A stretch of DNA of 64,000 bases, from the NCBI GenBank assembly GCA_000155695.1, contig DS990592.1, positions 3,472,335 to 3,536,334 on the forward strand, in the 5' to 3' direction. The notes under the pieces were generated by a model. It worked only from the letters and a program-made list of their open reading frames with translations. It did not search any database and was not told where the DNA came from. Source of the stretch: Verrucomicrobiia bacterium DG1235 (lineage in GTDB: Bacteria > Verrucomicrobiota > Verrucomicrobiia > Opitutales > Opitutaceae). Within the stretch, counting starts at the first letter, position 1. Every line of letters begins with the position of its first letter. A program made the translations under genes and the position numbers. Positions 1 through 64,000 of this stretch are shown here, in pieces.

Positions 1-175
1 AAACGGTCACTCTATCCGCCGAAACAAGCCCTTCGATACTCTTGGAGCGACGCAGTTCCAAGCGATCGTACTCGGGCACCGACGCGGAAAAATAGTAATA
101 TCCATCCGGCGCCTTCAGTATATGCGGATCAGCCCGCTGCTCGATCAAAGGTTCTATAATTCTCTCGATTTCCAT
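1..175 (-). CDS. Glycoside hydrolase family 43 protein, N-terminal part only
   Basis: Only the first 58 codons are in the window; the rest lies beyond base 1. The translation reads MEIERIIEPLIEQRADPHIL and continues with KAPDGYYYFSASVPEYDRLE, which is the ADP (catalytic base Asp) entry strand and first blade of GH43 beta-propeller enzymes such as alpha-L-arabinofuranosidases and beta-xylosidases. No signal peptide is visible, so the enzyme is probably cytoplasmic and acts on oligosaccharides after uptake. It starts 13 bases after the stop of the GPH-family symporter, so the two are almost certainly one transcript: transporter plus intracellular glycosidase. The ATG is chosen because the homologous block begins within 15 residues. 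Exact specificity cannot be told from this fragment. Confidence 0.85.
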   Translation of the reverse strand, partial: MEIERIIEPLIEQRADPHILKAPDGYYYFSASVPEYDRLELRRSKSIEGLVSADRVTV

Positions 176-188
176 CTTACAAAAATAA

Positions 189-1544
189 CTATGATTTGGC
201 CGCAGTTTCCGCTTCCGCGAGTTGCACCTTAATAGTGTCGTACGCTTTATCCGTTATGAAGTACTTGAACATGAGCCCGCCCATCAGGGCGTGAAAGAAA
301 CCTGGAATCACTGTCAGCATCAGAGCGATCCCCATCAGAGAAGTCTGCGTTTGCTCCACATCAGGAACGTATTCAAAAACTCCCAACAACCACGCCACCA
401 CGAAACCGCCAATACCCATGCCCGCCTTTTGACAGAATGATATAAGCCCAAATGACATGCCGGCCACGCGCTTCCCAGTCTTGAGATGTCCATAGTCAAC
501 CGCCTCAGCGATCGCGGACCAAAAAACAGGAGCGTGCAAATCCACCACAAACGATATCAGAAAATAAAGCACGAACGCGGACGCCACATCGCCGGGCTGT
601 ACCAGAAAAAACATTACAACACTTAAGATACCAACCAACAGCTGCGTATATCTAAAAAGCTTAACCTTGCAGTAGCTCTTCGTTATCCAGGTCGAAGCCA
701 CCATCGCCAGCACCGCTGCAGCGACCCCCGTTCCCATGAACGAAGACTGCATCACCTCGTCGCCGCCGAGGAAATACTTCGCGTAGTAGATCGCCACCGA
801 TCCGCGAATGACATAACCAACCGTGCCGATGATACACACTCCGCACAGCACCAGCCATTGGTCATTGCGTAAAAGGAGCCGAATCATACCAACAATCGGC
901 GTCCGATCCACCACGTGCTCGACTCGCTCCTTCGTAGTGAAAAAGCAAAACAGAAACAGCCCCGTGCCCAAAGCAGCCATCAAGCCCATCGCATTCTGAT
1001 AGCCACGAGCAATGTCTCCCGCTCCCCATTCCTTCGCCAAAATCGGCACCACGATCGCCACCAGAAAAGCCGCGATCTTCGCGAAAAAGAGTCGGTATCC
1101 ATTCGCCGACAACCGCTCCTGAGGCGAGCTCGTCAAAACGCTGATCAGAGAAATATAGGGAATGGTCACCGAAGTGAACATCACCGTCACGAAAATGTAA
1201 GTCGCGTAGGCGTAGACCAGCTTGCCGTTATAATCGAGGTCGGGCGTGCTAAACGTCAGGTAAACCGAAATCCCGAACGGAACCGACAAAAACAAGAAGT
1301 ACGGCCGAAAACGTCCCCAACGCGTTTTGATTCGATCCGTCAAAATCCCCATCATCGGATCCGTGAACGCGTCGATCATCCGAACCACGATCATCAGAAT
1401 CGCCACGTCCTTCGGATCCAAACCGAAGATATCCGTGTAGAAATAGGTGATGATCAGAAACATCGCGGAAATCACGACGTTTACCGCCGCATCTCCGGAG
1501 CCGAATCCGATCTTCTCGAAAACCGTAAGTTTTTTTGTATTCAT
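189..1544 (-). CDS. GPH-family sugar:cation symporter (MFS)
   Basis: A 451-residue, 12-helix inner-membrane carrier of the glycoside-pentoside-hexuronide:cation symporter family (MelB/XynB/XylP type). Visible signatures are the short N-terminal GFGSGDAAVN segment before helix 1, the cation-site region VVRMIDAFTDPMMGILTDRI with its Asp residues in helices 2, and the loop RTRWGRFRP-type motif (here KTRWGRFRPY). The family imports oligosaccharides or pentosides with Na+ or H+. It lies directly upstream of a GH43 gene and close to two more GH43 genes, so arabino- or xylo-oligosaccharides are the likely cargo (inference). No convincing Shine-Dalgarno sequence precedes the ATG, as for many genes here. 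Confidence 0.9.
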   Translation of the reverse strand: MNTKKLTVFEKIGFGSGDAAVNVVISAMFLIITYFYTDIFGLDPKDVAILMIVVRMIDAFTDPMMGILTDRIKTRWGRFRPYFLFLSVPFGISVYLTFSTPDLDYNGKLVYAYATYIFVTVMFTSVTIPYISLISVLTSSPQERLSANGYRLFFAKIAAFLVAIVVPILAKEWGAGDIARGYQNAMGLMAALGTGLFLFCFFTTKERVEHVVDRTPIVGMIRLLLRNDQWLVLCGVCIIGTVGYVIRGSVAIYYAKYFLGGDEVMQSSFMGTGVAAAVLAMVASTWITKSYCKVKLFRYTQLLVGILSVVMFFLVQPGDVASAFVLYFLISFVVDLHAPVFWSAIAEAVDYGHLKTGKRVAGMSFGLISFCQKAGMGIGGFVVAWLLGVFEYVPDVEQTQTSLMGIALMLTVIPGFFHALMGGLMFKYFITDKAYDTIKVQLAEAETAAKS

Positions 1545-1696
1545 AGAGTTCGTACCCGAACTCCAGATAAGTTCGTCAGGGTTGGGTTGTGGTAAGGGGG
1601 CATGCAGGATGGAGTTTGATCAATCAGCCCTCGCCAAGCCGCTCCAACACGGGCGGAAACGACAAAGAGAGCACTACCAATACATGCGCTCTCGCC

Positions 1697-1719
1697 TCCC
1701 CATACCCGACACATGGGGA
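1697..1719. other. 7-bp perfect inverted repeat between symporter and kinase genes
   Basis: TCCCCAT and ATGGGGA flank a 9-base spacer. On the + strand the hairpin is followed by ATTTTTATTT, but no + strand gene ends here. On the - strand it begins 18 bases after the kinase stop codon but lacks a 3' U-run. It may be the kinase terminator, working imperfectly, or an operator for the downstream symporter/GH43 transcript. I cannot decide between them. Confidence 0.35.
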
Positions 1720-1736
1720 ATTTTTATTTCGGAGAC

Positions 1737-3914
1737 TCAGTCAATCCCCAGCAAACGAGACGTCTCCCGTTCGAGCACCCGCGCAAAAACCCAGTCGAAC
1801 CAGAATCCCTGCACCGGATTGCCTAGGTCAATCTCTCGCTGAAACTTCTCGTTCACCACAGTCCGCGCCTTGAAGAACGCCGCTTGAGCCTCATCCGTAC
1901 GGCCCATCTGATACGACGCCATTGCCAATACCAGCCGCGCCGTCGCATCGCGCGGAGCGTTCGGATCCGGATAGCCGAGGCAACGCTTCGCATAGGAAAC
2001 CGCTGCAGCGTAATTCGCACGACGATACTCGTACAAGGCGAGCGACATCGATCGCCAGGAAGCTTGAAACGTATCACCCGACAATTCAGCCGCCTCGCAC
2101 GCCTCGGCCGACATCTCCGCAAACGGCTTCAAGCGATCAAGCATCTCCCGGTTCGCGGAAACCAGCAGACTGATCTTCACGATACGATCCGTAAACGGAC
2201 TCTCCGCATCCGCAAACCGCTCGACCGCCTCTCGACGAAACCGATCGTACTCGTCCAAATCTCCCAGCTCCATCAGCACCGGCCCGAGCTCCAAATAATC
2301 GAGACTGGACACATCCGCCCCTTCTAACTGGTTGATTTTCAGCAAAGTCTTAAACCGTTCCGCCGCCAGCCCCCAACGATCATTCGTCGCGTGCCACTCG
2401 CCCAAAGCCCGGAAAACCGCCGCTCCCTCCATCGTGGCTTCGTTCAGCTCCACTCCGTCGACCAGATTGTCCGCCTCCTCGTACTCCCCATTGTTCACAA
2501 GCATCGCCGCCTGCGTAAGCCGCTCGCGAAACTCCGCTACCTGGCGCAGCCTCGCCTGCAGCTGCTCCGCTGCCACCGCCCTCTGCCGCGCCTCGCGTTC
2601 GCGAAGCAGCAGCACCGTGGAAAGTCCAAGACCGAAAACAAGCGTCAAAGCCACCGCGCTGGACGCAAGCACCACCACCCGGTTCCGCTTCACCATCTTC
2701 CGGAAGTTGTAGAAATACGAGGAGCGATGCGCCATCACCGGCTCATCCACAAGGTAGCGCTTCAACTCGATGGCTAGCGAATCCGCCGTCTCGTAGCGAC
2801 GACGCCTATCCTTCGAAAGCGCCTTCATCACGATACAGTCAAGATCCCCTTTCAGTCGGGAAATCAGCCCGCGCGGCGTCTTGTTGATCGCTTTGGCAAT
2901 TGTATCCGCCTCCTCACTACCGAGCTCACCAAAGCGGACCGAAGGCTTAGGCGGATCCTCCTTGCTGAGAATTCGCCGCAAGTCCGCCATGCCCACATGG
3001 GCCAGTCGATCCTTGTCGAAAGGCGTCACCCCCGTCAGCAATTCGTAGAGCAGCACCCCAAGACTATAAACATCGCTCCGCGTATCCACATCGAGACCGC
3101 CGAGCTGCACCTGCTCCGGACTCATGTAAGACGGCGTCCCGAGCACCTGCTTCTCCGGACCGGAAAAAAGCATCATCTCGCTAAAGCCCGCCTCCGTCGC
3201 CCGAGCGATTCCGAAGTCAATCACGCGCGGCACCGCGCCCCCGTCATGCTCGCTTACGATGATATTCGACGGCTTGATATCCCCGTGGATAATCCCCTTC
3301 TGGTGCGCGTGCTGGATCGCGTGACACACCTGGATAAAAAGATTGAGCCGATCGATAATGCCGAGTTTGTGATCCCGGCAATAATCCGTCAAAGCCTCCC
3401 CACGCACATGCTCCATCACGAAATACGGCGATCCACCCGCCGTCTCTCCCGCGTCGAAAACACGGGCGATATTCGGATGGTCCATCATGGCAAGCGCCTG
3501 GCGCTCCGCCTCGAAACGGGATATCACCCGCTCCGTCTCCATCCCTAGACGGATGATCTTCAAAGCCACCGCCCTTCGAACCGGCTCTTCCTGCTCGGCC
3601 AAGTAAACCACGCCGCAGCCGCCATCACCCAGACGCTGCAGCAAACGGTAGCGCCCGATGCGAACCCCGACCGATTCCTCTTCCTCGGGATCCCTGCGAA
3701 TCTTCTCCGCAATCTCCGCGGAATTAATCGCCTGCGCCCCTTCCTGGAAAAAATCCTCCACCTCGCCCTCGGATGCCAGCATCGACTCGAGCCGTACCTT
3801 CAGTCCCGGGTCGTCCTTGCACTCCTCCTCCAAAAACGCGCTCCGCTCCGTCGCGTCGCTCAAGGTTCGAGCCGCGTCAAATAACTTCTCTTCACGTACC
3901 GCTTCCGAGCTCAT
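1737..3914 (-). CDS. Transmembrane Ser/Thr protein kinase with TPR-type C-terminal region
   Basis: A 725-residue PknB-like kinase. A short N-terminal extension (ERSAFLEEECKDD-type, common in sigma-linked kinases) leads into the kinase domain at about residues 86-390: glycine loop LGDGGCGVVYLAEQ, VALKII lysine, catalytic loop HGDIKPSNI, DFGIAR and activation segment GTPSYMSPEQ. One membrane helix lies near 412-436 (VVVLASSAVALTLVFGLG), followed by a charged coiled-coil and helical TPR-like repeats. The catalytic loop has HGD rather than HRD, so it is a non-RD kinase. The ATG chosen is the one lying one base after the sigma-factor stop (TAGGATG); an upstream in-frame ATG would overlap that gene by 32 bases. 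The tight coupling to an ECF sigma gene suggests that the kinase controls, or is controlled by, that sigma factor (inference). Confidence 0.92.
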   Translation of the reverse strand: MSSEAVREEKLFDAARTLSDATERSAFLEEECKDDPGLKVRLESMLASEGEVEDFFQEGAQAINSAEIAEKIRRDPEEEESVGVRIGRYRLLQRLGDGGCGVVYLAEQEEPVRRAVALKIIRLGMETERVISRFEAERQALAMMDHPNIARVFDAGETAGGSPYFVMEHVRGEALTDYCRDHKLGIIDRLNLFIQVCHAIQHAHQKGIIHGDIKPSNIIVSEHDGGAVPRVIDFGIARATEAGFSEMMLFSGPEKQVLGTPSYMSPEQVQLGGLDVDTRSDVYSLGVLLYELLTGVTPFDKDRLAHVGMADLRRILSKEDPPKPSVRFGELGSEEADTIAKAINKTPRGLISRLKGDLDCIVMKALSKDRRRRYETADSLAIELKRYLVDEPVMAHRSSYFYNFRKMVKRNRVVVLASSAVALTLVFGLGLSTVLLLREREARQRAVAAEQLQARLRQVAEFRERLTQAAMLVNNGEYEEADNLVDGVELNEATMEGAAVFRALGEWHATNDRWGLAAERFKTLLKINQLEGADVSSLDYLELGPVLMELGDLDEYDRFRREAVERFADAESPFTDRIVKISLLVSANREMLDRLKPFAEMSAEACEAAELSGDTFQASWRSMSLALYEYRRANYAAAVSYAKRCLGYPDPNAPRDATARLVLAMASYQMGRTDEAQAAFFKARTVVNEKFQREIDLGNPVQGFWFDWVFARVLERETSRLLGID

Positions 3915-3915
3915 C

Positions 3916-4629
3916 CTACTGATTTTGCTGACGCTTAATCGTTTCATAGAGCCACGACTTCGCGTAAGCCCAACGGCGCTCCACCGTGCGCTCGCTCACC
4001 CGCAGCATATCCGCCACTTCCGCATTCGTGTTGCTCATAAAAAACTTCAGCACCACCACTCGCGCCTGCTCCGGATCCTTCTCCTTCAACTGCTCCAAGG
4101 CCTCGTCGATCAGCAAAACCTTCTCCTCAGGAGAGGCCGTCGCCACATCGATGCTGGCCAAATCCACCCGGACCATGTCGCCGCCTCGTTTCAGACGCGC
4201 CTTGCGCCGAGCGGACTCGATCAAAATCCGGCGCATCGCTTCTGCCGCCGCCCCGAAAAAGTGTGCTCGGCTCTCCCAACGAATCCCGCCTTTCCCCACC
4301 ACTCTCAGCCACGCCTCGTGCACCAAGGCCGTCGGCTGCAAGGTATGGGCCGACGACTCCCGAGTCATCCGCACCCCGGCATGCTGACGCAGCTCGTCGT
4401 ACACCAGCGGCAGCAATTCCTCCGAAGCCCGCTCGTCCCCATTCTCGATCGCCTGTAGGCACAGTGTTATGTCCGCGGAGCTTCTTGCGGAGCTTGGGGA
4501 ACTATCAGGGGTATGCTTTGCTTTCGTAGACAATGCCACAGGGGCTTTCAAGTGGGGCGTAAACGGATCGCAACGATCCGAAATCACACCGAAACTACGT
4601 GTGCTTACCGTTAAATCAATCATAAGCAT
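3916..4629 (-). CDS. ECF-type RNA polymerase sigma factor (TIGR02999-like)
   Basis: A sigma-70 family protein of the planctomycete/verrucomicrobial ECF group often found next to Ser/Thr kinases. The conserved run LLPLVYDELRQHAGVRM, then TLQPTALVHEAWLRV and SRAHFFGAAAEAMRRIL, gives region 2; VADMLRVSERTVERRW is the region 4 helix-turn-helix. About 45 residues precede the conserved core and look unstructured, so the true start may be an internal GTG near 4539. The ATG used here is only the longest choice. The gene is translationally coupled to the downstream kinase. Target promoters are unknown. Confidence 0.9.
   Translation of the reverse strand: MLMIDLTVSTRSFGVISDRCDPFTPHLKAPVALSTKAKHTPDSSPSSARSSADITLCLQAIENGDERASEELLPLVYDELRQHAGVRMTRESSAHTLQPTALVHEAWLRVVGKGGIRWESRAHFFGAAAEAMRRILIESARRKARLKRGGDMVRVDLASIDVATASPEEKVLLIDEALEQLKEKDPEQARVVVLKFFMSNTNAEVADMLRVSERTVERRWAYAKSWLYETIKRQQNQ
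4564..4580. promoter_or_regulatory. 7-3-7 palindrome at the 5' end of the sigma gene
   Basis: CGGATCG-CAA-CGATCCG is a perfect inverted repeat. It lies inside the longest reading frame for the sigma factor but before the conserved core. If translation starts downstream (for example at the GTG near 4539), this becomes a leader or promoter palindrome, a plausible operator. Confidence 0.3.
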
Positions 4630-4798
4630 AGCATCTGAGAACTATCATTTTAGCCAGTGGAGTAGAAAATCCGCTGGCCATGCTGTTTCGAAGGGGTGGG
4701 GAAAAAGAAACATCTAAAAACGATTCAAATAGGGGATCACTACCTAATGCGTCCTTTGGCGCCGCCAATCCGACACCCGATCTGAATTGCCGAGATTT

Positions 4799-5770
4799 CT
4801 ACTCGATCGCCGGCACGCTCGTATCAGTTCGAACCACCTTCTTGATCAAGCCTTCCTCGTCGTACTCGAGGAGGTCTACGCAGAGCGAGCGTCGATACAC
4901 ACCGCCTCCCGGCAAGGCCGCGTTGTGATAGATGAAGTACCAATTCCCCTTGAACTCCACGACCCCCTGGTGGTTCGTCTCGGACTTGGGCAAAAGATCA
5001 TTGATCACACCACGATACGTCCAAGGTCCCGTCGCGCTCGGCCCGGTGGAGTACTCCGTGGTCGACGGATAATGAGACGCGTAAGTCAGGTAGTAGGTCT
5101 CGCCGAGCTTATGAATAAAGGGCGCCTCGAAGAAATTGTGAGCCTCCACCGTCTGCACCTCTCCATCGAGCTCGATCATGTTCTCCTTGAGCTTCACATA
5201 GCGGGCCTCTCCCCATGACCCCCAATAAAGATAAGCCTGCCCATCGTCATCTACATAGACCGCAGGATCGATATTCAACACCACGGAATTGGGCGTCTCG
5301 TCCGTGATCAACGCCTCGCCTACCACGTCCTTGAAAGGTCCAGTCGGGCTGTCGCTCACCGCAACTCCGATCGCAAAGCCCTCGTTCACCCGCACGTCCT
5401 TGTGCCGAAGCGAAACGTACCAATAAAATTTCCCATCACGCTCCGCGCAATGACTCGCAAACGCGTCGCCCTTCGCCCACGCGAAATCATCCACCGACAG
5501 CAGCGGCCCGTGCTTCTCGTAGTTGACCATGTCCTGTGTCGAAAAGGCATACCAGTCGTGCATTTTGAAGAAGCGCTCCGTCTCATTCTGGATATCGTGC
5601 CCGGTATAAATGTAGAGCGTGTCCTCATAGACCAAGGGCGACGGATCCGCCGTAAACATACCCGTCACCACCGGATTCCCGCGTCGATCCGATTTCTCGG
5701 CAACGCACACGGAACCAAAGGATACGCAGGCGACAGATAAGAGCGTTTTCGAAAAAAGTGAGTTCATCAT
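4799..5770 (-). CDS. Secreted glycoside hydrolase family 43 enzyme (paralogue 1)
   Basis: 323 residues with a probable signal peptide (LLSVACVSFGSVCVA, cleavage near residue 24) followed by a five-bladed GH43 propeller. The three expected acidic residues are visible: Asp42 in FTADPSP (base), Asp168 in NIDPAVYVDDDG (pKa modulator) and Glu215 in NFFEAPF (acid). It hydrolyses arabinose- or xylose-containing side chains or oligosaccharides outside the cytoplasm; the precise subfamily cannot be assigned by eye. It follows a clearly homologous GH43 gene by 17 bases, so the two form a tandem pair in one operon. No carbohydrate-binding module is attached. Confidence 0.9.
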   Translation of the reverse strand: MMNSLFSKTLLSVACVSFGSVCVAEKSDRRGNPVVTGMFTADPSPLVYEDTLYIYTGHDIQNETERFFKMHDWYAFSTQDMVNYEKHGPLLSVDDFAWAKGDAFASHCAERDGKFYWYVSLRHKDVRVNEGFAIGVAVSDSPTGPFKDVVGEALITDETPNSVVLNIDPAVYVDDDGQAYLYWGSWGEARYVKLKENMIELDGEVQTVEAHNFFEAPFIHKLGETYYLTYASHYPSTTEYSTGPSATGPWTYRGVINDLLPKSETNHQGVVEFKGNWYFIYHNAALPGGGVYRRSLCVDLLEYDEEGLIKKVVRTDTSVPAIE

Positions 5771-5787
5771 AGCAAAAGGGCTTAGCG

Positions 5788-6753
5788 TTATCTCTCAAGC
5801 GGCTCGTCAGCCGAGGAAACCCCCTCGATCGTCGGCACGATTTTCCGGATCGTCCCATCTTCGTTGTAGTACAGGTAGTCGATGCATACCGAGCGACGCC
5901 AGCTGCCTCCGCTGAGCAATCCTCCATTGTGATAGATGAAATAGTCGCGCCCCTTGAACTCGATGATTGCCTGGTGGTTCGTATTGCTATTGCCCGCCAG
6001 CTCCTTGATCAAACCGCGATACTCCCAAGGCCCTTCGATGCTCTTCGAAGTCGCGTAAGCCGTGCGCTCCGGAAATCCCCACGCATAGGTCAGATAATAA
6101 AGCTCTCCCTTCTTGTGCACCCAAGGAGCCTCCACGAAACGAGGCAGCTCGATCTGGTGGATCTCCCCGTCCAGTTCGATCATATTATCCTTCAGCTTCG
6201 CCCAATATAAATTCGTGTTTCCCCAGAAAAGATAGGCCTGCCCGTCGTCGTCAATAAACGCGGCCGGATCAATATCATCCCAGGTCACTTCTCTACCCTC
6301 TGGATTTATGGGATTTGGCGTCATGTCGCTCGATACTAAAGGTCCTCCCAACGGATCGCTAAACGGCCCTGTCGGACTATCCGCGCTGGCCACCCCCACC
6401 GCGAAGCCAAGCCCCTCTCCTCGCCAGACCGAGACGTACCAGAAAAATTTTCCGTCGCGCTCTATCGTATGCGCCGCCCAGGCATTCGCCTTCGCCCACG
6501 GAAATGCCTCCAAGGACAAAATCGAACCCTCCGGCTTCCAGTTCACCATATCGGTCGACGAAAAACAAAGCCAGTCGTCCATCACGTAGCCTGGCTTTTC
6601 GGGCTCAGCTTCGTCGTGTCCCGTGTAAAGGTAAACCGTCCCATCGTGCACCAAGGCAGCAGGGTCAGCCGTGCACACGTCTGTGATTATGGGGTTGCTA
6701 GCGGAAAGTTGCGAGACAAGCGCAAGCGCGAAAAAAAGAGGCAGAGGTTTCAT
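5788..6753 (-). CDS. Secreted glycoside hydrolase family 43 enzyme (paralogue 2)
   Basis: 321 residues from the ATG that begins a clean signal peptide (MKPLPLFFALALVSQLSAS); a longer frame upstream lacks any such start. The propeller has Asp30 (CTADPAALV), Asp162 (DDIDPAAFIDDDG) and Glu208 (RFVEAPW). It shares the DMVNW/DMVNY, DSPTGPF, DNMIELDGE, TNHQ and RRS(V/L)C blocks with the next gene downstream, so the pair arose by tandem duplication. It is the first gene of the pair and diverges from the phosphoesterase gene. Probable role: exo-acting pentosidase feeding the GPH symporter 4 kb away (inference). Confidence 0.9.
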   Translation of the reverse strand: MKPLPLFFALALVSQLSASNPIITDVCTADPAALVHDGTVYLYTGHDEAEPEKPGYVMDDWLCFSSTDMVNWKPEGSILSLEAFPWAKANAWAAHTIERDGKFFWYVSVWRGEGLGFAVGVASADSPTGPFSDPLGGPLVSSDMTPNPINPEGREVTWDDIDPAAFIDDDGQAYLFWGNTNLYWAKLKDNMIELDGEIHQIELPRFVEAPWVHKKGELYYLTYAWGFPERTAYATSKSIEGPWEYRGLIKELAGNSNTNHQAIIEFKGRDYFIYHNGGLLSGGSWRRSVCIDYLYYNEDGTIRKIVPTIEGVSSADEPLER

Positions 6754-6887
6754 AGTTATACAATGCGCCGAACCCACGAGCCACCCGCCATATTCGAAAT
6801 TTGAAAGCCGCTTCCCGCCCTTTCCCTTGCCGTCGCAAAGCCGTCCATTCAAACTCGACGCTTTCGATAAATCACTAGGCCTAAACC

Positions 6888-7661
6888 ATGGAAGCCAAAG
6901 AGCGAAACTGCCTCGTCATCCCCGACGTCCATCAACACATCCGATGGGTGGACGCTATCCTGGAAAAGGAAGCCACCAGCGCCGAGCGAATCGTATTCCT
7001 CGGCGACTACTTCGACGCCAAGCACCAAGCCGCCGCATCTCCCGCCGAAACCGCCCGCTACATCTCCTCGCTTTCCAAAGCCTACCCGAAAAACCGCTTC
7101 TCCTTTCTCGTCGGAAACCACGACCTCGCCTACCTCTACGATTTTCAGAATCTGCGCGGAAAATCGCCCGTGATGCCCAACCCGTATTCCTGCAGCAACT
7201 ACATGCTCGAGGAATCGCCATCTATCTCGAAAAACCTCAGCCCCGCCTTCGTCGCCTCCCTCGAGCCCTTCACCTTCGCCAGCGGCTACCTGCTTTCCCA
7301 CGCCGGCCTGCACCTATCCTTCTACGAAACGGCCTCCAATCCCAAAGACGAAAAGCCCCTCGACAGCCTCTACCGAAAGCTCAAGGCGGAATTGAAAAGG
7401 CTCCCCAAAACCCGAATGCCAGAACTCGCCGCAGTAGGTTTCGTAAGAGAAGGACGCGACCCCGTCGGCGGACTCACCTGGCAAGACTGGCATCGCGAGT
7501 TCGAGGACGACCTTCCCTGGCCCCAGATCGTCGGCCACACCATTCTCGCCGAAACCCAGTCAAAAGGAAGAAGCTGGAATCTGGATACCAGATCAGGCAA
7601 CTACGCGATCCTCTCTCCAGGCGGCATCGAAATCAAAGACCAGAGCAAAGACCTCCGCTAG
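6888..7661 (+). CDS. Calcineurin-like metallophosphoesterase
   Basis: 257 residues with all blocks of the binuclear metallophosphoesterase fold: IPDVHQH (DxH), FLGDYFD (GDxxD), VGNHD (GNHD), SHAGLH and a late VGHT. It is soluble with no signal peptide. The family includes diadenosine tetraphosphatases, protein phosphatases and cyclic-nucleotide esterases; nothing here narrows the substrate. The last codons overlap the convergent ABA4-like gene by 4 bases. Confidence 0.85.
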   Translation: MEAKERNCLVIPDVHQHIRWVDAILEKEATSAERIVFLGDYFDAKHQAAASPAETARYISSLSKAYPKNRFSFLVGNHDLAYLYDFQNLRGKSPVMPNPYSCSNYMLEESPSISKNLSPAFVASLEPFTFASGYLLSHAGLHLSFYETASNPKDEKPLDSLYRKLKAELKRLPKTRMPELAAVGFVREGRDPVGGLTWQDWHREFEDDLPWPQIVGHTILAETQSKGRSWNLDTRSGNYAILSPGGIEIKDQSKDLR

Positions 7662-8146
7662 GCCGACCGCTTCTCGTCGCTGACTCGCCGAACCCTTGCC
7701 AAGATCGTCGCCACCCAATATCGGACCGCAAACACCAAGGCCCCAAACGGCCCCGCCAGCCATACAAGCAGCAGCTCCAGCCGAACCTCCCAGCTTCGCA
7801 GCCGAGCGAAACGGGAAATCCAAATTCCCACAAACAAATCCATCGCCAAACGATGCATCCACAAGGCGATGAACAGAATCGGGTGCGCCCAAAACCGCCG
7901 CACGTTCTTCATCTCCACGCCGTCGAGCCTGGGCAGACCCGTGATGTCGTTCGCTAGCCACAGTAGATACAAATAAAACAATCCCAACAACGGCGGAGCC
8001 AACCACAAGCGACACACCGCATGCGTCACCCGGCTCCGCGGCCAACCCAACATCAAAACCCAAAACGGAGCCGAACTTGCAGTCGCGAGCCAGAAGAGCG
8101 TATTCAACTCCTTACTACCAAAAAACTCTACCAGCCAAATATTCAT
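7658..8146 (-). CDS. ABA4-like membrane protein (DUF4281 family)
   Basis: 162 residues, about four membrane helices. The diagnostic stretch reads WAHPILFIALWMHRLAMDLF then VGIWISRFAR and LAGPFGALVFAVRY, matching the FxHPxxxLxxWxHxLxFDLFVGxWxxR core of DUF4281 proteins. In plants the family member ABA4 is needed for neoxanthin formation; in bacteria the role is unknown. It begins 6 bases after the MDP-1-like phosphatase gene and is probably co-transcribed. The stop overlaps the convergent phosphoesterase gene. Family assignment is from motif memory and could be tested with an HMM. Confidence 0.7.
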   Translation of the reverse strand: MNIWLVEFFGSKELNTLFWLATASSAPFWVLMLGWPRSRVTHAVCRLWLAPPLLGLFYLYLLWLANDITGLPRLDGVEMKNVRRFWAHPILFIALWMHRLAMDLFVGIWISRFARLRSWEVRLELLLVWLAGPFGALVFAVRYWVATILARVRRVSDEKRSA

Positions 8147-8152
8147 TAACCG

Positions 8153-8629
8153 CTACAGACCAAACTCGGACTCGAAAAGCTCCCGCCGAAACCCGTTTCG
8201 CACCAGCACAGAGCGCACGCCTAGCCCACCTACCTCTTCGATATTCCGATGCTCGTCATCAAAAAACAGCATCTCCCCGTACGCGTATCCACTTTTCTCT
8301 TTCAAAGCGGAAAAGTGTCTTACCTTCGACGACGGATAAATCTCCTCAAAGGCGAATCGCCCCCTCAATCCCAACAAATCGAGAAGCTCGCGAGCCCAGT
8401 CAGGTTGTTCCGTTCGCGACGCCACACCTAGCTCCACACCGCGCTCCTCCAGAAAATCGAGAGCCCAGTGAATATCATCATAGACCTTCACCAGAGAGCC
8501 ACGCGAGTCATGCACTTGATCTCCGCTTGAGCGGAACGGCGGCCGCAGGCAATCACACCACACGCCCCCTGCATCCCAAACCGTAAAGTCTAGGTCGAAG
8601 ACAACTAACTGATAATCCGGCCGGCCCAT
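8153..8629 (-). CDS. Magnesium-dependent phosphatase 1 (MDP-1) type HAD phosphatase
   Basis: 158 residues, the normal size for MDP-1. The catalytic DxDxT motif is FDLDFTVWD near residue 11; VASRTEQPDWARELLD and EEIYPSSKVRHF, then MLFFDDEHRNIEEV, are the family's other hallmark blocks (the last supplies the acidic metal ligands). MDP-1 enzymes dephosphorylate protein phosphotyrosine, sugars or fructosamine-phosphates. The internal ATG (MGRPDY) was preferred over an upstream TTG because the fold begins at once after it. It is the first gene of a two-gene unit with the ABA4-like protein. Confidence 0.85.
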   Translation of the reverse strand: MGRPDYQLVVFDLDFTVWDAGGVWCDCLRPPFRSSGDQVHDSRGSLVKVYDDIHWALDFLEERGVELGVASRTEQPDWARELLDLLGLRGRFAFEEIYPSSKVRHFSALKEKSGYAYGEMLFFDDEHRNIEEVGGLGVRSVLVRNGFRRELFESEFGL

Positions 8630-8677
8630 GCCTAGACAAAGCAAGGAATACCGGCACGGATTACGAACCCATTCTAC

Positions 8678-9100
8678 CTACAAATTCGACTTCTGTTTCC
8701 GCTTTTCCTTAAGCTTCTTCAGACCCTTCTTCCCTATCTGTCGACGCAGCTCCTTAAACTTCGCCAACTGCTCCGCATCCAACACCTCCGCCAGCTTCGC
8801 GTCGCTCTCTTTGCGTGAGGCCTGCAGCTCCGGCCTTGCTTCACTCATCGCATGCCGATCCGGACGCGCCCCCTTCTGTAAATCGATTCCATGCTTCTCC
8901 AGGATTGCCCTCCGAGCCTCCCGCGTCTCCTGCAGTATTCCCTTCACCTGCTCCCGCTGCTCATCGGTCAAATCAAGCTGCTCCACCACGGATTCCAAAT
9001 CTGTCGGAGCTTTCGCCTCCTCACCCTGAGCCCCAAGCGAAACAGCCGCGCACAAAGCGACAGCTCCCAAAACAAAACGTATACATTTAGCAATCTTCAT
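8678..9100 (-). CDS. Periplasmic Spy/LTXXQ-type small helical protein
   Basis: 140 residues starting at MKIAKCIRFVLGAVALCA, a good signal peptide cleaved after AVSLGAQ. The mature chain is highly charged and helical: LDLTDEQREQVKGILQE and LAEVLDAEQLAKFKEL are the two LTxxQ-like repeats of the Spy/CpxP/Zra-P class, and the C-terminus ends in a Lys/Arg-rich tail (KKGLKKLKEKRKQK). Such proteins act as periplasmic chaperones or envelope-stress accessory factors. It is monocistronic as far as can be seen. The ATG six codons upstream (MQWGGLM) would place charged residues before the signal peptide and is less likely. Confidence 0.75.
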   Translation of the reverse strand: MKIAKCIRFVLGAVALCAAVSLGAQGEEAKAPTDLESVVEQLDLTDEQREQVKGILQETREARRAILEKHGIDLQKGARPDRHAMSEARPELQASRKESDAKLAEVLDAEQLAKFKELRRQIGKKGLKKLKEKRKQKSNL

Positions 9101-9267
9101 AAGCCCACCCCATTGCAAACTTCATGCCAACGAGAGGACGCCTTCCTAAGTACCTACCTAGCAGCCGCTAAGGAAAAACGTCTTTTCTCCCCTCACGCCA
9201 ATTTGGGAAAAGCTCCCCAACCCACACGCCACATTCGCCTGCCTCTTTGGGTTCCATTCCCCAAGCT

Positions 9268-10026
9268 CTACCACCAGCCTTGGCTCCCGCCATACTTCGC
9301 AAGCATTGCAAGACACATTACTACCACCAAGCCACGCAGCACCTGCGGATTGATCCGCAACAGACAATGCGAGCCGAGCCAAGCCCCCAACAATTGCCCC
9401 AAAATCATTGTCCCACCGGCCAGCCACGCCACTTTTCCCGCGAACAGAAAAACGCAGAGAGACGCAATATTCGTCGCAAAATTCAAGGTCTTGGCAACCG
9501 CAGTCGCCTCCACCAAACCCTGGCCGCGCAAGCTCACCCCAGCGAGCGAAAAAAACGACCCAGTACCGGGACCGAACATACCATCGTACCAGCCAATTCC
9601 CGGTACCGCAAAACCGCGAAATACCCCGACTCTTGCCTTCAGTACTTTCCCTCGCTCCCTAACTTGCGGCATCAGCAAAAAATAAAGTGCCGTACTCGTC
9701 AAAACGATAGGTATCAACAAACTCAATACAGATACATCGACAAACTGCACCGCCACCGATCCACCTGCAGATCCACAAAAGGCGAGCGCCATCAACGACC
9801 TCACATCCCTCCACTCAACCCTGCCATTCTTCACCATCATCCAACTCGCCGTAGCCGTCCCCACGCTACCTTGAAGCTTGTTCGTCCCCAATGCTACAAG
9901 CGGCGGAACACCAGCCATCAAAAGGGCCGGCAAAGCGATCAACCCGCCACCGCCTGCAAGCGTGTCAATAAATCCCGCCAGCAACGCGACTAAAAACAAA
10001 ACCGCTAATATATCATACGTCATCAC
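9268..10026 (-). CDS. TSUP (TauE/SafE, YfcA-like) membrane transporter
   Basis: 252 residues with about eight helices in two homologous halves. The first half carries the signature GFIDTLAGGGGLIALPALL followed by NKLQGSVGTATA; the second carries GWYDGMFGPGTGSFF and KTLNFATNIAS. This pattern marks the YfcA branch of the sulfite exporter/TauE-SafE family, anion exporters for sulfite, sulfoacetate or related compounds. There is no sulfur-metabolism gene nearby, so the substrate is open. The promoter region upstream is shared with the stretch containing the candidate ncRNA. Confidence 0.85.
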   Translation of the reverse strand: MMTYDILAVLFLVALLAGFIDTLAGGGGLIALPALLMAGVPPLVALGTNKLQGSVGTATASWMMVKNGRVEWRDVRSLMALAFCGSAGGSVAVQFVDVSVLSLLIPIVLTSTALYFLLMPQVRERGKVLKARVGVFRGFAVPGIGWYDGMFGPGTGSFFSLAGVSLRGQGLVEATAVAKTLNFATNIASLCVFLFAGKVAWLAGGTMILGQLLGAWLGSHCLLRINPQVLRGLVVVMCLAMLAKYGGSQGWW

Positions 10027-10282
10027 ACCCCTATATCATAATCATGAAGATCGAATACAGAGCCCCCGAAAACATGATTAGCAACCTCTAAAGTAGATCG
10101 GTAAGAAGTCTCCGTTTTTCAATTACACAGTAAATAAGATGCGATTTCATGCACTCATAATTCATCACTAAGTGAACACCCGAACAAGGGACTTTAACCA
10201 GCCTCACAAACAGGGTTAACATCGCTCAAGGCATACCAATTGTCCCTGAAAAAGAAACCGCTAGCTTAGAAATGTAACTAAT
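10027..10282. other. Gene-free stretch upstream of the TSUP gene
   Basis: No reading frame of substance on either strand. It is moderately AT-rich and should hold the TSUP promoter (- strand) and possibly the promoter of the candidate + strand RNA that follows (TAATGTATAAAAAACG near 10272-10288). No repeat family of this window occurs in it. Confidence 0.4.
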
Positions 10283-10450
10283 GTATAAAAAACGCTTTCT
10301 AAGCTTAAGAGTTTCGTGCGCATTACGATCCCCTTTGGATGCTTGCTACCCCATTGTGCACTTTCTGACAGGTCTCAGTTCAAAAGGCGTTTGGAACCCG
10401 TAGACAGCATTCTTTAGCCACAAGGTCTCAGCAGCCTTGTGGCTTTTTTG
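10283..10450 (+). ncRNA. Candidate structured non-coding RNA ending in an intrinsic terminator
   Basis: About 165 bases with no coding frame, bounded 3' by a strong + strand terminator with no + strand protein gene before it. AAACGC near the 5' end can pair with GCGTTT near 10385-10391; inside, ATCC/GGAT, GTGC/GCAC and CTGA/TCAG give small hairpins. The 9-mer AGGTCTCAG occurs twice (near 10372 and 10423). A plausible -10 (TATAAA) precedes it. I do not recognise 6S, SRP, tmRNA or RNase P signatures. It could also be the leader of a lost gene. Confidence 0.35.
10417..10450 (+). terminator. Intrinsic terminator
   Basis: GCCACAAGG, a 9-base loop, then CCTTGTGGC followed by TTTTTTG: a 9-bp perfect stem and a six-T run. 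It points to + strand transcription from the left, although no protein gene lies there. Confidence 0.8.
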
Positions 10451-10605
10451 TACCACGCCACCTGGCCCATGCAAAAAGGCTCATCACCATCTAGCGGTGA
10501 AAACCTCTGAATAGACTTAGGGCTGGCGCTCGCGCCATGCCGCGGCGCAAGGAGGCGTTCTCCAGTTCGACCAAACATCTGTTTCCACCCCTTTTGTTGA
10601 TGAGC

Positions 10606-10642
10606 AAAAAAAAGCGCCTCCGGAAATCACTTCCGAAGGCGC
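10606..10642 (-). terminator. Intrinsic terminator of the TonB-dependent receptor gene
   Basis: On the - strand, 34 bases after the receptor stop, GCGCCTTCGGAAG pairs across a 3-base loop with the G-rich return arm (one mismatch), then eight T residues follow. It is a classical strong terminator. Confidence 0.88.
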
Positions 10643-10676
10643 AGATAAGAGATACGTTTCTTTAGAGTACCTTTCT

Positions 10677-13600
10677 CTAGAAGGTGAAGGTGTTGCGCAG
10701 CGTCCAAGTAGTTGGAGCGCCAATACGCACCGTGCCTAGACTTCCGTCAGGCTGACCCGTCACCGGATAAAGGTCGTCACCGCCAAAAGCATTGCGAATG
10801 TTCAGCTGGATCTTCCAGTCTACGCTGTCATTGAGAGCCATCTCATAACCAGCCCAGAAATCCCAAGACTCCTCAGATCGGCCAAATATAGGATTGGCAA
10901 CGTCGTAAAGACTGCCATCAGCCCCTTGCGTGACTGGGAAACCTACCGTTGGAGCTTCCTGATAGCGCCAGCTGCCACCAAGGTTGAGACCAGCGAATCG
11001 GCCATCGGTGAAAGCGTAATTAGCCACCATGTTATAACGCCACTCGACAAGCTCAGGTACATTTCCGTTTTCCAGCGCTCGCCAGAAATTAAGACCAGCA
11101 ATGGTCTCGCGCATGTACTTGCCCTCGGTCGTTTCTCCACCCTGATCACTCAGAGTGTTGTCATCCTGAGGACCCCAAAGACGGATGTCGCCTTGAGGCG
11201 TGTTCTGGAAGTCCGCATAGCGAGCCTCGACGAAATCTACATACCCCGAAGCAAGATTCGAGCGCTGAGCTTCCGTCTGGGCCGCGTTGAAGGCGACACT
11301 CAAGCCATCGATGGGATTAGCTACCAGCTCGAGCTCGAAACCTTGCGAGAAGGTATCCGAAGTCGTGACCAAGCCTGGAGGACCAAAATTGGTCTGTCCG
11401 CCTTGAGTCTCGTAGTTGGTCAATGCCCACGTTTGCTGGAACTGCTCGGATACCGGATTCGCAAGCCAAGCGGTGATTGCCGCCTCCTGCACTGCATAGG
11501 CCGTATCCAACTGTTCCTGACTATAGTCTCCTTCACTGTCGGGATCGCCAGCAGGCTGGTAGACAACGTCGCCGCCTGAGCTTGAAGTACCGAACACCGT
11601 GGCGAAAGCGCCTCGCCGATCACGCGCTTCGAGAGCGTACTGCTGACCCCACGCCTCTACGGCGCCGATCAAGTAGTTGCCCGCAATCGCATCGCCAGCA
11701 TTCGCATTGAAGACCGTCGTCTCATACCAGTTCGCCTTAAGAGTGTACTTGTCGTCGAAAGCCGAAACACTGAAGCCATACTCCTCGGTTTCACCCGTTG
11801 GCGACGGCACAACATTTCCCAACACGTCGATACGACCCGCATCTGGCTGGAAGTTCTCCGACTCATTGTAGTGGAACGAAAGACTGACACCTGTATTGTC
11901 GCGGAAGGTTTGCGGCGTGTGCACCACAACACTCTTGGTGAGAGACTCCCCACTTTCAGAGTTGTAGGAGCGATTGTACGGCTGCAGATCATTCGGCCCG
12001 TTAGGGAGCTGAAAATCCGGATCAAAAGGATTTACAATACCGTCCACGCCGGGAAGCGTTCCGGCTCCGCGAGCGGTATCCGTATCCTTGCGCCAGCCAA
12101 TCATTGGCACGACCATTCCATCAAAAAGGAATCCCTGCCAAACCAAAGCTTCGGACTCGATCTTGTTGTCGAGCTTCGTCGCATTGGTGTAAGGTCGGCT
12201 TTCGAACGGCATCGAGTAGGCATTGACAATCTCGATAGGAATCGTCTGCCAGCCAATGTAGTTGGCAGGATCGTTGAGCTCGTCATCCGACAAACCATCC
12301 AGTTCCGGATCAAATCCGTCGACTGGCGTATTGTTCCAGACCGAGATCGAAGTGCTCGTAGGCGCCTGAAACGTAGTTACAGGGCTGATACCAAGTCCGC
12401 TGGCCGAGCTAGCTCCCGCTACGCTTCCGCCAAGGTAGCTAAACACGTGGGCATCTCGCTGGGCCTGATTGACCGCAGAACCCGCACTAGGAGCATAAGA
12501 ACTCCCAATGAAATTCCGCTTGTACGAGAAACTCTTATCGTCGATCTGATTCTCGCTATACAATCCCGTGAAGACATGGCGTCCTAGCCATTTCCCCAGT
12601 GTTTCATTGCTGGAATCCCGGAAGTCGAGCTCCCCATATACAGTCGCGCGCATGACCTCGCGATCACGCATCTCACGGTATCCGTCACCACTGCCGCTCG
12701 AGACAACCAATGGGCGGCCTACGTTCGGATTCTCCGTGCCGTCGACAAAATGAGAGATGACATCGACCGTGATTGCGGCAGCATCCGGGCTAAGGAAATT
12801 CTCGCGTCCCCAGTCCGCCGATTGCTTGTCGTAGGCCAGCTCGTATCCCAGACGGTTATCAAAGAAATTTTGACGAAACGCGAAATTCAGCGCGTCAAAA
12901 TCATTGAACTCCCGCTTGTTCGAACCTTCCAACAAATTGTCATAAAAGTTGAATACAGTCGGATCAACGAGCGACTTCGCCTTGTAAGCGCTGATATCCG
13001 TTCCCGGAAATGCAGTGCCGCCAACATTCGAAGCGTAGATGTTATAGGGGCCGATGCCACGAAGCTGACCTCCTCCAGAACCACGTGTGCCACCACTGCC
13101 GATGGGATAGGTCCGCACATCAGCCGGCGTAGCGTAAAGCTGATCGCCCTCTGGCGAAAACGCCACCGCTACCCCGTCGTAAACACGGTTCCCAATGGGA
13201 GCAAGCCAAGCAGAATAATTCGGCGAGCTCGACTGCGTCGCGCCCCCGTAGCCGTTCGGAGTCGTTCCGTCCGCAAGATACCAATCTTCGGAATCCGTTG
13301 AGGTAATCACGTCCGCGCGATAGGTCTGCTTCCCCATGCTCTCAAACCAAGGACTGATCATGTCAATCGGAGGCGTGAGGCGAGGGTTGTTGGACTCGAT
13401 TTCACCATTTTCGTAGCTGAACGAAAACTCACTATTATAGCTGGACCCACTTAACGCTGCAGGCTTCCAAGTTAAGGCTGCGAATAAACGCTCGTCATCG
13501 CGAAACGCCGGATCCTGACGGTAGTTCCTGTTGTCGCTCAAGAGCGCCACACGCGCCGCAAGCTCATCCTCAATCAACACTTTATTGAAATTAGCGGACA

Positions 13601-14240
13601 AACGAGTCGAGCCAAAGCTGCCAAACTCGATGGCGACTTCATTCTCATCACTGAAATCAGCGCTCTGCAACCCGGCGTTGATAATGCCAGCAGGCGATCC
13701 GATACCAAAAAGCACGGAGTTCGGCCCACGCTGCAGGTCAACGCGACTTATGTTATAAGAGTCCCATGGAATATCAGAGAGATAGAAACTCCGAGTATTG
13801 TCAGCTTCGTCAAGACCGCGAACACGCGTATTCGAAACCGGTGAGTTGCGATGCGTAGTGTCTAGAACCGCACCGGCTCCCCCTCCAACGAAGTTACCTC
13901 CCTGCCCCGCGACTTCCGTGCTCATCGCATAGACAAGCAAGTCTTCAGCGTTATTAGAGTTCGTATCCTTTAGAAACTCCTCCGTGACCACGGAGATAGC
14001 AGAACCTACATCCTTCAAGTTCGTGCGGATACGAGTACCCGCAAGAGTGGAAGTCGCTCGGTAGCCCGAATCGTCAGTACCCTCTACTGTGAAAGGACTG
14101 AGTTCGAATACGTCTTCCTCCTCGTCACTAGCTTGTCCAAAAGCGAGAGGGGAAACCAGAAGCATGACCCCGATCGCCAAAGATCGCGGCATACCTCTCG
14201 AATTTCGATTTAGATATGTTTGTTTGATAGTATTTTTCAT
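10677..14240 (-). CDS. TonB-dependent outer-membrane receptor (Opitutia type)
   Basis: 1187 residues. An N-terminal signal peptide (SLAIGVMLLVSPLAFGQ, cleaved near residue 36) is followed by EEDVFELSPFTVEG, a likely TonB box, and the plug domain (DVGSAISVVTEEFLKD... RVRGLDEADNTRSFYLSDIP, VDLQRGPNSVLFGIGSPAGI). The remainder is a 22-strand barrel with long extracellular loops, ending in the terminal-aromatic strand WTLRNTFTF. It takes up a large ligand across the outer membrane at the expense of the proton motive force. It stands alone, with its own terminator and a long leader. The ligand is probably a plant or algal oligosaccharide by context, but no SusD partner is present. Confidence 0.93.
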   Translation of the reverse strand: MKNTIKQTYLNRNSRGMPRSLAIGVMLLVSPLAFGQASDEEEDVFELSPFTVEGTDDSGYRATSTLAGTRIRTNLKDVGSAISVVTEEFLKDTNSNNAEDLLVYAMSTEVAGQGGNFVGGGAGAVLDTTHRNSPVSNTRVRGLDEADNTRSFYLSDIPWDSYNISRVDLQRGPNSVLFGIGSPAGIINAGLQSADFSDENEVAIEFGSFGSTRLSANFNKVLIEDELAARVALLSDNRNYRQDPAFRDDERLFAALTWKPAALSGSSYNSEFSFSYENGEIESNNPRLTPPIDMISPWFESMGKQTYRADVITSTDSEDWYLADGTTPNGYGGATQSSSPNYSAWLAPIGNRVYDGVAVAFSPEGDQLYATPADVRTYPIGSGGTRGSGGGQLRGIGPYNIYASNVGGTAFPGTDISAYKAKSLVDPTVFNFYDNLLEGSNKREFNDFDALNFAFRQNFFDNRLGYELAYDKQSADWGRENFLSPDAAAITVDVISHFVDGTENPNVGRPLVVSSGSGDGYREMRDREVMRATVYGELDFRDSSNETLGKWLGRHVFTGLYSENQIDDKSFSYKRNFIGSSYAPSAGSAVNQAQRDAHVFSYLGGSVAGASSASGLGISPVTTFQAPTSTSISVWNNTPVDGFDPELDGLSDDELNDPANYIGWQTIPIEIVNAYSMPFESRPYTNATKLDNKIESEALVWQGFLFDGMVVPMIGWRKDTDTARGAGTLPGVDGIVNPFDPDFQLPNGPNDLQPYNRSYNSESGESLTKSVVVHTPQTFRDNTGVSLSFHYNESENFQPDAGRIDVLGNVVPSPTGETEEYGFSVSAFDDKYTLKANWYETTVFNANAGDAIAGNYLIGAVEAWGQQYALEARDRRGAFATVFGTSSSGGDVVYQPAGDPDSEGDYSQEQLDTAYAVQEAAITAWLANPVSEQFQQTWALTNYETQGGQTNFGPPGLVTTSDTFSQGFELELVANPIDGLSVAFNAAQTEAQRSNLASGYVDFVEARYADFQNTPQGDIRLWGPQDDNTLSDQGGETTEGKYMRETIAGLNFWRALENGNVPELVEWRYNMVANYAFTDGRFAGLNLGGSWRYQEAPTVGFPVTQGADGSLYDVANPIFGRSEESWDFWAGYEMALNDSVDWKIQLNIRNAFGGDDLYPVTGQPDGSLGTVRIGAPTTWTLRNTFTF

Positions 14241-14284
14241 GGGTTTGAGTGAATCACGGGTTCACATTATTGGTTTTTACTTGC

Positions 14285-14307
14285 TCCTCTTTTTAGATAA
14301 AAGAGGA
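14285..14307 (-). promoter_or_regulatory. 9-bp perfect inverted repeat in the receptor leader
   Basis: TCCTCTTTT and AAAAGAGGA separated by five bases, 45 bases before the receptor ATG. In RNA it would form a hairpin just upstream of the start, with GAGGA in its 3' arm, so it might mask or present a ribosome-binding element. As DNA it could be an operator. Confidence 0.4.
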
Positions 14308-14322
14308 CACAAAGGGACCTGA

Positions 14323-14337
14323 GAACGGTATCCGTTC
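14323..14337. promoter_or_regulatory. 6-3-6 palindrome upstream of the receptor gene
   Basis: GAACGGATACCGTTC (read on the - strand) is a perfect inverted repeat 83 bases before the receptor start. Its form suits a dimeric repressor such as a LacI- or GntR-type regulator, but no regulator gene is nearby. Confidence 0.4.
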
Positions 14338-14429
14338 CCTCTAAAGACGACCTTGCTCAAGGCATGGGGGTACAGCAGGGCATAGGTGCCCGAAGAGCAG
14401 ACGCTAGATCATAGAATGACAGCTATTAG

Positions 14430-14880
14430 GGGTTACTTGGATAATGCTTCTTAGCAGAGCAAATGGGGCGCAAAATACCTAAAAAAGTATAAAAACAAAC
14501 TGTCTATTCAGTGCATCTCTACAAACAAAAAACCGCTCAACGGAAAATTTTATCTATAGATATACCAAATTCATCATCAACAACCTTCACGACCATGCCG
14601 TGCCTTGAAAGCCTACATACAGAAGGAAAAAATCAACCCAATTAAAACACATAAGACGTTGTAAAATAAACACTTAAGAATCGCTATCAACCACACACCC
14701 CTCCTCCAAAAAACAAAAATATATAGATTATAAATAATTGTTTTTAGACTATTTTATAGAATAAACATAAGAGAGAGGGAACTCCCCTAAGGGCTTTATC
14801 TTTAAAGCGCAAAGCGTTAACTAAATATATATTAAATACTGAATATCTCATATATATAATATATCTAAAACTTAAATCGT
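14430..14880. other. AT-rich non-coding island
   Basis: About 450 bases strikingly richer in A and T than the surrounding sequence, with runs such as TATATATAATATATC. No gene, no DnaA-box cluster and no transposon end can be recognised. It probably contains the receptor promoter(s) and would give a long 5' leader. Confidence 0.5.
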
Positions 14881-15098
14881 GATTTCACAAAAAGTGCATC
14901 CAACTGTGCCCATCGCGCGAGTAAAACCGCCAAAAATCGCCTGACACGAATCCTAAGCCGCAAAAGGCAATCTGATCGCCCCACATCGCTTCTCCGCAGG
15001 CTACAGTCGCCACCCCGACATTCTTCAATGCACAGGATTGAAACGAGCAGCCTTCCGAACCAACACGAACGAGGTACAAGCCGTCCGCCAAACGCGTC

Positions 15099-16409
15099 TC
15101 AACCCTCTTCGCCCGTCGCTTTCCTTAAGGCGCGTGCCCACGGACTGGATACATCTTTATTGCCGCCAGAACCACGAGCTTTGCCCGCTGCCGCCTTGCG
15201 CAACTTATCCTTCTTGCTCGGGCGCTTCCCCTTGACCGGGGCCTTTCCTTTCGCAGGGTCCTCGGGATTCCAATTCTCCGGCACAAACCCTTCCAAACGC
15301 TCCCGCTCAAGCCTCAGTCCGTTCTTTTTCTCGATCAGACGAAAATGCGCGTCCTTGTCATCCGTGATGAAATTGACCGCCAGCCCCGATTCCCCAGCCC
15401 GACCCGTGCGGCCAATACGGTGCACGTAATCCGCCGCAGATCGCGGCAAATCGTAATTCACCACACAAGGCAGCCCGGCGATATCGATCCCGCGCGCCGC
15501 CACATCGGTCGCCATCAGCACACGTACCTTGCTTTGCTTGAACCGCTCAAGAGAACGAGCCCGCTTATCCTGACTCATATTTCCATGCAACGCGACCGCC
15601 TTGATCCCATGCTTCTGAAGCTTAACCGTCACGTTCTCGGCTCGGCGTTTCGAGCCGACAAAAACCAATACTCGCTCCCATCCCTCGGTCTCCAGCAAAT
15701 GCCGCAACAGTCCAGTACGCGAGTTCCCGTCCACCTCGATCGCCCGCTGAGCGATGCTTTCCACCGGCCGCGACGCCGCTTCCAGCTCGATCTTCACCGG
15801 ATCCTTCAACAACGCGTTCGCCAGCGAAACCACGTTCTGTGGAAACGTCGCCGAAAACAAAAGATTCTGCCGCCCCTCAGGCAACATCTCTAAAATGGTG
15901 TTCAACTCCTCCGCAAATCCGAGAGCGAGCAAACGGTCCGCCTCGTCCAGTACCAGCATCTCCACCTCATCAAGCACCACCGAGCGACGCTCCGCCAAAT
16001 CGATCAAACGCCCCGGCGTCGCCACCACCACCTCCACGCCCGCATAAGCCGCCTTCATCTGAGCATCGTAGCCCACGCCGCCAAACGCCACCAGCACCCT
16101 CGCCTTCCGCGGCGCGCCCTCCGCATAACGCTCGATCGCCGCCCCGACTTGCACCGCCAGCTCACGCGTCGGCACCAGCACCAAAAAGCGAGGCTTCGCC
16201 TTCTGCTCCTCCATCCCGGCCAAGCGCTCGATAATCGGAAGCGAAAACGCCGCCGTCTTCCCCGAACCCGTCTGAGCCGCCGCCAGCAAATCGCTCCCTT
16301 TCAAAACCACCGGAATAGCCGCCGCCTGGATAGGAGTAGCCTCCTCATACCCAAGGGTTTCAAGCGACCTAAGCAAAAAATCTGAAAGAGAAAGCGAAGC
16401 AAATGACAT
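15099..16409 (-). CDS. DEAD-box ATP-dependent RNA helicase (RhlE-like)
   Basis: 436 residues with every DEAD-box motif in order: Q motif ATPIQ, motif I AAQTGSGKT, Ia PTRELA, Ib TPGRL, II DEAD in LVLDEADRL, III SAT, IV LVFVGSKRRAE, V ATDVAARGIDI and VI HRIGRTGRAG. The C-terminus is a basic tail (KRPSKKDKLRKAAAGKARGS) as in RhlE and RNA-cold-shock helicases. Likely role: RNA unwinding in ribosome assembly or mRNA decay. The start chosen (MSFASLSLSDFLL) follows the upstream VF530 gene by 41 bases; the longer frame would overlap that gene. Confidence 0.92.
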   Translation of the reverse strand: MSFASLSLSDFLLRSLETLGYEEATPIQAAAIPVVLKGSDLLAAAQTGSGKTAAFSLPIIERLAGMEEQKAKPRFLVLVPTRELAVQVGAAIERYAEGAPRKARVLVAFGGVGYDAQMKAAYAGVEVVVATPGRLIDLAERRSVVLDEVEMLVLDEADRLLALGFAEELNTILEMLPEGRQNLLFSATFPQNVVSLANALLKDPVKIELEAASRPVESIAQRAIEVDGNSRTGLLRHLLETEGWERVLVFVGSKRRAENVTVKLQKHGIKAVALHGNMSQDKRARSLERFKQSKVRVLMATDVAARGIDIAGLPCVVNYDLPRSAADYVHRIGRTGRAGESGLAVNFITDDKDAHFRLIEKKNGLRLERERLEGFVPENWNPEDPAKGKAPVKGKRPSKKDKLRKAAAGKARGSGGNKDVSSPWARALRKATGEEG

Positions 16410-16450
16410 AGCCCAGAACCACTGCGCCCAAAACTCAGCCTTGGCAAGGC

Positions 16451-16828
16451 CTAGCCCTCCTCTTCGAAAGGCTTGCCCGTCCACGGATTCATCTTCGGAC
16501 TAGGCGCCGGACGCGGCTTGAACGGCCGCCGCGACGGCAACAAAGGCTCTCGACGCGGCTCCTCATCATCCTCCAGCTTGCGCTCGACCTTCTTCCGCAC
16601 CGGCGGCACCAGCCCGATAGAGATCATGTAAAGATCCTCCACCTTGTTGCGCGCCCAAAACGTCTTGCGAAGAAACTTCAAGCTCGAGTCCAAGCTCGGA
16701 TTCACCGCAAAGCAATTGATCGAAATCCGCGACGCCAACTCGTCCCAGCCATAACGCTCCACCAATTCCGTCAGCATCGCCTTCAGCGACTTCCCATGCA
16801 TCGGATCCTTCTTCGCCCCCTCGCTCAT
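16451..16828 (-). CDS. VF530-type small protein
   Basis: 125 residues. Residues 1-70 fit the VF530 family (DPMHGKSLKAMLTELVERYG, then FAVNPSLDSSLKFLRKTFWA), small alpha-helical proteins with a DNA-binding-like fold of unknown function. A proline- and arginine-rich tail ends in MNPWTGKPFEEEG. The gene lies 41 bases upstream of the RNA helicase in the same direction, so it may act with the helicase in nucleic-acid handling (inference). Confidence 0.8.
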   Translation of the reverse strand: MSEGAKKDPMHGKSLKAMLTELVERYGWDELASRISINCFAVNPSLDSSLKFLRKTFWARNKVEDLYMISIGLVPPVRKKVERKLEDDEEPRREPLLPSRRPFKPRPAPSPKMNPWTGKPFEEEG

Positions 16829-16917
16829 TCGAAAGGCATAAGCTGCCAATGCTGCAAGCGCGTCAACCCAAAGCTGGAGCGAGACGCCTCAGCTCGCTTT
16901 CCCCACCCCCAAAAAAA

Positions 16918-17144
16918 TGGTTCATCACCAAACACAGTGGAAATAAGACCCACCCCGGATGGCGTCACTCTTGCCATCTTGAATCCTGCCGAAAGAGGCA
17001 GATCCGCTATCCAGACCACTCAATCCAAACGCAAACATACAAACCCATTCGAATCCTGCTGGCCGCAGGCCACCCTGTTCCGGCCAAAGGCCGGATCTCT
17101 GTTAAAACAATTCATCCCCGTCCACTCGATTTGACGATGAACCA
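16918..17144. repeat. MITE-like interspersed repeat, copy A (227 bp)
   Basis: Begins TGGTTCATCACC and ends GACGATGAACCA, so the ends are imperfect inverted repeats sharing TGGTTCATC. It closely matches copy B near 26.4-26.7 kb without internal indels over some 170 bases, and copy C near 34.3 kb matches its last 100 bases. The core holds two short hairpins (17060-17072 and 17080-17094). It is flanked by A-tracts on both sides and sits between convergent transcription units. No transposase is encoded. Confidence 0.8.
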
Positions 17145-17151
17145 AAAAAAC

Positions 17152-18138
17152 CTACCGCCCATAAATCGGCGCGTTGTTCGGCGGAGGCGGAGTAATCGCC
17201 TCCTGCCTCTCCAAAATCTCCGCGCTCAAAACCGCCGAAGCCCCCTTCACCGCCTCCTCCACCTGAGCCATGCTCTTCACGCCCACGATCGTCGAAGCCA
17301 TCGCCGGCTGGCTCAAAGCCCACGCCAACGCGTACTGCGTCAAACTCAAGCCCGCCTCCTTCGCCAGCTCCTCCGTCGCCTCGATCTTGTCGAAAACCGC
17401 GTCCTCCGGCTCCGCCAGCCAAGAGCTATCCGCCATTCGCGAACCCGCCGGAGCCGCCTGCCCGCGACGATACTTGCCCGTCAACAGCCCGCCCTGAAGC
17501 GCCTGCCAAGGCGTCACGCCAATGTCATGCTTCCGGCAAAACTCCAAATCGTTCTGGTAGTCCCGACGCAACAAGCTAAACGGGATCTGCGAGGCCACCA
17601 CCTTCGGCCAATTCCGCTTGTCCGCCGTCCAAAGCAGCTCGCACAGCTGCCAAGCGAAGTGGTTCGACACCCCAAACGCCCGGATCTTCCCCTGCCGATA
17701 CGCCGTCTCCATGGTCGAAAGCACCGTCTCCAGCGGCGTCTGCGCATCCGGCCAATGCACATGATACAAGTCAATGTAGTCGGTCTGCAGCCGCTTCAGA
17801 CTCCGGTCCAGCTCCCGCAAAATCGTCTTCGGAGCCAGCCCCATATCATGCGTGCCCTCACCATTCGGCGCGCCGCACTTCGTGGCGATCACCACATCCT
17901 CGCGACGCCCCTTCACCGCTGCCCCCAAAATCTCCTCCGACACGCCGCCCGCAGACCCCTGGAAACGACTGTAGCCCTCGTACACGTTCGCCGTATCGAT
18001 GAAATTGATACCCAGATCCATCGCCCCATGCACGATGCGGATCGCATCCTCCTTCCCCACCGGAGACCCAAACGTCATCGTCCCCAGACAAACCGGAGAA
18101 ACCATCATACCACTCGAACCCAAACGTCTCAACTTCAT
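17152..18138 (-). CDS. Aldo/keto reductase
   Basis: 328 residues of the NADPH-dependent AKR (TIM barrel) superfamily. The tetrad is visible: Asp and Tyr in FIDTANVYEG, Lys in IATKCG and His in LYHVHWPD; the NADPH loop near TIVGVKSMAQVEEA is typical. It is the YdjG/Tas-like branch by the opening MKLRRLGSSGMMVSPVCLGTMTFG. The ATG at 18138 has GGGTGGGGGG directly upstream, an SD-like tract, whereas the longer open frame is low-quality sequence containing a REP-like palindrome. Substrate unknown. Confidence 0.9.
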   Translation of the reverse strand: MKLRRLGSSGMMVSPVCLGTMTFGSPVGKEDAIRIVHGAMDLGINFIDTANVYEGYSRFQGSAGGVSEEILGAAVKGRREDVVIATKCGAPNGEGTHDMGLAPKTILRELDRSLKRLQTDYIDLYHVHWPDAQTPLETVLSTMETAYRQGKIRAFGVSNHFAWQLCELLWTADKRNWPKVVASQIPFSLLRRDYQNDLEFCRKHDIGVTPWQALQGGLLTGKYRRGQAAPAGSRMADSSWLAEPEDAVFDKIEATEELAKEAGLSLTQYALAWALSQPAMASTIVGVKSMAQVEEAVKGASAVLSAEILERQEAITPPPPNNAPIYGR

Positions 18139-18218
18139 CCCCCCACCCTCGCCAATCCCGCCCCTCCACGCAACCCCCCAGATACACTTCCAAATTACCC
18201 GGCATTTCATTGCAAGAA

Positions 18219-18239
18219 GCGGCCTTGCTCCGCGATTTC
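18219..18239. repeat. REP-like palindromic word
   Basis: GCGGCCTTGCTCCGCGATTTC: the same word as near 58505 (GCGGC-CTGGT-GCCGCGATTTC), with a partly decayed stem here. Both lie just outside genes. Confidence 0.5.
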
Positions 18240-18345
18240 TAAATCCGGGGGGTACCGAGATACCGGCCGGAGGAGACGTGACCACAAGTATGGAGGCAGT
18301 AGCCGACACTCAAACAGTCGACCAACATACTTTCCACTTCGAAAA

Positions 18346-18417
18346 TCATTCGCGGTAATTAGCGGTAAAAAATCCATTCTCTCCCTCGATACGCATTCGC
18401 TTGCGGCTAAAAAACGA
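18346..18417. repeat. Two degenerate A-tract-ending intergenic words
   Basis: TCATTCGCGGTAATTAGCGG runs into TAAAAAA, and 20 bases later CGCATTCGCTTGCGGCTAAA runs into AAACG. Both have the form ATTCGC...GCGG(T/C)TAAAA; the first also recurs, truncated, at the left junction of repeat copy C near 34.25 kb. Together with the palindrome above they fill the gap between the reductase and the glycosidase genes. Confidence 0.55.
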
Positions 18418-18508
18418 TGCTCACTCATCCTCCAAAAAACGCCCAAAATAAAGCGCCCACCCATTCGGCGCAGACCCTGCTCTTCTCCAAGCACGCGACC
18501 ACGAAAAC

Positions 18509-18525
18509 CCTCCTTTCGAAACGAA
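18509..18525 (+). promoter_or_regulatory. 17-mer shared with the GH31 upstream region
   Basis: CCTCCTTTCGAAACGAA lies 17 bases before the GH63-like start codon and occurs identically 3 bases before the GH31 start at 51663. It contains a TTCG-AAA-CGAA inverted repeat. It may be a shared regulatory site for intracellular glucan or osmolyte enzymes. Confidence 0.35.
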
Positions 18526-18541
18526 CGGCCGCGCGCTCCGT

Positions 18542-19852
18542 ATGAAAATCCTCCCAGAAGAAGAAGACGCTCCGCCGCCCGCCAAACCCATCGACCTCGA
18601 CAAACGCGCCATCGAGATCCTCCGAGAAAACTCATGGGGCGACTACACCCTCCCCACCAAAGGCCTCTACCCTTACCAGTGGAATTGGGACTCCATGTTC
18701 GTCGCCCTCGGCTTCTCCGAGATCGACCTCGACCGCGCCTGGACCGAAGTCGAATCCCTCTTCCAAGGACAATGGAAAAACGGCATGGCCGCCCACATCG
18801 TCTTCCGCCGCGACTCGCCCACCTACTTCCCCGGACCAAAAGTCTGGGGCGGCACCCATGACGTCGCCACGTCCGGCTGCTCCCAGCCCCCCGTCGCCGC
18901 CACCATCGTGCGCGACCTCTACGAAAAGAACCCCGAGCTTGGCGAAGAACGCCTCCGCCGCCTCTTCCCACGCCTCATGCGCTGGCACCGCTGGTTCCAC
19001 ACCATGCGCGTCATCTCCGGCGGCTCCGCCATCGCCGTCACCCACCCGTGGGAATCCGGACGCGACAACTCCCCCGACTGGGACGAAGCCCTCGACAACG
19101 TCGATCCCACCGGCGTCACCCCCTACCAACGAAAAGACCTCGGTCACGTCGACGCGGACATGCGCCCCACCGACGCCCAATACGACCGCTACATCAAACT
19201 CGTCGAATACGGACGCGACTGCGGCTGGGACCACACCCACATCACCCAAGAAGGCCCCTTCGCCGTCGCCGATCCCGGCATAACCTTCATCCTAGCCCGG
19301 GCCGACCGAGACCTCCGCGCCCTCGCCCGCTACCTCGGCGCCCGCGACTCCGGCCGCGAGATCGACAAATGGCTCCGCCGCAACCAAATCGCCGCCGACA
19401 CCCTCTGGAACGAAGAGCTCGGCGCCTACTGCGCCCGCGACCTGCGCACCGGCAAGTTTGCCGACGGCGTCTCCTCCGTCGCCTTCCTCTCCTACTATGC
19501 CGGCATCACCCGCTCCAAACGCGACGCCACCCTACAGAAAACGCTCACCCGCATCCTCGAAGCCGCCCCCTACTCCATCCCCTCCTTCGATCCCGCTCAT
19601 CCAAAATTCGACTCCCAACGCTACTGGCGCGGGCCCACCTGGGCCATCGTCAACTACCTCGTCGCCCGCGGACTCGCCGAATATGGCTTCCACGAAAAAG
19701 CCGAACGCATCCGCCTCGACACCCGTAGAGTCATCCAAGACTCCGGCTTCTACGAATACTTCGATCCCATCACCGGCAAAGGCTCCGGCGGCAACCACTT
19801 CACTTGGACCGCCGCCATCTGGCTCGCCTGGGCCTCCCCCATGACCGACTAA
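18542..19852 (+). CDS. GH63-like (alpha/alpha)6 glycoside hydrolase
   Basis: 436 residues without signal peptide. Blocks typical of the GH63/mannosylglycerate-hydrolase-type barrel are PYQWNWDSMFVALGFSEIDL, QGQWKNGMAAHIVF, the substrate loop TSGCSQPPV, THPWESGRDNSPDWD (with the probable acid Asp), RYWRGPTWAIVNYL and FYEYFDPITGKGSGG (with the probable base Glu). Enzymes of this type cleave mannosylglycerate, glucosylglycerate or alpha-glucosides in the cytoplasm, so turnover of a compatible solute is one reading. Codons end almost always in C, as in other + strand genes here. It is monocistronic. Confidence 0.82.
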   Translation: MKILPEEEDAPPPAKPIDLDKRAIEILRENSWGDYTLPTKGLYPYQWNWDSMFVALGFSEIDLDRAWTEVESLFQGQWKNGMAAHIVFRRDSPTYFPGPKVWGGTHDVATSGCSQPPVAATIVRDLYEKNPELGEERLRRLFPRLMRWHRWFHTMRVISGGSAIAVTHPWESGRDNSPDWDEALDNVDPTGVTPYQRKDLGHVDADMRPTDAQYDRYIKLVEYGRDCGWDHTHITQEGPFAVADPGITFILARADRDLRALARYLGARDSGREIDKWLRRNQIAADTLWNEELGAYCARDLRTGKFADGVSSVAFLSYYAGITRSKRDATLQKTLTRILEAAPYSIPSFDPAHPKFDSQRYWRGPTWAIVNYLVARGLAEYGFHEKAERIRLDTRRVIQDSGFYEYFDPITGKGSGGNHFTWTAAIWLAWASPMTD

Positions 19853-19932
19853 ACCACTCCCCTCCCAACTCACGCCCTACCACAAAGCACCAAGCCGCCA
19901 CTCAAAACCAGGGCACAGAACCCTAATCCAAA

Positions 19933-19961
19933 TTCACCACTCACTACTCACTCCTCACCAC
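19933..19961. repeat. Short heptad tandem repeat
   Basis: A run of 7-base units of the type CTCACCA/CTCACTA, the same sequence family as the longer arrays near 26.7 and 37.5 kb. The rest of the 330-base gap between the GH63-like and the small helical gene shows nothing recognisable. Confidence 0.6.
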
Positions 19962-20186
19962 TTCCCTATTCCCCCCAATCCAACTCCCACAATTAACACC
20001 AAACTCGCGACCATGGTCTCCCCTAGGACCCCCCAGTAGGCTTACCCCAAGCAACTGTAAACAAACCGAGAAACCACCGTTCCAAGCCCCTTCCACAGCC
20101 CAAACGCCAACTTTCCTACAACCATTTCCGATAAATAGGGTATCTTTGTAACAACAACGGCACCCCGCCAAACACCCCCACACACC

Positions 20187-20654
20187 ATGGAACTCCTTTC
20201 CCAAGACCAAACCCAGGAAACCGACCAATCTTGGCCCAGCGACCGCTTCCAGCCGCAGAACACCGAACGCCGCACCCTCGAGCAACTCTGGCACGCCGGA
20301 CACCTCCAGCGCCACCTCGACGCCCTCGAACGATTCTACCGCGCCAAGCGACAAGAGATCCAAGACCTCCTCGCCAACCGCCAAGACACCGACAGCCTTG
20401 TCGAGATCGCCAAACAACTCGTCATCAAAAACGGCATCGTCGACCGCATCGCGGAAACAGTGGACCAGATCGAAGCCATCGAATCCGAAATATGGATACA
20501 AGGCGAGCGAGGCAACTACGACCGCGACCGCATCGCCGCCGAGTGGGCTTCACGCCACGCCGCCGAGTGGCGCGAATGGCGCATCAAGGAATACCTCTAC
20601 GCCACCGAACGCATGCAAGACCGCCTCGCCGACTGCCTGCAAATGGCCAGCTAG
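20187..20654 (+). CDS. Small soluble helical protein of unknown function
   Basis: 155 residues, no signal peptide, no membrane helix, no cysteine. It is dominated by charged helices: QLWHAGHLQRHLDALERFYR, AKRQEIQDLL and HAAEWREWRIKEYLYATERM. Predicted to be alpha-helical and possibly coiled-coil. I do not recognise a family. The third-position C bias equals that of neighbouring + strand genes and the frame is uninterrupted, so it is a real gene. The upstream region has a plausible start context (ACACACCATGG). Transcribed alone. Confidence 0.7.
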   Translation: MELLSQDQTQETDQSWPSDRFQPQNTERRTLEQLWHAGHLQRHLDALERFYRAKRQEIQDLLANRQDTDSLVEIAKQLVIKNGIVDRIAETVDQIEAIESEIWIQGERGNYDRDRIAAEWASRHAAEWREWRIKEYLYATERMQDRLADCLQMAS

Positions 20655-20750
20655 AGCCAATCCCCAGACAAGGGCAATCCAATGCTAAGGGCCGCTCTCC
20701 CAGCTGCCCACAAGGGAAGAAAGTTCCCAAAGACGACCCACCCAATCATA

Positions 20751-20800
20751 TCCTGTTGGCGAAGCCAACCTGTCCGCGCAGCGCATCCCTGCTAACAAAA
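20751..20800. repeat. Double-hairpin word related to the MITE-like core
   Basis: TTGGC-GAA-GCCAA (20756-20768) followed by CCTG and a weaker second hairpin (CGC-GCA-GCG), then ATCCCTG...TAACAAAAC. The order hairpin, CCTGT, hairpin, ATC(T/C)CTG, TAAAAC is the same as in copies A-C of the interspersed repeat, but the stem bases differ. Confidence 0.55.
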
Positions 20801-20927
20801 CACAGTGCCTCGCCCCCTGGGTCCATCCTCCAATAAAACTGAACCCAAACTCAAAAGAAGCTCGTACTAAAAGCATCTCCCCGCAAAACCGTGGAGACCG
20901 CAATCGACTGCTAACAGTACAAGCCAA

Positions 20928-22142
20928 GTGATTCTAAAACCCAAGCTCTCCACACTCCTCGCAACCGCAGCCCTCTCCTGCCTCGCAAGCCTAGCCAGTT
21001 CCGCCGACATAGCCTTCTCCACAGAAGAAGACGGAATCTACGCCGTGTTCGGCACCACTAGCGGAGAATTCGCTGCCAAGCTCCACTACGAGCAAGCCCC
21101 CCTCACCGTTGCCAATTTCGTAGGACTCGCCGAAGGCACAGTCCTCCTTTGGGACGCCACCGAAAAACAAGCTAACTCCGTCAACTACTACGACGGCATC
21201 TCCTTCCACCGCGTCATATCCGATTTCATGATCCAAGGCGGCTCCCCAAACGGCCTCGGCACAGACGGCCCCGGCTACACCATTCCGGACGAAATGTCCG
21301 CCGACCTCACGCACAGTAAAGCCGGCATCCTCTCTATGGCCAATAGTGGAGCTAACTCCGGCGGCAGCCAGTTTTTCATTACCCTCGCCCCCACCACCTG
21401 GCTCGACGGCATCCACACCATCTTCGGCGAAATCGTCGCAGGACAAAACATCGTCAACGCCATCGGTTCGGCCACCACCGACGCCAACGACAAGCCCCTC
21501 ACACCCATCACCATCAACACCGTCACCATTGTTCGCGTCGGCGAAGAAGCCGCAAAATTCAACCCACTCGACTACGACGTCCCCAACGTACTCTTCCCCT
21601 CCATCGAACTCGAGCTCGACGACACCCAGTCCATCGCACGCTTCCCACGCAAGACCAACGCCAGCTACCTCGTGCGTCACTCCACCGATCTCACCGACTG
21701 GACCGTCGACGAGTCCCTCGTCCCCGACTACGACGCCCCCGCCACCCACGAACTCGACCTCAGCTCCAATTTCGGGACCGACGGCAAAGCGTTCGTAGAA
21801 GTGACCGAGATCACGAACCCCGTCACCCTCAATGCCGAAGGAACCAACCTCACTCTCAACCTCACCGGCAACTCAGAAATCACCGTCAGCATCACTGACA
21901 CCTTCGACGGCACCTACACAATCGGCGAAAACTCAGGCACCGTCACGGGCTACTACTGGTATCCCCTCGAAGATCGCGACCAGCTTTACATCGGCTTCTC
22001 CGGCCTCCCCGCCATGCAGATCTACTTCAGCTGGACCACCGAAACCACCGGCTCCGTCTTCGTCCACGTCTACGCACGGGGTAACAGCCCCGCCTTCAAC
22101 GTAGAAGGCACCTTCGAGGCCAACCAACGCCCCGAATCCTAA
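20928..22142 (+). CDS. Secreted cyclophilin-type peptidyl-prolyl isomerase with C-terminal extension
   Basis: 404 residues from a GTG start, beginning with a signal peptide (LLATAALSCLASLASSA). Residues about 35-195 form a cyclophilin: SFHRVISDFMIQGGSPNGLG, then ANSGANSGGSQFFITL, HTIFGEIV. The active-site FHR and QFFIT are kept; the usual Trp/His position reads WLDGIHTIFG. It catalyses cis-trans isomerisation of Xaa-Pro bonds during folding of exported proteins. The 200-residue C-terminal part (YLVRHSTDLTDWTVDES..., then a beta-rich segment) resembles the small C-terminal beta modules of verrucomicrobial secreted proteins. No ATG is available near the signal peptide, which is why GTG is chosen. 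Confidence 0.85.
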   Translation: MILKPKLSTLLATAALSCLASLASSADIAFSTEEDGIYAVFGTTSGEFAAKLHYEQAPLTVANFVGLAEGTVLLWDATEKQANSVNYYDGISFHRVISDFMIQGGSPNGLGTDGPGYTIPDEMSADLTHSKAGILSMANSGANSGGSQFFITLAPTTWLDGIHTIFGEIVAGQNIVNAIGSATTDANDKPLTPITINTVTIVRVGEEAAKFNPLDYDVPNVLFPSIELELDDTQSIARFPRKTNASYLVRHSTDLTDWTVDESLVPDYDAPATHELDLSSNFGTDGKAFVEVTEITNPVTLNAEGTNLTLNLTGNSEITVSITDTFDGTYTIGENSGTVTGYYWYPLEDRDQLYIGFSGLPAMQIYFSWTTETTGSVFVHVYARGNSPAFNVEGTFEANQRPES

Positions 22143-22200
22143 CCCCGGTTCTAAGACACCCCACAAAAGCCAGAGCTCCCATCACAGAGCGCCCTTTCCC

Positions 22201-22334
22201 TCTTGTGCCTCCAGTGCTTCTTGTGGTTAAAAACCCGCACCCCGAATACATTGCATCACAAAAATCTGTGCCCACGTGTCCTCCATAGCTTTAGCGACGG
22301 ACGGAACTATGTCATCTGCGGGCAAAAAACACAA
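22201..22334. repeat. Two intergenic words ending in A-tracts
   Basis: First, TCTTGTGCCTCCAGTGCTTC and TTGTGGTTAAAAAC; second, a longer word starting ATCTGTGCCCACG and ending CATCTGCGGGCAAAAAAC. The first is the same word as at 41178. Both end in G-rich bases followed by an A-run and fill most of the gap before the esterase gene. Confidence 0.6.
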
Positions 22335-22366
22335 CCCCATCACACCCTTCACCAATCTCCCCATCC

Positions 22367-23809
22367 ATGCACCGCCTCCCCCTCATCGCCACCCTCCTAG
22401 TCGCCCTCGCCCACGCGAACACCCTCGCGGCCCAGTCAATATACCAGCTTCGCACCAATATCCCCTACACGGAGCTCGAAGACGCCTACGCCCAAGAACG
22501 CTGCAAGCTCGACCTCTATTACCCCGACAAAACAGACGGCTTCCCCACCCTCATCTGGTTCCACGGCGGCGGACTCAAAAACGGCAACAAGCACATCCCA
22601 GAGCGCCTCAAAAGCCAAGGCATCGCCATCGTCGCCGTCAACTACCGCATGTATCCAAAAGTCGGAACACCCGTCCCCATCGAAGACGCCGCCAGCGCCA
22701 CCGCTTGGGTATTCGAAAACATAGCCAGCTACGGCGGTGACCCCGATAAAATCTTCATCTCCGGCCACTCCGCTGGCGGCTACCTCGCTAGCATGATCGG
22801 CTTCGACAAAAGCTACCTCGCCGCCCACGATATCGACGCCGACCGCATCGCCGGACTCATCCCCTACAGCGGCCACACCATCACCCACATGACCGTGCGC
22901 GAAGCCGGCGGCATACCCGACACCCAACCCATCATCGACAAATACGCCCCCCTCTTCCACACCCGCGCCGGCGCCCCGCCCATCGCCCTGCTCACCGGAA
23001 ACCGCGAGCTCGAGCTCCTCGGACGCTACGAAGAGAACGCCTACTTCTGGCGCATGCTCCAAGTCGTCGAACACCCCGACGCCACCCTGTACGAATTCGA
23101 TGGATACGGCCACGACATGCTCGAACCCGCCCACCCCGTCGCCCTAGATTTCATCAAACGCATCCTCGCCAAAAAAGCCGCCCGACCCATCGACCTCTTC
23201 AACGGCCAAAACCTCGACGGATGGCATATCGACGTCCCCGCCATGGACGACGACCCCTCCGTCAAATCCCCCTTTATTGTCCGAGACGGATACCTCGTCA
23301 GCCTCGCCTCCCCCGGCGGCCACATCATCACCGACAAAGAATACTCAAACTATCGCCTCGAAATCCAATACCGCTTCTCCTCCGAACCCGGAAACTGCGG
23401 CGCCCTCGTCCACGTATCCACTCCACGGGCACTCTACGGCATGTTCCCAAAATCCATCGAGTCCCAGCTCATGCACGAAAACGCCGGCGATTTCTGGTGT
23501 ATCGAACTAGACATTACAACCCCCGATATGGAAGCCCGCCGCGGCCCCCAAGAAGACTGGGGCGTCAACGGCGACAAACTCCGCCGCATCCCCAACCTCA
23601 CCGACGACTCCGAAAACCCCGTCGGCCAGTGGAATACCAAAATCATCGAATGCGTCGGCGACGAAATCAAAGTCTGGCTCAACGGCGACCTCGTCAACTA
23701 CGGCTACGACTGCCAAGCCACCTCCGGCCGCATCGCCCTCCAAGCCGAAGGCTCCGAAGTCGAATTCCGCAAAGTCCAACTCACCCCCATCACCCAACTC
23801 ACCCCGTAG
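22367..23809 (+). CDS. Secreted alpha/beta-hydrolase fused to a DUF1080 (3-keto-disaccharide hydrolase-type) domain
   Basis: 480 residues. A signal peptide (MHRLPLIATLLVALAHANTL) is followed by a carboxylesterase-like alpha/beta hydrolase (residues 30-265): HGGG oxyanion motif WFHGGGLKNG, nucleophile elbow GHSAGGYLAS, Asp region TGNREL and His in DGYGHDML. From about residue 270, IDLFNGQNLDGWHI opens a DUF1080 lectin-like domain (GAL-VHVST...; QWNTKIIECVGDEIKVWLNG; RIALQAEGSEVEFRKV). DUF1080 proteins bind or cleave sugars. The fusion suggests removal of acyl groups from a surface-bound carbohydrate (inference). Confidence 0.88.
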   Translation: MHRLPLIATLLVALAHANTLAAQSIYQLRTNIPYTELEDAYAQERCKLDLYYPDKTDGFPTLIWFHGGGLKNGNKHIPERLKSQGIAIVAVNYRMYPKVGTPVPIEDAASATAWVFENIASYGGDPDKIFISGHSAGGYLASMIGFDKSYLAAHDIDADRIAGLIPYSGHTITHMTVREAGGIPDTQPIIDKYAPLFHTRAGAPPIALLTGNRELELLGRYEENAYFWRMLQVVEHPDATLYEFDGYGHDMLEPAHPVALDFIKRILAKKAARPIDLFNGQNLDGWHIDVPAMDDDPSVKSPFIVRDGYLVSLASPGGHIITDKEYSNYRLEIQYRFSSEPGNCGALVHVSTPRALYGMFPKSIESQLMHENAGDFWCIELDITTPDMEARRGPQEDWGVNGDKLRRIPNLTDDSENPVGQWNTKIIECVGDEIKVWLNGDLVNYGYDCQATSGRIALQAEGSEVEFRKVQLTPITQLTP

Positions 23810-23820
23810 ACCCCCAAAAC

Positions 23821-23850
23821 GTAGCGCGGTGCTTTAGCCCGCGACAGCGA
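23821..23850. repeat. REP-like palindromic word
   Basis: GTAGCGCGGTGCTTTAGCCC followed by GCGACAGCGA. The GCGGTGC...GCCCGC arms make an imperfect hairpin of the AGCGCGG-CTTTAG-CCGCGA class found between genes in many bacteria. It sits 12 bases after the esterase stop. Confidence 0.45.
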
Positions 23851-23909
23851 TGCAAGATCCCCTCGCTCCCGATCTCGAATTCTCAACTCAAACTCCCTCT
23901 TCCTACATA

Positions 23910-23938
23910 ACCCAGCACCTAGCACCCAGTACCCAACC
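23910..23938. repeat. Four-unit heptad repeat
   Basis: CCCAGCA, CCTAGCA, CCCAGTA and CCCAACC follow each other without gap, ending exactly at the stop codon of the permease gene. The type resembles the short tandem heptamers (STRR) of cyanobacteria. Confidence 0.6.
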
Positions 23939-23939
23939 G

Positions 23940-26390
23940 TCAATCCTCCCGCATCGCCTCCATCGGCGACACCCGAGCCGCCCGACTCGACGGCAAATAA
24001 CTAGCCGCTAAGACCACCGCCGCCAGCACCAAGCCCGCGACCGCGACTATCCCCAGGTGAAAGGGCACCACCTCATAAAGAACGCTCTGCATCAGCGTGC
24101 CCGCCAGCCAAGCCCCGGCGACGCCGATCACCACTCCCACCAGCAAAAGCTTGCCACCCAACCACAAGAAATCCCTCAACACTCGCTCCGGCCGAGCACC
24201 GATCGCGATCCGCACGCCGATCTCACGCTTCCGCTCCCCAACCGCATAAGCCAGCACCCCGAAGGTTCCAATCGCCGCCAACAGCAACGCAGCTCCCGCA
24301 AAAATCCCCACCAAAATCGCCGGCGAGCGATGCACTATCGTAGTATCGTCAATACGGTCCTGCATCAGCCTCACATCATCAACCGGTAGCTCCGGATCGA
24401 TGCCAAGAACCACTTCGCGCAAAGAATCACTGATCGCTTCCGGGGCCATCGCCGTCCGAAGCGTGAGAAAGACAAACTGCTGCGAACGCAACGAATACGG
24501 CATATGAATCGTTCCCTGCGGAATCTCCTCCGTAAGATCAGTTTGCTTGATCGTGCCAACCACACCCACGATCGTCATCGCATTCTCATCGTTGAACTCC
24601 ACATCCGTCGCGATCCTATGCCCCAAAGCGCTCTCGCCCGGCCAATACCGTTCCGCGAACGCCGTATCCACTAAACAAACACGCATTCCTTCGCCCAGAT
24701 CCGCATCCTCCAAATATCGCCCTTCCACCAGCGGAATCCCCAACGCCTGCCAATACTCGCCCATTCCAAAGCCAGTGTAGTGCGCCCGAATCGAGTCCCC
24801 CGGTTTGACCTCGTGCCCCTCAACCACCGTAGCGTTATTGCTGTTGTTCCCACTAAACGGCAGATTGCTCCCAAAGCCAACGTCGATCACCCCGGGCATC
24901 ACCCGCAGCTCACCCAGCAAACGCTCGAGAAACTGCTGTCTTGGCTCCGCCTCAGGATAGTTCTTCCACGGCAAGGACAAGCTCGCAGTCAATACGCTTT
25001 CCGGCCGAAAGCCTGTCGAGTTCTTCAATATCTTTTGCAAGCTCAGGCCCAATAGGCCCGCCCCAGAGAGCAAGGTGAAAGCAAGAGCGATCTGCACGAC
25101 TATAAACGTATAACGCGCCGCCTGCGCTCCACGCGAAACCGTTCCCGTACGAGACTCAGAATGCAAAGCAGGGGCTAAATTCCGACGAGCCACAAGCGCG
25201 AAAATCGGTACCGCCAACGCAATTCCGACCAAGGCCGCCCCAAGGACCGATATCACCATCACCCGCCCGTCCAGAGAAATCATCGCCCCCAGCGGGAGCT
25301 CCTGCGCCCCCAAAGCCTTCAGAAGCTGTATCCCCAAAGCCCCTACACCCACGCCAAGCAAGCCGCCGATTACTGAAAGCAAAACCGTCTCGCTCAAAAT
25401 CTCCCGCGCGATGTGCCCGCGGCCCGCTCCGAGCGATTGACGCACCGCCGTCTCCTTCGTCCGACCCTTCGCCCGAATCAACATCAAGTTCACCAAATTC
25501 ACGCTGCCAATCAACAGCAGCGAAATCGCCCCCGCCTGCAAAATCAGCAAAATCGGCTTCGCCTCCCTCACCACCTCCTCATGCAAATTCACCACGAAAG
25601 TCCGGAAGCCCGCATCACGCACCATTTGCGCATAAGGGTCCGACTCCAACAGCCGCTCGTTGAAACGGTTCATCTCATCCTGTGCTGCCTCCACGGATAC
25701 GCCATTCTTCAAACGAGCGATCATTTGCATATTATTAGAGTGACGCCTGTTCGGCTCCCGATCCTCCAAATTCGATGCCAGCGGAATAAAGAACTTCGCC
25801 CGGCTGCTCAGATAACGAAAGCCCGGCTCCAGCACCCCTACAACCCGGTTCGAAAGACCGTCCAGAATAACCTCTCGATCCAGCACATCCGGATCCCCAT
25901 CAAAATAGTCCTGCCAAAACTCGTGGGTTATCACCAACACCTGAGCGTTCGCATAGAGCAATTGATCCTCCGTGAACGTCTGCCCCATCACCAGCTCCAC
26001 GCCCAAAGTCTCGAAAAACTCCGGCGACACCCGATCCCGCTCAATCCTCGAAGGCGAACCCGCCTCTCCAATAATCGCGCTTCCCCCTTGCCGAATCGAA
26101 GTCGACGCAAACGACTCCATTCCCTCCCTTCGATCATAGTAGTTCGGCAGCGATGAGCCAATTCGCTCCGCTCCCGCGCCCGGATAAGAATTCATCACCG
26201 TCACCAGCCGATCCGCATTCTCAAACGGCAACGACCGAATCAAAATCGCGTCAATCACCGCGAACATCGCCACATTCGCCCCGATGCACAGAGCCAAAGT
26301 AAGCAATACCGTTGTCGTAAACCCGCGTTCCTTCGCCAAACGGCGAACATTCTGACGCAAAGACGGAAGAAAGGAAAAAGAGGCACTCAC
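23940..26390 (-). CDS. MacB/FtsX-type duplicated orphan permease (ADOP-like)
   Basis: 816 residues from the GTG beginning VSASFSFLPSLRQNVRRLAK. The architecture is helix, large MacB-type periplasmic domain, three helices, then helix, second periplasmic domain and three helices: the duplicated arrangement of acidobacterial ADOP permeases. Typical blocks are TVLLTLALCIGANVAMFAVI, LVNLMLIRAKGRTKETAVRQ, LGAGRGHIAREIL and near the end YAVGERKREIGVRIAIGARP and RAARVSPMEAMRED. No ATPase gene is adjacent, as usual for the group. The longer open frame upstream reads into the left end of repeat copy B, so an internal start is preferred. Role: mechanotransmission or efflux, not determinable. Confidence 0.88.
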   Translation of the reverse strand: MSASFSFLPSLRQNVRRLAKERGFTTTVLLTLALCIGANVAMFAVIDAILIRSLPFENADRLVTVMNSYPGAGAERIGSSLPNYYDRREGMESFASTSIRQGGSAIIGEAGSPSRIERDRVSPEFFETLGVELVMGQTFTEDQLLYANAQVLVITHEFWQDYFDGDPDVLDREVILDGLSNRVVGVLEPGFRYLSSRAKFFIPLASNLEDREPNRRHSNNMQMIARLKNGVSVEAAQDEMNRFNERLLESDPYAQMVRDAGFRTFVVNLHEEVVREAKPILLILQAGAISLLLIGSVNLVNLMLIRAKGRTKETAVRQSLGAGRGHIAREILSETVLLSVIGGLLGVGVGALGIQLLKALGAQELPLGAMISLDGRVMVISVLGAALVGIALAVPIFALVARRNLAPALHSESRTGTVSRGAQAARYTFIVVQIALAFTLLSGAGLLGLSLQKILKNSTGFRPESVLTASLSLPWKNYPEAEPRQQFLERLLGELRVMPGVIDVGFGSNLPFSGNNSNNATVVEGHEVKPGDSIRAHYTGFGMGEYWQALGIPLVEGRYLEDADLGEGMRVCLVDTAFAERYWPGESALGHRIATDVEFNDENAMTIVGVVGTIKQTDLTEEIPQGTIHMPYSLRSQQFVFLTLRTAMAPEAISDSLREVVLGIDPELPVDDVRLMQDRIDDTTIVHRSPAILVGIFAGAALLLAAIGTFGVLAYAVGERKREIGVRIAIGARPERVLRDFLWLGGKLLLVGVVIGVAGAWLAGTLMQSVLYEVVPFHLGIVAVAGLVLAAVVLAASYLPSSRAARVSPMEAMRED

Positions 26391-26442
26391 AAAAACATAG
26401 AACCCGCCAAACCCACCTCCGTTACAAAATCCCAAAAAAAAA

Positions 26443-26690
26443 TGGTTCATCACCAAACACAGTGCAAATAAGATCCACCTCGAAGGGCGTCACACTTGCC
26501 ATCTTTAATCCTTCCGAAAGAAGCAGATCCGCTATCCAGACCACTCAATCCAACCGCGAACACACAACCCCATTCGAATCCTGCTGGCCGCAGACCACCC
26601 AGTTCCGGCCAAAGGCCGGATCTCTGTTAAAACACTTCATCCCCGTCCACTCGATTTGACGACCGTCCACTCGATTTGACGGTAAACAAA
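26443..26690. repeat. MITE-like interspersed repeat, copy B (about 248 bp)
   Basis: Begins TGGTTCATCACCAAACACAG like copy A. Near its right end a 20-base unit containing GTCCACTCGATTTGACG is duplicated in tandem (26643-26681), which explains the extra length, and the right terminus (GGTAAACAAA) has decayed. The first hairpin has one mismatch (TGGCC/GACCA); the second (CCGGCC-AAA-GGCCGG) is intact. Located just upstream of the permease gene. Confidence 0.8.
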
Positions 26691-26710
26691 ACAAATCCCC
26701 CACCCCCAAT

Positions 26711-26783
26711 TCACCACTCACCACTCACTACTCACTACTCACCACTCACCACTCACCACTCACCACTCAGCACTCAGCACTCC
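26711..26783. repeat. Heptad tandem array (about 10 units)
   Basis: Consecutive 7-base units CTCACCA and CTCACTA, changing to CTCAGCA at the right end. Directly follows repeat copy B, so repeats occupy most of the 500-base gap between the permease and the acyl-CoA synthetase genes. Confidence 0.85.
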
Positions 26784-26833
26784 TAACCACCTTAAAAACT
26801 CCACCTTATACCAGAGCCATCTAGAGTTCACGT

Positions 26834-26863
26834 TTGCTACATACCCCAAACCATTACTATACT
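26834..26863 (+). promoter_or_regulatory. Candidate sigma-70 promoter of the acyl-CoA synthetase-like gene
   Basis: TTGCTA (-35), 18-base spacer, TATACT (-10); the ATG lies 26 bases after the -10 hexamer. No Shine-Dalgarno sequence is present between. Confidence 0.45.
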
Positions 26864-26888
26864 ATATCGAGTAATTAACCCCCACTTA

Positions 26889-29567
26889 ATGACCACCTAC
26901 GACAGCCTCAAACGCGCCTTCAACCCCCAGTCCATCGCAGTCGTCGGAGCGACCAGTAAACAGGGCACCGTCGGGCGAGCCTTCATCAGCAACATGGTCG
27001 GCTCCAAATACGAAGGCGCCGTCTACCCCGTAAATCCCAAAAGCAGAAGCATGATGGGCATGAAGGTCTACCCCAAGCTCAGCAAAATCCCAGACCCCAT
27101 CGACCTAGCCATCATCGCGACACCCCCCGCCAGCGTCCCCGCCCTCATCGAAGAATGCGGCAAATGCGGCATCGGAGCCGCCGTCATCGTATCAGCCGGA
27201 TTCCAGGAAATTGGCAAAAAAGGCGAAGTCCTCCTCAGACAAGTCATCCGCAACGCCAAGAAAGCAAAAGTCCGCCTCATTGGCCCAAACTGCCTCGGCT
27301 TCATCCGTCCCCCCATCGGGCTAAACGCCAGCTTCTCCAGCGCTATGGCCCTCCCGGGACGCCTCGCATTCATATCCCAAAGCGGAGCCCTCTGTACCGC
27401 CGTATTGGATTGGTCGATACGAGAAAACGTCGGCTTCAGCCACTTCATCTCCATCGGCTCCATGGCCGACATCGGCTACCACGACCTCATAGACTACCTC
27501 GGACAAGACCCAAACACCTCCAGTATCCTCATCTACATGGAGTCCATCAAGGACGCCCGACGCTTTATCAGCGCTTCCCGCTCCATCGGAAAAACCAAAC
27601 CCATCGTCGTCCTAAAAGTCGGGCGCAGCTCGGAAGGCGCTGCTGCCGTCAGTTCCCACACCGGCAGCCTCTCCGGAGACGACACCCTCTACGAAGCCCT
27701 TTTCAAACGTTCCGGTATCGCTCGCGTGGATACAGTCAAAGAACTATTCAACATCGCCCAAAACCTCTCCACCCAGTCACTCCCGCAAAACGACCGCCTC
27801 CTCATCATCACCAACGCAGGCGGCCCCGGCATCCTCGCCACCGACGCCCACATCAAGTTCAACGGACAAATGGCGAGCCTCTCCCGCTCGACCATCGACA
27901 AGCTAAACCAAGTCCTTCCACCCGCATGGAGCCACGGCAACCCAGTCGATATTCTCGGCGACTCTGGCGTATCCCGCTATAAGCAAGCCTTCGAAATCTG
28001 CCTCCAAGAGGAAAACGCCGACGGCATCCTAGTCGTGCTCACGCCCCAGGCCATGACCAACGCCTACCAAATCGGCAAGGAAATCGGAGCTCTTGCAAAA
28101 ACCACCGGCAAAACCGTGCTCGCCAGCTTCATGGGCGCCGCCGAAGTGGAACGAGGCACCCGCGTTCTCGAAGAAATGGGCGTCCCCGTATACGACAGCC
28201 CGGAAGAAGCCGTCCACTGCTTCAACACCATGGCGAGCTACAGCCGAAACCAAAGACTCCTGGCCGAGACCCCTGACTCCACCCCCACCGACTTCAAGCC
28301 ACACCCGAACCAAGCCCGCGCTATTATAAAAAAGGCAGCCGACTCCGGCCGAAACATTCTTTCCGAATACGAAGCCAAACAATTCATCGCCCACTACGGC
28401 ATCGAATCCACCCCGCACGCCGTCGCCACCACGCCAGCCAAAGCCTCCGCAGCCGCGGCCAAGCTAGGCTTCCCCGTCGCCATGAAAATCCTCTCTCCGG
28501 ACATTTTCCACAAGACGGATGTAGGTGGCGTACAACTACATATTCGCTCCCAACGAGCAGCCGCCACCGCCTACAAGCAAATCATCGCAGACGTCAAAGC
28601 CAAGGCCCCCGAAGCCCGCATCGACGGCGTCCTCGTCGAAAAGATGGTATCCAAAAAGTACGAACTCATCATCGGCAGCAAACGCGACAAGCTCTTCGGC
28701 CCCGTCATCGTCTTCGGCATGGGCGGAATCGGCGTCGAAATTTTCAAAGACATCAGCGTCGGCATCCCCCCGCTCAACATGGCCCTCGCCAAACATATGA
28801 TCGAGGGCACCCGCATCTACAAACTCCTCGCCGGATACCGCGGCATGAAAGCCGTAGACCTGACCTCTCTTCAGTTCCTCCTCTATCGATTCTCCTACAT
28901 GATTATGGAGTTTCCTGAAATCCAGGAAATCGATATCAACCCACTCGCTATCGACGAAACCGGAAGCATCGCCCTCGACGCAAAAATCATCATCGACCCG
29001 AAAGCCCGCCCCACAAAGTCACAGCCCTACTCACATCTCATCATCAGCCCCTACCCCATCGATTGGGAAAAACGCATAAAGTCAACGAAAGGGAAAAACG
29101 TATTGATGCGAGCAATACGCCCCGAAGACGAGCCCCTCGAAGCCGAGATGTTCCGCGCCATGTCCACCCAGACCCAGCGCTTCCGCTTCTTCCAGCTGAT
29201 CAAAGACATCACCCACGAGATGCTCGTCCGCTACACCCAGATCGACTACGACCGGGAAATCGCAATCATCGCCGAAATCTCCGAAAAAGGGGAAAAAAAG
29301 ATGGCCGGCGTCGCACGCATCATCGCCGATCCCTACAACGACACCGCGGAATACGCCGTCGTCGTCGCCGACCCCTACCAAAAGCAAGGCCTCGGCGCCG
29401 CCCTCACCGACCACGTCCTCAAACTCGCCCGCCAACGGCGACTCAGCTCCATCTACGCCCACTTCCTGCCAGACAACCGCATCATACGGCACGTCTTAGA
29501 AAAACGCGGCTTCACCACAAAAAGCGAAGACGGCACCTACGAAGCAAAGCTGATTTTGAAACCCTAA
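26889..29567 (+). CDS. ADP-forming acyl-CoA synthetase-like protein with C-terminal GNAT (Pat/PatZ-like)
   Basis: 892 residues, the usual length of the Pat/YfiQ family. Order: CoA-binding Rossmann domain (FNPQSIAVVGAT... GPNCLGFIRP), succinyl-CoA-ligase-like flavodoxin domains (residues 150-460), ATP-grasp (FPVAMKILSPDIFHKTDVGG, VLVEKMVSKKYELIIGS, FGPVIVFGMGG, EIDINPLAI) and a GNAT domain from about 735 (VLMRAIRPEDEPL... ADPYQKQGLGAALTDHVLKL). Pat acetylates a lysine in acetyl-CoA synthetase and so switches it off. The phosphohistidine motif of true ADP-forming enzymes seems kept (VSSHTGSLSGDD), so the ligase part may be active. It is the first gene before a sulfate-binding-like protein. Confidence 0.88.
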   Translation: MTTYDSLKRAFNPQSIAVVGATSKQGTVGRAFISNMVGSKYEGAVYPVNPKSRSMMGMKVYPKLSKIPDPIDLAIIATPPASVPALIEECGKCGIGAAVIVSAGFQEIGKKGEVLLRQVIRNAKKAKVRLIGPNCLGFIRPPIGLNASFSSAMALPGRLAFISQSGALCTAVLDWSIRENVGFSHFISIGSMADIGYHDLIDYLGQDPNTSSILIYMESIKDARRFISASRSIGKTKPIVVLKVGRSSEGAAAVSSHTGSLSGDDTLYEALFKRSGIARVDTVKELFNIAQNLSTQSLPQNDRLLIITNAGGPGILATDAHIKFNGQMASLSRSTIDKLNQVLPPAWSHGNPVDILGDSGVSRYKQAFEICLQEENADGILVVLTPQAMTNAYQIGKEIGALAKTTGKTVLASFMGAAEVERGTRVLEEMGVPVYDSPEEAVHCFNTMASYSRNQRLLAETPDSTPTDFKPHPNQARAIIKKAADSGRNILSEYEAKQFIAHYGIESTPHAVATTPAKASAAAAKLGFPVAMKILSPDIFHKTDVGGVQLHIRSQRAAATAYKQIIADVKAKAPEARIDGVLVEKMVSKKYELIIGSKRDKLFGPVIVFGMGGIGVEIFKDISVGIPPLNMALAKHMIEGTRIYKLLAGYRGMKAVDLTSLQFLLYRFSYMIMEFPEIQEIDINPLAIDETGSIALDAKIIIDPKARPTKSQPYSHLIISPYPIDWEKRIKSTKGKNVLMRAIRPEDEPLEAEMFRAMSTQTQRFRFFQLIKDITHEMLVRYTQIDYDREIAIIAEISEKGEKKMAGVARIIADPYNDTAEYAVVVADPYQKQGLGAALTDHVLKLARQRRLSSIYAHFLPDNRIIRHVLEKRGFTTKSEDGTYEAKLILKP

Positions 29568-29595
29568 CCCGACGCTTAAGATACAAGCTCATTCC

Positions 29596-30648
29596 ATGAT
29601 CCCGATCTGGAATATTGGCGACATTTCTAAAAGCTCCTCCCTCAGCCGAGCTCACGCTCTCGCTGCGCTTTTTCTGATCGTAGGCATCCTGCTAACGCTG
29701 ATACTTGTGCACTACTTAGCGCCCAGCCGGCCGCCTAACACCCTGCTTCACGTCTCCTACGACGCCTCCCGCGAGCTCTTCGAAAATCTCAATCAAGCCT
29801 ACACAAATACACAGGCTGCCGATTCTGCGATCAAGATTCACATGTCACACGCCGGCTCCATTCGACAGGCCAGAAATCTCACCAAAGGCCTAAAGGCAGA
29901 TGTCGTCTCCCTCGCATCCATCCACGACGCCAAACTCATAGACGGCTTTCCTCTCATCGCAAAGCAGCCAGCAACCTTCCACTCGAGCGTCGCCTTCATC
30001 GTCCGCCAAGGAAACCCGAAAATGATCCACGACTGGGGCGACGTCTTTCGAGAAGATGTACGCCTCGCCATCCCAAGCCCAAGCGAAAGCGGAATCGGTC
30101 GATGGGCATTCCTCTCACTGTATTCATATTTACATACAAAACATTCAGGCAACGAGAAAGCCATCGCAGCCGACCTCTCACAACTGATGTCGAACACCGA
30201 AATCATCAACAACGGATCTCGAACCGCTCTCGCCCTGTTCAAAACCCACAGCTCCGCAGACCTCTTCCTGACCTGGGAAAGCGAAGTCCTCCGCACCTCA
30301 AAAGACGCCAACGAAACCCTGCAAGCCATCTACCCAGCCGAAAGCGTTCAAATCGACATCTACATCGCTCCACGAAACGCAGCCTCCAGGTCGGTAGCCA
30401 CACAGGAATACATAGACAGCTACCTCCTCTTCCTCTCGAGCCAGCCTGCCCAAGAAATTGCAGCCCGATTCGGATTCCGCCCAAGCGACCCTAGCATTAC
30501 CCTTCCAGAGACATTCCCCAAGACCCAACTCTACAAAATCGAAGATCGATTCCCAGACCCCGACCTCCTCTGGCAATCCCTATTCGAAGACGAAGGCTCG
30601 CTCGAAAAAGCCCTTTGGCTAACAGCAAGCCAAAGACTCGTCCCCTAA
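29596..30648 (+). CDS. Sulfate-binding-protein-like, membrane-anchored solute-binding protein
   Basis: 350 residues. An N-terminal helix (HALAALFLIVGILLTLILVH) is not followed by a clear cleavage site, so the protein may stay anchored. The rest is the Sbp/CysP periplasmic fold: LLHVSYDASRELFENLNQAY, SHAGSIRQARNLTKGLKADV (family: SHGGSGKQAR...GLEADVVTL) and FLTWESEVLR. The phosphate/sulfate loop SGG.RW is altered to SESGIGRW and no cysT/W/A transporter genes are adjacent, so it may bind another oxyanion or act as a sensor. It starts 28 bases after the upstream gene. Confidence 0.78.
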   Translation: MIPIWNIGDISKSSSLSRAHALAALFLIVGILLTLILVHYLAPSRPPNTLLHVSYDASRELFENLNQAYTNTQAADSAIKIHMSHAGSIRQARNLTKGLKADVVSLASIHDAKLIDGFPLIAKQPATFHSSVAFIVRQGNPKMIHDWGDVFREDVRLAIPSPSESGIGRWAFLSLYSYLHTKHSGNEKAIAADLSQLMSNTEIINNGSRTALALFKTHSSADLFLTWESEVLRTSKDANETLQAIYPAESVQIDIYIAPRNAASRSVATQEYIDSYLLFLSSQPAQEIAARFGFRPSDPSITLPETFPKTQLYKIEDRFPDPDLLWQSLFEDEGSLEKALWLTASQRLVP

Positions 30649-30883
30649 TAGGAACCCTTCCACCATCCCGTAGCGCCTTGATTCCCCTCTCAGCCTTAGC
30701 CTAGACGAAGACAGATCGCTGCTCTCCCACCACTTCCCTCCAAGGGCGCATAGGTGCAAATCCCCGTGGCAAAATCATTGCGACTTCCTATGCCGAGCTT
30801 ATAAATCGTATCTAATCTTCTACTACTAAACCTTTCTAAGGTAAGGCCGAATACCCAGCTCGAATCGACCGACCCCGAATATT

Positions 30884-31651
30884 TTGCGAAAATTCTTCAT
30901 CTACAGACTTTACTCTATTCGAATATACTTCGCCCTGAGCATGCTGGCGCTCATCCTCCAGCGAGCCCCACTATTGATAACTCTTTCCTCCGTTCGAGCC
31001 TTTCAATTCAGCGAACCCACCATCCGTATTCTCCAATCTATAGCCCTACCTGCCGCCGTTCTCGGCGCTCCGCGCGCCATCTCCGGAGCCAGCCAATCCG
31101 AATATACCGTAGAGCCCGGAAACCCCGCCCTCGCCCAGGTCGGCGAAACCATCGTCATCGGTTTCTCCATAAACATCGCCCCACAATCGTGGACGATCTC
31201 AGGCGACATCCCTCCTGGCCTTCGCCTCACCGACCTTCGCCTACGTCTCGATCCCGTCGATAATATATTAGCCACCCACTACGGAGTCATCACCGGCACC
31301 CCTACCCAAGCCGGCACCTACCAGCTCACCCTAACCCCATGGGGCAACGAGGACGGCACCGGCGACACCGCCCCAACCCCGCTTAGGTTAGACATCGTCA
31401 TATCGCCGTCCGACACTCCGCCCCCTAACGCCCCTGACCTACGCTTCTCCCAGCAAAACCAAACCCTTAGCCTTTCCTGGGAAGATCTACCACAAAACCC
31501 CTATCAGCTCCAAGTCTCCAGCGACCTAGAGACATGGAGTCCATCAACCCAAGTCCCAACTACAAGCGGTTCCAAACCCAGTATCAGAATTTCGATTACA
31601 GAAGCAGAAAACTCATTCTATCGTCTCGCACCCGTCGACTCCTCAGAATAG
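30884..31651 (+). CDS. Secreted protein with putative Ig domain and verrucomicrobial C-terminal module
   Basis: 255 residues if started at TTG (30884); an ATG 18 codons later is also possible. A hydrophobic N-terminal segment (ALSMLALILQRAPLLITLSS) suggests export. Residues 95-185 (IPPGLRLTDLRL... GVITGTPTQAGTYQLTL) match the putative-Ig (He_PIG) repeat pattern, and the end (LSFSW-type: LSLSWEDLPQNPYQLQVSSD ... FYRLAP) is the small beta module found at the C-termini of many verrucomicrobial secreted proteins. No catalytic residues. Converges with the esterase gene. Probably cell-surface. Confidence 0.65.
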   Translation: MRKFFIYRLYSIRIYFALSMLALILQRAPLLITLSSVRAFQFSEPTIRILQSIALPAAVLGAPRAISGASQSEYTVEPGNPALAQVGETIVIGFSINIAPQSWTISGDIPPGLRLTDLRLRLDPVDNILATHYGVITGTPTQAGTYQLTLTPWGNEDGTGDTAPTPLRLDIVISPSDTPPPNAPDLRFSQQNQTLSLSWEDLPQNPYQLQVSSDLETWSPSTQVPTTSGSKPSIRISITEAENSFYRLAPVDSSE

Positions 31652-31667
31652 CGCGCAAAGCCTAACC

Positions 31668-33962
31668 TCATTCTATCTCAGAAAACGCCTTATCTAGAAC
31701 ATCTCGCAACTGAATATCCGTCAGGCGATAGCGAGTCGGAGTCTCTCCGCTCAGACGTACCAAAGCCCAGTTATTCACCTGACTCAATCCAAGCGTATAG
31801 TCCCGTTCCCCGTCCACCACGCTCGATTCCGGAGCCGGCGTTAAACCATTACCGCGAGATCGAAGCTTCTCATCCAAAACCAGTAAATCTGCTCCGCTTA
31901 AAGTGATCACTCCCAAAGGCTCGTAGAAGAAAGTGGATACAAAATCTTCCAATCGAGTCACTCCTCCAACAAACGGCCGGGACCCAGGATTCGGATACTG
32001 AGCGAAAAAACCAAAGTCCGTATCGAGTTCTTCTCGAATCGCGTTCGCAGCCAGAACCGTAAGCTCTCCATAAGTCCCTACCTCACTTCCTACAACTGCA
32101 GAACCTTCCTCACGCTCCCGCCAACTCCAGTCACTCCTAAAACTGCGAGCCGCTACAACAGTCATTTCATCAACCGCCGAAACCAGACAGTCAAAGCCAG
32201 GCGCCGGTGACTCGTAGAACCCAAACTGAGCCGCCATCTGCTCCGGAATTGGCGATCCCGCCCGATAAAGGGCCGGATCCTCGGACGCTACCCAGTATAT
32301 CAGATTCTGCGGTGTATCCGGATTGTAATGCACCAATCCCACACCCAAGCCCTCGGCAGCATACGCTTCGCCATCGCTAAAACGAATCTCCGATCCCTCA
32401 AACCGAACCGGCAGTTCATCCGCTATCTCCGCTACCACCAAATTTTGCTCAGCCGTGCCGATCAAAACAAGATGACAACTCTCCCGATCCTCCTCCGTCA
32501 AATCTACGTCCGACTTGATGCGCAGGTTCCCATATAGGTTCTGATTGTGGTCAAGCCCATCCGACTCCTTCTCGCCATTCGGAACAAGCCAAGCTGCGTT
32601 CCCACTGCGACTCGCCACCCGAGCCGCTTCTAGCATGGCCGCGTTTTCCGCATCCGAACCCTGCGTGCCGTAGACAATCAACAGCGGCTCGCCATTATAA
32701 AGCAGATTCGGACCCCCCGGAGTATGACGCCGAACGTCTGATTCGCCTGCCTCACCGCTCAGCACCAACTTTTCGTCACCAACTTTCAGATACACGAACT
32801 CAGGCAAAGGCGCTTCAAGACGAACAATCGGTCCCCCATTCACCGAAACCCTCAACTCCTCCCCCATATCAAACGGCGACTCAACTATACGCAGCTTCAG
32901 CTGAGCAATATTGTCCAAGGTCGCATAAAGCGTATTGTTGGGATTCGCCGTAAGCACAAATTTCGCAGGCTTCGGTTCATCCCCCCATTCCTCAATCTCC
33001 GCCCACCAAGACCGCATCGCTTCTCCATCAAAAGCCGTGTAGTTCAGATTCCTGACAGTTCGAGAATCAGGTCGAACCTGCTCCCGAAACCAAAGATCCG
33101 AGCGGCTATTCCCTTCTGCATAATTCCAGGCCGCATGCCCAAGCCCTGTCGTCCAATCAAACACCACCTGTCCGCCGAGCTCTCTCAATCGATCCAGCGG
33201 TCCCTTAGCATTAATGAACGGCACCGTCGGATCATCCTGACTATGGGTCGCATAAATAGGTAGCGTAATGAAATTTCCATACGGCTTCGCTCCCGCAAAA
33301 CCACAAGTCGGCCGGCCCGAAGCAAATCGATGCGGATAACGGCTGCCAAATCGAAACGTACCATGCCCGCCCATGCTTCCGCCAAGCAAGTGCACCCGGT
33401 CCTCATCTACGTTCCACACCGACTCCACATAATCGAGCACGTCCAAAACATCCGCGCCCGACAGCCCCACATAACCCCCACCCCGAGAACGACCCAGCAC
33501 CGACAATTCAATTATCCCCCGCAAGTCCGGATCGCCCGAATAGTGCGCCGAATGCGTCCCCGTATAGCCATGCATATAGAGAGATACCGGCATAGCCCGA
33601 GCCGCCTCATAGTCTTGCGGAATGTTAATCATAAACGGCTGCCCCGAACCATCCGCAGCCGATTCGTACGCCCATTCCTGTACCCCACGCAGTGTGCGAA
33701 TCACATCCGGATCTTCAGCAATCTTCTCAACCCAACCCCGAAGTCGCTCCCGTTTCTCATTTGCTGCGACCTCATCCACGTCCATCCGCTTCGAAACCAC
33801 CTCTACATCGAAAACCAAATACTTCAGCCAGCCTCGGTACAGTGAAAGATTCTCTCTCGCTATCAGCGTCCGAGCCGAATCAATCAAGGCATCACTCTGC
33901 CCCGACAAACAAGTGGAAAAACTGGATACAACAAAAACTGCGAGTGCTAGACTTCGAATCAT
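31668..33962 (-). CDS. Large secreted alpha/beta-hydrolase (esterase/peptidase-like)
   Basis: 764 residues starting at MIRSLALAVFVVSSFSTCLS, a signal peptide with a possible lipobox-like Cys. The esterase core occupies residues about 90-300: oxyanion loop LYMHGYTGTH, nucleophile elbow LLGGSMGGHGTF, Asp in HSQDDPTVPF and His in GLGHAAWNYAE. The 450-residue C-terminal half (ANPNNTLYATLDNIAQLKLR, then EPLLIVYGTQGSD) resembles the accessory regions of prolyl-oligopeptidase-type or carbohydrate esterases. Substrate unknown; acylated plant polysaccharide is possible. The longer frame upstream lacks a signal sequence. Confidence 0.8.
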   Translation of the reverse strand: MIRSLALAVFVVSSFSTCLSGQSDALIDSARTLIARENLSLYRGWLKYLVFDVEVVSKRMDVDEVAANEKRERLRGWVEKIAEDPDVIRTLRGVQEWAYESAADGSGQPFMINIPQDYEAARAMPVSLYMHGYTGTHSAHYSGDPDLRGIIELSVLGRSRGGGYVGLSGADVLDVLDYVESVWNVDEDRVHLLGGSMGGHGTFRFGSRYPHRFASGRPTCGFAGAKPYGNFITLPIYATHSQDDPTVPFINAKGPLDRLRELGGQVVFDWTTGLGHAAWNYAEGNSRSDLWFREQVRPDSRTVRNLNYTAFDGEAMRSWWAEIEEWGDEPKPAKFVLTANPNNTLYATLDNIAQLKLRIVESPFDMGEELRVSVNGGPIVRLEAPLPEFVYLKVGDEKLVLSGEAGESDVRRHTPGGPNLLYNGEPLLIVYGTQGSDAENAAMLEAARVASRSGNAAWLVPNGEKESDGLDHNQNLYGNLRIKSDVDLTEEDRESCHLVLIGTAEQNLVVAEIADELPVRFEGSEIRFSDGEAYAAEGLGVGLVHYNPDTPQNLIYWVASEDPALYRAGSPIPEQMAAQFGFYESPAPGFDCLVSAVDEMTVVAARSFRSDWSWREREEGSAVVGSEVGTYGELTVLAANAIREELDTDFGFFAQYPNPGSRPFVGGVTRLEDFVSTFFYEPLGVITLSGADLLVLDEKLRSRGNGLTPAPESSVVDGERDYTLGLSQVNNWALVRLSGETPTRYRLTDIQLRDVLDKAFSEIE

Positions 33963-34264
33963 AATGGGAACGGGGGTCAAAACTGCAGCCAACAAACACC
34001 CAAAACCACCGACCCGCAAATCCCAAATTCTCCCGCAGCCCATTCAGCCCTACCTAAAACGAACCATCTGTAAGATCTCCTAACTACAGCCATAAACAGA
34101 GCTACCACCAACTCCCCTTTCACCATTACCTGACAAGTGTCTCAAATGAGAATACTATCAGTAGTGTCCAAAAAATCTGTGGGCAAAAAAGCGCAACCTC
34201 TCCCCTCAACCAGCGGTATCAACCGCGCTCCAACAACCCAACAAATTTTCGCCGTAATTAGCGG
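33963..34264. repeat. Gene-free stretch with degenerate intergenic words
   Basis: Contains CCAAAAAATCTGTGGGCAAA plus AAAG (34168-34192), a word of the CTGTGGGCAAAA type, and near its right end TTTTCGCCGTAATTAGCGG, which is the first half of the word at 18346. There it is abruptly joined to repeat copy C. No coding frame. Confidence 0.5.
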
Positions 34265-34364
34265 CCATTCGAATCCTGCTGGCCGCAGGCCACCCTGTTC
34301 CGGCCAAAGGCCGGATCTCTGTTAAAACAGTTCCTCCCCGTCCACTCGATTTGACGGTGAACCA
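34265..34364. repeat. MITE-like interspersed repeat, copy C (right 100 bp only)
   Basis: From CCATTCGAATCCTGCTGGCC to GACGGTGAACCA plus A-tract it is nearly identical to the right part of copy A, with both hairpins intact (34280-34292, 34300-34314). The left 125 bases are missing; the break joins a different intergenic word. Confidence 0.8.
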
Positions 34365-34395
34365 AAAAAAGAACCCAAAAATCCAAACAACCGCC

Positions 34396-35790
34396 TCAAC
34401 CAACACCCCCAAGAGCCTCAACCAGCAACGTCTTAAACTCAGCCGCAGCCAATTCCGTCGCCTCCGCCGAACCCTTGCGAACAGCCTGAACAAAGCGAGT
34501 CGCCACCTTTAGCTGCGCCTGCGTCCAACGACTGGATACGCCTTCCTCTTCACCTTTCGCATCTAGCTCAACCGAAGTCTCGCGCCTCGCATGAGCCCAA
34601 TTAGCTGCGAATTTTGAATACAGAATATCACGATCCAATTGCACAAAAGGAAACGCATCCGATATGTTCGGACCCGTCGTAACCTTCAAGCCGCCTAACG
34701 GAAGCTGCTTAATCTTCGCCCGAGCCAAGGCTTTGCCCTTCCAAAGGGCCGACCCCGCGCCCAAGGCCGCCCCGATCGAAGCGAACACCCCAAAGGTGAT
34801 CCCCCCCGCCGCCAAATCAGCTCCCGCGCCCAAGCCGCCGCCAAGCAAAGCTCCCGCAATCGCCAGCTGCTTTTGAGTCAAGCCTAGCGCCTGCCAAGAA
34901 CGCTCGGAAAACAAGTCCTCTCGCAAAATCGAATTCTCCGGCAGCTCAATCTCCACCCGGCGAATCGAATAGATATCCCGCACCTGATCTCGAAACCGCT
35001 TCTCGATGCGCCCGAGCTTCCCGCGGTATTCCTCCTCGAGCCGATGCTTCTCCATTTCGACGCCACTTTCCTTCTCCAAAAAAGAACTACAGCTACACCG
35101 CAAGGCTTGCTCCAGATGATCGATAATCGCCTCAGCCGTTCGCTCAATCGAACCCTTGCGGTCCTGCCTCAAAAGCCCAATCGCTCGACTCAAAGCAGGC
35201 TCCCAATCCTGATCAATGCTTTTAAGCGCCTCCAAAAGTTCAATACGATCCACATACCCCGCCCGCTGCGCGTTAAAAGTCCGCACCGAATTGAAATGCT
35301 GCCGAAACGCGACTTTCCACGAATCCATAAAACGTACATCCTCTCCCTTGGGATTGATGATCGCCATTCTCGGACAAGAGGTCAGACGCAGGATTTCCAT
35401 TTCCGCCGCGTCTACCGAAGTCATCGGCCGCGACGCATCGACCACGTAAATGATGCCCGCCCCTTCCACAATTGGACGCAGCAGCTCGCAATCATGATGG
35501 TAGTCAGCATCCTTCTCATGAGTCTCGATAAAACGCTTCGTTCGCTCATCGCCAAGCCCCTCATTCTCCCGAAACCAAGCAAGCGTCGATTGAGGATTCT
35601 GAAACCCCGGCGTATCCACAAACTCGATAATCACCTCATGACCCGCCTTCAGGTCAAAACGCTGCAGCCGAATCGTCTCGCCCGGCACCGCGCTGATAGC
35701 GATGGAATCGTTCTGCGACAAGGTAGCCACGATAGAGGACTTGCCCTCATTCGGGTGACCCACAATCGCAAATATTGGTAGCTTCTTCAT
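34396..35790 (-). CDS. DUF3482-type GTPase
   Basis: 464 residues. An Era-like GTPase domain starts at once: G1 GHPNEGKSSIVATLSQ, G2 region around PGETIR, G3 FVDTPGFQNP. The expected G4 motif NKxD is replaced by INPKGED, so base recognition may be relaxed. Residues 300-345 contain a glycine-rich hydrophobic hairpin (LAIAGALLGGGLGAGADLAA, then GGITFGVFASIGAALGAG) that may insert into the membrane. Its start codon overlaps the stop of the DUF2868 gene by one base (TGATG), the arrangement known for DUF2868/DUF3482 pairs. Function unknown; membrane-associated stress or division roles have been guessed. Confidence 0.85.
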   Translation of the reverse strand: MKKLPIFAIVGHPNEGKSSIVATLSQNDSIAISAVPGETIRLQRFDLKAGHEVIIEFVDTPGFQNPQSTLAWFRENEGLGDERTKRFIETHEKDADYHHDCELLRPIVEGAGIIYVVDASRPMTSVDAAEMEILRLTSCPRMAIINPKGEDVRFMDSWKVAFRQHFNSVRTFNAQRAGYVDRIELLEALKSIDQDWEPALSRAIGLLRQDRKGSIERTAEAIIDHLEQALRCSCSSFLEKESGVEMEKHRLEEEYRGKLGRIEKRFRDQVRDIYSIRRVEIELPENSILREDLFSERSWQALGLTQKQLAIAGALLGGGLGAGADLAAGGITFGVFASIGAALGAGSALWKGKALARAKIKQLPLGGLKVTTGPNISDAFPFVQLDRDILYSKFAANWAHARRETSVELDAKGEEEGVSSRWTQAQLKVATRFVQAVRKGSAEATELAAAEFKTLLVEALGGVG

Positions 35791-37340
35791 CAGGATGGAT
35801 TGTCTAAAATTAAATAAGGATCCCCTTGGCTCCGTGTGAAACGGTCCCATACCTCGCGATACTGCTGCTCTGGATGCAACGAAATCGCATGCTCCCCCGA
35901 ACCGGGTATGCCCAGCAAAACAAGCTTTATCAAATCACGTTCGTCAAGCCGCTCTCGCAAAGCCTTAATCTGCCGCTCCACTTCCTTAATCGGCGGCATC
36001 CACGATTCAAATACAAGCGCATACTGCACGCCTACCTCCGCCTCAAAACCGGATTCCGGAAACAACACGCCCCCTTCGGAAATCCGCATCTCGATATTCA
36101 CTTCCGGCACATTCCACCGGCGAGCCAAAGCCGCCCGCAAAGCCACCACATCAAAAGCCTCCGCAAGCTCACCGGAAAAAAGACAGCAAAGCCGCTGAGT
36201 CGCAGAAAGCCCCTTTACACGGAGCTCCTCTTGCTCCGACTCCGACGACAGCGACGAAGCCTGCTCCAAATCCTCTCCCTCGAAATTCACCGACGCCGGA
36301 CGCAATCGCTCAAACAGTCGCTGCGCCGAAGCATTCCCGAAATCATACCTCCGCAAAGCTGCGCGCGTCTGCAGATGCCCCAAGCCCCAAAAAACGAGCC
36401 GCGGCAAAACCCCGTAAGTCACCATCCCCAACGCCAAAAACCTCCACCAAGCCGACAAGTCACTCGTCGCCAAAGTACGTATCCCCTCCTTCAATACGAT
36501 CCGACTCCCCTCGATCTGAGCCAAATCTGGATAACCAAGCCCTTCACCATAAAACCACGCCCAAGGACTAGCGAAAAATGCGACAATCGTATGTATCGAT
36601 TCCGTGGACACATTCAATGTCGTCTGCCAGCCAAACGCCCTGTCCGAAAAAATCACCGCCGCCAACAAGGCCGCCAACGCCCCCAGGTTAAAGCAAAGCG
36701 CCGTGCCCTGCGCCATGCGAAAAGACAACCACTTAACCACATCCTTGTGAAGCGCCAGACGACTGCGTACCATCCCCACGATCTCCGCCGCATCGTGACG
36801 CTTCCGCCCTTCCAAAAAGCGACTCGCCAAAGCCTGCGTCTTCTCGAAAGCGAATCCAAACACGAAGCGGGCAAACCGAAACAAAGGACTCCCCACCAAA
36901 CCCTCCTTCAAACTCCGCGGAAGCAGAAACGGAAAAAGCAAAAGACAGGCGAACAAAGCCTGCAGCAAAACGAAGACAAAGAAAAACGCCGACACGTTCA
37001 CCGGAGCCGCACCCGTGTAGGCCAGCGCTCCCGTCGCCAAGGCCACGCCCAACAATCCGCCGCCCACGCCAAGCAACTGCGCCGCTACACCTAGCGATTG
37101 CCCCAGACTATCCGAAGCCAGCTTGATCGACGGATCCTGCTTCAAACGTTCCCCAAGCCACTTCCGGGCGATGATCCGATACTTTCGGCCCTCCCACAAA
37201 TCGGCCGGAATCTTCAAACTCCCATCCCGCTCACGCAGAACCTGCCACTCCTCCCGCTCATCCCGAGCAAGCGCGCACTCGAAGCCAATCTGCTCCTCCA
37301 TGCGCCAAGGCCCATCCCTCTCTCCCGATTCTCTCTTCAT
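35790..37340 (-). CDS. DUF2868 membrane protein
   Basis: 516 residues with about five to six membrane helices: LGVGGGLLGVALATGALAYT, VSAFFFVFVLLQALFACLLL, a pair at 215-260 (TALCFNLGALAALLAAVIFS) and one near 325 (ALGMVTYGVLPRLVFWGLG). The soluble C-terminal region (residues 370-516) resembles a nucleotide-binding-like domain with the VFESWMPPIKEVERQIKALR segment typical of the family. It is translationally coupled to the DUF3482 GTPase, its usual partner. The ATG at MKRESGERD is preferred over one eight codons upstream because a GC-rich spacer separates them. Confidence 0.8.
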   Translation of the reverse strand: MKRESGERDGPWRMEEQIGFECALARDEREEWQVLRERDGSLKIPADLWEGRKYRIIARKWLGERLKQDPSIKLASDSLGQSLGVAAQLLGVGGGLLGVALATGALAYTGAAPVNVSAFFFVFVLLQALFACLLLFPFLLPRSLKEGLVGSPLFRFARFVFGFAFEKTQALASRFLEGRKRHDAAEIVGMVRSRLALHKDVVKWLSFRMAQGTALCFNLGALAALLAAVIFSDRAFGWQTTLNVSTESIHTIVAFFASPWAWFYGEGLGYPDLAQIEGSRIVLKEGIRTLATSDLSAWWRFLALGMVTYGVLPRLVFWGLGHLQTRAALRRYDFGNASAQRLFERLRPASVNFEGEDLEQASSLSSESEQEELRVKGLSATQRLCCLFSGELAEAFDVVALRAALARRWNVPEVNIEMRISEGGVLFPESGFEAEVGVQYALVFESWMPPIKEVERQIKALRERLDERDLIKLVLLGIPGSGEHAISLHPEQQYREVWDRFTRSQGDPYLILDNPS

Positions 37341-37430
37341 ACGATAATGACACCTCCCATACACCCGAAAAGCGCCCCGACGTAAAGCCCGCGTTCACCC
37401 CCTCACTACTCCTTTCCCTCCATCCCCAAA

Positions 37431-37567
37431 ACTCACCACTCACTACTCACCCCCTCACTACTCACCACTCACTACTCACCCCCTCACTACTCACCACTCA
37501 CTACTCACCACTCACTACTCACTACTCACTACTCACCACTCACCACTCACTACTCACTACTCACCCC
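37431..37567. repeat. Heptad tandem array (about 19 units)
   Basis: The longest array in the window: 7-base units CTCACCA and CTCACTA in irregular order, interrupted by CCCCCT three times, which itself shows that blocks of four to five units were duplicated. It lies upstream of the sigma/vWA operon and occupies a third of a 425-base gap. Confidence 0.9.
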
Positions 37568-37656
37568 CACATCCCTGAATCCACACGCCTCCCGAAAATC
37601 GAATACCCTTACAGCCACACCCCAGCTCCATCTCCACCCTCCCCAAAAAACAAAGT

Positions 37657-37719
37657 CCTACATTTGTCGGAACAAAGAACCTCCAAACAATTTCCTAAGA
37701 AATCCGCCCTACGTTTGTC
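37657..37719 (+). promoter_or_regulatory. Paired 12-mer direct repeat upstream of the ECF sigma gene
   Basis: CCTACATTTGTC (37657-37668) and CCTACGTTTGTC (37708-37719), 51 bases apart (about five helical turns), the second ending 46 bases before the sigma start. The ACA-TT-TGT core resembles BlaI/CopY-type operator halves. Either an autoregulatory ECF promoter element or a repressor site. Confidence 0.4.
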
Positions 37720-37765
37720 TTAGAAGCATGAGACGACTCACAGCCCGCTGTTACTCCCCTCTTCG

Positions 37766-38317
37766 ATGCCCGTCTTTCGACTAAAAAAGCCCAGCTCGCC
37801 CGAGCCCCCCGCCATCGAAACCCTCTTCGCCGAGCTCGAGGCGCCGCTGCTCGCCTACGCCTATCGCATCACCGCCCAACTCGAAACCGCGCAAGACATC
37901 GTCCAAGACGCCTTCGTCAAACTCCACCAATCCTCCGCCCCCGTCCACTCGCCCAAACCCTGGCTCTACCGGACCGTGCACAACCTCGCCATCAACCTCA
38001 GCAAACGCCGCTCCCGCGAAACCCCATTCGACCCCGCCAACAACACCAACACTCCCCCCGAAACCTCCTCTTCCACCCAATCCTCCGCGCCGAGCAAAGC
38101 CCTCGAACAAGCCGAAATCCAAGGCCTCACCCGCCTCCTCATCGAACAACTCGACCCCCGCAGCCGCGCCGTCGTCCAACTCAAATTCCACGACGGACTC
38201 AGTTACGCCCAAATCGGCGAGAAACTCGGCCTCACCCCTTCCAACGTCGGCTACATCCTCCACCAAGCCGTCTCTTCCCTCGCCTCCGAATTCAAAAAAC
38301 TGGGACTGAGAAAATGA
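37766..38317 (+). CDS. ECF sigma factor heading the vWA operon
   Basis: 183 residues with sigma-70 region 2 (FAELEAPLLAYAYRITAQLE, then TAQDIVQDAFVKLHQ and KPWLYRTVHNLAINLSKRR), a proline/threonine-rich linker and region 4 (LDPRSRAVVQLKFHDGLSYA, QIGEKLGLTPSNVGYILHQA). It directs RNA polymerase to a still unknown promoter set. Its stop codon overlaps the start of the next gene (ATGA), so the two proteins are made together. That coupling fits a sigma/anti-sigma pair, and the downstream protein does have an anti-sigma-like N-terminus. Confidence 0.92.
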   Translation: MPVFRLKKPSSPEPPAIETLFAELEAPLLAYAYRITAQLETAQDIVQDAFVKLHQSSAPVHSPKPWLYRTVHNLAINLSKRRSRETPFDPANNTNTPPETSSSTQSSAPSKALEQAEIQGLTRLLIEQLDPRSRAVVQLKFHDGLSYAQIGEKLGLTPSNVGYILHQAVSSLASEFKKLGLRK

Positions 38318-41085
38318 AACACACGCCAAACCAGCCCGACTCTCCCACGCCCGACGAAAAGCTCCTCGCCGCCCTCCTCGGCGAAACCAGCGACCCCGTC
38401 TACGAGCAACTTCGTCAGCAAATCGCCACCGACCCCGACCTCGCCGCCAAAGCCGACCGTCTGCAACACGCAGCCAACTGTATCCAGGAAGTCCTTACCG
38501 CAGACGATGCCCAATCCACCGACACCCCACCGCTCGCCTTCACCCCGGAAAGCCGCACAAAACTCCTCGAGCAACTAAAAACGCCCCCAGTCTCCGCCAA
38601 GGAGAGGAAGCCCTTCTCCGTCAATTTCGCCCACCCCGCCTGGGGCATCGGCATCGCAGCCTGCCTCTTCTTCGGCCTCTCCTTCCACTTCCTCTTCCAA
38701 TCAAGCGGCATCTTCTCCGCCAACCACTCCGAGCTCGCCCGCCTCCGCGAACTCAACGTCGCCGAAGCCCCCGAGCCCCCACCCCCAGAGTTCGCCGATT
38801 CCCTCGCCGAAGACGAATCCCCCGCGCCACCTTTGGCACTCTCCAAACTCGAGATGGCCCTCGCACCCGGCAGCAGCGAAAGGATCTACAAGCCCACCCT
38901 CGAAGCCATGGAAAACGAGCTCATCGTCAACCAAAGCCAAAACCAAGTCCGCCGAAGAAAATCCCCCGCAGCCGGAGAAATCGTCCTCCGCCAGAAAGCC
39001 TTCTCAGCACCCACATTCTCCGAATCGGACACCATCGCCTTCTCCGACTTCGAACAAACCCACGGCTCAAACACTTCCGTCGCCAACACCCGGATACGCG
39101 CCGATCTCCAAGACGTCGGCTCCGCCATCACCGTCGTCACCCAGGAGTTCCTTCAAGACACTGGCGCTACAGACGTCGACTCCCTCATCGCCTACACGAC
39201 TTCATCCGAAGTCGGAGGAACAAACGGAATCTTCCTCCCCAACGATGTCGATGTTCGCTCCCACGAACCCCTTTTCGGATCCTATCAAGAAACGGACGAA
39301 GAAGAGATCTTCGAACTCTCCCCCTTCACTGTCGAAGCTAGTTTCAACTCAGGCTACCGCGCCACCAGTACCCTTGCCGGCTCCCGCCTCCGCTCAAATC
39401 TAACTGACAGATCCTCAACGACCACCGGTCGCGATCGCTACGGTTTCTTCACCCCCTACCTCCCCGAGTCCAGCTCCTCCCCCGACCACAAAGAGCTCCG
39501 CGTCACCTTCGATGCCCGCCCACGTCTCCCCTTCCAAAACACAGCAAACTCCCCAACACCCAGCTCCCCAAGCCTAGCCGCCGACACCTTCAACCCAGAA
39601 CCTATTACCGAGAACCCACCATCCAGCTTCAACCTAGCCGAAGGCCTCGATAATCCAAACCTCGTCGCCGCATCCACAGCCAACGCCACACAAACCGCCC
39701 CCAATAACGACGAACCCCTACCCAGAACCCAGAACCCACCACCCACCACCCAATTATCCGAGTATCCAGAATCCAATACCGCCACGGATCCCCAGTCCAC
39801 TTTCTCGCTCAACGTCTCCGACGTCTCCTACCGTCTCACCGAAGCCTACCTTGCCCAAAACGTCCGACCACCAGCCGGCACCCTGCGCACCGAAGAATTC
39901 GTCAACGCCTTCGACTACGGCGACCCCACCCCACCCGTCGCCCGAAAAATCGGCTTCACCTGGGAGCGCGCCCACTGGCCCTTCGCCCACGACCGCGACG
40001 TCCTGCGCTTCTCCCTCCAGACCGCCGCACACGGCCGCGCCAGCTCCCAGCCGCTCCACCTCACCCTCGCCATCGACACCTCCGGCTCCATGTCCCGACC
40101 CGACCGCGTCGACATCGTCAACTCCCTCGCCACCGCACTCCAGTCCAACCTCACCGAAAAAGACCGCCTCAGCATCGTCTCCTTCGATCGCCAGCCACGC
40201 CTCGTCCTCGACGGCCAAAGCGTCACCGCCGAAACAAACCTCGCCACGCTCGCCACCCAACTCAACCCCCAAGGCGGCACCGACCTCGAAAGCGCCCTCC
40301 AGCTCTCCTACCAAACCGCCCAACGACACTTCCAAGAAAACGCCATCAATCGCGTCATCCTCATCACCGACGGAGCCGCCAACCTCGGAAACACCAACGC
40401 CGAACAACTCCGAACAACCGTCACGGAAAACCGGATACGCGGCATCGCCCTCGATTGCTTCGGCATCGGATTCGACGGACACGACGACACCTTCCTCGAA
40501 TCCCTCTCCCGAAACGGAGACGGCCGCTACCGCTTCCTCCGCAGCCCCGAAGACGCCGCCCTAGAGCTCGGCCCCAAACTCGCCGGACTCCTCCGCCCCG
40601 CCGCCTACGACGTCAAAGTCCAAGTCGAGTTCAACCCCACCCGCGTCGAAACCTACCAACAGCTCGGCTACCAACAACACCAGATCGCCGACCAGGACTT
40701 TCGCAACAACGCCGTCGACGCCGCCGAACTCGCCGCCACCGAATCCGGCAACGCCCTCTACCTCGCCAAAGTCCTCCCCGACGGACGCGGCGACCTCGGA
40801 CTCGTGCGCGTCCGCTTCCGCGACGCCGAATCCGGAGCCTACGAAGAACTGTCATGGAATCTCCCCTACAAGGCCAACGCCCCCGAGCTCGACCAAGCCT
40901 CCCCCTCACTCCGCCTCGCCAGCATCGCCGCCGCTTTCGCCGCCCTCCTCAACGAAAGCCCCCTCGCCCACGCCATCACCCATAGCGACCTCTACGAACT
41001 CGCCGCCCCACTCCCCCAACACTTCCCCACCCAAACCCGAGTCCAAACCCTCCGCACCCTCATCAACCAAGCCCGCCGCCTCTAA
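38314..41085 (+). CDS. Composite anti-sigma-like / TonB-plug-like / YfbK-type von Willebrand A protein
   Basis: 923 residues. 1-105: cytosolic helical segment with anti-sigma look (DEKLLAALLGETSDPVYEQL... DPDLAAKADRLQ); 109-128 membrane helix (GIGIAACLFFGLSFHFLF). 258-308: NTRIRADLQDVGSAITVVTQ then EFLQDTGATDVDSLIAYTTS, closely similar to the start of the TonB receptor plug at 14 kb. 330-366: EIFELSPFTVEASFNSGYRA then TSTLAGSRLRSNLTD, the receptor's TonB-box region, here after the plug segment, so order is permuted. 405-490: low-complexity linker encoded partly by heptad repeats. 493-560: YfbK N-domain; 580-760 vWA with complete MIDAS (D588TSGS592, GGTD, TDGA); then DUF3520-type end. Translationally coupled to the ECF sigma factor. 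Probably an inner-membrane anti-sigma with periplasmic sensor part (inference). Confidence 0.85.
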   Translation: MKHTPNQPDSPTPDEKLLAALLGETSDPVYEQLRQQIATDPDLAAKADRLQHAANCIQEVLTADDAQSTDTPPLAFTPESRTKLLEQLKTPPVSAKERKPFSVNFAHPAWGIGIAACLFFGLSFHFLFQSSGIFSANHSELARLRELNVAEAPEPPPPEFADSLAEDESPAPPLALSKLEMALAPGSSERIYKPTLEAMENELIVNQSQNQVRRRKSPAAGEIVLRQKAFSAPTFSESDTIAFSDFEQTHGSNTSVANTRIRADLQDVGSAITVVTQEFLQDTGATDVDSLIAYTTSSEVGGTNGIFLPNDVDVRSHEPLFGSYQETDEEEIFELSPFTVEASFNSGYRATSTLAGSRLRSNLTDRSSTTTGRDRYGFFTPYLPESSSSPDHKELRVTFDARPRLPFQNTANSPTPSSPSLAADTFNPEPITENPPSSFNLAEGLDNPNLVAASTANATQTAPNNDEPLPRTQNPPPTTQLSEYPESNTATDPQSTFSLNVSDVSYRLTEAYLAQNVRPPAGTLRTEEFVNAFDYGDPTPPVARKIGFTWERAHWPFAHDRDVLRFSLQTAAHGRASSQPLHLTLAIDTSGSMSRPDRVDIVNSLATALQSNLTEKDRLSIVSFDRQPRLVLDGQSVTAETNLATLATQLNPQGGTDLESALQLSYQTAQRHFQENAINRVILITDGAANLGNTNAEQLRTTVTENRIRGIALDCFGIGFDGHDDTFLESLSRNGDGRYRFLRSPEDAALELGPKLAGLLRPAAYDVKVQVEFNPTRVETYQQLGYQQHQIADQDFRNNAVDAAELAATESGNALYLAKVLPDGRGDLGLVRVRFRDAESGAYEELSWNLPYKANAPELDQASPSLRLASIAAAFAALLNESPLAHAITHSDLYELAAPLPQHFPTQTRVQTLRTLINQARRL

Positions 41086-41177
41086 AACCCCAACCAGTAT
41101 GGCTACCGCCCGCGACACGCCGCACCACCCAAATAACCAAAATCACCCCAACGCCACGTCATCACTCTCCCATCTCC

Positions 41178-41366
41178 CTTTTGTGCCTCTTGTGCCTTCT
41201 GTGGTTAAAACAAACCTATCAACCCAAGTTTCTTTGTGAGTCTTCGCACCTCTAGGTGGCCAAAAAAACAATCTCAAAAACTTCACCCGTCACCGAGTCA
41301 TCAGACTCGCCCCCAAACGCATCCAAAAATCAAACACCCCCATCCGCGTTCATCTGCGGTAAAAAC
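41178..41366. repeat. Cluster of three intergenic words ending in A-tracts
   Basis: (1) 41178-41210: CTTTTGTGCCTCTTGTGCCT then TCTGTGGTTAAAA. (2) 41231-41269: TCTTTGTGAGTCTTCGCACC then TCTAGGTGGCCAAAAA. (3) 41341-41366: CATCCGCGTTCATCTGCGGT then AAAAAC. A fourth, longer one ends GGTAATGGGCAAAAAC at about 41470. They fill the gap between the vWA gene and the giant gene; the first recurs at 22201. Confidence 0.65.
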
Positions 41367-41506
41367 ACACACAACCCACACAACAAAAACCCAATTACCC
41401 AAAACATCTGAGCCCATCCGTGCAATTGTTTCGGCGCTACGCTTCTCAAGTGTCGTCGTTTCACTCCTCGGTAATGGGCAAAAACCAACTCTCAACCTCT
41501 AATCCC

Positions 41507-44500
41507 ATGAAGCTACTCCCTAAACTCGCCGCCCTTTCACTTCTCACCCTTCTCTCCCCTCTCTTCCTCCCACCCGTATCCGCCGCGGATATACAAGTCC
41601 GCCAGCTTTCCCTCGTCGGCACGCTCACCGAATCAGGCGTCGAGTTCACCGCTACCGGCACCATTGAAGTCGACAACAAGCGGGGTGCCGACATCAGCCT
41701 GCTCGCCGGAAACGTCGCCCTCCTCGAGCCCCCCACCCTTAAGTCAGGAAAAATCGAATACAAAGAAGGCGAGTACCGAGCCATCTACACCCGAAGCGGC
41801 GAATACCCCTTCACCCTGCGCTTCCTCGCCAAAGTCCACGAAACCGATGACCAGAAGTCCGTCGCCTTCAACTTCCTATCCACCCCAATTCGTCGCCTCG
41901 AACTCAAACGCTTCCCCGCCGATGCCAAGCTTCGCGTCGAAAACGCCGCCACCCCCGTTCTCCAAGGCGACACCTGGATCGCCCCCCTCTCTCCCAACTC
42001 CCTCATAAAATTCTCCTGGAGCCCTGCCGTGCCCGACGACGAAGGCCAGCTTTTCTATACCGCGAACATCGCCAACGTCACCGACGTCGCCCCGGGCATG
42101 ATCAAGCAAAACCAAAAAGCGAAACTCCAGATCCTCCAAGGCGAACTCTCGGAAATCGCCTTCGCCCTCAACGGTCCGGGCGAAATCTCCCAAGTCGAAG
42201 GTCGCGACATCCTTGGCTGGAAAGTCGACACCCTCGACACCTCCTCCCGACGCCTTCTCGTTCGCTTCAACCGCCCGCAATCGGGCTCCATCGCCCTTCT
42301 CATCCGTTCTCAGACCGCCCTCCCAAAACTCCCGACCTCCACCTCGCCCCTCCTCATCGAACCGCTGGCAGCCACCCGCTCCAGCGGAAACCTCCTCCTT
42401 CTCAGCGACGGCGCCGTCAACCTTGGCATCGCCTCCTGGCAAAACCTCTCCCAAATCTCTCCGGAGCAAGTCCCGCTCGACACCGGCGAAAAACAGGCCC
42501 TCCGCATCTCCGATCGCCAGGCATTCGGCTTCCGCTACGCAGGCATCGGCCAAGAACTTCAGATCCAGATCGACGACATACTACCGGAAATTTCCGTATC
42601 AGCCATTTACCTACACCACCTCGGTCTCAACGAGACCAGCATCGACCTCGACCTCAATATCGAGATCCGAGACGCATCCCTACAGGAGCTCTCCCTCGTC
42701 CTACCGAGCGACTTCTCCATCCTCAGCATTCAACAGCCACAGCTTAACGACTACACCACCTCCGCCCGCGACAGCTCCTCCCAAAACCTCCGCCTCCTCT
42801 TCAGTCGCCCCCTCATCGGACGCCAAACCCTCAAACTCTCCCTCGAACGAAACGGCGAACTATCAGCCGGCTCCCTCCCCCTTCCGCGCATCGATGTCCC
42901 CGAAGCCAAAACCGTACGCGGATACCTCGGCGTCACATCCGATTCCGGACTAAAAGTCACCCGAGCAACCGACTCCGGCCTCACCGAAATCATCCCGAGC
43001 TACTTCCCTGTAAAGAACGATCAACTACAAGTCGCCTACCGACTTCGCGAAACAGACTGGTCAGCATCCGTCCAAGTCGAACGCCTGGAGCCGACCATTC
43101 AAGCCGAAGCCTTTCACCTCTTTTCCCTCGCCGAGAGCGTCGTCTATGGCAGCACCATCCTGACCTACCAAATCTCGGGAGCCCCCGTGCAAAACCTCGC
43201 CCTCCAACTCCCCGACTCCTACCAAAACGTCGAGCTGAGCGGAGCCAACATCCAAGACTGGAGCAAGGAAGACGAGTCCTACCTGGTCAATTTCCACTCG
43301 CCCATCTCCGGCTCCTACTCACTCCTCGCCACCTACGAATCAAAGCATAGCGAAAACGCCCCTGCCCTTTCCTTCTCCGGAGCCACCCCGCTCGACACGC
43401 ATTCAGAACGTGGATACATCGTTTTCGTCAGTCCCAACCAAGTCGAAATCGACCTCGGCCAACTTCAAAGCCCCCTCCTTGCCCTCGAGCCGAAAGAGCT
43501 ACCCCCTGAATACCAGATCATGGTCGACTCCCCCATTATCGCCAGCCTCCACTACGCCAGCCGTCCCTTCACCTTGGATACAAATATCCTCGCCCTACCA
43601 CGCGAGAAATCCATCGACCAAGTCGTCGAACTGGCAGACATCGAAACTAGCATCACCAAAACAGGCGAAATCCTCTTCGAGGCGAACTACGTCTTTAAAT
43701 CCAAAAACGTAGCCAACTTTTCCCTACAGCTTCCCGAAACCGCACGCCTCTGGAAAATCGCCGTCGATGGAACAGAACCGGTCGTCTCTCGTGACGGAGA
43801 CCAAATCCTCATCCCCATCTCCAACGAAAGCAAATCCCTCACGCGACGCCTCTCCATACGCTACACCTTGCAGCAAGACGTCGCCCAGGCCTTCACCCTC
43901 ACCACTCCCCAACTCGCCGCGCCCATTCTCAAGACACATTGGATCCTGCAAGCCGACGAGGGTTACCAGCTCTACTTCATCGAGGGAACGATCGCTCCCT
44001 TCGCTCGCCCTAACAATCCCTCTCCGCTGCAAAGCTTCGCGCACCCAACCTCCTCGCATCCTCGCTCAGCCGCTTTCCAACCACTCCTCATCGTCTCCGT
44101 ATTCGCCCTTCCAATACTTTTCTTCCTACGCCGCTCCCAATTCATGAATCGCCTTCGCTGGCTCCCCTATCTTGCTTGTCTCGCCGCCTCCTTCGGCCTC
44201 CTTCTGACAATCCCCTTCGCGAGCTCCTTCCAGCAAGCCGCTCCCACCAAAGAAACGCGTTCCCTAAGCATTCAAGATACCGTCCTCTCCGCCGGAGAAT
44301 CGCTTAGCCTTACCCTCAACAACATCGAAGCAAAAGCGCCTCCATCCTCCGCCTCTCCCATCCCTGGCATCCTTCTCGCTATCGCCCTTCCCTTCGCATT
44401 CCGCTGGGCCTCAGGGAGATTCGCCACTCCCTCCGCGCGGCTTCCAGCCCTTCTCGGCGCCAACCTACTTACCGCTGGCATCTTCGCCTTCCTGCCAAAC

Positions 44501-47500
44501 GGAGCTGCTCTCCTCGTCGCTCTCCTCGCCAGCCTCTATTTTTCACCCATCCTTCAGATATCGATCGATTTTATCGTATCCAATTTCCGCTCACGATCCG
44601 AAAACAACAAACTCGCCACGGCCGGTGCGGCCACCGCCCTGCTTTTCTTGCTATCCATCGCTCCGCCTTCAGCCGACGCTCAAGAAAGAGTCCTCACCCA
44701 AGGCGACGGCTCCCAGTTCGTGCGAAGCGAAGCAGTCGACCTGAAAGCCTTCGTCACCGACGAATTCGCCACCGTAACACTGAACTTCACATGGGACGCC
44801 GCCACCGGCGACTCCACTCCACTCCTCTTCGTTCCGGCCGTCATCACTCGACTGGAGATTCCCTCGAAATACGTTTCGCTCGGGCAACGCCCCGAAGGCC
44901 GTGGTTCAGTCTACACGCTAAACGCTTCGCGAGCCGGCAAGTACGAAATCGAAGTGGAATACCAGACCCCCGTTCAGAACCGAAACGGAGTATGGAATTT
45001 CTCGATACAATCCCTCCCTAGCCTTGTCTACCAAAGCGAAATCACTTTCGACCGAGAGGATTGCGAAGTGCTCTGCGACTCCGCCGTGGGAATTCGCTAC
45101 CTCTCCGCAAACGACGACGCTCAGACCAAAGCGGCCCTTCGCTTCAAGCCGAATTGGAATATCTCCATCACCTCCAAGCCGCGCGACCGAGACACCCGCC
45201 TGGAAGAAACCGTCTTCTACGCGGAAACCGTCAACTCCTACCATCCCCAGGCGGGAGCGATCGCTGGCTACCACCACTCCACCCTGCGTATCGCCCAAGG
45301 CGAACTGCGCTCCGTCTCCCTCGCTATCCCCCCAAGCGCTACCGTCACGGATGTCGCGGCCGCCTGGGTCGAAACCTGGCGCTACGACCCGTCTAGCCAT
45401 ACCCTCGCCATCTCCGCAAATCGCCCGCTCAAGGGAACCGTTGAATTCATCTTCCAAACCCAGACCAACGCCCGAGCCCTCCCTTACTCCGCCAAACTCG
45501 AGCTGGTCCGCTTCCCGCTCGCCGACAGCGAACTGGGCTGGCTCGGACTCTCCGTTTCCCCGGAGGAACAGTTCGCATCCATCACCGCCAGCAACGCCCT
45601 CGCCAGCGCCTCCGTCTACGATTTTCCGGCCATCGCCGCCCCACAAGCCCTCGACTCGAAGCTGCGCCGCGCCTACCGCTACGCCGATCCATCCGCTTCC
45701 ATCACTTTCGAGCTGGCAAAAGTAGATCCGGAAATCCGCGTCGAAAGCGAAGAGCTCACCTCCCTCAGCGAAGACCGCATCGTCCACAACGCTACGCTCA
45801 AAACTCAAATCCTTCGCAGCGGAGTATTCCAAATCCAACTACAGATTCCACCCGCCTACGATATTGAGAAAATCTCGGGGCCCGAAATCAGCCACTGGAC
45901 CGACTCCACCAACGCCGAAGGCAAACGCATCACCCTCCACTTCAAGAACCGCACCGAAGGCTCCACTACACAGTACCTCACCCTGTCCGCGCCGGGCATC
46001 CGCCAAAGCGAAAACTGGAGCCCTCCTCATATCAAAGTCGTCAACGCCTCCAAACAACGCGGATCCCTCACCCTTTCTCCCGAGCTCGGACTCCAGTTCA
46101 AGCTCCTCCAACGCGCAGGCGTCTCCCAGCTAGACCCTTACGAGGTCAGCGTCATCGACCACAACCGCATCGGCTTCCGCCTCCTCGAGACCGATTGGAA
46201 ACTCGCCCTCCAAATCGAACCGGTCGATCCTTGGATCGATTGCCAGCTCCTTCAAGACCTCACCTTCAAGTCGGGCATCATCGAGACCAAAGCCGCCCTC
46301 CACTACGAAATCAAAAACGCCGGAGTTAAACAGCTGCGCCTGCGCCTGCCAGCCTCAGCAGTCGGAGTCAGATTCATCGGCGAACACATCTCAGGATTCC
46401 AACAGGCCCAAAACGATCCCACCATTTGGGAAGTCGACTTGGACCGTCGCCTCATCAACAACTACGTCCTCCAAGTCGAGTATCAGGAATTCGACGACAA
46501 CGCGAATAAAGCCCACACCGTTTCAGGTATCACCACATTGGATACTCAACTCCAGGAATGCTTCCTCAGTCTGAGAACCGAACAACGCCTCAGCCTCCAG
46601 CTCGAGCAAATCCCCGCCTCTCTCGCCCAAATCGAATGGCAACAGGTTCCCGACACCCTTCGTTCCGCAAAAAGCCCAACCTCTGCCAGCGCCGTCTACC
46701 GCACCATCCAGCCAGACTACGCACTCGCCCTCTCAGTCCAGCGCCTTGACATGGCCCAAGTCCTCCCCGCCGAGATCCGTCGCGTCACGCTCGACTCCAC
46801 CCTCTCGGAGTCAGGCATGATCTTGACCCGCGCCACCTTCAGCCTCGACTCCGGACACAAGCCAAACCTCAGCTTTCTCCTCCCGCCCGGATCCCAGTTC
46901 TGGTCCTGCAACGTGGCTGGCCAAAGCGTCTGGCCGGTCGAAAAAGAAGGCAAACTCCTCGTCCCACTCGAATCCAGCAGCTCAGGCGGCGCCCTCATCG
47001 ACGTCGAACTCAACTACCTCCTGCCCGCCCCGAAGTCCCAAGCCGCCTTCGCCTTCATCGGACCCCAGTGCGACCTCCCCCTCGAAAACATCCAGTGGCG
47101 ACTCTTCATCCCCGCCAGTTTCCAAGAACTCGAGTGGGACGGCTCCCTCGATCTCGTGGAAAACGCCCGCAACTACTCCGACTCCTTCGACCTCGCCGCC
47201 CTCATCGGGCGAAACGAGAAGCTGGAATCCCAAAAACTCAAAAACGCGGAAAACCTCCTGAAACTGGGCAACACTCTTGCGAAAGAAGGCAAGCAGATCG
47301 ACGCCAAACGAGCCTTCGAGTCCGCCTACAACCTCTCGCTCAACGACCTCGACTTCAACGAAGACGCCCGAGTCCAGTGGAACAACCTCCGCATCCAGCA
47401 AGCCATGGTCGGCCTCACCACCCGCCGCAACAACGCCTTCAACAAAACCGCCCCGCAAGACCTCAACCTGCACCAAGTCCAGGGAGACCAGATCAACTTC

Positions 47501-47812
47501 TCCAACGAATGGGCATCGCAGCTCCTCCAAGACAACAACTCCGCCGAAGTAAACCGAGCCCTCTCCGACCTCGCCCTCCGCTTCGTCGAACACCAAGACT
47601 CCGCCTTGCGCAACCCCAGCGGCCTCACCCTACTGCTCCCCGAGCACGGACGCCGCTACACCTTCCAACGCAAGCTCCAAGCCGAACCCTGGCAAGCCAT
47701 GACAATCAATCTCCAAACTTCGGATACAAAAAGCCACGCCACTCTACCCCTCCTACTAGCGCTAGCAGCCACCCTCGCCCTCACCCTAATCTACCCCACC
47801 AAACGCAAATAA
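41507..47812 (+). CDS. Giant two-fold duplicated membrane/periplasmic beta-protein of unknown function
   Basis: 2101 residues from the ATG opening a clean signal peptide (LLTLLSPLFLPPVSAA). Residues 25-850 and 1065-1960 are two homologous beta-rich halves; aligned landmarks include RGYLGVTSDSGLKV / RGSLTLSPELGLQF, YRLRETDWSASVQVE / FRLLETDWKLALQIE and LPETARLWKIAVDG / LPPGSQFWSCNVAG. Between them lie about five membrane helices (858-1058) ending in ATALLFLLSIAPPSADA, a second signal-peptide-like site. The end has TPR-like helices (AENLLKLGNTLAKEGKQIDA) and a last helix (LPLLLALAATLALTLIYP). No known enzyme motif. It lies 420 bases after the vWA gene on the same strand and is likely its partner. 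Codon use equals that of neighbours, so it is not a recent import. Confidence 0.85.
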   Translation: MKLLPKLAALSLLTLLSPLFLPPVSAADIQVRQLSLVGTLTESGVEFTATGTIEVDNKRGADISLLAGNVALLEPPTLKSGKIEYKEGEYRAIYTRSGEYPFTLRFLAKVHETDDQKSVAFNFLSTPIRRLELKRFPADAKLRVENAATPVLQGDTWIAPLSPNSLIKFSWSPAVPDDEGQLFYTANIANVTDVAPGMIKQNQKAKLQILQGELSEIAFALNGPGEISQVEGRDILGWKVDTLDTSSRRLLVRFNRPQSGSIALLIRSQTALPKLPTSTSPLLIEPLAATRSSGNLLLLSDGAVNLGIASWQNLSQISPEQVPLDTGEKQALRISDRQAFGFRYAGIGQELQIQIDDILPEISVSAIYLHHLGLNETSIDLDLNIEIRDASLQELSLVLPSDFSILSIQQPQLNDYTTSARDSSSQNLRLLFSRPLIGRQTLKLSLERNGELSAGSLPLPRIDVPEAKTVRGYLGVTSDSGLKVTRATDSGLTEIIPSYFPVKNDQLQVAYRLRETDWSASVQVERLEPTIQAEAFHLFSLAESVVYGSTILTYQISGAPVQNLALQLPDSYQNVELSGANIQDWSKEDESYLVNFHSPISGSYSLLATYESKHSENAPALSFSGATPLDTHSERGYIVFVSPNQVEIDLGQLQSPLLALEPKELPPEYQIMVDSPIIASLHYASRPFTLDTNILALPREKSIDQVVELADIETSITKTGEILFEANYVFKSKNVANFSLQLPETARLWKIAVDGTEPVVSRDGDQILIPISNESKSLTRRLSIRYTLQQDVAQAFTLTTPQLAAPILKTHWILQADEGYQLYFIEGTIAPFARPNNPSPLQSFAHPTSSHPRSAAFQPLLIVSVFALPILFFLRRSQFMNRLRWLPYLACLAASFGLLLTIPFASSFQQAAPTKETRSLSIQDTVLSAGESLSLTLNNIEAKAPPSSASPIPGILLAIALPFAFRWASGRFATPSARLPALLGANLLTAGIFAFLPNGAALLVALLASLYFSPILQISIDFIVSNFRSRSENNKLATAGAATALLFLLSIAPPSADAQERVLTQGDGSQFVRSEAVDLKAFVTDEFATVTLNFTWDAATGDSTPLLFVPAVITRLEIPSKYVSLGQRPEGRGSVYTLNASRAGKYEIEVEYQTPVQNRNGVWNFSIQSLPSLVYQSEITFDREDCEVLCDSAVGIRYLSANDDAQTKAALRFKPNWNISITSKPRDRDTRLEETVFYAETVNSYHPQAGAIAGYHHSTLRIAQGELRSVSLAIPPSATVTDVAAAWVETWRYDPSSHTLAISANRPLKGTVEFIFQTQTNARALPYSAKLELVRFPLADSELGWLGLSVSPEEQFASITASNALASASVYDFPAIAAPQALDSKLRRAYRYADPSASITFELAKVDPEIRVESEELTSLSEDRIVHNATLKTQILRSGVFQIQLQIPPAYDIEKISGPEISHWTDSTNAEGKRITLHFKNRTEGSTTQYLTLSAPGIRQSENWSPPHIKVVNASKQRGSLTLSPELGLQFKLLQRAGVSQLDPYEVSVIDHNRIGFRLLETDWKLALQIEPVDPWIDCQLLQDLTFKSGIIETKAALHYEIKNAGVKQLRLRLPASAVGVRFIGEHISGFQQAQNDPTIWEVDLDRRLINNYVLQVEYQEFDDNANKAHTVSGITTLDTQLQECFLSLRTEQRLSLQLEQIPASLAQIEWQQVPDTLRSAKSPTSASAVYRTIQPDYALALSVQRLDMAQVLPAEIRRVTLDSTLSESGMILTRATFSLDSGHKPNLSFLLPPGSQFWSCNVAGQSVWPVEKEGKLLVPLESSSSGGALIDVELNYLLPAPKSQAAFAFIGPQCDLPLENIQWRLFIPASFQELEWDGSLDLVENARNYSDSFDLAALIGRNEKLESQKLKNAENLLKLGNTLAKEGKQIDAKRAFESAYNLSLNDLDFNEDARVQWNNLRIQQAMVGLTTRRNNAFNKTAPQDLNLHQVQGDQINFSNEWASQLLQDNNSAEVNRALSDLALRFVEHQDSALRNPSGLTLLLPEHGRRYTFQRKLQAEPWQAMTINLQTSDTKSHATLPLLLALAATLALTLIYPTKRK

Positions 47813-47902
47813 CTCCATATCCCGATCCTTCACTGCCTAATCCGTATGAGCGGACTTGCCACGCGATTCCCAACAGGCCGACTACCCAAACAAAAAACCT
47901 AA

Positions 47903-47931
47903 TGGCGAAGCCACCTAATCGGCAAAGCCGA
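47903..47931. repeat. Double-hairpin word
   Basis: TGGC-GAA-GCCA, five bases (CCTAA), TCGGC-AAA-GCCGA, then CCTGACAAA. Same layout as in the MITE-like core but with other stem sequences; the triloops remain GAA and AAA. It occupies the space between the giant gene and the GNAT gene. Confidence 0.6.
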
Positions 47932-48008
47932 CCTGACAAAGCACCAAGCCAATATCTTCGTGACACCTCCTGGCAAATGAGAACCCCACCCAAAAGCCCA
48001 TTCCCCAA

Positions 48009-48860
48009 TCACACGAAATCCATCGTCGCATACTTCGCAATCACCCGGTATCCAACCTTCTGATATATCTTATTCGACGTCGGATTCTCCACATCCGTAA
48101 ACAAACAACAAAACGCCGCCCCGCTATCGAGCAAACGCTGGCTCAGCTCAGCCACCGCCACGCTCGCGTATCCACGCCCCCGATTCTTCAGCGGCGTGAA
48201 TACCATATTCACCACCTCGCCAGTTACGATCTTTCGAGCGTTGCAAACACAGCTCACCGGCACGCCAGCGCCATCGACCCAAAAGTACACGCTCTTACGC
48301 TCGATCATGAAGCGTGCCGACTTCCGCGACTCTTCTTCACCCTGCGGTTCTCCCACCTCTTCGCAAAACGCGCCGACCCAGCCCGTCAACAAATCCTCAT
48401 CCCTCTCCCCGGCTATACGTAACTCGCCCGCTACCGACTCCGGAGGCGTCACTGCATCCAACTGAAAAAGCCGCAGCCCACGCTTCACTTTCCAGTCACC
48501 GCCAAAACGTTCCTTCCAAAGCTCCGCAAAGCCACGCCCCATCGCCTCCTCCCCAATCACCCCGGGAATCGAAACCCCGCTCCTACGCAATTCGTCAATC
48601 AACAATCCAAAAGCCCGCTTCTCGTATTCAGCTAACGAATACACATGCAAATAACGAGGCGGCGTTTGCAAGAAAGCCGCCACCGTCCGACCATCCACCT
48701 CCACTGTCGCGAAAAACGGATCCCCATCCCCATAGCTCCGCCCATCGCGAATACCCATCGAGATACCGATCGGCAGATTATTAAGCACCTCGTTTTTCAG
48801 CAGGAGGCTCAAAGAGGCTTCTATAAAACTCTCAGCTGTATCATGTAGAACCAGTTTCAT
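48009..48860 (-). CDS. GNAT family N-acetyltransferase
   Basis: 283 residues. The N-terminal half (LHDTAESFIEASLSLLLKNE... FLQTPPRYLHVYSL) is a degenerate GNAT-like lobe, the C-terminal half a complete one: NMVFTPLKNRGRGYASVAVA gives the acetyl-CoA pyrophosphate loop (RGRGYAS) and LFTDVENPTSNKIYQKVGYR the last strands. FR47-like two-lobed acetyltransferases often act on amino groups of small molecules or peptides. It starts one base after the stop of the B2-like gene, so the two act together (inference). Confidence 0.85.
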   Translation of the reverse strand: MKLVLHDTAESFIEASLSLLLKNEVLNNLPIGISMGIRDGRSYGDGDPFFATVEVDGRTVAAFLQTPPRYLHVYSLAEYEKRAFGLLIDELRRSGVSIPGVIGEEAMGRGFAELWKERFGGDWKVKRGLRLFQLDAVTPPESVAGELRIAGERDEDLLTGWVGAFCEEVGEPQGEEESRKSARFMIERKSVYFWVDGAGVPVSCVCNARKIVTGEVVNMVFTPLKNRGRGYASVAVAELSQRLLDSGAAFCCLFTDVENPTSNKIYQKVGYRVIAKYATMDFV

Positions 48861-48861
48861 A

Positions 48862-49329
48862 TCATTTCCCCGACGCATATGCATTCAAAACCTGAAACGC
48901 CAAATGCCCCTTCCGACCCGTCACGACCAACCGCCCCACCTGGGTCCACGCGTGCGCCTTGATTCCCTCGCTCGCCTCCTCGCCCTTTCCCACTCCCAAA
49001 CGAATCACATACGGCACTCCATAACACCCCAACAGACAGCGCGCCATCAAGGCCTGCACCAAGCACTTCGACTCCCACGGCGTATAGCGAGCCGCCAAAG
49101 CGCACATCCTGCCGATACGCCACGCCAACTCCTCCTGCTCCTGAGTCGCTCCACGCGAAACGCTTTCCCCTTTCTGACACTCGCCCAAAAACCCAGCCAC
49201 CCAACGAAATGGAATCACCAGCGTGCACAGCCGAAAAAATCCACTCAATGGATACAGCAAGACCAGCCAAAGTTTCTCCCGAAAAGAAAGCCCCCAAGCC
49301 GTATTAAACTTCCGCCATATACCATTCAT
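48862..49329 (-). CDS. Lasso-peptide B2-like / transglutaminase-fold protein
   Basis: 155 residues. The pattern matches the lasso peptide biosynthesis B2 family: an N-terminal helical part with PLSGFFRLCTLVIPFRWVAG, then ARYTPWESKCLVQALMARCL (catalytic-type Cys), YVIRLGVGK, and KAHAWTQVGRLVVTG (catalytic-type His). In lasso clusters B2 is the leader peptidase. Here I find no precursor peptide, no RRE protein and no Asn-synthetase-like cyclase; instead the gene is coupled to a GNAT. It may process another small peptide or be a stand-alone hydrolase. Family call by motif memory, fairly sure. Confidence 0.72.
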   Translation of the reverse strand: MNGIWRKFNTAWGLSFREKLWLVLLYPLSGFFRLCTLVIPFRWVAGFLGECQKGESVSRGATQEQEELAWRIGRMCALAARYTPWESKCLVQALMARCLLGCYGVPYVIRLGVGKGEEASEGIKAHAWTQVGRLVVTGRKGHLAFQVLNAYASGK

Positions 49330-49721
49330 TGCCCATCACCCTACTCCAACCATCCTGCAAAACAAAACTACAAAAATAGCAGCAAGCCCTACCAATCCAA
49401 CAAACAGTCCCTATCGCACATTCATTTCTATGGCTTCCTCAACGACCGAGTTCGACTACCTTAGATTCAGCCTATCCGACGTGCAAGGCTCTACTCGACG
49501 GACGAAACCATTCGATCAGATACTCGTATTCAATTTTTAGCTACAATCTAGCATTCTTCCCCTTGAGTCTGGTATTGGCGACTATCACCTAGGCTGGAGA
49601 TTCCCTGCCCCAACTGGGCCTATAAAAGCCACCTAATGATCCGAATTCTTCGAAAACATGGCTTAAATCTAAGTGATAATTCTTATTAATATTACGAATT
49701 AGCGCGTCTTTTCATTAAGCG
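49330..49721. other. Gene-poor stretch between the B2-like gene and the haem-protein gene
   Basis: No credible gene on the - strand, where only frames of eight codons or fewer occur after an ATG. On the + strand a 36-codon frame (49430-49540) looks like a fragment; see there. The right end is AT-rich and leads into a promoter. Confidence 0.5.
49430..49540 (+). pseudogene. Possible remnant of a glutamine-synthetase-type N-terminus
   Basis: The 36-residue frame MASSTTEFDYLRFSLSDVQG continues STRRTKPFDQILVF and then stops. The motif E-x-Y-L-R-F-S-x-x-D-x-x-G recalls the first strand of glutamine synthetase/lengsin-like proteins (VxYVRFxxxDxxGxxR). Nothing downstream continues the fold, so it would be a small decayed remnant, or chance. 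Confidence 0.2.
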
Positions 49722-49748
49722 TTGACTGGTACAGTTTCAACATACTAT
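49722..49748 (+). promoter_or_regulatory. Candidate promoter of the haem-protein gene
   Basis: TTGACT, 15-base spacer, TACTAT; the chosen ATG follows 24 bases after the -10 element. The spacer is shorter than ideal. Confidence 0.4.
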
Positions 49749-49772
49749 TCGATTCGTCAAGTATGCCACGCT

Positions 49773-51524
49773 ATGAAGAATCCAACCTTCTCTACACTTC
49801 TCGTCGCGTTGCCCATTTTGGCGACGCTCGCCAGCATTCCCGCCTGCGCGCAAACTTCATCCACCTCCTACAATTCCAACTACCTAGACTTTCCCACGCC
49901 ACTCAGCCCCGACCTTCCCTACGATGTTAACATCGATGCTCTGCGGGCGCTAAGCGTTACCCCAGATCAGACAGCACCGCCTTTCACAATTCCCGACGAG
50001 AATGTACCGCCCGCCCAGCGTTGGTTCGACATCTACTCCTGGCAGGCATTTATAGCGCTCAATTGGCCCGCTACATCCAACGGCGAACCGAATCCGAATT
50101 TAAACCTCGCCAACGAAGCCGCGCCACGCGTTTGGGAGCACTTCGTTGAGATTGGCCAAGTCTTCAAAAAAGACGGTGCCGCTCCCGCATCCTGGCCAGA
50201 AGCCGTTTCCGCCAGCCAGGCGGATCGAGCCTTTTGGATGCACGGCATGTCGGTCGGTCTGCCAGACGACAAGGCGGACGCAGGCGACGGCGGATACCGC
50301 AAGCCTTTGCTTGATGAAAGCCTTCAGGCCTTCACCGGTCCCATGGTAGACCAGCAAGGGAAATGGGTTCGCTACCAGGTTGCGATGAACAAGACCGAAT
50401 TCGACTACCTCGTCGAAAACAAACTCTACAATCTCGAAGGCCAAGCCGCGTTCACCGCAAACAATAGCATCTCGTTTCCATCCAACGATGGAACTAGGAA
50501 ACAGGGCTCTATGGAGATCAAAATGTCTTGGAAGCAAATGAGCGACGAAGACGACCCAGAGCGCTTCTTCGTGCGGTCTGCTCGCGTCATTCCATTGACT
50601 GGAAAACCCTATACCGCCGACTTCGGTCTCGTCGGCATGCACATCGCAGTCCGTACCCAATCTTCCCCTACATGGATTTGGGCAACATTCGAACAGGTCG
50701 ACAACACCTCAGCCAACGAACTGGAAACCGACAGTAAAGGGCGCCACCTTAAGCCTACCTTCTTCAATATCGAAAACCCTACCATACCGGTGAATACCTT
50801 GGCCCCAAAAAATGCCGGACCGGTCAAGCAATACAATCCCGCCACCGGCAAGCACGATGGCCCAGTCGTCTTCACTACATGGGACGAATCCAAGACTACC
50901 GACCCCACTCAGACGATCGCCGTGCTTCCAATCCCGAAGGCCACCAACGCCCTCAATCGCCAAGTCCAATCACTCCTGAAAGACATCGACTCCGTCTTCC
51001 AATACTACGAACTCATCGGCACTCAATGGCCAGTCGCCCCCAAGTTCCCTGCCTTCTCGAACGGCGTAGCCAACCAGCCTGACGGACGCCTGCTCCCATC
51101 CTCCCCCGAGAGCATTCTCTTCAAAGTTCCTGGCAAGGTCGTACCGGTCCATTTGATCAACACCACCATGGAAACCTTCTTCCAAGCAGGCAACCAACCG
51201 GCAGGACCGCTCGCCGACGACTATCGCCTTCCCGCAGGACTGGTGGCCGATCCCAACACCGTCTTCGCTACCGAAAGCTGCGCCGGCTGCCACTTCTCGG
51301 CCGGAGCGTGCATCGGGTTTAAGAAAGACCCTTTCGGCCGCTACCTCGTTCAAGAGATCGATGGCAAAAACTACCGGATCCCCATCTTCGGGCAAAACGC
51401 CGTCAGAGGCATGACCGGCGACGGCGACTACTCCTGGCTTCTACAGCTTCGCGCTCAGTCTGCCCCCTACACCGGCAAAGACATCGCCGAACTGGCTTCT
51501 GCCCTGATAGCAAATACGGAATAG
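49773..51524 (+). CDS. Secreted c-type haem protein of unknown function
   Basis: 583 residues with a signal peptide (FSTLLVALPILATLASIPAC, cleaved near ACAQ; the Cys could be lipidated). A single haem motif C503AGCH lies near the C-terminus (FATESCAGCHFSAG). The large N-terminal part shows conserved-looking aromatic blocks: RWFDIYSWQAFIALNWPAT, EIKMSWKQMSDEDDPERFF, GLVGMHIAVRTQSSPTWIWA then TFEQVDN. Similar haem proteins of unknown function occur in proteobacteria. It stands just before the GH31 gene on the same strand, 138 bases apart, so an oxidoreductive role in sugar metabolism is possible but unproved. Confidence 0.78.
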   Translation: MKNPTFSTLLVALPILATLASIPACAQTSSTSYNSNYLDFPTPLSPDLPYDVNIDALRALSVTPDQTAPPFTIPDENVPPAQRWFDIYSWQAFIALNWPATSNGEPNPNLNLANEAAPRVWEHFVEIGQVFKKDGAAPASWPEAVSASQADRAFWMHGMSVGLPDDKADAGDGGYRKPLLDESLQAFTGPMVDQQGKWVRYQVAMNKTEFDYLVENKLYNLEGQAAFTANNSISFPSNDGTRKQGSMEIKMSWKQMSDEDDPERFFVRSARVIPLTGKPYTADFGLVGMHIAVRTQSSPTWIWATFEQVDNTSANELETDSKGRHLKPTFFNIENPTIPVNTLAPKNAGPVKQYNPATGKHDGPVVFTTWDESKTTDPTQTIAVLPIPKATNALNRQVQSLLKDIDSVFQYYELIGTQWPVAPKFPAFSNGVANQPDGRLLPSSPESILFKVPGKVVPVHLINTTMETFFQAGNQPAGPLADDYRLPAGLVADPNTVFATESCAGCHFSAGACIGFKKDPFGRYLVQEIDGKNYRIPIFGQNAVRGMTGDGDYSWLLQLRAQSAPYTGKDIAELASALIANTE

Positions 51525-51643
51525 CTCTAGAGCACGCCGAGGGATATCGATCCCAAAAACCACACGCCAAAGTTCGACCGACAAACCGACCTTTTCTCAC
51601 TTTCTGACGCCAGTCGCGCCAGTCTACAACGCACCAACCGCAG

Positions 51644-51660
51644 CCTCCTTTCGAAACGAA
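51644..51660 (+). promoter_or_regulatory. 17-mer shared with the GH63-like upstream region
   Basis: CCTCCTTTCGAAACGAA, identical to 18509-18525, ends two bases before the GH31 start codon. Being C-rich it cannot be a Shine-Dalgarno sequence. Confidence 0.35.
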
Positions 51661-51662
51661 AA

Positions 51663-54512
51663 ATGAGCAGCTTTCCCTTCGTACCTGTCAACGGCTTCAC
51701 CCCTAACACCTCTGGGTGGAGCACCATCGGAACCATCGACTCATGGACAGTCGATTCCACTGGCCGCCGCTTCACATTCGTGTTCGGCAGCCGCTCCCTC
51801 TACATCGAGATCGTCGGCCAAAACGCTTACCGCCTTCGCTTCAATCCGGCTTCCGGAGCGACCTACGATACCGAGACCTCCACCGCCGTCGTCACCCGCG
51901 ATCTCGGGCTCGGCGGCGTCACTGTTAATCACTCGCAGCCCAACCCAAATCTGCTCGTCATCGACACCGGCTCCATCGCCGTACATGTCGCCCTCGATTC
52001 CTTCTTCGTCAGCGTCTACCGAGGCTCCCAGCTACTCCACCAAGATGCCCCCGGCCAAGGCGTTCTCTATATACCGGGCCAACAAGTAGTCGCCGTCATG
52101 AAGACCGCCGCACCAAACGCCAGTTACGTGGGATTAGGCGAAAAAGCGGGATCCGAACTGCTGAAAAATCAATTCGCGTATACGTTTTTCAACTACGACA
52201 ACTACACCTACAATGGTCCATCGCTGGGCGATCCAGGACCGCTCAATCCGACCGAGCCGCTCTATTGCTCAATCCCTTTTCTCATAGAAAACAGTCCGAT
52301 GCTCACCCCCGGCCGCCCCTTCGCCGGTCCGCCCTATGCCATCGGCCTCTTCCTCGACAACCCCGCCCAAAGCTACGCTAACATTTCCGCTAACATCGTA
52401 GGCGATAACATGACGGGCAAGTACTACCTCGGCGCCCTCTACAACGAACTCGACACCTACCTCTTTGTCGGCGACGACGTCCCCGGCGTTCTCCAACAGT
52501 ACACCACTCTTACCGGTCGCGCTCCCATGCCGCCTCGCTACGCCTTCGGGTTCCAGCAAGGAGCCTACGGCTATTTCGATCGCTACAAACTCACCGCCGC
52601 AGGCACCTCCTACCGAGCAGCCCGCATCCCCTGCGACGGCCTCCACATCGACGTCGATTTTCAGGACAACTACCGGACCTTCACTCACAGCAAGATGAAG
52701 TTCCCCCACGCCAAAGAGCTATTCGACGACCTTCACACGATCGGCTTCAAGATGAGTACCAACATCACTCCGATCATCACCACCAACCAACTCAATCAAG
52801 AAGGCGCCAAAGCTCCCTACGCTCAAAGAGATGCCTTAGAATCTGCCAATGCGCTCCTCTACGACACCCGGTACGAATCCGGCGAAAGCCCGGAGCTCTA
52901 CCAAGGCGGCGTCAACTACGGAAACAACCGCGGCAACAATCCCTACCCGTCCCCGCCACTCCATTTCAACAACCAAGGGCTCATGCCGCTCACCGCTCCC
53001 GGTAACTACCCAGACTTTGGCCTGACAAGCGTGCGCGAAGCATGGGGCGCCCAATACAAACACCTCATTCAAGACATCGGTCTAGACATGATTTGGCAGG
53101 ATATGACTTGCCCCGCCATCGATCCCAACCTCCCGCCGGACGCGGAATACTATAAGACCTTCCCGCAAGACCTCATGATGGCTCAGGAAGAGACCGACGC
53201 CAACGGAAACGTCACCGTCACCTACAAGCCGAACGCTCAGCTTCACAATAGCTACGTCAACAACCTCCTCGACGGCACCTGGAACGGGATTAACAAACTC
53301 GCCCCAGACCGACGAAACTTCATCATCGCTCGCGGCGGCTACGCCGGCATGCAGCGCTACGCAGGACTCTGGACCGGTGACTCCGCCTCAAGCTGGGACT
53401 TTCTTCAAATCAACCTTCCGGAAGTTCTAAACATCGGCCTGTCAGGCGTTCCGATTAGCGGCTGCGATATTGGCGGCTTCGCAAACGGCAGCGGCACCAC
53501 CAGCGCTTCCATCGTCATCGGAGGATCCATAGTAGGCGGCATCACAAACTACGAGCTTCTTACCCGCTGGATGCAGCTAGGCTCCTTCCTCCCGTGGTAC
53601 CGTAACCACTACGATGGATACAACAAACAGTTCCAAGAAGCCTTCGCCTATGGCGAGCCGGTCCCGACCAACTGTCGAAAATACGTCGAGCTCCGCTACC
53701 GCATGATGCAAGTCTACTACGACGCCATGTACGAATGGACACAGTCCGGACTGCCCATAGCGCGAGCCTTGTTCCTTAACGACAAACACGATCTAAACGT
53801 GTATTCACATCTCAACGACGAGTTTTTCGTCGGCGGCGATGTTCTCGTAGCGCCCATTCTCTTCCCCGCAGAAACCGCCAATCCACCCATCGCTCCCGTT
53901 CGAGGAGTCTACCTACCAAGCGGGAGCGATTGGTATGCCTTCCAAGACAATCAAGCCCCGCTCCAAGGAGCCGTCACAGGCGGCACCTATATTTCAAACT
54001 ACTACGCAGACCTCACCCTCGTACCGATCTACGTTCGAGCCGGAGCCATCCTTCCCTTTATCGAACTCGAACAATGGGTCGGACAGCTTCCCGTCAATCC
54101 GGTTACGATCAACTGCTACCCAGGTCCAGATCGATGGACGGACGAAGCCGCGTACCAGCTCTATCAAGACGACGGCATCTCGCAAGACGCCGCAAAAAAC
54201 GGAGCCTATCGCCTCTCCCGCATTTATCAGCAAACCCAAAACCCAAGCGGTCCAGTAACGCGAAACATCCGCATCGCCCGCGTTCACGACAACTACCAGC
54301 CAAGCGCGAACTACACCTATATCGCCCTACTCGGCAGCGTCACTTCCGCAAACAAGGTTTACCGAGATGGCACCCAGCTCCCCGACGTTGGCGATAGCGA
54401 CTCGCTCAACGCCGCTACCGCCGATGCATGGTATTGGAACGCCTCCATCGATACCGTCTTTATCAAAATCTTCGACAACACTTCCGTCACCACCGTGTCT
54501 GCTAACTATTGA
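51663..54512 (+). CDS. Cytoplasmic GH31 enzyme, possibly alpha-1,4-glucan lyase-like
   Basis: 949 residues without signal peptide. N-terminal beta domain (residues 1-270, GLGEKAGSELLKNQ, FFNYDNYTYNG), then a TIM barrel beginning PMPPRYAFGFQQGAYGYFDR. The nucleophile Asp480 stands in MIWQDMTCPAI; GH31 hydrolases usually have WxDMNE here, whereas WQDMT-type is what I recall for algal and fungal alpha-1,4-glucan lyases, which give 1,5-anhydrofructose. Asp573 in LWTGDSASSWDF is the acid/base position, followed by GLSGVPISGCDIGGF. C-terminal beta domains follow (VYLPSGSDWYAF; GGTYISNYYADLTLVPIYVR). The next gene overlaps or follows closely and looks like a carbohydrate-binding protein. Ordinary alpha-glucosidase or alpha-xylosidase is the alternative. 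Confidence 0.85.
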   Translation: MSSFPFVPVNGFTPNTSGWSTIGTIDSWTVDSTGRRFTFVFGSRSLYIEIVGQNAYRLRFNPASGATYDTETSTAVVTRDLGLGGVTVNHSQPNPNLLVIDTGSIAVHVALDSFFVSVYRGSQLLHQDAPGQGVLYIPGQQVVAVMKTAAPNASYVGLGEKAGSELLKNQFAYTFFNYDNYTYNGPSLGDPGPLNPTEPLYCSIPFLIENSPMLTPGRPFAGPPYAIGLFLDNPAQSYANISANIVGDNMTGKYYLGALYNELDTYLFVGDDVPGVLQQYTTLTGRAPMPPRYAFGFQQGAYGYFDRYKLTAAGTSYRAARIPCDGLHIDVDFQDNYRTFTHSKMKFPHAKELFDDLHTIGFKMSTNITPIITTNQLNQEGAKAPYAQRDALESANALLYDTRYESGESPELYQGGVNYGNNRGNNPYPSPPLHFNNQGLMPLTAPGNYPDFGLTSVREAWGAQYKHLIQDIGLDMIWQDMTCPAIDPNLPPDAEYYKTFPQDLMMAQEETDANGNVTVTYKPNAQLHNSYVNNLLDGTWNGINKLAPDRRNFIIARGGYAGMQRYAGLWTGDSASSWDFLQINLPEVLNIGLSGVPISGCDIGGFANGSGTTSASIVIGGSIVGGITNYELLTRWMQLGSFLPWYRNHYDGYNKQFQEAFAYGEPVPTNCRKYVELRYRMMQVYYDAMYEWTQSGLPIARALFLNDKHDLNVYSHLNDEFFVGGDVLVAPILFPAETANPPIAPVRGVYLPSGSDWYAFQDNQAPLQGAVTGGTYISNYYADLTLVPIYVRAGAILPFIELEQWVGQLPVNPVTINCYPGPDRWTDEAAYQLYQDDGISQDAAKNGAYRLSRIYQQTQNPSGPVTRNIRIARVHDNYQPSANYTYIALLGSVTSANKVYRDGTQLPDVGDSDSLNAATADAWYWNASIDTVFIKIFDNTSVTTVSANY

Positions 54513-54523
54513 GGATACCGCTC

Positions 54524-55255
54524 ATGCAACTCCGATACCACAAGGGACGCAGTCCCCAAATCACCTTCACATCAGACTTCCACGAGCTCGTACAAGGCGA
54601 CCTCGATTTCAAATACGGGCCCCGATCCTGTACGCTCCGCTACGACCCGCTCCGACTCGTAGAAGATCAAGACGCCCAACAAGACGAACACCACGTTCTC
54701 GCCCACGTGCGCTTCCACCCATCCGGCAGCTCGTGGGAAGGCGTCATGACTTTACCGCCCAAAGCCCCGCTCGCCCAGCTCGCCAATGCAGCCGGCCAAG
54801 GCATTATGCTCGAGACCGAATTCACAATCCCAGTCGGAACCGAGGAACTCGAAGTCTGGTTCTCCTGCACCCACGCAGACGGCCATACACACTGGGATAG
54901 CGCCTCCGGCAAAAACCATTGGCTGCGCTTCCCGCTACGAGACATCGAAATCAATCAGGCCAAGATCAAGAAAAAGAAAAAGGCCGCACAAGACACGCTC
55001 GTATTCGAAATCGCATCGCCAACTAAAGTCGATGCGATAGAAGCCCGCTGGCGCGCAACCAATTCCCCAAACGCTAACCGCCAAATTACACCGCTTACCT
55101 GCGACGACACCGCCGAAAACACCAAAATCTGGAAAGTGCCAAGCGCAGGAATCCCTATCGCCAAAAACTCAACGATCGCGTTCGACCTCGTCTACCACAT
55201 CGGCGACAGAAAGTTTACCGACGACAACCAAGGACGCTGGTACCTAGCAGATTAG
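54524..55255 (+). CDS. Two-module carbohydrate-binding-like protein (CBM25/26-type look)
   Basis: 243 residues, no signal peptide. Two beta-sandwich-like modules are visible: residues 45-145 (HVRFHPSGSSWEGVM ... FTIPVGTEELEVWFSCTHAD, GHTHWDSASGKNHWLRFP) and 160-243 (LVFEIASPTKVDAIEARWR ... TIAFDLVYHIGDRKFTDDNQ, GRWYLAD), joined by a lysine-rich linker (KIKKKKKAAQ). The W...D..G.N pattern resembles starch-binding families 25/26. The ATG was chosen over an upstream TTG because GAGGA lies eight bases before it, straddling the GH31 stop. Likely a partner that targets the GH31 enzyme to storage glucan (inference). Confidence 0.65.
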   Translation: MQLRYHKGRSPQITFTSDFHELVQGDLDFKYGPRSCTLRYDPLRLVEDQDAQQDEHHVLAHVRFHPSGSSWEGVMTLPPKAPLAQLANAAGQGIMLETEFTIPVGTEELEVWFSCTHADGHTHWDSASGKNHWLRFPLRDIEINQAKIKKKKKAAQDTLVFEIASPTKVDAIEARWRATNSPNANRQITPLTCDDTAENTKIWKVPSAGIPIAKNSTIAFDLVYHIGDRKFTDDNQGRWYLAD

Positions 55256-55277
55256 GAAACCAAACACGAAAGGTAGA

Positions 55278-55296
55278 GGCCGCCATTCCGGCGGCC
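55278..55296. terminator. Hairpin between convergent genes
   Basis: GGCCGCC-ATTCC-GGCGGCC, a 7-bp perfect stem, lies between the convergent carbohydrate-binding and aminotransferase genes. It is followed by AAAAGATCTT, not a U-run, on the + strand, so it may terminate both ways weakly or protect 3' ends. Confidence 0.4.
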
Positions 55297-55329
55297 AAAA
55301 GATCTTAAAATTTAGTATCTAATAATTAA

Positions 55330-56250
55330 CTACACCTCAACCGGCTCCAGCCAACCCTTCGTATCTTCCGTCGTCCCGTCGAACAGCCCGAAAAACGCTT
55401 TCTGCAAAGCCGCAGTCACCGGACCGCGCGACCCCGCTCCGACTTCGATACCATCGACAGTCCGTACAGGCACCACCTCAGTCGCCGTACCCGTCATGAA
55501 AACCTCCTCTGCCACATACAAGATCTCACGCGGCAAATTCTCCTCACGCACCTCGTATCCGAGACGACGCGCCAGATCGATGGTGATGTCTCGCGTAATT
55601 CCAGGCAAAATCGCCGCAGATATCGGCGGCGTATGAATAATCCCCTCGCGCACTACGAATAGATTCTCACCCGCCCCCTCGCTAATATTACCCGTCGCGT
55701 CGAGACCAATGCCCTCCACGTAGCCGTGCCGGTGCGCCTCCATCGAAATCAGCTGAGACGAAAGATAATTCCCGCCCGCCTTAGCCATCGTCGGCAAAGT
55801 ATTGGGAGCCAGTCGTGTCCAACTGGATACACCCACATCGACCCCTTTCTCCATAGCCTCTTCGCCGAGATACGCCCCCCACGGGAAAGCCGCCACCGAG
55901 ACTTCAGCCGGATCCGGCGTGCCGTAAACCGTCAAAGTTCCGTATCCACGATACGCTAGCGGACGCACGTACGCCGCCTTCAACTTGTTGGCCGTGATCA
56001 CCTGATGGCAAATAGCTGTCATCTCCTCGATCCCCATCGGCATCTCCATACGATAGATTTTAGCCGAATCATACAAGCGCTTCAAATGCCTACCAAGACA
56101 AAGAAAAGCAGGTCCTCCTGATGTATCATACACACGGATACCTTCGAAAATTGACGACCCGTAATGCAGGCCATGAGTCATTACATGAACAGTGGCTTCC
56201 TTCCATGGGACAAGCTTCCCATTGTGCCAGATGAATTCGGTTTCAAGCAT
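55330..56250 (-). CDS. ilvE: Branched-chain amino acid aminotransferase
   Basis: 306 residues, the normal length for class IV PLP aminotransferases of the IlvE type. Visible: GLHYGSSIFEGIRVYDT near the N-terminus, YVRPLAYRGYGTL (phosphate and substrate side), the PLP-binding lysine in PTMAKAGGNYLSS, and EGAGENLFVVREGIIHTPPI then LPGITRDITIDLA and FMTGTATEVVPVR. It makes or degrades leucine, isoleucine and valine with 2-oxoglutarate as amino acceptor. It is cytoplasmic and seems monocistronic; no other ilv genes are near. Confidence 0.92.
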   Translation of the reverse strand: MLETEFIWHNGKLVPWKEATVHVMTHGLHYGSSIFEGIRVYDTSGGPAFLCLGRHLKRLYDSAKIYRMEMPMGIEEMTAICHQVITANKLKAAYVRPLAYRGYGTLTVYGTPDPAEVSVAAFPWGAYLGEEAMEKGVDVGVSSWTRLAPNTLPTMAKAGGNYLSSQLISMEAHRHGYVEGIGLDATGNISEGAGENLFVVREGIIHTPPISAAILPGITRDITIDLARRLGYEVREENLPREILYVAEEVFMTGTATEVVPVRTVDGIEVGAGSRGPVTAALQKAFFGLFDGTTEDTKGWLEPVEV

Positions 56251-56359
56251 AAGAATAAGAATTTGCAGCTATCTCTAAGCCCCCAACCATTCCGTTCTCT
56301 GAGCATAAGTCAAATCCACCTTATCCCCAGCTCCTCAAGAACAAGCTTTCCCGGCAAAC

Positions 56360-57340
56360 TCAGAGAACCCCCACCAAATCCCCATGAGCTCGCTTTTCCG
56401 CAAAACCCGAGTTTGCATCACACCAAAACGTCGTTCCGTACCGCTCAATCTCCTTCAACTCGCCCCGCTTCTCCAAGTCGTACAATGCCGTTCCCACCGT
56501 ACCGGGCGCCCACCGTGTCAATGTCCGATCGAGCTCGACATGAGTCATCGGATGCCGACGAACCGCCTTCAGGATCCCTCTATCCACCGACTCGAAACTC
56601 GAGCACAGCTTCTCTCCCTCCGTCGGATGAATCACCTTTGACGCGTGCCCCAAAATCGAAACAGCACGCATGATGCCCTCTTCAGTAGGCGGCCTCACCC
56701 ACGCTTCCGACACCGGTCGATGGGGCAGCTTCAAATGAATCTCATCCGGCTCGATCATCTCAAAAATTGCCTCGAGATCCTTGAGCGCCTCTTCGGTATC
56801 GTTTACCCCTCGAATCAGCATCACCTCTACCCATAGCTTTCCTCCGTACTCCTCCCTGAGCAGACACAAGCCCTCCAACTGCTTATTGTACGAACAAGAA
56901 AAATGAGGCCGATTGATTCGCTCAAAAAGCTCAGTGTGGGCCGCGTCGAAACTGGGCAAAATAATATCCGCATCTAAGATCGGCCGCCTCACCTCATCTC
57001 GAATCAAAAGCGACCCATTCGTCACCACCGCTAACGGAACATCCGTCAGCAATTTTATCTTCTGAATCAGCTCGCCAGTATCAGCATAAAGAAGGGTCTC
57101 TCCCGATCCCTCCAACACAATATGATCGAGCTTCTCCAGCCCTAGGTGGGCGAGAGCGAACTCTAGTTCGCCCACAATATCACGCGCCGGCGAATATTCG
57201 CGCGGCTCGTCCACGAGTACCCGAGTCGCCCCGAGTTGGCAATAAACGCAGTCCCAATTGCATGCCTTATACGGAACTGGATCGACCTTCAAAATGTTGC
57301 CGAGTTGACGAGAAAGAACCGGACCAAAAACGTGTTTCAT
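56360..57340 (-). CDS. Radical SAM protein with C-terminal winged helix
   Basis: 326 residues. The CX3CX2C iron-sulfur motif is C27NWDCVYCQ; the GGE-like SAM-binding strand appears as LEGSGETLL, and VVTNGSLL and FERINRPH are further radical SAM blocks. The family is the small YfkA/COG0731-like group whose substrate is unknown. The last 80 residues (ILKAVRRHPMTHVELDRTLT ... GTALYDLEKRGELKEI) form a winged helix-turn-helix, as in several members. Separated by 46 bases from the permease gene on the same strand, so perhaps co-transcribed. No maturation substrate is obvious nearby. Confidence 0.87.
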   Translation of the reverse strand: MKHVFGPVLSRQLGNILKVDPVPYKACNWDCVYCQLGATRVLVDEPREYSPARDIVGELEFALAHLGLEKLDHIVLEGSGETLLYADTGELIQKIKLLTDVPLAVVTNGSLLIRDEVRRPILDADIILPSFDAAHTELFERINRPHFSCSYNKQLEGLCLLREEYGGKLWVEVMLIRGVNDTEEALKDLEAIFEMIEPDEIHLKLPHRPVSEAWVRPPTEEGIMRAVSILGHASKVIHPTEGEKLCSSFESVDRGILKAVRRHPMTHVELDRTLTRWAPGTVGTALYDLEKRGELKEIERYGTTFWCDANSGFAEKRAHGDLVGVL

Positions 57341-57386
57341 TACGTCAATCCATAGACAGCGAAACAGCTGCCTTTGTTCGTCCAGC

Positions 57387-58469
57387 TTACCAGAAAGCTA
57401 CAGACAATTTAGATTTTAGAAACCCTACTATAAGGCAATCAATCCCCCCCTCCGCCATATACAAGGAAACAGCCAGCCAAGCGAAACCCACTAGCAGACC
57501 CGCAACGAGATTGATAGCCTTCACCAAGAGAAACGAACTCTTCGAATGAGCGAGCAAGGGGATCATCCCATGACCATCCTGCACAATTGAATTCGTGATC
57601 AATACGCTCAGAGGAATCGCCCCATCCGCAAACAAAGTCGTGAAAACCAAATGCGGCCCCGAATCCGGAATCACCCCGACCAAGGCGGCCACAAACGTCA
57701 GAACCCAAAGACTCCCGTCAGCCAAACGGCTCGCATCCGTATAGCTCGACAGCAAATGCAGAAAAACGAGCGCCCCCAGAATCCACAAAGACATCCGCGC
57801 CAAATGCCCCTTCACAATGTGCTTCCACAAGTGCTCCACAATGAAGTGATCCGACGAAACCGCCGTCACCAGCCAGGCCAAACCCGCCAAACACAAAAGA
57901 GCGATGCGTATCAAATTCCATTCGCCCGGCCCGACGGGGCCAAAGACGACCGCGAGAATGAAACCCGAAAGCGCTAGTAAAACCGAAACGCGAATCGGAT
58001 GCAGCGGCACCCACAAGTCCCGCACCTTGCCTGCCTCAAATTCGTCTTCTTCATGCGTCCGCAACTCATGACATTCGTTCGAGGTAATTTGCGGCTCACC
58101 CTTCAGCACGAAATCAGTCAACGCCCCAGCCGCAATTCCCACGACGAGACCAACCGCGGCAATAAGCAACGCTTGTCCAGGTATCAGCGCCAGCATTACA
58201 AACGCCTCGTCGCCAAAAGTCGCAATCATACAGGCCACCACTGCCCCCAGCGACAACCCCCGATGCATATGCAAAGTCACTACCGCAAAGGCTCCCAGAC
58301 ACCCCGGTGTCACCCCTAATAAACCCGCCAACGCATATTGCCCCCAGCGATTCTTCGATAGAGGCAGCCGCCACCTTCCCCGAGTCCTTATATGAACAAA
58401 CTCAACCAACAGCATCATCGAGAACAACAAGCTCGTGATCAATACCGTCTCTAAAATCGCATCCTTCAT
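57387..58469 (-). CDS. Putative permease of the ArsP_2 (putative manganese transporter) type
   Basis: 360 residues with about ten membrane helices in two halves. Diagnostic are the paired glycine-proline loops: LLGVTPGCLGAFAVVTLHMH in the first half and GVIPDSGPHLVFTTLFADGA in the second, with a hydrophilic central loop (CHELRTHEEDEFEAG). This matches the family annotated as putative manganese or arsenical-type permease. Exported ion unknown. The ATG at MKDAILETVLITSLL is preferred to one seven codons upstream. It precedes the radical SAM gene on the same transcript. Confidence 0.75.
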   Translation of the reverse strand: MKDAILETVLITSLLFSMMLLVEFVHIRTRGRWRLPLSKNRWGQYALAGLLGVTPGCLGAFAVVTLHMHRGLSLGAVVACMIATFGDEAFVMLALIPGQALLIAAVGLVVGIAAGALTDFVLKGEPQITSNECHELRTHEEDEFEAGKVRDLWVPLHPIRVSVLLALSGFILAVVFGPVGPGEWNLIRIALLCLAGLAWLVTAVSSDHFIVEHLWKHIVKGHLARMSLWILGALVFLHLLSSYTDASRLADGSLWVLTFVAALVGVIPDSGPHLVFTTLFADGAIPLSVLITNSIVQDGHGMIPLLAHSKSSFLLVKAINLVAGLLVGFAWLAVSLYMAEGGIDCLIVGFLKSKLSVAFW

Positions 58470-58500
58470 TATCCTGCAAACCCACCCCATAGACTCTGTG

Positions 58501-58526
58501 GGAAGCGGCCTGGTGCCGCGATTTCA
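58501..58526. repeat. REP-like palindromic word
   Basis: GGAAGCGGCCTGGTGCCGCG followed by ATTTCAG. Stem GCGGC/GCCGC with loop CTGGT; same as the decayed copy at 18219. Sits between permease and SMP-30-like genes. Confidence 0.6.
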
Positions 58527-58536
58527 GAATAGCCCA

Positions 58537-59820
58537 TCAATCCACCCGGTAGCCGATAAGCTTATTCCCATAAAAGGTCGGCACAACAAGCAAACCCTTC
58601 TCTCGAACAAACTCGAAATCGGCTACATTCATCTTCGTCCCCGGCGACACCAACAGCCTGCTCAACGCCCCATCCATACCCACAAGAAAGATGCCTCCCT
58701 CCCATTGAGACACGATCAAAGTCCCATCCGAAAAAGAGCGAATTCCATCAAGGATGCCACCCGCCAATGTAGTTACCGTTTCAATACTTCCATCGGAAAC
58801 ATCGATCGACTTCACCGCCGCCAAACCCGTGCTTCCCGCGATCAACTTCCCTTGGTGAAAATGCAAGCCATTCACTCGAGCCAAGTCCGACCCGGAAACC
58901 CAAGCTTCGAAACCGCCATCAACAAGCGCGATCACATCCTGAGCACCCACAGCTGGAGAGGTATCCGACACATAGATCACTCCGAAATCATCAACCATCA
59001 CATCATTATAAAACGATCCTGGCGGAAAAGGATAGCGCTGCCGAACCTTTCCCGTCTCCGGATCGATCGCCGTAAGCGATCTCCGCTCCACCACGAAAAG
59101 CGTATCCTCGTGCAACAAAAGTCCGGTCGGGTTCGCAAGTCCGCTCACCCACTCACGCTCTAGCAAATCGCCTTCAAGGCTTACCCGACTCAAAAAACCC
59201 GTCGGCGTCTCTCCAAACTGAGCATAGTTCGAAACATAAAACACTCCCCGTTCAGCATCATGTATCACAGATTCGGGTACATTAAGCCCTTCTGTTTCCC
59301 ACACCACACTCAGCCGATCCTCCTCACCCGCCAAGCCCTCAAGCGGACCCTCCATCCTCGCTGCGAAATCCCAAACCCCGCTAGAAGAAGAAATTTGAAG
59401 AAAGATCTGATTCAATCCCTTCCGCAGTTCCAAAACGATCAGCCCGTCAACGTCCACAAACACCTGCTCATGGTTGAGATAAACCTCCATCCGCTCATCG
59501 CACACGAGCTGAGCATTCACCGATTTCGCAGAGCTCGAATAGACCGAACTCCGTGCAAACACAGTAGCCGAGGATCCCTCCTCTACCGGGCCAAAGTCAG
59601 ATAAATTCACCCGCCCAGTCTCATCCGAAGTCGACGCCACCCAATCCAGCCCGAAGAGCAAAAAAAACGAAGGATACCGCCCCGCCTTAACCCGCGACTC
59701 TGCCACCGGCGGCGCCACCTCCCAGTCCGCAAGGGCGACAAGACCTTCAGCGCTTAAGCCCCGAGCAACTTGAAACGCGAAGACAAAAGCCAGCCACTGT
59801 GTAATAATTCGAGCATTCAT
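58537..59820 (-). CDS. Secreted SMP-30/NHL-type beta-propeller protein
   Basis: 427 residues with a signal peptide (WLAFVFAFQVARGLSA). The first 130 residues form a beta domain with a jelly-roll look (VFARSSVYSSSAKSVNAQLV, MEVYLNHEQVFVDVDGLIVL). From about 150 a six-bladed propeller follows: LNVPESVIHDAERGVFYVSN (metal Glu position), GLANPTGLLLHEDTLFVVER, SFYNDVMVDDFGVIYVSDTS (Asn and Asp positions), VNGLHFHQGKLIAGST. This fits gluconolactonase/SMP-30-like lactonases, though many such proteins are only binders. The gene is monocistronic. Confidence 0.75.
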   Translation of the reverse strand: MNARIITQWLAFVFAFQVARGLSAEGLVALADWEVAPPVAESRVKAGRYPSFFLLFGLDWVASTSDETGRVNLSDFGPVEEGSSATVFARSSVYSSSAKSVNAQLVCDERMEVYLNHEQVFVDVDGLIVLELRKGLNQIFLQISSSSGVWDFAARMEGPLEGLAGEEDRLSVVWETEGLNVPESVIHDAERGVFYVSNYAQFGETPTGFLSRVSLEGDLLEREWVSGLANPTGLLLHEDTLFVVERRSLTAIDPETGKVRQRYPFPPGSFYNDVMVDDFGVIYVSDTSPAVGAQDVIALVDGGFEAWVSGSDLARVNGLHFHQGKLIAGSTGLAAVKSIDVSDGSIETVTTLAGGILDGIRSFSDGTLIVSQWEGGIFLVGMDGALSRLLVSPGTKMNVADFEFVREKGLLVVPTFYGNKLIGYRVD

Positions 59821-59845
59821 TATATAGTGAAACTATCCGTATCCC

Positions 59846-60490
59846 CTAGGCTGATACACTATCTCTTTTCAGGCTATCAATTTTGGCAGCCGCCAACTCC
59901 TTCCCAATCGCACGCGCCTTCTTCCTTGTATGCTCACTCATCTTCTTTCGCCTTTCTTTCGCGGCAAGTCCGACAAAGATCACACTAACGCTCCCCGCAC
60001 CAAGAAGCCTCGCCGCATCTTTCAGCAGCTTCACCAACTTACTGGACAGTCGGGAATAGACCGAAGGAGCCGCCGAGGCCGAAACCAGAACCGCGAACTT
60101 CTTTCCACTCTCCAGCCTCGACTTCGGAATAAGAGCTCCCCACGGCCAATAGGCATAACAAACAAGCCTCTCGATAAACTGCTTCATTACCGCAGTCACC
60201 GTTCCGAAATTCATCGGAGAACCGAGCACGAACGCATCGGCATTCTCTACCTCGTCCAATATTTCGCTCATATCATCATCGATGATACATGCCCCCCGCT
60301 CTATACCCTCTTTTTGCGTACACGTTCTACAATTCGTACAGAATTCTATATGCTTATCGATCAAGTAAATCTTACTTGTTTCAGCCCCCGCCTCTTGTGC
60401 GGCCGACAATATTTCATCAATCGTTGAATCAACGACACCATCTTTTCGATAACTTCCAACTATTGCTACAACCTTAACCGGTCCACTCAC
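59846..60490 (-). CDS. Flavodoxin-fold iron-sulfur flavoprotein / NAD(P)H oxidoreductase
   Basis: 214 residues from the GTG preceded by AAAGGAGGCGGCT, the best Shine-Dalgarno sequence in the window; a TTG seven codons upstream has none. An FMN phosphate loop (AIVGSYRKDG) starts the flavodoxin fold; C51TNCRTC with C68 supplies a compact 4Fe-4S motif as in Isf proteins; GSPMNFGTVTAVMKQFIER binds the flavin. Such proteins pass electrons to quinones or reduce oxidants. The C-terminus is basic and helical. Confidence 0.85.
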   Translation of the reverse strand: MSGPVKVVAIVGSYRKDGVVDSTIDEILSAAQEAGAETSKIYLIDKHIEFCTNCRTCTQKEGIERGACIIDDDMSEILDEVENADAFVLGSPMNFGTVTAVMKQFIERLVCYAYWPWGALIPKSRLESGKKFAVLVSASAAPSVYSRLSSKLVKLLKDAARLLGAGSVSVIFVGLAAKERRKKMSEHTRKKARAIGKELAAAKIDSLKRDSVSA

Positions 60491-60649
60491 AGCCGCCTCC
60501 TTTCGAATCAACGAAAACTACTTTCCAAGTCATGATATAGCAAGCGATCAATCACCCCACATAATTGACCCTTTATAACTCACCCCTTCAGGATCTCTCC
60601 CGCCTCGCACCCTTAGATCCGCCGCTCATCACAGCGGCCTTATAAAAAA

Positions 60650-60661
60650 GGCGATCTCGCC
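60650..60661 (-). terminator. Probable terminator of the nhaA gene
   Basis: On the - strand, nine bases after the stop codon, GGCGAGATCGCC forms a short GC-rich hairpin and is followed by TTTTTTAT. The stem is short, but the U-run is good. Confidence 0.45.
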
Positions 60662-60669
60662 GCCACTCG

Positions 60670-61905
60670 CTACTTATCTATCTTCTGCACCCGGAGCAGC
60701 TTTGACAGCAGCCACGCTACCGGACCGGCCGCGAAGCTAAGCAAAGCCCCCAGCTTCATCATATCCCCCGCGCCCTCAGGCAATACCCAGCCTTGCGCCG
60801 AAGACAGCCCAAGCGCCACCGTCGTCACGAACAAGGCTACCGTGAAGCCTATCCCCGCCACACACCCGAGCACCACCACTTGCGGTAAGGTCATCGGCTT
60901 CGGCAAGCTCAGACCGAAGAGCTTGCCCACCCATGACAAAGTAAAAATCCCCAAAGTCTTCCCTACAAACAAGGACAGAAAAATCGTCCACGTAATCGAT
61001 CCGCCAAACGACTCCGCATTCAACAGAACCCCCGCGTTCGCCAAGCCAAACGCAAACAGTCCCACATCTACAATTGGAGCGAAAAAATGCTCGAACCGAT
61101 TCATCGTGTCCCCTCCCTGTTCATCCGCAAAAAGCCCCGCGTCACGCTTCTGATGCGGCATAAAAGGAATGATCGGCACCAGAGCCAAGGCCGCGTGAAC
61201 CCCCGTATTATGCAACCCAAACCAGCTCAAAGTCCCGCCAATCAAAGCATACGGCCAAAAGCTCTTCACTCCCTTGCGTCGCATCCCCTCGCATATCACC
61301 AAAGCAGCCACCAACAACAACAGCCACTCAGGATGCACCTCGGGCGTATAATAAAACGCGATGATCAGCATCCCGATCAAGTCATCCAGCACCGCCAGCA
61401 CCAGCAGAAAGGTCACCGCAGGATGAGCCGCCCCGAAAATGATCCGGGCAAACAGCCAGCAATACGCAATATCAGTCGCCGTCGGCACCGCCCAAGCGGC
61501 CTTGTTCACATCCCCCTGAATCCCGAAAAAATGATATAGCGTGAAAAACACCAAGATCGGCCCGATCACCCCGCCCAAAGTCGCCATCACCGGCATCGCC
61601 GCCTTCCGAGCGCTGCTCAAAGCCCCACCTGGCAAAAAGCTCTCCGCCACCTCCTTGCCAGCGATCCCAAAAAACATCACCATAAACATATCGTTCACCA
61701 CGAAGTGGAAGTTAAAGGTCGTCTTCCCATGCGTCAGCAAATGGGCAAGCCAATGATCAGCAGGAAGCAGCGCTGCCTCCACAAAGGCATGATAGCCTTG
61801 ATCATTCGTGTTGGCCCAGATCAAGGCGATCACAGTACCAGACAATAGAAACGCAGAAAACTGCCGCAGTAGCTTAAATCCGAAGGTCAATGATCCTGAA
61901 GTCAT
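60670..61905 (-). CDS. nhaA: Na+/H+ antiporter NhaA
   Basis: 411 residues, 12 helices. Blocks: FSAFLLSGTVIALIWANTND, HFVVNDMFMVMFFGIAGKEV, WAVPTATDIAYCWLFARIIF, and the cation site LVLAVLDDLIGMLIIAFYY with the paired Asp residues. LGCVAGIGFTVALFVTTVAL is the conserved late helix. It extrudes sodium in exchange for protons, as expected for a marine or salt-tolerant bacterium. It diverges from the chemoreceptor gene. No NhaR regulator is adjacent. Confidence 0.93.
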   Translation of the reverse strand: MTSGSLTFGFKLLRQFSAFLLSGTVIALIWANTNDQGYHAFVEAALLPADHWLAHLLTHGKTTFNFHFVVNDMFMVMFFGIAGKEVAESFLPGGALSSARKAAMPVMATLGGVIGPILVFFTLYHFFGIQGDVNKAAWAVPTATDIAYCWLFARIIFGAAHPAVTFLLVLAVLDDLIGMLIIAFYYTPEVHPEWLLLLVAALVICEGMRRKGVKSFWPYALIGGTLSWFGLHNTGVHAALALVPIIPFMPHQKRDAGLFADEQGGDTMNRFEHFFAPIVDVGLFAFGLANAGVLLNAESFGGSITWTIFLSLFVGKTLGIFTLSWVGKLFGLSLPKPMTLPQVVVLGCVAGIGFTVALFVTTVALGLSSAQGWVLPEGAGDMMKLGALLSFAAGPVAWLLSKLLRVQKIDK

Positions 61906-62041
61906 AAGAAAAACAAATGGCAGAAGGGAATAATTAATCCGCTAGGGAAGACTCCCCACAGACTGCTAGAATCCTGTTCAGTTGCTCAATCCTTTTCGAA
62001 TTTAGCGTAAAACATACGCATCAAACCGAAGCCCGCAGCAC

Positions 62042-62062
62042 AGAGCCCCCGAGGCTCTTCTT
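62042..62062 (+). terminator. Terminator-like hairpin in the nhaA/chemoreceptor intergenic region
   Basis: AGAGCC-CCCGA-GGCTCT followed by TCTTTGG: 6-bp perfect stem on the + strand, where no gene ends. It may be an attenuator in the chemoreceptor leader, or the end of a short RNA from the 120 bases to the left. Confidence 0.3.
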
Positions 62063-62163
62063 TGGTCATCTATCAGAAGCTCTAATAACAAAAGAACCAG
62101 AAGGCTATCTACTCAAGGGAGCTGGAACCAATCCGTTTTCCAAAATCCTCACTCTTACACAAT

Positions 62164-63732
62164 ATGCATACAAATACTGACCGCGCCACTACGGTAAAAC
62201 AAACAACAATCAAATGGAGCATCACCAAGCTCCTCACCGTCACCTTCGGCGCAGTCACCTTCATATTGGCCGCTGCGGCCACTTGGAGTTTTCTCGGAGT
62301 CAATACCCTGCTCAGTACTTCCGAGCAACTGATAGAAGCCAACGAAACCGATAGCCATATCGCTCAGCTTGAGGCGGATCACCTCAAGTGGGTCCAATCC
62401 TTGAGCTTCCTATTCACTGACTCCAAAGTCACGGAGGTCACCGTTCAGACGGACCACACCCAGTGCAACCTCGGCAAGTGGTACCACTCTAGCGACCGAG
62501 ATGAGCTAGCCAAGGGCCACCCAAATGTGGCAACCCTCCTCGCCGACATCGGCCCCCTACACGAGCGGCTCCACAACTCCGCCATAGAGATAGGAATCAC
62601 CTACAAGCAGGACAACAACGCAGCAATCGCCCAAGCCGCCGACATTTTCTCCAATGAATCCATCCCAGCCCTCTCAGGCCTGCAGGATCTCTTTAGCAAG
62701 CTTCGCTCCACCCTCAGTCAGCATTCAGTGACCGAAGAAACGCTGCTCCAGGAAGCCAGCTCCCAAAGATCCTCCATCGCCATTCTCGCAAGCTTCGCAG
62801 TAGTCACAACACTCTGTATCGCAATATTCATTACACGCTGGGTTAAAACCAATTTGGCCCGCTCAGCCAACGCTATCCAAGATGCCTCCCACGCCGTTAG
62901 CGGCGCGGCCGAACAAGTAGCCAGCGGCAGCATCTCCGTTGCAGACGGCTCCTCCAAGCAAGCGTCGACGCTAGAGGAAACAGCCGCCGCCATGGAGGAA
63001 ATCTCCGCCCAAACCAACAACAATCGCGAAGGCGCCCAAAAGACGGGCGAACTGGCGCAAGTGAATCTCACCGCCATCGACGCAGCCTCCGGAAACATCG
63101 ATCAACTCAACACCGCAATCAAAAGCCTCTTCGACAACAGCAAACAGATACAAACCATCGTCCAAAGCATCGACGAAATCGCCTTCCAGACCAATATACT
63201 CGCTCTCAACGCCGCAGTCGAAGCCGCCCGAGCTGGCGAAGCGGGCGCCGGATTCGCAGTCGTGGCCGACGAAGTCAGAGCCCTCGCTCAACGCGCCGCT
63301 GCCTCCTCTCAAGAAACCGCCACCCTAATCGATAATTCCGTCAAGCACATCGATACCAGCATGGACCTCACCCACCGATGCTCCGAGGACTTCAGCAGAA
63401 TCCAAGACACCAGTCGCGACGTTCGCGCTCTCGTCGAAAGCGTCGTCAAATCCTCCACCGAACAAGCCCAAGGCATTACGCAAATCAATCTCTCCGTTTC
63501 ACAGATGGATACCATCGTACAGGAAAATGCAGCAGGCGCCGAAGAGTCAGCCTCCGCATCAAACGAAATGAGATTCCTCGCCCAAAGCCTCGAAACTCAA
63601 GTCGCATCCTTACTCACTTTCGCTGGCTTAGACAAAAGCTCATCCAAGAAGCAACGCCCTCCCATCCAGACGAGCACCCGTCCCAATCGCTCCGCCACGC
63701 CCGCCCCCAAAGCAGACCCCATCTGGAACTAA
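62164..63732 (+). CDS. Methyl-accepting chemotaxis protein with periplasmic CZB-type sensor
   Basis: 522 residues. Two membrane helices (25-47 and 205-226) bracket a periplasmic helical domain containing H73LKW, H98TQC101NLGKWYHS and H133ERLH137, which is the 3-His/1-Cys zinc pattern of CZB domains. CZB is commonly cytoplasmic; here it would be the ligand-binding domain. No clear HAMP follows the second helix: the coiled-coil starts directly. The signalling hairpin [20 protein letters not shown] is typical and the methylation-type glutamates ([12 protein letters not shown]) are present; a Pro/Thr-rich tail closes the protein. Likely senses zinc or oxidants such as hypochlorous acid (known for CZB; inferred here). 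Confidence 0.88.
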
Positions 63733-63783
63733 GCGAAGGCTCAAGTCACTCCTTCCCATCTCCCCAGGGACGACTGTATCCAC

Positions 63784-64000
63784 TCACGACTCAGTCTTCC
63801 GCCCAAAGCGCTTTCTAACAACGCGTGCGTAAAAAGCCACTGGCACGATCACCAGAACCGAACACAAGACCAGCAGTCCAAAAAGGTTCTTGGTAACCCC
63901 TCCCTGCTCCACCAACTGCCAAGCCAACTCATCGTTCACATGGCGGGCATACGCGACCGCTCCCACCGCCGCCTCACGAGCAATCGTAAAGCCTCCACCC
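63784..64000 (-). CDS. C-terminal end of a membrane protein (partial)
   Basis: The frame is open from the window edge to the stop at 63784; 71 codons are visible. It has one helix near the end (GLLVLCSVLVIVPVAFYARV) and a basic tail (VRKRFGRKTES), preceded by REAAVGAVAYARHVNDELAW. No family can be named from this piece. It converges with the chemoreceptor gene. Confidence 0.6.
   Translation of the reverse strand, partial: GGGFTIAREAAVGAVAYARHVNDELAWQLVEQGGVTKNLFGLLVLCSVLVIVPVAFYARVVRKRFGRKTES

Follow-up and report, generated by a model that had tools for sequence, protein, structure and literature searches.

Receptor-derived TonB-box and plug segments in the linker of a YfbK-type vWA protein whose gene adjoins that of an ECF sigma factor

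The vWA gene and its locus

The window analyzed here, a stretch of 64,000 nucleotides from Verrucomicrobiia bacterium DG1235 to which all positions refer, contains a gene for a YfbK-type vWA protein immediately behind a sigma-factor gene, the 3' end of the latter overlapping the vWA start by 4 bp. The features are as follows.

10677..14240, - strand: TonB-dependent receptor, the reference for box and plug N-terminus (Plug 6.7e-8)
37766..38317, + strand: ECF sigma-70 factor gene (Sigma70_r2 E 1.9e-11, Sigma70_r4_2 E 3.5e-11)
38314..41085, + strand: YfbK-type vWA protein, 923 aa (YfbK_C 1e-25, VWA_2 4.3e-13, vWF_A 5.5e-13)
38314..38628, + strand: N-terminal helical region, helices aa 13-65 and 78-89 (AlphaFold2 block pLDDT 76-90, aa 11-60)
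38629..38700, + strand: single hydrophobic segment aa 106-129, AHPAWGIGIAACLFFGLSFHFLFQ (highest hydropathy in the protein: Kyte-Doolittle mean 1.81 over 19 residues at aa 110)
38701..39735, + strand: linker aa 130-474, holding both receptor segments (AlphaFold2 pLDDT)
39064..39234, + strand: receptor segment copy 1, plug N-terminus, aa 251-307 (profile 27-83, E 2.6e-18, G000:C6:3511398-3511568)
39088-39150, + strand: TRIRADLQDVGSAITVVTQEF, aa 259-279
39286..39417, + strand: receptor segment copy 2, TonB box plus STLAGSRLRSNL (STLAGSR), aa 325-368 (profile 3-46, E 9e-17, G000:C6:3511620-3511751)
39304-39336, + strand: EIFELSPFTVE, aa 331-341
39367-39402, + strand: STLAGSRLRSNL, aa 352-363
39754..40761, + strand: vWF_A, VWA and start of YfbK_C, aa 481-816 (Pfam)

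The sigma gene also scores above the cut-off of the NCBIfam model sigma70-ECF and below that of TIGR02985, and the downstream neighbour of the vWA gene encodes a 2130-aa protein without a Pfam match. The vWA protein carries vWF_A, VWA and YfbK_C in that order, all over their cut-offs, which places it among the YfbK-type vWA proteins. Five of its residues, D588, S590, S592, T656 and D686, are invariant in alignment A2 (38 rows); these, which we take to be the MIDAS residues, are intact in the window protein. Foldseek gave Sec23/24-like ArnAB, a bacterial vWA protein and inter-alpha-inhibitor as top matches, and a sequence search of the PDB returned four entries at E 0.01, none of them YfbK.

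A same-strand sigma-factor ORF lies upstream, irrespective of distance, in 99 of 111 vWA loci (3 lack one and 9 are too short). Since the vWA gene is encoded with an ECF sigma factor, its product is probably the regulator of that factor. The hydrophobic segment is presumed to be a transmembrane helix and the helical region before it a cytoplasmic, anti-sigma-like part. The Pfam scan detected no domain in this helical region and no FecR domain in the protein at E <= 1; a weak zf-HC2 match (E 0.0034, below cut-off) was found in the relative L153. The linker is predicted by AlphaFold2 to be mostly disordered, with pLDDT <50 at aa 87-272 and 291-474 and 55-65 in blocks 271-290.

Two overlapping receptor segments

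BLASTP of the vWA protein against the window receptor aligned the box segment with 31 of 45 residues identical (69%, E 1e-13) and the plug segment with 35 of 92 (E 2e-12), and beyond these two segments it gave no alignment with E <1. A profile of own-genome receptor N-termini (16 of the 17 segments collected, vWA protein L029 being left out) matched them at E 2.6e-18 and 9e-17, and a script-built profile of these 16 scored them at 62.7 and 58.3 bits, a level to be set against 0 of 2660 shuffled vWA ORFs reaching 8 bits. Best identities to own-genome receptors are 61% for copy 1 and 70% for copy 2. The lineage's TonB box is thus present by both profile and BLASTP, and the profile matches confirm that the linker holds genuine receptor-derived TonB-box and plug segments, as the preliminary description had claimed; the peptides that it quoted, TRIRADLQDVGSAITVVTQEF, EIFELSPFTVE and STLAGSRLRSNL, are indeed found at the linker positions that it gave.

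The same description had proposed alignment to the plug-domain HMM (PF07715) as a check. Taken literally, that check would fail, because the Pfam match to Plug is partial and below cut-off (16.0 bits versus 23.9, E 0.017). However, Pfam alone is a misleading test here, because the Plug model misses the segments in relatives as well. No barrel domain was found in the Pfam scan, and the AlphaFold2 model is likewise without a barrel.

We could not uphold the permuted order that had been ascribed to the segments. Copy 1 has a degenerate or missing box part and copy 2 lacks the plug part, and profile positions 27-46 occur in both; a circular permutation was therefore rejected in favour of a segment duplicated and then trimmed differently. 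The arrangement fits a partial duplication with complementary losses rather than a clean permutation, and relatives also vary in order. L032, encoded in a different genome of the window's genus, has plug then box as in the window protein, as do L145, L146, L137 and L034; L135, L153, L133 and L035 have box and plug in order; and L136 and L039 have box, plug and box (the second box of L039 reaching only 7.7 bits). Such varied orders fit partial tandem duplication with complementary loss.

Occurrence and divergence of the segments

To survey relatives, 100 YfbK regions were chosen by hand from a listing of YfbK places. HMM analysis of the fetched regions gave 134 vWA ORFs (133 distinct, 130 loci); 111 with a vWA score >300 and a linker >60 aa were kept and 22 dropped, and 108 of the 111 linkers come from the window's bacterial family (L033, L040 and L047 are outside it). 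A scan of genome contigs yielded at least 117 stretches. At >=9 bits the segment was detected in 29 of the 111 linkers, always before the vWA domain, and in 30 of the 133 distinct ORFs, the thirtieth being L029. Homologues lacking both segments had been named in advance as grounds for refutation; 82 of 111 do lack them, which is no refutation because the trait appears and disappears across the vWA tree, with 15 state changes. In the window's genus itself, a YfbK_C match is absent from five of eight genomes, and L044 (genome G006) has no receptor segment. Linkers from receptor-free genomes, assigned by hand as those outside the 202 with a receptor match at 1e-12 among at most 21 candidates scored per genome, were positive in 1 of 18 cases versus 27 of 90 otherwise (Fisher p 0.038, a value that ignores relatedness).

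The scarcity of the segment is also what would be expected under the main rival explanation, in which disordered vWA linkers recombine in pieces of abundant envelope genes that have no TonB role and decay slowly; we regard this as unlikely. It would likewise account for the sister proteins L041 and L176 retaining different pieces of one plug, L176 (by eye) only a later one. The captured pieces nevertheless come almost entirely from the receptor N-terminus: all 29 positive linkers match receptors by BLAST, and all but two of the alignments lie within 90 residues past the box. Moreover, motif expressions found the box in 27 of the 29, the TR motif in 21 and plug strand 1 in 13, so that the box is the best-retained receptor element. 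Our own-genome search points the same way: 17 of 20 receptor-profile matches fell in receptor-sized ORFs (974-1310 aa), two in the window vWA protein and the remaining one in a 659-aa protein, also vWA, and hence the only non-receptor ORFs matched were vWA proteins. TonB_C had 29 matches in this genome, one below cut-off.

Retention beyond the box bears on another alternative, that the segment mimics a receptor N-terminus toward some partner in place of TonB, be it a chaperone or protease handling unfolded plugs or the vWA domain of the same protein, with the vWA domain sensing receptor biogenesis and the linker serving as a tethered competitor. L135, L136, L153 and L133 keep plug strand 1 and the residues that follow, L119 keeps a plug start without a box (L141 is also segment-positive without one), and the MIDAS residues are intact, all of which would suit such a partner. 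On the other hand, the box is retained more than the plug, and in the AlphaFold2 model, whose alignment contained no linker homologues, neither segment is docked onto the vWA domain. We consider this alternative quite improbable.

Silent and replacement changes were compared next. Against the 16 own receptors, pS is 0.43-0.92 for copy 1 and 0.51-1.06 for copy 2, and pN is 0.22-0.47 for both, values much like those between the receptors themselves (median pS 0.775, pN 0.30). As had been noted from the letters, the DNA differs at most third positions, pS being high against every own receptor. An assembly chimera or an artefact of recent recombination, which the preliminary description had dismissed, has a vanishingly small probability and can be ruled out: silent sites approach saturation in comparison with most own receptors, amino acids are constrained, L032 has the same order, and the trait is present in other genera; no supporting evidence was found.

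That pN lies well below pS also speaks against a passively decaying insertion. The L041 segment belongs to another receptor class; over 53 aa it matches a receptor encoded in the same genome at 75% identity (pS 0.72, pN 0.17). In genus g63, vWA copies compared with each other gave pS 0.59 and pN 0.18, and receptor pairs at pS 0.5-0.57 gave pN 0.07-0.12, with three pairs at 0.04-0.06; the vWA copies thus evolve faster than the receptors, in keeping with a tolerant linker. The dN/dS of ten same-genus pairs, which rests on poor linker alignments, was uneven, with motif dS often exceeding vWA dS (1.16 versus 0.44 for L135/L136). Motif identity was no higher than that of the rest of the linker in three of the ten (L136/L039, L099/L091 and L099/L119), a further point for slow decay. 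We gave g63 more weight than these pairs, because a matching receptor orthogroup was found there.

Outside the family, an IVVTG-type box, whose expression was picked after inspection of the alphaproteobacterial sequences, was detected in 18 of 25 alphaproteobacterial vWA linkers (17 of 5000 shuffles) and in 4 of 92 linkers from elsewhere (127 of 18400 shuffles). In Alphaproteobacteria it had 18 matches in linkers totalling 3,893 aa, none in the 9,613 aa of the vWA parts and 2 in neighbouring genes totalling 44,069 aa. For a held-out alphaproteobacterial set, 25 of 51 genomes matched, 24 regions were taken (the centre genome was already in the first set), and 21 were parsed, three being lost to the signature filter; the box occurred in 9 of the 21 versus 13 of 4200 shuffles, one match lying within a signal peptide and one being a duplicate of L284. 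An alphaproteobacterial receptor profile (28 of 30 segments, two misread frames dropped) matched, at 6 bits, 8 of 23 Alphaproteobacteria, 1 of 2 unclassed linkers and none elsewhere, the linkers being those before the recutting that preceded the motif counts. Both Bacteroidota YfbK proteins examined start with CarbopepD_reg_2 and a VVVGYGT/VVVTGY box, as SusC-like N-termini. Judged by sequence, therefore, other phyla carry the box version of their own lineage's receptors.

Linkers elsewhere also hold other material, for example PATR in L222 (E 3e-8) and, in L224, a weak STN, and therefore the linker tolerates capture in general, as the main rival supposes. That separate lineages each hold their own receptors' box runs counter to that rival, and the predominance of the box in linkers of Alphaproteobacteria and Bacteroidota disfavours mimicry toward a partner other than TonB.

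A possible role for the box and known systems

TonB energises outer-membrane receptors, and some bacteriocins and phages hijack it. A box that is best retained and lineage-matched across phyla favours contact with TonB. Without a binding partner in common, it would be difficult to account for each clade's use of its own receptors' peptide, and the match itself points to the candidate partner. We propose that the vWA protein would be anchored in the inner membrane with a periplasmic linker, which may have taken up the 5' part of a gene for a TonB-dependent receptor; partial duplication would then have left the plug start in copy 1 and the TonB box in copy 2, the exposed box being kept because TonB binds it. 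TonB would park on the vWA protein while receptors have no need of it. Loaded receptors, exposing their own boxes, would outcompete the vWA protein, which would be released or pulled differently and so free the sigma factor. This whole explanation, a sigma-linked vWA regulator with a captured and duplicated receptor N-terminus whose box is kept for TonB, seems to us somewhat probable.

On this reading, the box-bearing vWA proteins would be non-receptor TonB clients, the one studied here probably a sigma regulator sensing TonB occupancy, and the pattern hints that receptors may not be the only proteins on which TonB acts. More tentatively, and with rather more doubt, we put forward that YfbK-type vWA proteins of three or more phyla (Verrucomicrobiota, Pseudomonadota and Bacteroidota among them) independently gained the TonB box of their own lineage's receptors, that periplasmic vWA proteins are pulled by, or keep count of, the ExbBD-TonB motor, and that in the window's family an ECF sigma factor reports TonB occupancy to transcription. 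If so, a cell with dozens of receptors would have a physical means to sense TonB motor load, and, were the cell's own vWA proteins gripped by TonB, the role of YfbK-type proteins would become directly testable.

Compared with the YfbK family (PF12450, VWA and PF12034), the window protein is alike in its three domains above cut-offs and in the signature residues, and differs by the receptor-derived segments in its linker. It shares with its own TonB-dependent receptors the TonB box, the STLAGTR stretch and the plug N-terminus, whereas a vWA domain takes the place of the complete plug and barrel. In excerpts of the literature joining the two topics, we found no account of vWA/YfbK proteins bearing TonB boxes; the yfbK gene appears in a mutation table in an excerpt of PMC4571129.

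Comparable systems include those of the FecI/FecR/FecA type, such as the Fox system, in which, according to an excerpt of PMC11637429, an ECF sigma factor is encoded with a membrane-anchored partner and signalling involves an N-terminal region of the receptor. The window locus has the same pairing of sigma gene and membrane-anchored partner, but here the receptor-like peptide lies within the presumed regulator, the FecR domain is absent, and the captured material consists of box and plug rather than a transducer's signalling domain. The vWA force transducers outlined in part of PMC12204202, which also occur in Verrucomicrobia, resemble the window protein in their inner-membrane tether, YfbK-like fold and disordered linker; binding to TolQR-like motors has been proposed for them, in one family by way of an SHLS motif within the TM helix, and the function of the family is given there as unknown, with no deletion phenotype reported. 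In contrast, the window segment AHPAWGIGIAACLFFGLSFHFLFQ has no SHLS, and the neighbouring gene encodes a sigma factor. Finally, the bacteriocin pyocin S2, which is TonB-dependent, is a non-receptor protein with its own TonB box (PMC10994204, in part); it resembles the window protein in carrying the box outside receptors, but it is an imported toxin, whereas the vWA protein is endogenous.

Receptor segments in the vWA linker

The preliminary description placed TonB-box and plug motifs, in permuted order, inside a von Willebrand A (vWA) protein of the window. This gene and its neighbours are:

37766-38317 (+): ECF sigma factor, directly 5' of the vWA gene with a 4 bp overlap
38314-41085 (+): vWA protein, 923 aa, with vWF_A, VWA and YfbK_C domains
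41420-47812 (+): ORF of 2130 aa, starting 334 bp past the 3' end of the vWA gene

Pfam and NCBIfam searches gave no match for the 2130-aa ORF. The vWA protein has a helical region at its N-terminus, one hydrophobic segment (aa 106-129) and a linker that is mostly disordered in the AlphaFold2 model, with pLDDT <50 at aa 87-272 (which takes in the hydrophobic segment) and 291-474. Its vWA part is well folded in the model and akin, by structure comparison, to Sec23/24-like and inter-alpha-inhibitor vWA folds, and the residues that we take to be its MIDAS are intact.

Two stretches of the linker match the start of TonB-dependent receptors. BLASTP aligned the box part (E 1e-13, 31/45 identical) and the plug part (E 2e-12, 35/92 identical) to the window receptor at 10677-14240 (-), and beyond these two no alignment between both proteins had E <1. 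The Pfam Plug model (PF07715) misses the segments (16.0 bits, cut-off 23.9) and is too general for such receptors; a profile built from 16 receptor N-termini, all from the same genome as the window, matched aa 251-307 (copy 1; E 2.6e-18, profile positions 27-83) and aa 325-368 (copy 2; E 9e-17, positions 3-46). Box and plug motifs are therefore present as described, while the permuted order does not hold: positions 27-46 occur in both copies and are thus doubled, which rules out a permutation. Among related vWA proteins, the plug precedes the box in L032 (same genus as the window), L145, L146, L137 and L034; L135, L153, L133 and L035 have box then plug, the receptor order; and L136 and L039 have box-plug with an additional box (10.2 bits and only 7.7 bits, respectively). 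Judged from sequence, these arrangements show likely steps, and they would be accounted for if the segment had been partly duplicated and each copy had then lost what the other kept.

Recurrence and apparent constraint within the bacterial family

In the window's family, 137 of 252 genomes have a match to the YfbK_C Pfam model, yet within the genus the model matches just 3 of 8. We retained 111 vWA proteins whose linker was usable; at ≥9 bits, the segment is present in 29 of them (14/26 in the window protein's subfamily and 15/85 in the classic YfbK subfamily), always N-terminal to the vWA domain, and its presence requires at least 15 changes of state on the vWA tree. None of 2660 shuffled vWA ORFs reached 8 bits. 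When the N-terminal halves of 16 receptors and one complete receptor were compared with the 111 linkers, matches came from the identical set of 29, whose alignments lie, save two, within 90 residues past the box. Motif expressions detect the box core in 27 of the 29; 21 have the TR motif after it and 13 have plug strand 1. Profile coverage is 27-29 of 29 at sampled positions 13-41 and drops to 8-20 at positions 61-81.

Against the 16 own-genome receptors, the window copies gave pS of 0.43-1.06 and pN of 0.22-0.47, resembling receptor-receptor comparisons. In the genus g63, where a matching receptor orthogroup is identifiable, vWA pairs gave pS 0.59 and pN 0.18, versus pN 0.04-0.12 at pS 0.5-0.57 for receptor pairs. 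On these pN and pS values, the copies in vWA proteins look constrained, though less so than receptors. Part of the pattern could also arise if the captured piece came from a receptor outside our sample, and dN/dS of same-genus vWA pairs is uneven.

Several results weaken a reading of these linkers by TonB alone. The segment is missing from 82 of 111 linkers, including L044 of the window's own genus; L119 and L141 have receptor pieces and no box; and in L176 seemingly just a later plug piece is left (by eye). Other linkers contain different domains, namely PATR in L222 (Pfam, E 3e-8), CarboxypepD_reg without an obvious box in L196, a weak STN match in L224 and weak TPR matches in some. Positive linkers are scarce in receptor-free genomes (1/18 vs 27/90; p 0.038, with relatedness of genomes ignored), which fits either the TonB-only reading or its alternative.

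Linker L041, which comes from another genus, has the N-terminal beginning of a receptor of a different class (75% identity over 53 aa to a receptor of its own genome). L041 and its sister YfbK linker L176 (G009 and G127, one genus) appear to hold distinct, neighbouring parts of one plug, as would result if a longer captured piece had been shortened differently in each. PATR (passenger-associated) repeats, with no receptor pieces, were seen in linkers of other Verrucomicrobiota (L222, confirmed by Pfam; L241, L305, L036 and L038, by eye). A CarboxypepD_reg-like domain starts the YfbK proteins L265 (bacterium Bpl_9) and L196, on which Pfam was run, and L246, L247, L303 and L273, by eye; in L265 it seems, by eye, to run on into box and plug.

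Box carriers in other proteins and phyla

Of 20 receptor-profile matches in the window's genome, 17 fall in ORFs 974-1310 aa long and two in the window vWA protein; the last is in L029/L351 (659 aa), another vWA protein, which has both a signal peptide and a box. In L351 (G000:C6:3880800-3886800; 1938-3914, reverse-strand coordinates; VWA E 3.8e-19, YfbK_C absent), the signal peptide is followed at once by the TonB box, as in receptors, and then by the vWA domain. The same search also matched vWA proteins in four relatives (G005, G010, G017 and G029), and 12 regions were then fetched. Among the relatives' ORFs read, L347, L348, L349, L350, L352 and L354 are receptors, whole-looking or cut, and L345 is one apparent broken receptor; L343, L346 and L353 were left outside the receptor and non-receptor classes, and other mid-sized ORFs (735-1012 aa) were counted as smaller receptors without inspection. 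L344 (G017:C22:2000-3490) is a secreted non-vWA protein with a TonB box right behind its signal peptide (VVVLSPFQVSSSEDRGY); a Pfam search gave no match, and on sequence grounds it adds a third type of protein that has a box without being a receptor. TonB_C domains are abundant in the window's genome (29 matches, one below cut-off). Two apparent multi-TonB_C proteins were seen there, G000:C5:60902-61969 (409 aa, four separate matches) and G000:C6:2127764-2128948 (454 aa, three).

Named genomes with the YfbK signature provided at least 117 loci. Among the matches listed, an IVVTG-type TonB box occurs in 18 of 25 linkers from Alphaproteobacteria (23) and unclassed Pseudomonadota (2), such as Brevundimonas L193 (VVVTGSRIPGGSVVAASPV) and Hyphomonadaceae L269 (RVVVTGNKREETTQDIAVGVTAI), versus 4 of 92 others, one of which, L265, is by eye itself a receptor-like piece; shuffles gave 17/5000 and 127/18400, respectively. 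A profile of 28 receptors from those alphaproteobacterial genomes reached ≥6 bits in 8/25 versus 0/92 linkers among the matches listed (shuffles, 2/1250 and 2/4600), and 12 such genomes searched had 11-63 Plug matches each. At the 25 loci, the expression matched 18 times in 3,893 aa of linker, twice in 44,069 aa of 102 neighbour genes and never in 9,613 aa of vWA parts. None of the seven clostridial linkers among the matches listed had it; to our knowledge, their hosts have no TonB-dependent receptors. Because the expression was written after the sequences had been seen, a held-out set of 51 genomes was drawn from the order of L203 (Caulobacter ginsengisoli), and 21 linkers were parsed. The expression matched 9/21 (shuffles, 13/4200) and the receptor profile at ≥6 bits 5/21 (shuffles, 3/1050). 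The L377 match lies in a signal peptide and L373 duplicates the L284 segment, leaving 7/20; L368 (MVVTGSRI) and L374 (GVTGSRIP) are near misses.

In a small Bacteroidota sample, both YfbK proteins have a box. Those of Bacteroides finegoldii (CarbopepD_reg_2 E 5e-12, box LEECVVVGYGT) and Bernardetia (E 4e-19, LEEVVVTGYS) begin with signal peptide, CarbopepD_reg_2 and box, an N-terminus built like that of SusC-type receptors; LDDVVVIGYGS occurs in a receptor encoded by that B. finegoldii strain. The Bacteroides YfbK N-terminus matched 144 plasmid records, and among the 30 listed, 19 matches lie in TonB-dependent receptor/SusC genes, two in vWA genes and nine in unannotated sequence.

Proposed mechanism and known systems

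Of 111 vWA loci, 99 have a sigma-factor ORF upstream and in the same orientation, at any distance (three have none and nine were undecidable); the vWA protein is therefore likely a sigma regulator, though no anti-sigma domain was recognised in it. We propose that TonB would bind the exposed box of the linker, and that competition by loaded receptors would alter its grip on the vWA protein, so that the sigma factor would be released.

In the parts of the open literature available to us (subscription papers and preprints being outside this scope), we found no description of TonB boxes in vWA/YfbK proteins. As far as the available text of each paper goes, competition of a soluble receptor plug for TonB has been described as likely for FpvAI (PMC10994204), and control of anti-sigma stability by receptor N-terminal domains is a known case (PMC11637429). 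Inner-membrane vWA proteins have been proposed as motor-driven force transducers (PMC12204202), although in the portion available the motor drives them by a route other than the one proposed here.
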